Origin: a virus
DNA length: 24,022 nt
Strand: one strand, 5' to 3'
IMG/VR virus record: IMGVR_UViG_3300035670_001227
Location: 1 to 24,022 of that record
The position numbers were made by a program, and so were the translations under genes. Below, in pieces: positions 1 through 24,022 of this stretch (its first letter is position 1; each line of letters begins with the position of its first letter). Under the pieces are notes generated by a model that was not told the origin of the DNA, searched no databases, and saw only the letters and a program-made list of their open reading frames with translations.

Positions 1-1
1 C

Positions 2-3000
2 CAGAACGCTCAAATTGGCGATCTGCGTGTGGTTCGTGTGGGTACCCCCGACGCCATCGTTGAGATCGAGTTCTTCCCTTCCGCCACCAAGATCAGCACC
101 ACTGGTCTGCCCTCTGCTCTGATGGCTGGCGACAAGGTTTACGTTCAGATCCTGATCAACGGTCAAAAGCTGGTTGCCGGTGACGGCTCAACCGGATACA
201 CCGCCGACGGTGAGTGGCTGGGCGTCCCCGTGACCATCCCCGTCACCTATGTGGCTGGCGACGAGGCTAACAACCGTCTCATCTCTGCTGCAATCAGCAC
301 TGCTGTTGCCGCCGCTATCGAAAGCAACCCTTCGATCAACGCTTCCGTGTACGTTCGTCAGAGCGGACTGGTGAACGATCTGAACCCTGGTGCTAACTCC
401 CAGAACAGCTTCGTCACTATCGCAAGCACCACTTTCAATGCTGAAGTCTCGGTTGTGACCCAGGTTCTTCCTGTGGGCGCCAACCCCGTTCTTATGCAGA
501 ACGGTTATGACGTTCAGAACATTGTCGGCGGTGGCGTGAACCTGGTTCGTGTGCCCGACGACTACACCCAGTGCATTCAAACCGCTTTTGACGGTCAACA
601 GGATCAGGGATACCTGATCACTCCGACCGCCTATGCTCAGTTTGACGCTGCGGGTCGCGCCGAAGTGGGCGCTGCTGCTGCTGCGCATTGCGCAAGCAAC
701 AACTTCAAATGGATGGCCCTCGCTGATGCTGGTCCGTTCCTGGTGACCGACATTAACGAGTACTCTGAGTTTGTGCCTCACAAGGCTGCTGAGGACTTTG
801 TTGAAGGTGGTCGCTACCTGGTTGACAATGCGATCTACAAGTGGATCGGTAACAACGTCAACTACAATCGTCTCTCGCATCAAACCATCGTCTTTGGCGA
901 GTCTGCCGCAATCGCTGTCAATGAGTCGGCCAATTTGGTTGCCGACGGCGTGAAAGTGGGACTGCTGGACGACAGCAAGTACACCATCAACGCTGTCCCC
1001 GACGCTGTCAAGGGCGTTTTTGAGCTTAACAACGATCAGTACTGGCCTGTTACTCTGCCTATCCAACAGGTGACCCTCACCGGTGCTGGCGTAGGCAACG
1101 ACTTCACCAACGTTGACGTTCAGGGTGGCGCCACTGGCCTCAACCTCAGCGGCACCGAAGTTTACGTCATTGCCGCTCCCAAGAATCTGTCGATTGACGG
1201 TGAGTATTCCTTCAATCGTGTTCTTCTGGCCACCACCGCTTCGGATGCTTCGAACATCTATAACGCAGTGGTTCTGGCGGGTGGAACTGACTTCCTGTCT
1301 ACACCTCCGACTGGAGCTGTGTTTATCGCCGCTCCGACCGGAGACACTGCCCTCATCGCCTACGCTGATCCTTACTGGGATCTGCCTCAGGAGATCAATG
1401 GTCAAACTTCTGACCTCATTCAGAACATCTCCGGCGCTGCTGTGGGCGTGAACACACTTCACCTCCCTGCAACACTTCAGGACCCGACCACTACTTACAT
1501 TCTGAACTGGGTGAGCCGGACATTCCTGGATCCCTCCACTCAGATTACTGACTCGCTAGGCGTTGTTGGTGTTCCCGATGGAAGCACCTTGTTCACCTGT
1601 CTGTCCCACGGACTTCGCACCGGTCAGCGTGTGTTCTTCACCCGCTCCATCACTGCGACTGTTTCGGGAACGACTTCGACCGTCGTTACGGCCACAAACA
1701 AACTGTCCAGTTCCCCCTACTGGGTGAAGGTCATCTCGGCTGATCAGTTTGTTCTGTCGAACTCCCTTGCTAACTTCAGCACCTCGAACTTTATCTCCCT
1801 CCCTAACGGTATTGTTCCTGGAACCGACATCAGCAAGACCCCATCCATCCTGTACACTCAGGTTCTGGGACGTGGTACGACCGACATCAATCCGGTTGAG
1901 CTTCTGACTCTGCCCGTGATTCGTGCTCGCAAGTACGCCTTTGACAGCAACAGCATCTGGAGCCAGGCTCTGGACTCTTCTGCGACCCCTACCGGCGTGG
2001 AAGTTGCTGGAAACCCCTTCAGCTCCATCTACTTCGGTAACTCTTCGGTGATCCTGGGTGAGGATCAAGTCAGCTCCTACGGCGAAGACCTGAGCTCCTC
2101 CACCAAGTGTGACCTGCTGCGGAAACTGAATCTGGTCGCTCCAGATCCGACCCCGGTCGCTGCCATCACGAACGCTTTCTGCGTTCCCACTGTCGACCAG
2201 TACTTCCAGTCTGAGTCCTACATGGTGCCTGCGATCGATCCGATCCTGCTCGGCAACTGGGATGGAACCTCTGTGGCCGGTACAATTGGACCCGTTGCCA
2301 CACTGACCGTTGGCGGAAGCGTCGGAGTCACACTTGCAGACGGCGATTACACCCTCGAACTTCCTGGTACGGGAGCTAATCCTGGAACCGGACTGGTGGC
2401 TAAAGTCACCGTCGCAACCGGTGTGGTTACTGGTGCAGTTGTGGTCTCTGCTGGTCAGGGTTACACCTTGGCCGAAGTCATCACTCTCCCTGCCGCACAA
2501 TACGGAACCACAACCCTGAACGTGGCAACCCTGGTTACAAGTATTCCTGGAGCCATTGCTTCCCTGAATACCCCTGGATATGTCGACTCCCTGATCGGCC
2601 TAGGCATCGGTCTCGGCTCCACATCTGCTCAGCTCAACCTGAAGCTCCAGGATCTCGTTGGATGCTTCTTCAACGTGACCGTTGCCGGTACTGCCCCCGA
2701 CGGTCAAACCGTTGTGATCGGCGACCGCATTGCCGTCGTGGCCTCCGGAAGCTCCTACGCCTGGGTCGTCGTCAAGGCTGACGCTCTGGGTGGAGATCTG
2801 ACTGCTTATGGTCAACCTTGCTACGGTAGTCAGGTTGAACTGGTTTACACCCCTGAGCAAGGCGTTCCCAAGAACCTCTGGCGTTTTGACGCTATTACCC
2901 CGACTGAGCTGATTAACGATGCTCTGCGTGGTGCCGGATTCAACGGTGTGCCTCAGGCGGAGTTCGTCGAAGCTGGTGTGGACACTGTGAACCGTCTGCT

Positions 3001-3712
3001 GGACGATTCTCAGCGTTACTTCAACCCCTTCGGCTTCATTGCCTTCTACGGCCCCTACATCGAGAACGGTGCCGGTCAGTTCATTCCTCCGTCGCCTTAT
3101 GTGACCGGTGTGGCTCTCCGCCGCTACCGTGCTGAGGGATATCAGTTCCCACCTGCCGGTGTCAAGTACCAGCTGGCTGATGCCGTTGGCGTTCAACTGC
3201 CCGTCAACTCCTCGCAGCAGAACCTGCTCAACCCCAAGGGTTGCAACGTGGTTCGCACACTGCCTGGATACCCGCAAACCGCCGTGTTTATCTGGGGTGG
3301 CCGTTGCCGTGTGAACGAGAAGGATGCTCAGCAGCGCCTGTACCAGTTCGTCAACACTCGCGTTATCCTCAACGTGGTGTACGGTTCTCTGCGTAGCGCT
3401 TTTGACAGCCAGATCTTCAACGTGATTGATGGCTTTGGTGTGGTGTTCAACCAGATCATCTCCATCGGTAACAGCGTTCTGAACCAGCTGTACGTCCGGG
3501 GTGCTCTGTTCGGGTCCAAGCCTCGCGATGCCTTCCAGGTTATCTGTGACGATCGCATCAACCTTCCCGAGGATCTCGAGAATGGCGTGGTGAATGCCAA
3601 GGTGTTTGTGACCCCAGTGCCGACACTTGAGCGTATTCAGATCGACCTGATTCGTGTTGCCGTTGGCAAGATGCAGCAGGAACTTGATATCCAAGGTCTC
3701 GGTGGTCAATGA
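2..3712 (+). CDS. Contractile tail sheath protein, very large, 5' partial
   Basis: This is the sheath subunit that polymerises around the tail tube and contracts to drive it into the host. The frame is open from base 2, so the true start lies upstream; 1236 residues are visible, against about 660 for T4 gp18. The C-terminal part (about 2880-3712) has the conserved sheath pattern: a PPSPYVTGVALRRYRAEGY stretch, a hydrophobic WGGRC segment leading into YQFVNTRVILNVVYGSL, and a final VVNAKVFVTPVPTLERI strand. The middle looks inserted. Around 1585-1800 is a module with SHGLRTGQRVFF and YWVKVISADQFVLS, and around 2290-2540 a glycine/valine-rich beta module with GQGYTLAEVITL; both types recur in phage surface proteins. 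Codons are strongly biased (CGT, CTG, AAC), as expected for an abundant protein. The stop overlaps ATG 3709. The sheath call is strong; the role of the insertions is inferred. Confidence 0.88.
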   Translation, partial: QNAQIGDLRVVRVGTPDAIVEIEFFPSATKISTTGLPSALMAGDKVYVQILINGQKLVAGDGSTGYTADGEWLGVPVTIPVTYVAGDEANNRLISAAISTAVAAAIESNPSINASVYVRQSGLVNDLNPGANSQNSFVTIASTTFNAEVSVVTQVLPVGANPVLMQNGYDVQNIVGGGVNLVRVPDDYTQCIQTAFDGQQDQGYLITPTAYAQFDAAGRAEVGAAAAAHCASNNFKWMALADAGPFLVTDINEYSEFVPHKAAEDFVEGGRYLVDNAIYKWIGNNVNYNRLSHQTIVFGESAAIAVNESANLVADGVKVGLLDDSKYTINAVPDAVKGVFELNNDQYWPVTLPIQQVTLTGAGVGNDFTNVDVQGGATGLNLSGTEVYVIAAPKNLSIDGEYSFNRVLLATTASDASNIYNAVVLAGGTDFLSTPPTGAVFIAAPTGDTALIAYADPYWDLPQEINGQTSDLIQNISGAAVGVNTLHLPATLQDPTTTYILNWVSRTFLDPSTQITDSLGVVGVPDGSTLFTCLSHGLRTGQRVFFTRSITATVSGTTSTVVTATNKLSSSPYWVKVISADQFVLSNSLANFSTSNFISLPNGIVPGTDISKTPSILYTQVLGRGTTDINPVELLTLPVIRARKYAFDSNSIWSQALDSSATPTGVEVAGNPFSSIYFGNSSVILGEDQVSSYGEDLSSSTKCDLLRKLNLVAPDPTPVAAITNAFCVPTVDQYFQSESYMVPAIDPILLGNWDGTSVAGTIGPVATLTVGGSVGVTLADGDYTLELPGTGANPGTGLVAKVTVATGVVTGAVVVSAGQGYTLAEVITLPAAQYGTTTLNVATLVTSIPGAIASLNTPGYVDSLIGLGIGLGSTSAQLNLKLQDLVGCFFNVTVAGTAPDGQTVVIGDRIAVVASGSSYAWVVVKADALGGDLTAYGQPCYGSQVELVYTPEQGVPKNLWRFDAITPTELINDALRGAGFNGVPQAEFVEAGVDTVNRLLDDSQRYFNPFGFIAFYGPYIENGAGQFIPPSPYVTGVALRRYRAEGYQFPPAGVKYQLADAVGVQLPVNSSQQNLLNPKGCNVVRTLPGYPQTAVFIWGGRCRVNEKDAQQRLYQFVNTRVILNVVYGSLRSAFDSQIFNVIDGFGVVFNQIISIGNSVLNQLYVRGALFGSKPRDAFQVICDDRINLPEDLENGVVNAKVFVTPVPTLERIQIDLIRVAVGKMQQELDIQGLGGQ

Positions 3713-3729
3713 TTGAACTAAGGAGTCAA

Positions 3730-4011
3730 ATGTACAGGGACTTAAACATCCGAATCCCGGACTCCTTGTTTTTTCAACTTGAAAGAAAAGCGGAAGAGCG
3801 GGGCATCTCACTCGAGGTGCTCTGCACTTCCCTTCTTTCGGGAGAAAACAACGAGGGCGATCTTGTGGATCCCGCTTATTACCAATCGTTGAATCTCGAC
3901 GTCCTTCGCAGAGAGATTCGTAAAGTAATTGAAAGTGATCTCTCAAAGGAAGAGGTCCGAAAAAGAGTAAATGCACTTGAATTTCAAATCTCCCGGAGAT
4001 ACATTCGATGA
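3730..4011 (+). CDS. Small ribbon-helix-helix-like protein
   Basis: Function unknown. The N-terminus, DLNIRIPDSLFFQLERKA followed by EERGISLEVLCTSLL, has the strand-helix-helix pattern of Arc/CopG/MetJ-type ribbon-helix-helix DNA-binding proteins: an alternating strand, a conserved RIP, an amphipathic helix, a G-I-S-L turn and a second helix. The rest (about residues 45-93) is charged and predicted helical. I chose ATG 3730 because AAGGAG (3720-3725) lies four bases upstream and the strand begins right after it. The in-frame ATG 3709 overlaps the sheath stop (ATGA) and would add seven residues. The stop overlaps the gp25 start, so the gene is probably translationally coupled in a sheath-gp25 operon. 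It could be a late-gene regulator, or a small tail or chaperone protein that only resembles the fold. Confidence 0.6.
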   Translation: MYRDLNIRIPDSLFFQLERKAEERGISLEVLCTSLLSGENNEGDLVDPAYYQSLNLDVLRREIRKVIESDLSKEEVRKRVNALEFQISRRYIR

Positions 4012-4385
4012 GTGATCCTACTGTCCTGTCTCCAGGGGTACGTGGATTATCGTATCCTCTTAAAATTTCAGGAGGAAATCTTCAAGTTGCAAGTGAGTAC
4101 GAAATTGTGACACAGCAAATTCGCAGTGTAATTGAAACTCGATATTACGAGCGTGTAATGCGTGCTGACTATGGCATCGGGGACTATGTTCTCGAGATTC
4201 TTGATCCAGCGCAAATCAACTCGGCAATTCAATACAGTATATATCAAAATGTTCCCGGTTTAACGGACCTCTCAGTAATAGGAGACTGGAAGACTCAAGG
4301 TGATGACGGTATTTATCGAATCGCAATTCAATACTCTGTTAACGGTCGCCCACAACCACCCTTGAACTTCTCCCTTGCAAGCTAA
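4008..4385 (+). CDS. Baseplate wedge protein, gp25/GPW family
   Basis: This is a baseplate wedge subunit of the T4 gp25 / P2 gpW family, which sits at the sheath-baseplate junction and nucleates sheath assembly. It has 125 residues, the usual family size. The family pattern is clear: GLSYPLKISGG (residues 13-23), an IVTQQIRSVIETRYYERVMR helix containing the conserved ER pair (E48, R49), then ADYGIGDYVLEIL, and a C-terminal strand IYRIAIQYSVNG. The ATG overlaps the stop of the upstream small gene (ATGA), with GGAG a few bases upstream. Lying directly behind the sheath gene fits its role. The stop codon is followed at once by the recurrent GGGTAAAA motif. Confidence 0.9.
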   Translation: MSDPTVLSPGVRGLSYPLKISGGNLQVASEYEIVTQQIRSVIETRYYERVMRADYGIGDYVLEILDPAQINSAIQYSIYQNVPGLTDLSVIGDWKTQGDDGIYRIAIQYSVNGRPQPPLNFSLAS

Positions 4386-4407
4386 CCGGGTAAAACTAAT
4401 CAAGTAA
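4386..4407 (+). promoter_or_regulatory. Intergenic GGGTAAAA motif, copy 1
   Basis: CCGGGTAAAACTAATCAAG plus TAA begins directly after the gp25 stop and ends 21 bases before the portal start. It matches six other junctions in this window (6007, 9173, 11881, 19495, 22165, 23261). No good Shine-Dalgarno sequence lies between it and the portal ATG. The function is unknown; a phage-specific promoter or an RNA processing site are the leading possibilities. Confidence 0.55.
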
Positions 4408-4428
4408 GGCAACGCACGAGAGACTTGG

Positions 4429-6012
4429 ATGGCGCAACGATTTAAGACAGCACCAGTCCCAACCGGTGAGGTTGCTCGTTATACGAGTGATCCCTACAAT
4501 CTATCGTCTATTTACATGTTTGGTAGTTCTTCCCCCTTCACAGGGCAGGGGAACACCATCGTGCGGCCTAATGACGACCTTCTGCTGGCAAAAGGAGGAA
4601 ATCGTGCACTCGTTGTTTATCAACGGTTGCTTCACGACGAGCAAGTTCAAGGCTGCTTCAGCAAGTTGATGCAGGAAGTTACCTCAAGGCCGTGGTACAT
4701 TCAGCAATATTCCGACAAACCCGGAGATCTGGCAGTCCGGGACTTCGTGGCAGAGGTTCTCGAGGAAATGCCCTTGGACGACATCTACAAGGGCATGGCA
4801 GAGTCGATGATCGCCGGCTTCTCCGTCGGTGAGGTGATGTGGAAGAAAACCAAGAGAGGAGTTATACCGTTTGACGTGCGCATGCGAGATCAACGCCGTT
4901 TTGTTTTCCAGGAGTCCGAAGATGCGGAAACCGGCTTCACAATGCGTTGCCTCACGTATAACCGCATGTTCGAGGGCGTTGAGCTGCCCCAGAGAAAATT
5001 TATCGTCAATCGCTACTACGTTCAACACAACGGTGACCCATACGGTTCTGCTCTCGGTCGCATTCTTTATCCTCTCGTCAAATTTCGTCGACGTGCCATC
5101 GAGTCTTACGTCCTCTTCGGCGACCGTTACGCGACGCCGACAGCTGTTGCGAAGGCACCGCTATCAGCGAGTACTCGAGAACTGGATACTCTCTACGGGC
5201 ATTTATCCAATCTCTCCCAGGAAACCGCAATGATCCTGCCGGAGGGTTACGAACTTGAGTTCGTGGTTCCGTCCGGATCTCCAGAAGTTTTCAAAAACCT
5301 AATTGACTACATTGACAAGGAGATTTCCCTTGTTGTTTGCGGAGAGGATGAGGCCGGCAGGGCTGAGGCGGGTTCTCGAGCTTCTTCGCAAGTTGCCAAC
5401 ACGATTCGAGTCGTACGGGCAAGTGAGATCTCTGAGATGCTCTCTCACACCTTGAGCCAGACTTTGGTCCGGTGGATTGTTGACTTAAACTTCGGTACTG
5501 ACGTTGCCGCTCCCACGTTGACTAGGGAGTTCAGGATCGAAGAGTCCGCAATCACGGTGCCAGACCTTTCCCTCCTCATTCAGTCTGGATTCACCCCCCG
5601 GAAAGAGTGGATCGAGCGTCACTTCCGGGTTGAGTTGGAAGAGAAAAAAGCCGGTGAAGAAGAAGCCGAAGCAACTCAGTTTGACCCGCAAAAGGATCAG
5701 GATCTGTTCGGTTCCATCTTTGGAGATCAGTCCGGAGCACAAGCCTCAGGCGGAGAGCAAGCTGCCGGGCAAGAGATGGAAGCAGCGGCAGACGTCATGG
5801 AGGAGCCGGCTGGGGCAGCACCTGAGGAGTCTCAAGCTGGTGCCATTGGGGAACCAAGTGCGGAAGACCAACTTGCCGGACTCGAGGAAGAGGGAGGGTC
5901 CATAGACGACGAGTTGGATTTTCTGTGGGGCGATGAGCCGGAGGAGAGCCCATTCGGTGACGAAAAAATCACTGAGGACGAAGCAGTAGACTTGTCACGG
6001 AAAGAAGGGTAA
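4429..6012 (+). CDS. Portal protein, Mu gp29-like (DUF935)
   Basis: This forms the dodecameric portal at the capsid vertex through which DNA is packaged and to which the tail attaches. Its 527 residues show DUF935 features: a DEQVQGCFSKLMQEVTSRPW stretch (residues about 65-84), MAESMIAGFSVGEVMWKK, the RDQRRFVFQ strand, LPQRKFIVNRYYVQHNGDPYG, the FRRRAIESYVLFGDRYATP helix-loop, and the GRAEAGSRASSQVANTIRVV segment typical of the family. From about residue 405 the C-terminus becomes a low-complexity Glu/Gly/Ala-rich acidic tail, probably disordered inside the capsid. ATG 4429 lacks a strong Shine-Dalgarno sequence but follows motif copy 1. The stop TAA lies inside motif copy 2. The downstream protease fits a Mu-like head module. 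Confidence 0.9.
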   Translation: MAQRFKTAPVPTGEVARYTSDPYNLSSIYMFGSSSPFTGQGNTIVRPNDDLLLAKGGNRALVVYQRLLHDEQVQGCFSKLMQEVTSRPWYIQQYSDKPGDLAVRDFVAEVLEEMPLDDIYKGMAESMIAGFSVGEVMWKKTKRGVIPFDVRMRDQRRFVFQESEDAETGFTMRCLTYNRMFEGVELPQRKFIVNRYYVQHNGDPYGSALGRILYPLVKFRRRAIESYVLFGDRYATPTAVAKAPLSASTRELDTLYGHLSNLSQETAMILPEGYELEFVVPSGSPEVFKNLIDYIDKEISLVVCGEDEAGRAEAGSRASSQVANTIRVVRASEISEMLSHTLSQTLVRWIVDLNFGTDVAAPTLTREFRIEESAITVPDLSLLIQSGFTPRKEWIERHFRVELEEKKAGEEEAEATQFDPQKDQDLFGSIFGDQSGAQASGGEQAAGQEMEAAADVMEEPAGAAPEESQAGAIGEPSAEDQLAGLEEEGGSIDDELDFLWGDEPEESPFGDEKITEDEAVDLSRKEG

Positions 6013-6021
6013 AAACAGAAC
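6007..6021 (+). promoter_or_regulatory. Intergenic GGGTAAAA motif, copy 2
   Basis: GGGTAAAAACAGAAC overlaps the portal stop codon: the TAA of GGGTAA is the stop. It lies 36 bases upstream of the protease GTG start, which has no recognisable Shine-Dalgarno sequence. This is the most divergent copy downstream of the GGGTAAAA core. Confidence 0.45.
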
Positions 6022-6042
6022 AATGGGTCATCAATAAACACG

Positions 6043-8400
6043 GTGTTTCAGAAACGCATTCACGTCTTCAAATCGGGCGATCAAACTTCCGCTCAAGGTG
6101 TTCAGAGAAACTTCTCTGAAAAGGACCTTCAGCAGGTTGTTGATACCTATGATCCCTCCATCCACGAGGCCCCACTTGTCATAGGTCACGCAGGTGACAA
6201 TGACAGTGTCCCGGCCTATGGGTGGATTAAAGGCTTCACCAAACAGGGGGGTAACCTTTATGCGGATGTTGCCTTTACGGACACAGCCCGCGACCTGGTG
6301 AAAGACGGTCACTACCGCAAGGTTTCGATCTCTTTCTACTCCCCCGACAGCGCCATTAACCCCCATAAAGGTAAATGGACGGCTCGACACCTTGCTTTGC
6401 TGGGGGCTTCACCCCCGGCAGTGAAAGGTTTGGAGCCTTTCTCGTTTGTTGAGGGTGAGGGAGTTTTTGACTTTGCCGTGGCCCTCTCCCCCTCGGACAT
6501 TTTTGATGAGGAACTCGGACCCACGCTTATTGTGGAGAAGAGCCCTCTTGAAATGCTCCGGGAGAAACTCGAAGAAGTCCGTCAGGATGTTTCGGGTGCG
6601 GTAAAAGACCTTCAAACCAGCCAAGAAGACCAAACCGCACAAAACCTGGGTGATGCTGCTGAGTCCTCTGTGACTGAGCAACCTGAGGCCACTCAGATGG
6701 CTAACCCAGATGCTCCACAATTCAAAGAAACTCTAACTAACGTGGGTCGCAGAAGTACTGAAATTGCTCAGCAAACGGCTGACCTCGAAACTCAATTTCC
6801 GGAAGAGGAATTTATGGAAAAAGGAAAAATCAGCCGGAAGCACGCCAAGGGTGCCCACGGCCAAGTCATGCAAGTCGTAGAAAACGTCTACGAGGAAGCT
6901 GACGAAAAGAAACTTGCTGAAGAGCACGGCGAAATGCCGGAAGCCTTCAAGAAAAACATGAAGAAAAAAGAGGAGATGGATGCCAAGCACTCCGAAGACG
7001 ACATGACCGATACCGGCGTCATGAAGCGTCACGGTGGAGACGGTGGCCCCGATACCTCTGACCATGCCGAAGAGGAAGGTCGGTACGAGACCGCTCGTAA
7101 CGACAAAGACAGCTACGGCAATCGCATGAAGACCGGAAAAGCCGGTGCCGGTTCTGACACTGGTCGATTCAAGACCGCCAAGAGTGGCGAGCAAGATCGC
7201 GACCGTGAGAACACTGCCGAAAGCGGCGAGCAGGATGAAGATCGTAAGAAAACCGCCAAGGAAGGTGCTGCCGGTGTTGGCGCCGACCGTTTTGCCGGTC
7301 AACCTGAAGGTCACGATCAAACCATGAATGACGACCAGTATGACGCTGGCGTGGGCGACTACCCTGAGCCCAACCGCCCTAAGAACGAGTCGATGCCCTC
7401 TGACACCGAGGAAACTCCCGACGACACCAAGTTCGCTGTTGACACCACAAATGTGATGAGCGACAAGAGCATGCGTGTTTTGCGTCAAACCTCCAGCCAA
7501 GGACGTCAAGCCACAAAAGGTGGCCCCATCGCTTCTTTTGCTGAGGAAGAGGATGCCGAGTTTGGTGAGGGTGCAGGTCATCCTTCCAAGGAGAAGCAAC
7601 TCGTCCCCGGCGGCATGGATGAGGCCGACGAGGCCGCAATCACTGTGGGTCCTGGTGGAGCCTTTGCTGAGTCCCGTGGTGAGAAGAAGTCCAAGGAGAA
7701 GCAACTGACCCCCGGTGGAATGGATAAAGCCGACGAGGCCGACGAGACAGTTGGACCTGGCGGTGCCTACGCCGAGGAGCACAGCGAAGACGAAGAAGAT
7801 CCGATGACTCCGACCGGTAAGGGTTCGACCTACGGTGAAATGGAAGATGAGGAAGGTGGCAAGGTCAAGGTGTCCAAGGGCATCGCTGACCATGCCGAAG
7901 AGGACACCGTGGATCACAGCTGTGGCATGGACTACGGCATGGGTTCCAATGTTGCCCGCCCAATGGGCCTGAGCATGGGCATGGCTGAGCAAATGAAGGC
8001 CGAGCTGGACAAGCTCAAGGCCGAGCATGCTGAGCTTCAGCGCATGTACATGGAGAAGGAGATTGCCAACCGTAAGAGCAAGATCCACAGTTTCGTGGAA
8101 GGTCTCTATGAGGAAGGCCGTCTGACTGACGGTGTCATGCCTCAAGAAGAGCTCCTGTCCTACTGTGAAGGTCTCGAGTTTGGCACTCTGGAATTCTCCG
8201 AGGGTGAAACTGCAGCCACCAAACTGCTCGGCCTGCTGGCCAAGCTGCCCCCGATGGTTTCTTTCGGTGAAGTTGCCGGTGGCACCTTCCAGTACCAGGA
8301 AGCCGATCTTGACCCTCACGCCCGTGCTCTCCAACTGGTTGAGCAGTCCGAGGGCAAACTGGACTATGTGGAAGCATTGAAGAAAACAATGTTCTCCTGA
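6043..8400 (+). CDS. Prohead protease-scaffold fusion, Mu gpI-like, with acidic repeats
   Basis: This is a capsid maturation protease joined to an internal scaffold. The N-terminal 135 residues match Mu gpI-type proteases: APLVIGHAGDNDSVPAYGW supplies the likely catalytic His49, and RKVSISFYS the likely Ser95, followed by HLALLGASPPAVKGL. The central part (about 140-640) is highly acidic, low-complexity and repetitive, including two 35-residue tandem units (see repeat 7585-7794). The C-terminus has a coiled coil (MKAELDKLKAEHAELQRMY) and a FVEGLYEEGRLTDGVMPQEE segment typical of the scaffold end of this family. At 785 residues it is about twice the size of Mu gpI. GTG 6043 fits the start of homology. 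The frame continues without a stop back to the portal TAA (6010), ten codons upstream. Confidence 0.85.
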   Translation: MFQKRIHVFKSGDQTSAQGVQRNFSEKDLQQVVDTYDPSIHEAPLVIGHAGDNDSVPAYGWIKGFTKQGGNLYADVAFTDTARDLVKDGHYRKVSISFYSPDSAINPHKGKWTARHLALLGASPPAVKGLEPFSFVEGEGVFDFAVALSPSDIFDEELGPTLIVEKSPLEMLREKLEEVRQDVSGAVKDLQTSQEDQTAQNLGDAAESSVTEQPEATQMANPDAPQFKETLTNVGRRSTEIAQQTADLETQFPEEEFMEKGKISRKHAKGAHGQVMQVVENVYEEADEKKLAEEHGEMPEAFKKNMKKKEEMDAKHSEDDMTDTGVMKRHGGDGGPDTSDHAEEEGRYETARNDKDSYGNRMKTGKAGAGSDTGRFKTAKSGEQDRDRENTAESGEQDEDRKKTAKEGAAGVGADRFAGQPEGHDQTMNDDQYDAGVGDYPEPNRPKNESMPSDTEETPDDTKFAVDTTNVMSDKSMRVLRQTSSQGRQATKGGPIASFAEEEDAEFGEGAGHPSKEKQLVPGGMDEADEAAITVGPGGAFAESRGEKKSKEKQLTPGGMDKADEADETVGPGGAYAEEHSEDEEDPMTPTGKGSTYGEMEDEEGGKVKVSKGIADHAEEDTVDHSCGMDYGMGSNVARPMGLSMGMAEQMKAELDKLKAEHAELQRMYMEKEIANRKSKIHSFVEGLYEEGRLTDGVMPQEELLSYCEGLEFGTLEFSEGETAATKLLGLLAKLPPMVSFGEVAGGTFQYQEADLDPHARALQLVEQSEGKLDYVEALKKTMFS
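7585..7794 (+). repeat. Two 105-bp tandem repeats inside the scaffold region
   Basis: Units 7585-7689 and 7690-7794 each encode 35 residues beginning SKEKQL(V/T)PGGMD(E/K)ADEA, followed by TVGPGGA(F/Y)AE. The protein sequence is more conserved than the DNA, so the duplication is old and under selection. A looser repeat (KTAKSGEQDRDR / NTAESGEQDEDR / KTAKEG) lies just upstream, at about 7171-7266. Confidence 0.8.
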
Positions 8401-8407
8401 GGTAGAT

Positions 8408-9172
8408 ATGGATCTTCTTAACTTCGTTTCAATGGCGACAAAGAGGAGATCCGACTACTTCTCTCAAGCCAAAACTCTAGCACGAAAATACAAAGAGCAA
8501 CCCCGTCTGGAAGAGCGGATGAAGGTAGAGTCACTTGGCCTGGTAAAAGGACTCCGAGACAAGCTAATGAAGTGGGAGGAGTACGAGCGAACAATGCTTG
8601 ACAAAACTCTCACTTCGGCACTAGCCTCTGTAATTCTTGGGGCGAAATCGAATAAATCCAACGAGAGGATGGAGAGAGCATGGCCCGTAATTGTAGGCGA
8701 CATGCTTCCACCTCTTACCAAATTTTTAGCAGAGACTAAAGAATATATCGAATCCGGTGTTTTGCGCCTGGGGGATCAAACCGTAGAATTTGCGGACAAC
8801 GGTCTTCTGGGTGTGATTCCTGGAGCAGTCGATCTCGAAGCCGACGAGCTTGAGGGGGAAAGTCCCGAAGAGGAAGGAACCCAAGAAGCAAAGCAGCAAC
8901 GAGCCCAAGGCCGAACTTGGCCTTCCCTCTCGGAGAGAGTTTCCCGATATCTGGCAACTCCCACCTTCACCTTTTTTGCCCTTGGCGAATACCTGGCATC
9001 TCGAGACATGGGATTCAAGGAAATGCGCAGAGTTGCAACCAAAGACAAAAAGGTTTGCGCAGACTGTAAAAACTTCGGCGAACAAGGTTGGGCTCCAATC
9101 GGTGAGCTCCCAATGCCTGGCAAAGGGTGTCGTTGTTACGACCGTTGCCGGTGTTACGTGGAATACCGTTGA
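8408..9172 (+). CDS. Minor head protein, Mu gpF / SPP1 gp7-like C-terminus
   Basis: This is probably a minor capsid or head morphogenesis protein. The 254-residue protein begins with a charged helical region (to about residue 130), then an acidic linker (LEGESPEEEGTQEAKQQRAQ). Its C-terminus, VATKDKKVCADCK with ELPMPGKGCRCYDRCRCY, is close to the end of Mu gpF-like proteins, which have a D-x-x-V-C-x-x-C and a final LP-x-H-x-N-CRC. Cysteines at 217, 220, 241, 243, 247 and 249 could bind a metal. The usual His of the family motif is missing. The position between protease-scaffold and capsid genes fits. The ATG is preceded by GAGGTAG at eight to two bases. The N-terminal half is unrecognised. 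Confidence 0.65.
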   Translation: MDLLNFVSMATKRRSDYFSQAKTLARKYKEQPRLEERMKVESLGLVKGLRDKLMKWEEYERTMLDKTLTSALASVILGAKSNKSNERMERAWPVIVGDMLPPLTKFLAETKEYIESGVLRLGDQTVEFADNGLLGVIPGAVDLEADELEGESPEEEGTQEAKQQRAQGRTWPSLSERVSRYLATPTFTFFALGEYLASRDMGFKEMRRVATKDKKVCADCKNFGEQGWAPIGELPMPGKGCRCYDRCRCYVEYR

Positions 9173-9189
9173 GGGTAAAAACACTTAAC
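9173..9189 (+). promoter_or_regulatory. Intergenic GGGTAAAA motif, copy 3
   Basis: GGGTAAAAACACTTAAC starts directly after the TGA of the gpF-like gene and lies 43 bases before the decoration candidate's ATG. A related GGATAAAATC lies nearer that ATG (about 9207). Confidence 0.5.
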
Positions 9190-9215
9190 TCCTTTCACTC
9201 ATTTAGGATAAAATC

Positions 9216-9683
9216 ATGGCTACTAATGCAGGTCCCGTTTACGGAAAGCAGTACATCCGTTACGCCGAGTCTTTCCAAGCCGTCACCGACGACCAGTCCG
9301 GTGGTGTTGGCACCGTGGAAATCGGCGAGTTTCGTGCCGTTTCCGCCGCAACCTGGGCTCCCTTCAACAGCGGCATCTACGCAGCTCCCGCTGACGCTTT
9401 CACCGTTGCTCCCGCCACCATTCTGGGTGTGAACCAGGCCTACATGCCTACCGCAACCGCTAGCCCCCAGACCAACCGTGCCATCACCGTGGCTACCTCT
9501 GGTCTGCTGCTGATGGAAGCCGAGCCCGGCTCAACTCCTGTTGTCAACACTGCCCTCAAAGTCAATGGCGTGGGTCAAGCCTCCTCCGGTGGCACCGCTG
9601 TGACCAAAGACGGCACCGAGCCCACCGTTCGTGAGATCATCACCATCGGCGGTCGCACACTGGCACTCGTTTCGTTCACCTGA
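9216..9683 (+). CDS. Putative capsid decoration protein
   Basis: A 155-residue, Ala/Thr/Val/Gly-rich, beta-type protein with no transmembrane segment and no cysteine. Its place directly before the major capsid gene, its small size and a codon choice as biased as the capsid's (CGT, GCC, ACC, CTG) fit a highly expressed head decoration or stabilisation protein. Short patterns such as VGTVEIGEFRAVSAATW and SGLLLMEAEPGSTPVVNTAL are reminiscent of DUF2190/lambda D-type head proteins, but I cannot assign a family by sight. AGGA lies seven to ten bases before the ATG. Confidence 0.55.
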   Translation: MATNAGPVYGKQYIRYAESFQAVTDDQSGGVGTVEIGEFRAVSAATWAPFNSGIYAAPADAFTVAPATILGVNQAYMPTATASPQTNRAITVATSGLLLMEAEPGSTPVVNTALKVNGVGQASSGGTAVTKDGTEPTVREIITIGGRTLALVSFT

Positions 9684-9770
9684 TAATTAACGCTTGGCTG
9701 GGCATCCTCCGGTGTAAGCCCCAGCCCTGTGTGCACACATTTGAAGACGTAAAATCGGAGTTTTCCTCCC
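9684..9770 (+). promoter_or_regulatory. Structured leader of the capsid gene
   Basis: This 87-base leader lacks the GGGTAAAA motif but is rich in symmetry. GGCTGGG (9696-9702) pairs with CCCAGCC (9720-9726). TGTGTGCACACA (9728-9739) is a perfect 12-base palindrome. GGAG (9757-9760), the only Shine-Dalgarno candidate, can pair with CTCC (9766-9769) just before the start codon. The arrangement suggests mRNA stability or translation control of the capsid gene; this is inferred from base pairing only. Confidence 0.4.
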
Positions 9771-10823
9771 ATGATGAATCTTTCCGCAACCTATGCGGGT
9801 GTAGATCCTATTCTGACTACACTGGCACAAGGTTTCATGCTGCCGGCGACCAACATCGCCAACTTCATTGCTCCCGTTGTTGACACCCCGACCCGTGCTG
9901 GCCGGATCCTGCGCTTCGGCAAAGAGCAATTCGCCATCAACGACTTCCGTCGTGCGTATGGCACCAACATTCCTTACGTTCAAAGCCGTTACGACTCCGA
10001 GCCTTATGCTCTGGAGCAAGAAGTCGTGGCTTGGGAACTGCCGGAAGAAGTCATTGAGAACGCTGGCGAAGGTCCTGCTCAGGTTGACCTGCGTGCGATC
10101 GAAACTCGCAACGCCATGTCCCGCCTGATGAATGCTTACGAGTATACCGTGAGCCAGGCTGTGACCGTCACCGCTACCTACAACCCTTTCGAGCCTAACA
10201 CCGGTGCTGGTGCTCAGGACGGCCTGGGCTTCACCTCCTGGGGTGCTTTCTCCACCGCTTACAGCTCTGCTGCTGGCCCTTCTGCTTGGTCCTCCAGCAC
10301 CTCGAACCCTATCGAGGACATCCTGACCCTGAAGCGTTCGGTTGCCAACCAGATCGGTATCCGTCCCAACTCCATGGTCGTCGGTACCGCCGTGTTCGAC
10401 CAACTGCTGACCAACAGCGCGATCCTTGAGCGTATCAAGTACACCACCGCTGACAGCATCGACACCGACATGCTGGCCCGTTACTTCGGTCTCGAGCGTG
10501 GTCTGCGTGTGGCTGAGGGTCGTTATCTGGCCAACGACGGTCAGCTGCTGCCCGTGTTCCCTGAGAATGGCATCCTGCTGTTCTACAGCCCCAACGGTGC
10601 TTCTGACTCCGTGATGCCTGCCGGTGGTGCTAATGCCGCTACCCCCGCTTTCGCTTACACCTACCAGCTGACCGGCACTCCTGCCGTTCGTCCTGAGTAC
10701 TACATCCGTGAGCGTCGCGTGGTTCGTGCTGAAATCACTGTTGAGCGTGTGGTCAACCTGGTTGGCCTGGGTGCTTCTGGTCTTATTGGTTCGGGCGCGA
10801 TGATCACCGACATCCTGTCCTGA
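9771..10823 (+). CDS. Major capsid protein
   Basis: This is the main shell protein, probably of HK97 fold. It has 350 residues. MLPATNIANFIAPVVDTPTR near the N-terminus, ETRNAMSRLMNAYEYTVSQA in the middle, and IGIRPNSMVVGTAVFDQLL (from about residue 195) followed by LERIKYT are typical of the lambda E/BcepC6B-like capsid group. In that group a P-N-x-(M/L)-V-x-(G/S)-x-x-V-(F/W) strand precedes a helix and an E-R-I-K-Y-T. The codon bias is the strongest in the window (Arg almost always CGT, Leu CTG), matching the expected high expression. Two ATGs in tandem (9771, 9774) are possible starts. It follows protease, minor head and decoration genes, the normal order. Confidence 0.85.
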   Translation: MMNLSATYAGVDPILTTLAQGFMLPATNIANFIAPVVDTPTRAGRILRFGKEQFAINDFRRAYGTNIPYVQSRYDSEPYALEQEVVAWELPEEVIENAGEGPAQVDLRAIETRNAMSRLMNAYEYTVSQAVTVTATYNPFEPNTGAGAQDGLGFTSWGAFSTAYSSAAGPSAWSSSTSNPIEDILTLKRSVANQIGIRPNSMVVGTAVFDQLLTNSAILERIKYTTADSIDTDMLARYFGLERGLRVAEGRYLANDGQLLPVFPENGILLFYSPNGASDSVMPAGGANAATPAFAYTYQLTGTPAVRPEYYIRERRVVRAEITVERVVNLVGLGASGLIGSGAMITDILS

Positions 10824-10851
10824 TTAGGAAAGGAAATAAGGAGGTGTTATC

Positions 10852-11295
10852 ATGGCTATTCTTCGCCCAATCACAAAGGCTCAATACGAAGTGAGTTTCA
10901 CCGCTCTTGGCGGTCCTACGTTCACTTCTCTGTTTACCACTTTTAGTGGAATTAACGATTCCTCTGATAGCAGCACCTACGCCAACGGTACAGGCAACCG
11001 TCTGTATCACGTTGTGGGTCCTCGGACCGCTGACAACGTTACTCTCGGCGCTCCATACGATCCGTCGATCTTCAAGGCTCTTGAGCAATTCTGGATCGAC
11101 TATAACTGCGAACCCATCACTATTACAGTCACCCCCCGTGATTGTACTGGTCAAGGTTCTGCTCCTACCGGTGGTCAATACACTTGCTATGAGTGTCAGT
11201 TCGTGAGCATCACGACTGCTGACGTTGACCGTGAGAGCGGCGACGTTCAGACGATTGAAGTGGAGTTTACGGTAAATTATTTCGATAGGACCTGA
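10852..11295 (+). CDS. Tail tube protein candidate
   Basis: Likely the inner tube subunit of the contractile tail. The 147-residue protein has the pattern of phage tube proteins: an N-terminal beta segment, LYHVVGPRTADNVTLGAPYD, then a helix FKALEQFWIDYN, then alternating strands ending in VQTIEVEFTVNYFDR. This resembles the T4 gp19-type layout, in which a segment for the charge on the strand precedes a long helix and a C-terminal beta hairpin. Four cysteines (in NCEP, RDCT, TCYEC) are unusual for a tube. AAGGAGGTG (10838-10846) is a near-perfect Shine-Dalgarno sequence. The gene lies more than 7 kb from the sheath gene rather than next to it. A head-tail completion protein is the alternative. 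Confidence 0.6.
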   Translation: MAILRPITKAQYEVSFTALGGPTFTSLFTTFSGINDSSDSSTYANGTGNRLYHVVGPRTADNVTLGAPYDPSIFKALEQFWIDYNCEPITITVTPRDCTGQGSAPTGGQYTCYECQFVSITTADVDRESGDVQTIEVEFTVNYFDRT

Positions 11296-11316
11296 GTAAA
11301 CTATTTAGAGTTTACT
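11295..11316. repeat. Perfect 8-bp inverted repeat after the tube gene
   Basis: AGTAAACT (11295-11302) and AGTTTACT (11309-11316) are exact reverse complements around a six-base spacer, followed by TTCTTTT. It may be a weak terminator for the tube transcript or a protein binding site. Confidence 0.6.
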
Positions 11317-11335
11317 TTCTTTTATCGACACTATA

Positions 11336-11360
11336 ATGCCTCCGAAAGGGGGCATTTTTT
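11336..11360 (+). terminator. Intrinsic terminator abutting the endonuclease start
   Basis: ATGCCTCC (11336-11343), loop GAAA, then GGGGGCAT (11348-11355, one G-T pair) and a T run that ends directly before the ATG at 11361. It would end transcription from the capsid-tube genes. The AGGGGG in its 3' arm (11347-11352) is also the only ribosome binding site candidate for the endonuclease. Confidence 0.8.
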
Positions 11361-11876
11361 ATGATTACGTATACTGCTACCAACACAAAAAATGGCAAGT
11401 TTTACATTGGGTCTGCCAAAGATTACTGTAACTACATGAACAGGAGGGGCAACCATCACGTCGGTAACCCCTATAATGACTTTCGCAAAGACCTTCAAAC
11501 AGACCCCCTAGCATTTGAGTGGGAATATTCTGAGGACGACAGTGATGAAAGGGATTTTGAGGCAGCCTTGCTAGCAATCTATGTCGGCAATAAGTGGTGT
11601 TATAACCTCCGTAAAGAGGATCGCCTCACATCAGAAACCGCTTCGTTGGCGAATAAATCTCGTAAAACCACTGCCAGAAGTGAGGAGTGCCGGAGAAAAA
11701 TGAGTGAAAGTGCTCGCAAACCCGAAGCAAATCCCCCACACAAAAAAGAAGCACAACGGGAAGCAATGCGAAAAACATCTCTAAATAAATCTCCTTGCCC
11801 CGATTGTGGACTTATGCTTGGACCCGGAAATATGAGCAAGCACCGAAACGGCAAGCGATGCCCCGGAAATTTGTAG
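11361..11876 (+). CDS. GIY-YIG homing endonuclease with C-terminal zinc finger
   Basis: A free-standing GIY-YIG nuclease of 171 residues, expected to cut phage DNA lacking the gene and spread by repair. ITYTATNTKNGKFYIGS (residues 2-18) gives the GIY and YIG strands. Arg28/Arg29 and Glu67 are plausible catalytic residues. Residues about 105-120 (ARSEECRRKMSESARK) resemble a NUMOD-type DNA-binding helix. Cys146, Cys149, His161 and Cys167 form a C2HC zinc-finger pattern (CPDCGLMLGPGNMSKHRNGK then RC). Codon use is mixed and base composition more AT-rich than the virion genes, as expected for a later arrival. Its start directly follows a terminator T-run, so expression needs read-through and opening of the hairpin. 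Confidence 0.88.
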   Translation: MITYTATNTKNGKFYIGSAKDYCNYMNRRGNHHVGNPYNDFRKDLQTDPLAFEWEYSEDDSDERDFEAALLAIYVGNKWCYNLRKEDRLTSETASLANKSRKTTARSEECRRKMSESARKPEANPPHKKEAQREAMRKTSLNKSPCPDCGLMLGPGNMSKHRNGKRCPGNL

Positions 11877-11880
11877 GTGA

Positions 11881-11896
11881 GGGTAAAACCAAGTAA
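11881..11896 (+). promoter_or_regulatory. Intergenic GGGTAAAA motif, copy 4
   Basis: GGGTAAAACCAAGTAA lies five bases after the endonuclease stop and before the next baseplate-region gene. After removal of cassette 1 it would directly follow the tube gene stop. As the junction behind a terminator, it supports the idea that the motif restarts transcription. Confidence 0.5.
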
Positions 11897-11900
11897 CGAA

Positions 11901-12476
11901 ATGGCCGCCCGTCAAGGTATGAGTAAGACCACATTTAGTTCAGGAGTAATTGTTACCTCTGAGTTCCTGAACGGCTTTCAACAAATTTATTTTGACGGGC
12001 AGGATCTAGATCATCACTATCCTCCGCTCGGCCTTAATTCACTGGTGCGCACTGGCCCAAACGGCCTAGACGTAGCCTACGTTTCTCTCACTACAAACCA
12101 ACCGGAACTGGACTCTTCGGGAAAGCTGGTTAGCGGCGTCCCGATTAGCGGAACGAAGGTTGTTACTGGCGTCTGGAACTTCGGATATGATCCGCTCCAG
12201 GTTGGAAATCCCGCAAACGTCCGAGAATACGCCCCGAAGAGTTTTACGACCAACGACAAGTTTTCTTTTGCTAACGGAGTTCCGGCCCCAACTCCGTCTC
12301 AAAAGTTCGCTGCACTTGCGTCTGAAGACATTGTAACCAAAGAAGTTGTTGAGCAATGGGTTCAATATCTTTTCGATACCCAAAACGTCGACAATGGCAT
12401 TTACTACTCCGCCACCAACCCTACTTGTGATAACTACGGGGTGGCCGGCAGCTCCGACACAATCTGTCCTGCCTGA
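11901..12476 (+). CDS. Unknown virion-region protein
   Basis: Not recognised. It is about 191 residues from ATG 11901. Other possible starts are GTG 11877, which would place the GGGTAAAA motif inside the coding region and is less likely, and ATG 11919. None has a convincing Shine-Dalgarno sequence. The protein begins with SKTTFSSGVIVTSEFLNGFQ, a pattern common at the N-terminus of small phage fibre or baseplate-associated proteins. It continues as mixed beta sequence rich in Asn, Gly and Ser, and ends with two cysteines. It sits immediately before the gp6-like gene, so a baseplate or fibre-attachment role is likely. Confidence 0.6.
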   Translation: MAARQGMSKTTFSSGVIVTSEFLNGFQQIYFDGQDLDHHYPPLGLNSLVRTGPNGLDVAYVSLTTNQPELDSSGKLVSGVPISGTKVVTGVWNFGYDPLQVGNPANVREYAPKSFTTNDKFSFANGVPAPTPSQKFAALASEDIVTKEVVEQWVQYLFDTQNVDNGIYYSATNPTCDNYGVAGSSDTICPA

Positions 12477-12487
12477 GGAGGTAAACT

Positions 12488-15313
12488 GTGCCTAGATACG
12501 CCCCTCTGCCCTCAGTCTCCATCGACCCTCGGAACGAGGCGCAGATCGTTCAGCAGGCTTCGCAAAGGGTTTATGAGGCCTCCGGCCAAACGCTTAATGA
12601 CTTTTCTGCAGGAAACCCGCTTGCCGCTCTTCTCGAGGGACAAGCATTCGCACAGGGAGAATTTCTCTTCTGGGCAAACCAGCTTCCTCAATCAATCCTG
12701 CTTGAATGGATCGGCCCATTTCTGGGGGCAATGCGACGGCTGGGGACCCCCGCTGTTGCCCGCCTCCTCGTTACGATTCCGTCCTCAAGCACGATCTTTA
12801 CGATCCCTGAAGGTACGGCATTTACCACAAACCCGGATTTAACGGGTGGTGAGGTTTTTTCGTTCGTTACCTCAACCGAAACGGTCATTCCGGCTGGGGA
12901 GTCCAGTGCGTTTATTTCTGTCGCCTCTCAGTATGTCGGTGCGATCTATAATGCACCCTCGAATTCCATTACAGGTATTCCAGCAATCAACCTTGATGGA
13001 ATCACGGTTACAAACCCTCAACCCGCCTCTGGCGGTAGCGACGTTGAGACCTACCAGGAAGTTCAGGAACGTTTTTTCACCCTTATTCGCCGCCGCAATC
13101 CTGTAAGTGCGGAGGATTGGCAGGACTTTTTTACGGACTTTTACGGAGTTGGCACGCAAACTTCCGTGCAACCGAATCGCCCAAACCGTGGAACCTATAA
13201 CTATCTTTCCGACTACCTGAAGCCGAACGGTCAGGTTTCCTTCTTTGTTCTCGGACCCAACGGGGTCGAGTTGAACGAAGAGCAGCTTCTGCGTGGACAA
13301 AAAGTTATAAATTATTCTGTCCCAGTCGAGAACCAAGCCCACCTGTATCCAATCACGTTGAGCCAGGTTCAATACGACATTAAGCTTGAGGTTGACACCG
13401 GGGGAGTTTTTGCGAACGACCTGAAGGACACTTCTCTCAACTTTCGAGACAGGCTATTTCAAATTCTGCTTCCTGGGAATGTTTTCCCCGCCACCACCAA
13501 CCCTACGGTGAGTGATGTCGACGCAGCTTTTTATCAAACCTTTGACTCAAACACACGTTTTGTAGATCCGCACATCGAGGCGAGTGCAGCATACAACACA
13601 CCTCCGCTCCTCGAGGCTGGCGCAGCAACATACACAAATGTTTTAAACTTTTCGTCGAAAGGCAGTCTCTTGACTGCAGGAGACCTGGTTCAGACAACCC
13701 TGCCGGTGTCTATTTTCTATCCGGTTCTCACAGACTTTACTCCCTATTCCTCAGACAAGAAAGATCAAACAGTCTATGGAAACTTGGAGCTTCAGCAGAT
13801 AACCCGTCTGGTCCCGGGCAATTACTCCAAGGGCCAGGTTTGCTATTGGGATCTTGCCGACGGTGGGGATGGGGAGCTCCACATCGTTCTCGAGAATCTC
13901 ACAATTGGGTCTCAGAATGACGTTTCGACGGACATTTCAAAAGGAAAAATTACAGGGGCAAAGACGTACTCTCCCTGGATTGTTGGAAACAGCTACATTG
14001 CTACGACAGGTTCGCTGTACAGCCCGGAAATAGTTGAGTATGACTATGTTTCCGGAGACGGTCAGTTCATCCCTGATCCTTCCTCAACGGTGCCATTGAA
14101 CAAGCGTCCTGGCGCTTTTGCCTGGATTGTAAATCAAAACTTCACACTTCAACCGTCGACAAACGACATCACCGGTGCCCAGGCAGCAAACCTTCTGGGT
14201 TCTCCTGTAACACCGAAAGTTTTGGTCCCCGGTCAGTCTTATTCTGCGGGTGACTGGGTTCAAACCCGGCAGATCGGTTCCGGACCAAATCCGAAGGTAG
14301 ATCCGTATTACGACTACGTTGATACACGACTGGGTGTGGTTACAAAGTACGCAAAGGTAATTAACTCTTTTGTCTATGTTCCGGACGGTCAAACTGTCAG
14401 CACATACTTCGACGACTTGGTGGAGCAAGGGACCATTCAGGAGATTATCACTCAAAATGGTGATAAGGGTTTGCCAGTATCTCGGTACAAACCCCGTTTC
14501 CCGGTTTTGACGTATTTGGAGTATCGTTCCGACGCAATGGGAGACCCTGAGTATTACATTGCCACAAAGGATTTCACACCTACGAGCACAGTGGCTCAGG
14601 ACATGGTTGATCAGAAACTTATTTATAAACTTTACATCAACCCAACTCAGAGTGTTGAGTTTCTCAACGGTCTTTCCTCCGGCACAGTCAAAAACACCAC
14701 AAGGATGTTCCGTTTCTTTAAGGGAGATCGGACTTTCTTCCGGCAAGGTTCAAAAGTCATCTCCTACACAGCAACCACCAACGTTCACCCTCTGTTCGAA
14801 TTCTATGTTTACAAGGAAAACGGGGTGTTTGTTGAGACAGAGACATATGTGACAGGTCAGTTTGAGTCACTGAGTTACATTCCCTTTTTCAATCCCACGT
14901 ACATTCAGTACTCCGAGGACACAATCCTGGATGAGGACGGCAGGAATCTGTACCGGGTGATGAGGGCATTCACTCCGCAGGAAACCGTGGTGAACTGGAC
15001 GAGCACAACTGTCACAAACACCGCCAGAATTGAGGAGTACGGGGGGAACCTTCTCAGGTACGTAGACAAGTATTCTTGCGAACAAGACATCCTTTCTCAG
15101 CTTGGTAAAGACATCTCCGCAGTAAAATTAGGTGTGGCAAGCATCACGCTGGTTCCAAAAGGTGGCCGAGGCTTCTCCAACTCTCGAGAAGAGGTCAAGT
15201 TCGTGTGGGAAAATACGGACACCCTGAACGAGGTGCCCCAACTATCCTGGTTCTCTGGAACGGGATTCCCTTACACACCTCCCGTCTACGGTGAAGGAAC
15301 GTTGAAACTATGA
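12488..15313 (+). CDS. Baseplate wedge protein, gp6-like (Baseplate_J)
   Basis: This is a major wedge protein of the baseplate, equivalent to T4 gp6 / P2 gpJ. It has 941 residues (T4 gp6 has 660). The family signature is clear in residues about 80-300: TIPSSSTIFTIPEGTAFTTN, an ETVIPAGESSAFISVASQ strand, GAIYNAPSNSITGI and the diagnostic VTNPQPASGGSDVETYQEVQ leading to an R-F-F-T-L-I-R-R-R helix. The C-terminal half contains stretches like VPGNYSKGQVCYW and VPGQSYSAGDWVQ that resemble small W-x-x-G-x-x-Y-x-x-G-D-x-V carbohydrate-binding modules. GTG 12488 has a strong AGGAGGT upstream, overlapping the previous stop. The stop overlaps the next start. Confidence 0.85.
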   Translation: MPRYAPLPSVSIDPRNEAQIVQQASQRVYEASGQTLNDFSAGNPLAALLEGQAFAQGEFLFWANQLPQSILLEWIGPFLGAMRRLGTPAVARLLVTIPSSSTIFTIPEGTAFTTNPDLTGGEVFSFVTSTETVIPAGESSAFISVASQYVGAIYNAPSNSITGIPAINLDGITVTNPQPASGGSDVETYQEVQERFFTLIRRRNPVSAEDWQDFFTDFYGVGTQTSVQPNRPNRGTYNYLSDYLKPNGQVSFFVLGPNGVELNEEQLLRGQKVINYSVPVENQAHLYPITLSQVQYDIKLEVDTGGVFANDLKDTSLNFRDRLFQILLPGNVFPATTNPTVSDVDAAFYQTFDSNTRFVDPHIEASAAYNTPPLLEAGAATYTNVLNFSSKGSLLTAGDLVQTTLPVSIFYPVLTDFTPYSSDKKDQTVYGNLELQQITRLVPGNYSKGQVCYWDLADGGDGELHIVLENLTIGSQNDVSTDISKGKITGAKTYSPWIVGNSYIATTGSLYSPEIVEYDYVSGDGQFIPDPSSTVPLNKRPGAFAWIVNQNFTLQPSTNDITGAQAANLLGSPVTPKVLVPGQSYSAGDWVQTRQIGSGPNPKVDPYYDYVDTRLGVVTKYAKVINSFVYVPDGQTVSTYFDDLVEQGTIQEIITQNGDKGLPVSRYKPRFPVLTYLEYRSDAMGDPEYYIATKDFTPTSTVAQDMVDQKLIYKLYINPTQSVEFLNGLSSGTVKNTTRMFRFFKGDRTFFRQGSKVISYTATTNVHPLFEFYVYKENGVFVETETYVTGQFESLSYIPFFNPTYIQYSEDTILDEDGRNLYRVMRAFTPQETVVNWTSTTVTNTARIEEYGGNLLRYVDKYSCEQDILSQLGKDISAVKLGVASITLVPKGGRGFSNSREEVKFVWENTDTLNEVPQLSWFSGTGFPYTPPVYGEGTLKL

Positions 15314-16605
15314 GTCAGATTCTTACACCGATAAACGGGGGGACCATACCTGAGATCCAAACCTCCACCACCTCGACAGGGTTGAAAGTTCTGTCCGCTC
15401 AGTACATCCAGGCAAAAAAACTTGAAAGTCGCCCAACTGAGTGGAACGGGAATGGAAAGCCGATTTATCGACGGTTGCCAGCTGTCAGCGAAGCATATCA
15501 AATAAATTTCTATAACGTTGTAGCCAACTCCAACGTTGTCGGAAACACTTTCGTGGGAGAGGAGATTGAAGAGGTAGGGTACGTTTACATCCCCATCGGA
15601 AATGGTTACAGCGGGGTAGGTTCTCTCGAGGTTGTTCTTTCGGAGAATCGAAAAAACCTACTCATTAACTCTGGAAAAATAATTTGGAAGAACGGCAGCA
15701 CCGAGCTACTCCCCACGATCGTGAATCTCCCGGTCTTAGAGGTGAGGAGTGGATCATATGACTTGGCCTATCAGCTTTCCTACGATGATGCCCCAGCACC
15801 TTTAGCTTACGAGGTTTCTGATTTTTCATTAGCTGGCCAGCCGCTTACCATCACTAGCAGTACCGACAACGTTATCGGGTGGAGGAAAAAAGCTGTAAAT
15901 GCCTTTTTAAACTCCGCCAATTTGTCCTGGTCCAACGAGGACTCATTCTTTCCCTCCTCTCTTCAGCCCTCTGAGGCATTTCTGAGATGGGAGAGTGAGT
16001 ATGTCCACACGTACAGTAAAATAGTGTTACGGTGTCCGACTGGAACTGCCTACACCGGGACTGCCTCCCTGTACTCTGTGAGCAACGGCGGAGAAACTCT
16101 AGTCGAGTCCACAAACGTTCAAAAAGACTCGACGGGTCAATTCTTTGAGTTCTCTCCGAGTGGGACTGTGACCTCCACTACCTGGACCGTGAGATTTTCG
16201 AACCCAAAAGTCTCTATCCAGTCAGTCACGGTCTCCGGAATCTTGACTCTGCTATCTTCTTTTTCCACCCCGACATTAAGGTCGGTGCTGGTCATGTATC
16301 CTGAGGGGACTGCCCCAAAAACAGTAAAAAATTCTCTGGACGAAGATGTACCCGTAACTTACTGCATCATCGCCAGGGTTGACACTGACGATACGTCAAC
16401 GGTCACCGGCCTGGAGGATAAACGGAGCATCATTAACAGTGATTACACCCCGGTTGCGGAGTGGTTGACAACACCTTTTGATGAAGACTTGATCGACCTG
16501 TATGATCAGGTCTCTGAGTACTCCTCGGTGTGGATGGACCCTCAAGTGGCAATGAAGCAGGAATACCAGAACTTAACAAAGAAACAAGTCACCGTGGAGG
16601 TCTAA
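15310..16605 (+). CDS. Putative baseplate or tail protein, unknown
   Basis: Not recognised. The protein has 431 residues, mostly beta-rich with many Ser/Thr, and no signal or membrane segment. Two internal regions, about residues 135-190 and 225-310, look like jelly-roll or Ig-like beta modules (LRWESEYVHTYSKIVLRCPT, TWTVRFSNPKVSIQSVTVSG). The C-terminus is more helical (DLYDQVSEYSSVWMDPQVAM). It overlaps the gp6-like stop by four bases (ATGA) and abuts the next large gene, so the three probably form one translationally coupled baseplate unit. A T4 gp8/gp7-like wedge role is possible by position only. Confidence 0.6.
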   Translation: MSQILTPINGGTIPEIQTSTTSTGLKVLSAQYIQAKKLESRPTEWNGNGKPIYRRLPAVSEAYQINFYNVVANSNVVGNTFVGEEIEEVGYVYIPIGNGYSGVGSLEVVLSENRKNLLINSGKIIWKNGSTELLPTIVNLPVLEVRSGSYDLAYQLSYDDAPAPLAYEVSDFSLAGQPLTITSSTDNVIGWRKKAVNAFLNSANLSWSNEDSFFPSSLQPSEAFLRWESEYVHTYSKIVLRCPTGTAYTGTASLYSVSNGGETLVESTNVQKDSTGQFFEFSPSGTVTSTTWTVRFSNPKVSIQSVTVSGILTLLSSFSTPTLRSVLVMYPEGTAPKTVKNSLDEDVPVTYCIIARVDTDDTSTVTGLEDKRSIINSDYTPVAEWLTTPFDEDLIDLYDQVSEYSSVWMDPQVAMKQEYQNLTKKQVTVEV

Positions 16606-19500
16606 GTGGTACAGTCTAAAAGCACTTTCAATGTAAATCAGTTCGAGTTGCGGGGGTTTACCGACCCTTACTTGACCCCCGACCAGTCTACGGCCGTCGC
16701 AGAGACTGAGCAGAGAGTCAATAGTCAACTCGATTTTCTGGCCCAGATGCTCGGGTGGAACGGTCCGAACTACTGGGACCAACTGGTTTCCACTCCGGAC
16801 CAGAAACGACAACTAATGTCGGGAAGCTTCGGGGTGTACAACAGCTATGTTGTCCCTGAGATTTTCGAGATTCGCAACTGGAATAATACAATCGTAATCG
16901 ATTCCCTCAAGGCACCCCTGGATGAGAGAGGATTACTTTCTGGCAAAGTTGTTCTCGACGACGTCTCATACCCCATTCTTTCAGCATCCAAAGAAGGTGA
17001 CAAAACCGTTATCTCGATCGGAGAACTTGACCAGGAATTTTTTAGCAAGGTCGAGTCAAACGTCCCCCTAAAACTTGATCTTCCGTCGGCCCGTCCTGCA
17101 CCTTTCTATCGACCCACGGTAGGAGTGGCTGGGGACTATTCTTTCCGGTGTGCCGGTGACGGTTCCACCTTGAATTTGTTCCCCACATATGACTCTTTGG
17201 GCAAGTTCCCGTTCCGTAACCCCGTCTTGTTTGCTGGTTCAGCATACTATTTTGACAAACCTGTCTACTTGAGTACCAACGAGACGACCCTCGACCCCGA
17301 CGTCATACCTGAGTATGACCCAGACAAAGAACTCTGGTACTTTCAAATCCCGGACAATGAGTCTGCATTCTCTAGTATTACGGCCACTCTGGTTCTGGCC
17401 AACTCCGGAGCAACCCAGGCAGCTAACGCAAAAAGGAGCATCCTAATTGTTGGCTGGGAAGATCCCAGCGACTGGAATTCCCCCTCCGTCTTGAACGGCT
17501 TTACCGGAACCTGGGGCAACAAAGGTGGTGCGTTGCCTTTTCACCATGCTTTCGATGCCTTGTCGATTCATGGTTTCAATGAAGAACAGTCAGTTACGCT
17601 TGACCCGGTCATAGCGGAATTGGACTTTAACCAAATATTAGCATTCATTTATTACTCTAAAACGGTCGTAGACTCCTCTGCTCCCTCTGATCCAAATCCA
17701 GGGGACCTGTGGTGGAATGATACCACAGGTGTGCTGGCCGTTTGGCTTGCTGAGGGGGAGTGCGGATTCTGGCTAGAGATCGACTACTTTCAGCAACCTC
17801 GCCAATTCCCAGTCCCTCAGGTGGTATTCACTGACATGGCGGACTTTCGTGCCGATGCCGGAAATTACCCCGAAGGCACGCCGATGAGAATCGACGATGT
17901 CACGGGGCTGAACATCTCCGACAACGTAATTGGGGTTCAAGGTACACTAACTTCTCCAGGATGGTTGATCCTTCACAAGGACACGGGGTCAAACTATTGG
18001 ACTCCTGACGAGTTCAATTTTGTTAATGTTACAGACTTCGCTGCTGACTCTGCTCTTCTGCCCTTTAAAACCCCTGTCAGCATTTACAATGCAACTGGAC
18101 TGAGTCCTTCTGGCCAGAACTACAAAGTGAGCAATCTAGGGGTAACTGTGCCCGGAGACTATGAGGTCCTCCTCCTCAAGGTGTATGAAAACGACAACTG
18201 GGAAATTGTGCCGGATTCGATAATAAAAAATATTGCCTACACCTCTCTGTTTGGTGGAACTCAACAGGGTCAGATGTGGTGGGACTATGCTAACGCAGAC
18301 CCCAACACTCGGGCTGCTGCAATCTACTACGAGACCGCCTGGGTCGGGGTCAATAGTCATGCGCAGAGTGGGCCACCAGCTCCCACCCTAGACTTGGGGG
18401 TTGTGCTTTTTTACTGCAACGGAACCTTGATGCAAGATGGTTTAGCGTATGCGGACGATGACCGCATCGTGACCTACTCATCGGACCCTGCCACAGGTAA
18501 ATACAAAATCACCTACACTCCGAAAACGTTCAAAGGCAGCGTCCAGTTACCGACAATCACAATCTCTGACAACTTAACCACCACTTTCCGAGCCGATGTT
18601 ACCGACCTGGTTTTTAGCGGAATCACGTATCGGATGCTCCCGAACATCTATAACTCCCAGACCCCCCTCCGTCTCTGGAAAGGGCAAGATCTTCAGGTCA
18701 CCGACGATGTCTCCGATCTATCTCGTGAAAACTTTATAAACATTCTTCGTGCCGACTTGAACAACGGACCCGGACCAGAAAACTGGGAGAAATTCTTTGT
18801 TCGGATGCCCCTGGAGTATGGAAGAGACGGGCAAGCCTGGAGAAAGACTACGCAGGTTTGCAAAAACTTCGCATATTGGGGGTCGGGAGTTGAACCAGAA
18901 AAGATGGACTGCCCTGCTTCTCAAAGCTCCCCACAAATCTACGAAGAACTTTTCCTCTATGAGAAGCCAATTGAAGACTTCAGTTACGTATATACGGAGC
19001 CATACCTGTACTCCAACGTGGCTTACTTTGATTTGACAGAGGTTGGTCAATTCCTGAACTCGGGTGTGTTCCCCGCAAACGATGTGGAGTTTGATGATTT
19101 TGACGAGGCTCTGTTCTCGGAGTATGACCCATTACACGACCGTCAGGCAGATGTGACATCACCAATAAATGGGGGGTACGGAAATTGGATTGGTCAGTAC
19201 GTTGACCTCAACCCTTGCCTACCCTTGACCGGGTTCCTTGAGACGGACCTTCTGAGTGGGGCCGTTTCACCGACCGAGGCACCTGTTTGGGATGCTTCGA
19301 TCTATAAGTTTGCCCCCACTTGCGAGTTTGAACCCGAGTCCTTCAACGTGGATACAAACCACTACAAAGTCTGCTACAGTTATTTTGTTGCCGATGCCTC
19401 CGCAGCTGAAGACCCGTTCTTCGACATTGCTCAGGAAGCTGCCTGGAGAAACCCGAAAACACAAGATCGAACTCTGTACCTAACCAATCGGGGCGGGTAA
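16606..19500 (+). CDS. Large putative baseplate wedge or fibre protein, unknown
   Basis: Not recognised; 964 residues, similar in size to T4 gp7 (1032) and in a comparable position, which is the only basis for a wedge guess. The N-terminus is extended and helical (STAVAETEQRVNSQLDFLAQ). The middle has two similar beta-turn motifs, PNPGDLWWND (about residues 363-372) and QQGQMWWDYA (about 554-563), which recur in the fibre-like genes at 23293 and 23768. The C-terminus has scattered cysteines and many Asp/Glu. GTG 16606 follows GGAGGT at a few bases and directly abuts the upstream stop. The stop TAA is part of motif copy 5. Confidence 0.6.
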   Translation: MVQSKSTFNVNQFELRGFTDPYLTPDQSTAVAETEQRVNSQLDFLAQMLGWNGPNYWDQLVSTPDQKRQLMSGSFGVYNSYVVPEIFEIRNWNNTIVIDSLKAPLDERGLLSGKVVLDDVSYPILSASKEGDKTVISIGELDQEFFSKVESNVPLKLDLPSARPAPFYRPTVGVAGDYSFRCAGDGSTLNLFPTYDSLGKFPFRNPVLFAGSAYYFDKPVYLSTNETTLDPDVIPEYDPDKELWYFQIPDNESAFSSITATLVLANSGATQAANAKRSILIVGWEDPSDWNSPSVLNGFTGTWGNKGGALPFHHAFDALSIHGFNEEQSVTLDPVIAELDFNQILAFIYYSKTVVDSSAPSDPNPGDLWWNDTTGVLAVWLAEGECGFWLEIDYFQQPRQFPVPQVVFTDMADFRADAGNYPEGTPMRIDDVTGLNISDNVIGVQGTLTSPGWLILHKDTGSNYWTPDEFNFVNVTDFAADSALLPFKTPVSIYNATGLSPSGQNYKVSNLGVTVPGDYEVLLLKVYENDNWEIVPDSIIKNIAYTSLFGGTQQGQMWWDYANADPNTRAAAIYYETAWVGVNSHAQSGPPAPTLDLGVVLFYCNGTLMQDGLAYADDDRIVTYSSDPATGKYKITYTPKTFKGSVQLPTITISDNLTTTFRADVTDLVFSGITYRMLPNIYNSQTPLRLWKGQDLQVTDDVSDLSRENFINILRADLNNGPGPENWEKFFVRMPLEYGRDGQAWRKTTQVCKNFAYWGSGVEPEKMDCPASQSSPQIYEELFLYEKPIEDFSYVYTEPYLYSNVAYFDLTEVGQFLNSGVFPANDVEFDDFDEALFSEYDPLHDRQADVTSPINGGYGNWIGQYVDLNPCLPLTGFLETDLLSGAVSPTEAPVWDASIYKFAPTCEFEPESFNVDTNHYKVCYSYFVADASAAEDPFFDIAQEAAWRNPKTQDRTLYLTNRGG

Positions 19501-19510
19501 AACCACTTAA
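19495..19510 (+). promoter_or_regulatory. Intergenic GGGTAAAA motif, copy 5
   Basis: GGGTAAAACCACTTAA contains the TAA stop of the large upstream gene and lies 29 bases before ATG 19524, which has no clear Shine-Dalgarno sequence. Confidence 0.5.
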
Positions 19511-19523
19511 ACGGACACAACCT

Positions 19524-19820
19524 ATGGCATCCTCACGCAGACGTTCCTCCGGTTTTACTGAAAAACCGGCTGAAGAAGAAATTGTAGAAACTACTATCGA
19601 GTCGGTGGTGGAGGTGGAGAAAGAATCCGAACCCTCCCCCCTTGTGGAAGAGTCTATCATTCCGACCGCCCTTCCGGAAGTTCAACCGGCAAAAGAAACG
19701 GAGCCTACTGTAAAGACGAGTTCTCAATCGGTGGCCGAGGCGAAAAAACCCGGGCAACAGTTAAGTCCTCCCCCGAAAAGGCATCCTCGCAATATTCCGA
19801 AGTTTTCTCGTCATAAGTAA
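19524..19820 (+). CDS. Small disordered Glu/Pro-rich protein, unknown
   Basis: A 98-residue protein dominated by Glu, Pro, Ser, Lys and Val, with no hydrophobic core, so probably disordered. It has a basic start (SSRRRSS), an acidic middle (AEEEIVETTIESVVEVEKES) and a basic, proline-rich end (PPPKRHPRNIPKFSRHK). It lies three bases before the OB-fold hub gene and follows motif copy 5. A linker or assembly-adaptor role in the baseplate is possible but unsupported. Coding status rests on the tight packing and the absence of stops. Confidence 0.55.
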   Translation: MASSRRRSSGFTEKPAEEEIVETTIESVVEVEKESEPSPLVEESIIPTALPEVQPAKETEPTVKTSSQSVAEAKKPGQQLSPPPKRHPRNIPKFSRHK

Positions 19821-19822
19821 AA

Positions 19823-20620
19823 ATGTCGAACTCTCTTCGTTATAACCCCTTCATTCAAAACCTAGCGGCGATGCAGGCTTCAACAGAAGCCAACATGAAG
19901 TATGCTGGTCTCCCTCGTGGGACTTTGCGGGGAACCATCGTTGATGTTGACGATCCCAAGAACCGTGGTCGTGTTCGAGTTATTTTCGATGACATGAACC
20001 CCGACATTCCCCAGGTTTCTGGGGCGGGTGATTGGTCGAAAGAACGTGTTGGAGGGAAACCTGACAAGTCCCACTGGATTGATATGTCCCCTGCGTTCAA
20101 GGGGAAACAACCAAAGGGAATGATTGGTAAACGAATCAACATCTCCGCATCCAACGGACAGTATCAATATGCCGTGGGTCAAGACCAAGTTTTCGACCGG
20201 TACATGTTGGCCGAAGGCAAGAAGAAAGAACTCGAGATGCCCGACAACTCGTCGATGACGAGACTGCCTTGTTACGAGAGTGGGAGCCTGCCTCCAGCCT
20301 CGAAAGAAAATGTCGGATGCACGGTGGTCGAGTGCGGGGGACCCCTTCAGTCGGACTGGCTGTGTGTTTGCCTTCAACGCAACGGTGAATACTACTGGGT
20401 CCGGCACATTGACGCCTCGCACGGCCATGCTGGACAAAATGACAGTACTGAGAGACCCGACTCTGACGGTGACTCGATGGCACCCATTAACAACCAAACG
20501 ATTTGGGACTACACTTTCCCGACCACGGCGGGAGAAATGAATAAACAAACCTCCTACGGAACATCCCCCCGTGGAAACCCGTTTGGTGGTGAAGCAAACT
20601 GGATTGGACCTGCAACATGA
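19823..20620 (+). CDS. Baseplate hub/spike protein with gp5-like OB fold
   Basis: Likely part of the central hub or spike below the tail tube. Residues about 32-130 form a gp5/VgrG-type OB fold: RGTLRGTIVDVDDPKNRGRV continuing VRVIFDD is the classic first hairpin, in which a D-P-x-x-x-G-R-V-(K/R)-V pattern is near-diagnostic, and WIDMSPAF matches the later strand. The rest of the 265 residues lacks a lysozyme domain and the repetitive beta-helix of T4 gp5, so the needle or lytic activity must be elsewhere. A C-V-V-E-C-G-G strand and several His lie in residues 165-205. Its stop overlaps the next start (ATGA). No clear Shine-Dalgarno sequence precedes ATG 19823. Confidence 0.78.
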   Translation: MSNSLRYNPFIQNLAAMQASTEANMKYAGLPRGTLRGTIVDVDDPKNRGRVRVIFDDMNPDIPQVSGAGDWSKERVGGKPDKSHWIDMSPAFKGKQPKGMIGKRINISASNGQYQYAVGQDQVFDRYMLAEGKKKELEMPDNSSMTRLPCYESGSLPPASKENVGCTVVECGGPLQSDWLCVCLQRNGEYYWVRHIDASHGHAGQNDSTERPDSDGDSMAPINNQTIWDYTFPTTAGEMNKQTSYGTSPRGNPFGGEANWIGPAT

Positions 20621-20916
20621 GTGGATACCCTGACCCTGACTATGCTCCCCCTGAGACTTATCCCTCCAGCGTGGGGGAGAGCTGCGAGAATCCCAAACCC
20701 GCCTGGTTCTGGAAGGGTGGATACTTTTGTGAAGACGTAACGATTGGTCGTTCCTTGACCACCTCGTTATTGTCAGTCGGAGCGGATTTTGTAACAGTGG
20801 GTGGCACTCAGTACCAAAAAACCCTGTTTCTAAACTCCTACGACGGGAGATACTATTACGTACTAGCCAATCAACTTCCCATAGACTTCGTTCCACCTCC
20901 GATCCCTATCACGTAA
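20617..20916 (+). CDS. Small unknown baseplate-region protein
   Basis: Not recognised; 99 residues. It has a Pro/Tyr-rich N-terminus (MSGYPDPDYAPPETYPSS), an aromatic KPAWFWKGGYF segment and a proline-rich C-terminus (IDFVPPPIPIT). It begins inside the stop of the OB-fold gene and ends directly before the next ATG, so it is co-translated with the hub gene. It may cap or bind the hub. There are no membrane segments. Confidence 0.6.
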   Translation: MSGYPDPDYAPPETYPSSVGESCENPKPAWFWKGGYFCEDVTIGRSLTTSLLSVGADFVTVGGTQYQKTLFLNSYDGRYYYVLANQLPIDFVPPPIPIT

Positions 20917-21384
20917 ATGGCCATTCGTCGTCCCTCTCTGTCCTCTGAAAACTGGTTGTACCAGGACTTCCTCTTCCTGAAGGAGGGAGAAGTTCAGTAC
21001 CGAAACCTCCAAGTCAAGTGGGACGGCGAAGTGTACTCCCGCACCTCTCAAAGTTTTGACTATAGCGACCCCCCGTATACTGGCGACCAGCAGCGAGGTG
21101 GTCACATTGTTGCTCAAATTGACTACACCCTGTCTGCAGGAATGGTTACGGTCACGGACTGGTACCTCAACTGGAGGGATGACCTTCCCCTACGATTTGG
21201 AATCATTCACCTGGCAAATTGCCTCTACCCTCAAACACGATACTCGATTCGTGTTGCCCAAGACGAAGTCTATAACCAAGCAGGAGAGACGATCCAAGTA
21301 CTCAACAAAGAACCCATCGCATTCTGGGTCTCAGAAAGGTTCGGACCTCTGAGCAACTCCCCCGATACTCCACTTTGGCGGTGA
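20917..21384 (+). CDS. Unknown baseplate-region protein
   Basis: Not recognised; 155 residues, beta-rich with many aromatics (MVTVTDWYLNWRDDLPLRF) and few charges clustered at the ends. The ATG directly follows the previous stop. It is the last gene before the second endonuclease cassette. Its TGA overlaps the first base of ACCGGGT, the left copy of the cassette's flanking repeat. Part of the hub-adjacent operon by context. Confidence 0.6.
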   Translation: MAIRRPSLSSENWLYQDFLFLKEGEVQYRNLQVKWDGEVYSRTSQSFDYSDPPYTGDQQRGGHIVAQIDYTLSAGMVTVTDWYLNWRDDLPLRFGIIHLANCLYPQTRYSIRVAQDEVYNQAGETIQVLNKEPIAFWVSERFGPLSNSPDTPLWR

Positions 21385-21390
21385 CCGGGT

Positions 21391-21413
21391 TGCCCTTTTC
21401 GGGGCATTTTTTT
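21391..21413 (+). terminator. Intrinsic terminator after the baseplate operon
   Basis: TGCCC (21391-21395), loop TTTTCG, then GGGCA (21402-21406) and seven T. It would stop + strand transcription before it runs antisense into the endonuclease gene. A second hairpin, GTGCCC-TTC-GGGCAC (21417-21431), follows. Confidence 0.75.
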
Positions 21414-21447
21414 GTCGTGCCCTTCGGGCACTCCCCGCAACTTTCGC

Positions 21448-21468
21448 AAAAAGTTTTGAAAACTTTTT
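21448..21468. terminator. Bidirectional terminator, mainly for the minus-strand endonuclease
   Basis: AAAAAGTTTT-G-AAAACTTTTT is a nearly perfect palindrome located five bases past the endonuclease stop on the minus strand. With its A and T arms it can act in both directions, though the stem is AT-rich and weak. Confidence 0.55.
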
Positions 21469-21472
21469 GAAC

Positions 21473-22057
21473 TCATTTCCAAATCCTGCCCCGTTTCCAA
21501 CCTTCTCCGGGGCAGTCGTGTGCCATCGTTGTTTTTCCGTCTTCATTCACCCACCAGGTTGTCCCTCGGCAACTTTCGTTGTGTTTAAGGCACTTTTGCC
21601 GGAGTTTTTCAAAGTGTCCTGGGTCAAGTTTCTTCCCTTTTTTCTTTACACTCATTTTTCTCCGAGTTTCCTCCGATAATTTTCTTCCAGTTTTTGCCTT
21701 GCTCATTTTAAGACGGGCCGTGGCACTCATTTTCTTGCCCTTGTGTTTTTCGGACAGTGTTTCCCGTTGCTCAGGGGTCCAGACCCTTCCACTTAACCCG
21801 TCACCCCCGTCAGTCATATTCCGTAAACAACCTGTGCCGAGGTCCTTCCTGCCAAAAATACCTATCATGTATATTTCGTGTTTCAGTGCCTCTGCCTCCG
21901 TCAGGTCTTTTTTCAGTATGAGTATTCGGTCTCGGGGAGGCACCGGCAACTTTCCGTGCTTTTTATATGCCCGTTTTCCACAACCCTTGCCGATGTAGTA
22001 AGGGGTTTTGTCTTCCCGAAGGTAGGCATAGGTGTAAAAAATGTTGTTATCTGCCAT
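21473..22057 (-). CDS. GIY-YIG homing endonuclease with NUMOD3 repeats
   Basis: The only gene on the minus strand; 194 residues. The GIY-YIG domain is textbook: FYTYAYL and TPYYIGKG (residues 7-25), Arg29 in GKRAYKKHGK, catalytic Glu61 in ALKHEIYMIGIFG, and Asn80 in LRNMTDGGDGLSG. Three NUMOD3-type DNA-binding repeats follow (residues 92-143: QRETLSEKHKG, ARLKMSKAKTG, EETRRKMSVKKKG). The C-terminus (TTWWVNEDGKT then PGEGWKRGRI) is a W-x-N-x-G / P-G-x-G-W-x-x-G-R module found at the end of many phage homing nucleases. AGGG lies about ten bases before the ATG, partly in a hairpin. A TATAAT three bases upstream of the ATG is too close to be its promoter. Confidence 0.93.
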   Translation of the reverse strand: MADNNIFYTYAYLREDKTPYYIGKGCGKRAYKKHGKLPVPPRDRILILKKDLTEAEALKHEIYMIGIFGRKDLGTGCLRNMTDGGDGLSGRVWTPEQRETLSEKHKGKKMSATARLKMSKAKTGRKLSEETRRKMSVKKKGKKLDPGHFEKLRQKCLKHNESCRGTTWWVNEDGKTTMAHDCPGEGWKRGRIWK

Positions 22058-22069
22058 AAAATTATAACC

Positions 22070-22085
22070 CTAGAATTTATTCTAG
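22070..22085. repeat. Inverted repeat at the endonuclease ribosome binding region
   Basis: CTAGAAT-TT-ATTCTAG is a perfect 7-bp inverted repeat 12 bases upstream of the minus-strand start. On the minus-strand transcript its last bases overlap the TAGGG that could serve as ribosome binding site, so a hairpin could limit translation. Confidence 0.5.
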
Positions 22086-22105
22086 CACTTTGCAAAAAAA
22101 GTAAA

Positions 22106-22161
22106 TTGCCGGGGGTGCCTTTGGCACCAGAATAAAATGCCCCGTAGGGGCAACAAGGCAA
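22106..22161 (-). terminator. Double-hairpin region upstream of endonuclease 2
   Basis: GGTGCC-TTT-GGCACC (22114-22128) and TGCCCC-GTA-GGGGCA (22138-22152) are perfect hairpins, enclosed by TTGCC (22106-22110) and GGCAA (22157-22161). On the minus strand the second hairpin is followed by TTTTATT, so terminator activity is expected in that direction; on the + strand there is no T run. It may insulate the gene or be a cassette-end structure. Confidence 0.5.
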
Positions 22162-22164
22162 ACC

Positions 22165-22180
22165 GGGTAAAACCGAGTAA
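22165..22180 (+). promoter_or_regulatory. Intergenic GGGTAAAA motif, copy 6
   Basis: GGGTAAAACCGAGTAA lies 34 bases before GTG 22199, at the right edge of cassette 2, and shares GGGT with the right copy of the flanking repeat. Because a + strand terminator lies upstream, the gene at 22199 needs a promoter here or nearby. Confidence 0.55.
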
Positions 22181-22198
22181 AGTCAGGGTCTGTGAAAA

Positions 22199-23260
22199 GT
22201 GTCGTTACCCCGCATCAAAGAAGTTACCGTCCCTACAAGTACATCGGTCGTTCTGTGGTTTGATGGGCCTCTTGACCCAAGGGTGCCGGTTCCCGTGGAA
22301 AGTTTCACGGTAAACTACGGCAATTACGGGGTTTATAGTGTAACCTATTCCTCCGACACGATGGTTACTTTGGCCCTGGACTCGGGGCTGACACCTTGGG
22401 ACGAGGTTTTCGTTTCCTATGAGCCACCTTTAGACCTGAAGCAGTGCCTACGGGGACCTGTTCCTCCCACCGCAAACGACGTTGTTGTAAAGCGCAATGC
22501 GGTGCGTGCTTTCTACCGTGTTCCCGCAAGGAATCAACTCACTCCAGACGAAGGCACGGACGGATCGCAGGCAAAGTCCAACCTGGGATCAACTATCGGT
22601 GGATACGGGTTTCCCTACCAAAATCGAAACTCGGATCCCAAGTCAGCCAGTCCGGACGATTTCATCGTTGCTTACGGTTTGAAGGAAGCGATTCAACTCA
22701 CAAACATTGAAGATGCTTCGGCCACCACAGTAAATGTGGCCAAGCTGCGGATGGCTATCGAGGACGCCAACTCTCTGATTGACTCATACATCGAGCAATC
22801 TGGCAAAGCGGGAATGGTTCTCATTACGAGCAACCGTCGTCGCACTGCTCTGATTATTGCCCGATACTACCTTGACTCGGTTCGTCGTCGTGAAGATGTA
22901 AAATCCGACTACGAAACCGCACTGAAGCAAATTCAGGCAGAAATGCAAATGACTGCCATTCGTGCAGGTAACGGGGACTCTGCGATTGACACACCTGCCG
23001 GAATCATGCGGTCGTGGAGAACACCACAACGGTACAACGCCGTAAGCGGGAAAGGTTTGTCGGGTTTCACCACAGACTACGCCGGAGACCAGGGTGTTGA
23101 TTTTAGAGTAGGTTGGGGATCCATCGGTCAGAACAATAACGAAAATAATTGGATTACCGCAGCAAATCTGGATGAACTGACCGGTGGAACCCCTCAGATC
23201 TGGGAACCTACAGACTCCGGCGGTTGGTCTGTTGACGGAAGCCAAACCTGGGGACCCTGA
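22199..23260 (+). CDS. Ig-like domain fused to gp36/DUF1320 head-tail connector domain
   Basis: A 353-residue protein with two parts. Residues about 1-95 (IKEVTVPTSTSVVLWFDGPL, VNYGNYGVYSVTYSSDTMVT) resemble a SwmA/fibronectin-like beta sandwich. Residues about 155-260 match the Mu gp36 (DUF1320) connector domain: VAKLRMAIEDANSLIDSYI, then LITSNRRRTALIIARYYLD, a short RRREDVKSDYETALKQIQ helix and a final IRAG. Mu gp36 is only about 140 residues and lies in the head module; here it sits beyond the baseplate genes. The C-terminus (residues 280-353) is Gly/Trp/Asn-rich and resembles other gp36 tails. GTG 22199 has only AGGG about 11 bases upstream. The connector role follows from the domain; the role of the Ig-like part is unknown. 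Confidence 0.7.
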   Translation: MSLPRIKEVTVPTSTSVVLWFDGPLDPRVPVPVESFTVNYGNYGVYSVTYSSDTMVTLALDSGLTPWDEVFVSYEPPLDLKQCLRGPVPPTANDVVVKRNAVRAFYRVPARNQLTPDEGTDGSQAKSNLGSTIGGYGFPYQNRNSDPKSASPDDFIVAYGLKEAIQLTNIEDASATTVNVAKLRMAIEDANSLIDSYIEQSGKAGMVLITSNRRRTALIIARYYLDSVRRREDVKSDYETALKQIQAEMQMTAIRAGNGDSAIDTPAGIMRSWRTPQRYNAVSGKGLSGFTTDYAGDQGVDFRVGWGSIGQNNNENNWITAANLDELTGGTPQIWEPTDSGGWSVDGSQTWGP

Positions 23261-23276
23261 GGGTAAAACCAGTTAT
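23261..23276 (+). promoter_or_regulatory. Intergenic GGGTAAAA motif, copy 7
   Basis: GGGTAAAACCAGTTAT starts directly after the TGA of the connector-like gene and lies 32 bases before ATG 23293. A short echo, GGGTA, abuts that ATG. Confidence 0.5.
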
Positions 23277-23292
23277 AGTAAGTGTCCGGGTA

Positions 23293-23763
23293 ATGGCGTT
23301 CTCGTTCCCTCCGAATCCAAATGTTGGGCAGATTTACACCTCGAACGGTAAAACTTGGCGGTGGTCAGGCGTTCAGTGGACTGCCACGGTTGTTCCGACC
23401 TCTACTTCCGCCCCAGTAACGGTTAGTGTTTCTCCCCCTCCTAACCCTGTTCAGGGTTCACTCTGGTATGACAGTATCAATGCTGCCTTAAACATTTATT
23501 ACACCGACTTGAGTGGTGGGCAGTGGGTGAGCGTGGTTCCTTACCCCCAGGACACCATCACACAAAACGGAGGTGTCTTTGAGGGACCGGTTTACGCCCA
23601 GTACGAGATTCCAAATAACAGTGCTGCCTTTGCAACCGTGGGTTGGGTCAACGGTACACTAACCGCCTATTTAACGGCTGGTGGATATATGCGGGGGGGA
23701 GATGGGGTTACCATTAGCCCCACTGGTGAAATAGTTTCTATCGACTCCGGCATTATTATTTAA
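23293..23763 (+). CDS. Short tail fibre-like protein
   Basis: A 156-residue, Pro/Thr/Val/Tyr-rich beta protein. It opens with PPNPNVGQIYTSNGKTWRW and repeats the pattern in PPPNPVQGSLWYD followed by ALNIYYTDL, the P-x-x-G-x-(L/I)-(W/Y) turn found at the N-terminus of many phage fibre and receptor-binding proteins. The C-terminal part (GGYMRGGDGVTISPTGEI) looks like a fibre shaft end. It lies five bases before another fibre-like gene, so a fibre or fibre-adaptor role is likely. Confidence 0.6.
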   Translation: MAFSFPPNPNVGQIYTSNGKTWRWSGVQWTATVVPTSTSAPVTVSVSPPPNPVQGSLWYDSINAALNIYYTDLSGGQWVSVVPYPQDTITQNGGVFEGPVYAQYEIPNNSAAFATVGWVNGTLTAYLTAGGYMRGGDGVTISPTGEIVSIDSGIII

Positions 23764-23767
23764 CACC

Positions 23768-24022
23768 ATGGCAGCTTCTCTTCAAAATCTTCGTGCTATT
23801 GGCAGTGGCGTAGAGCCCCCTTCTCTTCTGCCAGGTCAAATCTGCTTCAACGTTACTGACAAGGTGATGTACGTCGGAGACGGTTCGGACGTAAAAACCT
23901 CTTTTGATGGGACTCAGGTTCCTGGCATGTCCGGGCTAGGCTGGTATTCCTTGCCGATGGACTTTGATGCCCTCAAAGGGTTCATGGTGGCCAACCCCCT
24001 TCATTACGGGGATAGCCCGTCT
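23768..24022 (+). CDS. Tail fibre-like protein, 3' partial
   Basis: Starts at ATG 23768 and stays open to the end of the window; 85 residues are visible. The start, LQNLRAIGSGVEPPSLLPGQ followed by ICFNVTDKVMYVGDGSDV, matches the widespread phage fibre N-terminal module in which L-x-P-G-(E/Q)-x-x-x-N precedes (L/M)-Y-V-G-D-G. It is probably the N-terminal, baseplate-proximal part of a larger receptor-binding or fibre protein. Its length and binding domain lie outside the window. Confidence 0.65.
   Translation, partial: MAASLQNLRAIGSGVEPPSLLPGQICFNVTDKVMYVGDGSDVKTSFDGTQVPGMSGLGWYSLPMDFDALKGFMVANPLHYGDSPS

Follow-up and report, generated by a model that had tools for sequence, protein, structure and literature searches.

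Candidate free-standing homing endonuclease cassettes at putative late-promoter junctions in the virion-gene block of an S-CBWM1-like cyanophage

The seg (GIY-YIG) and mob (HNH) genes of phage T4 are free-standing homing endonuclease genes, for which promoters at the insertion sites and control by a promoter within a hairpin have been described (PMC2988022). Domain swapping, in turn, is known from the T5orf172 family of phage homing endonucleases (PMC10448857).

The window considered here, i.e., the whole analyzed stretch of 24,022 nt from an IMG/VR record, comprises the virion-gene block of an S-CBWM1-like cyanomyovirus. Its closest named relative, Synechococcus phage S-CBWM1 (NC_048106.1, Aokuangvirus), has largely the same virion gene order and a 63% identical portal. 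Two homing-endonuclease-like genes lie in the window at junctions bearing the same repeated element: site A, between the tail tube gene and gene 11877, and site B, between gene 20917 and the Mu gp36-like gene (Table 1). Unlike the window's virus, S-CBWM1 lacks both the endonuclease and GGGTAAAAC at the site A junction. An INPHARED nucleotide search with the site A region and an Rfam search of the window yielded no match.

The initial annotation had described two GIY-YIG genes and, by deleting each insert, two edited junctions, all of which are correct as strings; comparison with empty and occupied alleles taken from IMG/VR relatives also bears out its view of both genes as removable insertions at junctions with the same element, since they are absent from the nearest relatives. 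We consider it probable that the repeated element is a late promoter and that both inserts are free-standing homing endonuclease cassettes, which would spread by cleaving relatives that have no insert and entering them as copies made in the course of repair, sit in promoter gaps, where insertion breaks no gene, and persist only where local control signals are kept or re-supplied, the choice of target depending on the DNA-binding region of the nuclease itself and on the flanking gene sequence, not on the motif. The alleles, the motif distribution, the common leader, the domain swaps, and the patchy gain and loss all come from sequence comparison; cutting and homing by both cassettes are what we infer.

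Table 1. Coordinates of the features discussed.
Feature	Position	Strand	Basis
Motif copy, gp25/portal junction	4388..4397	+	
Motif copy, portal/protease junction, overlaps portal stop codon	6007..6016	+	
Motif copy, MuF/9216 junction	9173..9182	+	
Tail tube gene (T4 gp19-like), upstream anchor of site A	10852..11295	+	weak Pfam PF06841 match; 125 relatives in IMG/VR
Sigma70-like promoter of site A cassette: TTTACT 11311-11316, 15-nt spacer, TATAAT 11332-11337	11311..11337	+	scan of insert 5' ends; predicted
Hairpin GCCTCCGAAAGGGGGC + A + T6, abuts ATG, terminator-like	11338..11360	+	fold -12 kcal/mol
Site A homing endonuclease, GIY-YIG + C-terminal zinc finger (finger ~11796-11861)	11361..11876	+	PHROG, Foldseek, family alignment
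Downstream anchor gene of site A (11877)	11877..12476	+	comparison with relatives
GGGTAAAACC of gene after site A, immediately outside insert; late-promoter-like	11881..11890	+	kept in empty and occupied alleles; genome-wide set
Motif copy, 16606/19524 junction	19495..19504	+	
Upstream anchor gene of site B (20917)	20917..21384	+	comparison with relatives
Site B insert, ~778 bp	21385..22162	.	comparison with empty L168/L169
Left arm of imperfect inverted ends, site B insert (terminator-like hairpins)	21400..21421	.	
Site B homing endonuclease, GIY-YIG-like with NUMOD3	21473..22057	-	PHROG, Pfam
Right arm of inverted ends, site B insert	22123..22144	.	
GGGTAAAACC of Mu gp36-like gene; late-promoter-like	22165..22174	+	
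Mu gp36-like gene, downstream anchor of site B	22199..23260	+	PF07030 2.3e-11
Motif copy, gp36/23293 junction	23261..23270	+	

Deletion of 11297-11881 at site A joins ...CCTGAG to GGTAAAACC, and an empty site with the stop codon directly followed by the motif had been expected. Natural empty alleles differ from this expectation: a terminator always stands between the tube stop and GGGTAAAA, with a hairpin and T-run 3–14 nt 5' of the motif in 55 out of 55 motif-bearing empty alleles. The TGAG copies at 11293-11296 and 11878-11881 were considered as a target duplication and rejected, as other occupied alleles have no TGAG repeat and the empty alleles differ; judging by the aligned alleles, the repeat is a chance four-base coincidence. 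L119 (occupied) and L022 (empty) form a near-isogenic pair whose flanks are 98–99% identical; the two sequences diverge from the tube stop to AAGTAGGGTAAAACC. The tube tree, on which 30 occupied and 47 empty alleles were examined, implies at least 12 gains or losses of the insert (starred branches). Because nature provides occupied and empty alleles for matched comparison at a single locus, several dozen in all, it becomes testable how free-standing homing genes spare the host phage, namely, by taking over the role of terminators and promoters.

Unexpectedly, 28 out of 30 distinct site A inserts open with a -10 box of sigma70 type that leads directly into a hairpin and T-run immediately 5' of the start codon, while the remaining two retain the native terminator; the homologous leader hairpins comprise 22 distinct ones, with paired changes. 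The window's hairpin overlaps the predicted transcription start, and the sole SD-like G-run, a weak one, lies in its 3' arm. In the 28 inserts, the hairpin and T-run would replace the lost tube terminator, so that the cassette would swap this terminator for a hairpin overlapping its own promoter. Virion transcripts that read through would terminate at the hairpin with the ribosome site closed, and transcripts from the cassette promoter would start inside it, escape it, and be translated; both the promoter activity and the hairpin function are inferred. Compared with I-TevI-type control (a stem over the ribosome site, with the promoter inside the stem), the anatomy fits 28 out of 30 distinct inserts, the SD-like run being weak and the starts only predicted. 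As in I-TevI, T4 segB, and Aeh1 mobE (PMC2988022), the stem would close the ribosome site on read-through RNA, and the gene's own transcript would lack the 5' arm. Unlike in these systems, the predicted site A stem, with its T6 run, doubles as a terminator-like structure and would substitute for the terminator lost by the neighbor, and the predicted promoter is sigma70-like (TTTACT-N15/16-TATAAT, not the late motif GGGTAAAA) inside a late unit, whereas T4 has a late promoter inside early or middle units.

The site A product matches phrog_314 (3.9e-10), and its top Foldseek matches are 1LN0/1MK0, the I-TevI catalytic domain (probability 1.00, E 2.6e-3). Residues Y4, Y15-I16-G17, R28, E67, and N82, i.e., the Tyr, YIG, Arg, Glu, and Asn of a GIY-YIG catalytic domain, are invariant in 19 family members; by Pfam alone, the enzyme stays below the cut-off (16.4 of 22.6 bits). 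The C-terminal finger CxxCG...H...C, invariant in 25 members, represents a separate predicted DNA-binding region. GIY-YIG and HNH N-terminal domains alternate above this one common finger, and only these two are claimed, because Pfam assigns no family to a third N-terminal type (L079 was searched; L054 and L162 look similar). Modular recombination between nuclease and DNA-binding regions is likewise known from the T5orf172 family (PMC10448857), but the site A swap spans nuclease classes at a locus that stays the same, and it leaves the leader and the C-terminal finger in place. The same site and finger combined with a different nuclease suggest independent evolution of site choice and cutting chemistry.

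A more tentative reading, which we place slightly on the doubtful side, is that the tail tube junction constitutes an "interchangeable warhead" locus: a fixed chassis (the sigma70-like promoter/terminator hairpin 5', the site-specific zinc finger 3', and the phage late promoter beyond) with swapped nuclease domains and, once, a tyrosinase gene, the cargo being expressed early via host sigma and off in late virion transcripts, with a stand-in for the terminator. The chassis timing would then be the mirror image of T4 I-TevI timing.

At site B, deletion of 21391-22168 joins ...GGTGACCGGGT to AAAACCGAGTAA, and the empty allele anticipated for the 20917/gp36 junction, TGA-CCGGGTAAAACC, does occur: the nearest relatives L168 and L169 read TGA, then CCGGGTAAAACCAGTTAAAG, and L180, L183, L186, L192, L211, and L171 also have it as predicted. 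Where exactly the insert begins and ends is blurred by the ACCGGGT repeat (21384-21390 and 22162-22168), a possible target-site duplication of which the inserts of L176 and L181 at this site have no left copy. Double hairpins in these two inserts resemble those of the window's insert, with its 22-nt inverted arms, 86% complementary. The encoded product matches phrog_314 homing endonuclease (1.8e-13) and Pfam NUMOD3 at the cut-off, the Pfam search giving no GIY-YIG match; TYAYLR..TP-YIG, R, E, and N are conserved across nine family members, and the structure model (pLDDT 62) is too poor for structure search. As the relatives show, the gene cassettes appear to be built to preserve or replace control signals at their landing place.

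Like the T4 seg and mob genes (PMC2988022), these inserts are intergenic, present or absent among close relatives (as found specifically for the site A gene), located between conserved, often essential genes with promoters in the same gaps, and combine a GIY-YIG or HNH catalytic domain with a separate DNA-binding part. Unlike those genes, they are spread over many junctions within a single virion-gene block, the site A family keeping to just one of these, in a cyanophage lineage with a Mu-type portal, and at one site a common regulatory leader and a common zinc finger go with nucleases of different classes. Free-standing homing genes of this sort are known from T4 seg/mob, and the variant seen here is new.

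Homing genes were found in 55 out of 299 deduplicated clusters at motif junctions vs. 17 out of 501 at others, the clusters coming from anchored loci and not from a random sample. The enrichment relative to other spaced junctions (OR 3.5) falls to OR 2.0 without the tail tube junction and is then not significant (p 0.13); the over-representation is confounded by intergenic room, and the tube junction carries most of it. This loss of significance, the near absence of inserts at overlapping junctions (-4 nt), and eight insert clusters, several intron-borne, at the motif-free g9216/MCP junction (85–100 nt) would all be expected if the co-occurrence were a by-product of space, motif junctions being wide and inserts surviving wherever there is room, regardless of the motif. 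We regard this as possible but rather unlikely, as the motif-free MCP/tube junction (28 nt) has inserts in 0 out of 73 cases, while motif junctions of similar width do have them, and mere room leaves unexplained the re-supply of a terminator or promoter at the cassette edge. The spatial account and that of cassettes in promoter gaps largely overlap.

The repeated element itself, GGGTAAAACC (at most one mismatch), has seven copies in the window, all on the + strand, with 1.76 expected on both strands, and about 30 copies per genome on the coding strand, typically 24–42 nt 5' of genes. GGGTAAA occurs 32 times on the coding strand vs. once on the opposite one in a 112-kb relative and 32 vs. seven times in a 92-kb relative, in both mostly 24–42 nt 5' of an ORF; a strand bias is present in most of 15 records, and S-CBWM1 has nine motif copies on one strand vs. 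one. The motif occurs at junctions both with and without inserts and, like a T4-like single-block late promoter, is short, conserved, and on the coding strand ahead of late genes. For late promoters of phages, a motif in a single block is nothing unusual. The element (c/a)GGGTAAAAcc-N3-tAA is most likely the late promoter of S-CBWM1-like phages; it would head virion transcription units, often directly after the terminator of the preceding unit, and gives a candidate late promoter for a cyanophage group that is widespread and little studied. Among the matches listed, literature titles held nothing relevant on GGGTAAAA as a phage promoter, and titles on S-CBWM1 and promoters nothing specific. 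A sigma factor is annotated in S-CBWM1; the Sigma70_r4 search gave a match in only three out of 10 records, too few to credit all of them with a sigma factor.

The prevailing distance to the start codon and the lack of a conserved -35 partner would also suit an RNA-level element (a translation enhancer, processing site, or 5' UTR structure) with no promoter. We consider this unlikely, given that the distance varies, up to 80–110 nt, that single-block organization is no argument against a late promoter, and that a motif closely following a terminator in every motif-bearing empty site A allele reflects the usual terminator-then-promoter order. Still less credible are motif copies as footprints of ancient endonuclease cassettes with a promoter on the 3' edge. 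Motif and insert are not always independent, since some inserts carry the motif on their 3' edge at junctions otherwise lacking one (L016/L088 at prot/MuF and L129 at g11877/bpJ, where nearly all empty alleles are without it), and at 20917/gp36 inserts are found only in motif-bearing alleles; dozens of gene heads throughout the genome, however, have the motif with no insert trace, and at the main junctions almost every empty allele has it. At tube/11877, 41 out of 42 empty clusters have it, excluding its confinement to insert-bearing phages, the outcome that the initial annotation had set against itself.

Whether the motif was a recognition site or a tolerated dock had been left open at the outset, and only the dock fits: the site A family occupies one junction in 32 out of 32 relatives found in IMG/VR despite the many copies per genome, because of which the motif is rejected as its target and is, by this comparison, a tolerated dock for the family. 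That the motif is (part of) a recognition or cleavage site, with scattered copies as many landing pads, is the least credible proposal, even though two unrelated endonucleases adjoin it in the window and insert edges often lie a few bases from it, given this single location, the varying side of insertion (5' or 3' of the motif, according to the junction), the relatives of the site B family (at least 580; of the best 80, two in this module and two with the motif within 400 nt) lying mostly elsewhere without it, its intactness in occupied alleles, where a motif cutter would cut its own genome, and cutting by T4 free-standing enzymes hundreds to thousands of bp away (PMC2988022).

Finally, the real start of the 11877 gene is probably ATG 11919 (or 11901) and not GTG at 11877, since the alignments of its relatives mostly begin at about residue 15.

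The system is ordinary in kind, i.e., it consists of free-standing homing endonucleases; the site-specific cassette between the tail tube gene and the gene at 11877 (site A) is well documented and unusual. The 24-kb IMG/VR virus record comprises virion genes of a cyanomyovirus (sheath, gp25-like, Mu-type portal, protease, MuF-like, MCP, tail tube, baseplate J, Mu gp36-like), part of the names being taken from the annotation of Synechococcus phage S-CBWM1, the closest named phage (portal identity 63%). It was compared with IMG/VR loci, 80 each for portal, tail tube, and gp36; several come from the same contig, and where indicated, loci were merged at 97% flank identity before counting.

Coordinates of inserts and junction features in the window and in relative loci
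Feature	Locus	Positions	Strand
Tail tube stop codon	window	11293-11295	+
Site A GIY-YIG gene	window	11361-11876	+
Start region of the gene after site A	window	11877-11919	
Site B endonuclease gene	window	21473-22057	-
Double-hairpin insert ends, site B	window	21400-21421, 22123-22144	
Double-hairpin insert end, site B	L176	5902	
Double-hairpin insert end, site B	L181	5189	
Tyrosinase-domain gene, site A	L065	16670-18097	
Deletion remnant, site A	L103	1240-1352	
Portal–protease insert	L023	11660	
Portal–protease insert	L041	3257	
Insert with motif on 3' edge	L016	8202-8810	
Insert with motif on 3' edge	L129	4849-5520	
Five group I intron matches, MCP region	L086	7586-10542	

The initial annotation proposed that both homing genes had entered the same kind of motif junction, a good lead as an observation, and both its deletion edits are correct as strings. 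Of its two predicted empty sites, one was confirmed: at site B, between the 20917 gene and the Mu gp36-like gene, the nearest relatives (L168, L169) are insert-free and read TGA-CCGGGTAAAACCAGTTAAAG...GTG. The other failed, as a hairpin and T-run lie 3–14 nt 5' of GGGTAAAA in 55 out of 55 motif-bearing empty alleles of site A. Comparison of the near-isogenic L119 and L022 (flanks 98–99% identical) shows that the cassette replaces the stretch from the tube stop to AAGTAGGGTAAAACC, terminator included. The stop is TGA in 36 out of 42 distinct empty ends vs. six out of 29 occupied ones (p = 6e-8), the occupied alleles having mostly TAA or TAG; in 12 phylogenetically independent pairs, the switch goes in the same direction in 7.1 and in the opposite one in 0.6 (median p = 0.04). 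Well-supported branches account for at least 12 changes in site A occupancy, and the best tree has 20, the tube tree being possibly distorted by recombination of the tube gene itself. In L103, a site A endonuclease is reduced to a remnant: about 17 codons are left together with its promoter and hairpin and the late-promoter motif, the rest being deleted. For the gene after site A, the GTG start assigned by the ORF caller overlaps the motif, and relatives point to ATG 11919.

In 28 out of 30 distinct site A inserts, the start codon is preceded by a –10-like box (TATAAT in most), an immediately adjoining hairpin, and a T-run, in this order, with a TTTACT-like hexamer at 15–16 nt in 25 of them (L054, L148, and L151 by eye); both hairpin-less inserts, L038 and L152, keep the native terminator. 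The hairpin varies, and the changes are paired at most positions. This common leader precedes GIY-YIG genes, one HNH gene (L133, Pfam match above the cut-off), one further type, for which Pfam yields no family in L079, and one tyrosinase gene (PF00264, 1.6e-28); the latter, of 476 aa, stands at the tail tube docking site of L065 in place of an endonuclease, behind the shared promoter–hairpin leader. A C-terminal finger in which C146, C149, G150, G156, N157, H161, and C167 are invariant (window numbering) is common to the GIY-YIG and HNH proteins of site A; at the gp25–portal junction, different nuclease types likewise have a common C-terminal tail. This anatomy suggests the leader logic of I-TevI (PMC2988022), but with timing that would be reversed and a terminator function added.

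The motif as the endonuclease target, one option raised by the initial annotation, is rejected. A search of IMG/VR with the site A family profile, irrespective of place, yielded 32 relatives. Each of them sits next to the tail tube gene and, wherever the contig extends far enough, 5' of the 11877 gene; the patterns were tuned to this family, and in some of these relatives, the similarity is limited to the zinc-finger part. For the site B family, at least 580 relatives were counted; of the top 80, only two lie in this module, and only two have the motif within 400 nt. Inserts follow the motif (3' side) at gp25–portal and MuF–9216 and precede it (5' side) at tube–11877, 20917–gp36, and gp36–23293. 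The other option, a tolerated docking place, fits. Homing genes occupy 55 out of 299 deduplicated clusters at motif junctions vs. 17 out of 501 at others (OR 6.4), the ratio falling to 3.5 (p = 6e-4) against spaced motif-free junctions and to 2.0 (p = 0.13) without tube–11877, both deduplicated; motif junctions are therefore tolerated places, with junction width a strong confounder. That T4 promoters are located in the same gaps as used by free-standing endonucleases has been noted already (PMC2988022).

The motif itself is best read as a putative late promoter, given its position after terminators and, at variable distance, before genes. GGGTAAAACC (at most one mismatch) occurs seven times in the window, always on the coding strand (expected 1.76). 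In two long relatives, GGGTAAA is found 32 times on the coding strand and one and seven times on the other, typically 24–42 nt 5' of an ORF, the consensus being GGGTAAAAcc-N3-tAA with no –35-like partner; most of the 15 records searched show the strand bias. An RNA polymerase sigma factor is annotated in S-CBWM1; among the titles listed in literature searches, none pointed to a paper on this motif. Endonuclease inserts in L016 and L129 carry GGGTAAAA on the 3' edge, nearly all empty alleles there being motif-free.

At site B, about half of the empty clusters contain the motif, the remainder being mostly 2–8 nt gaps without it, and inserts are confined to motif-bearing alleles (small sample). 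Inverted double hairpins (GCCCCnnnGGGGC, T-rich spacer, GGCGCCnnnGGCGCC type) are common to the ends of site B inserts whose endonucleases belong to different families. In L230–L236 and L245, a clade whose contigs reach 277 kb, a 215-aa ORF at this junction is flanked on both sides by GGGTAAAA copies.

Inserts at two further junctions show different ways of fitting in. At portal–protease (L023, L041), GTGTTYAC, the protease start, has become that of the endonuclease gene, and an equivalent start, ATGTTCAC, lies at the latter's own stop; at gp25–portal, the endonuclease stop adjoins the portal start codon. In the MCP region of L086, a 3-kb stretch holds five Rfam matches to group I introns at gathering score; L047, L079, and L033 each have a single one in that region, and L165 has one 3' of a MuF–9216 insert.
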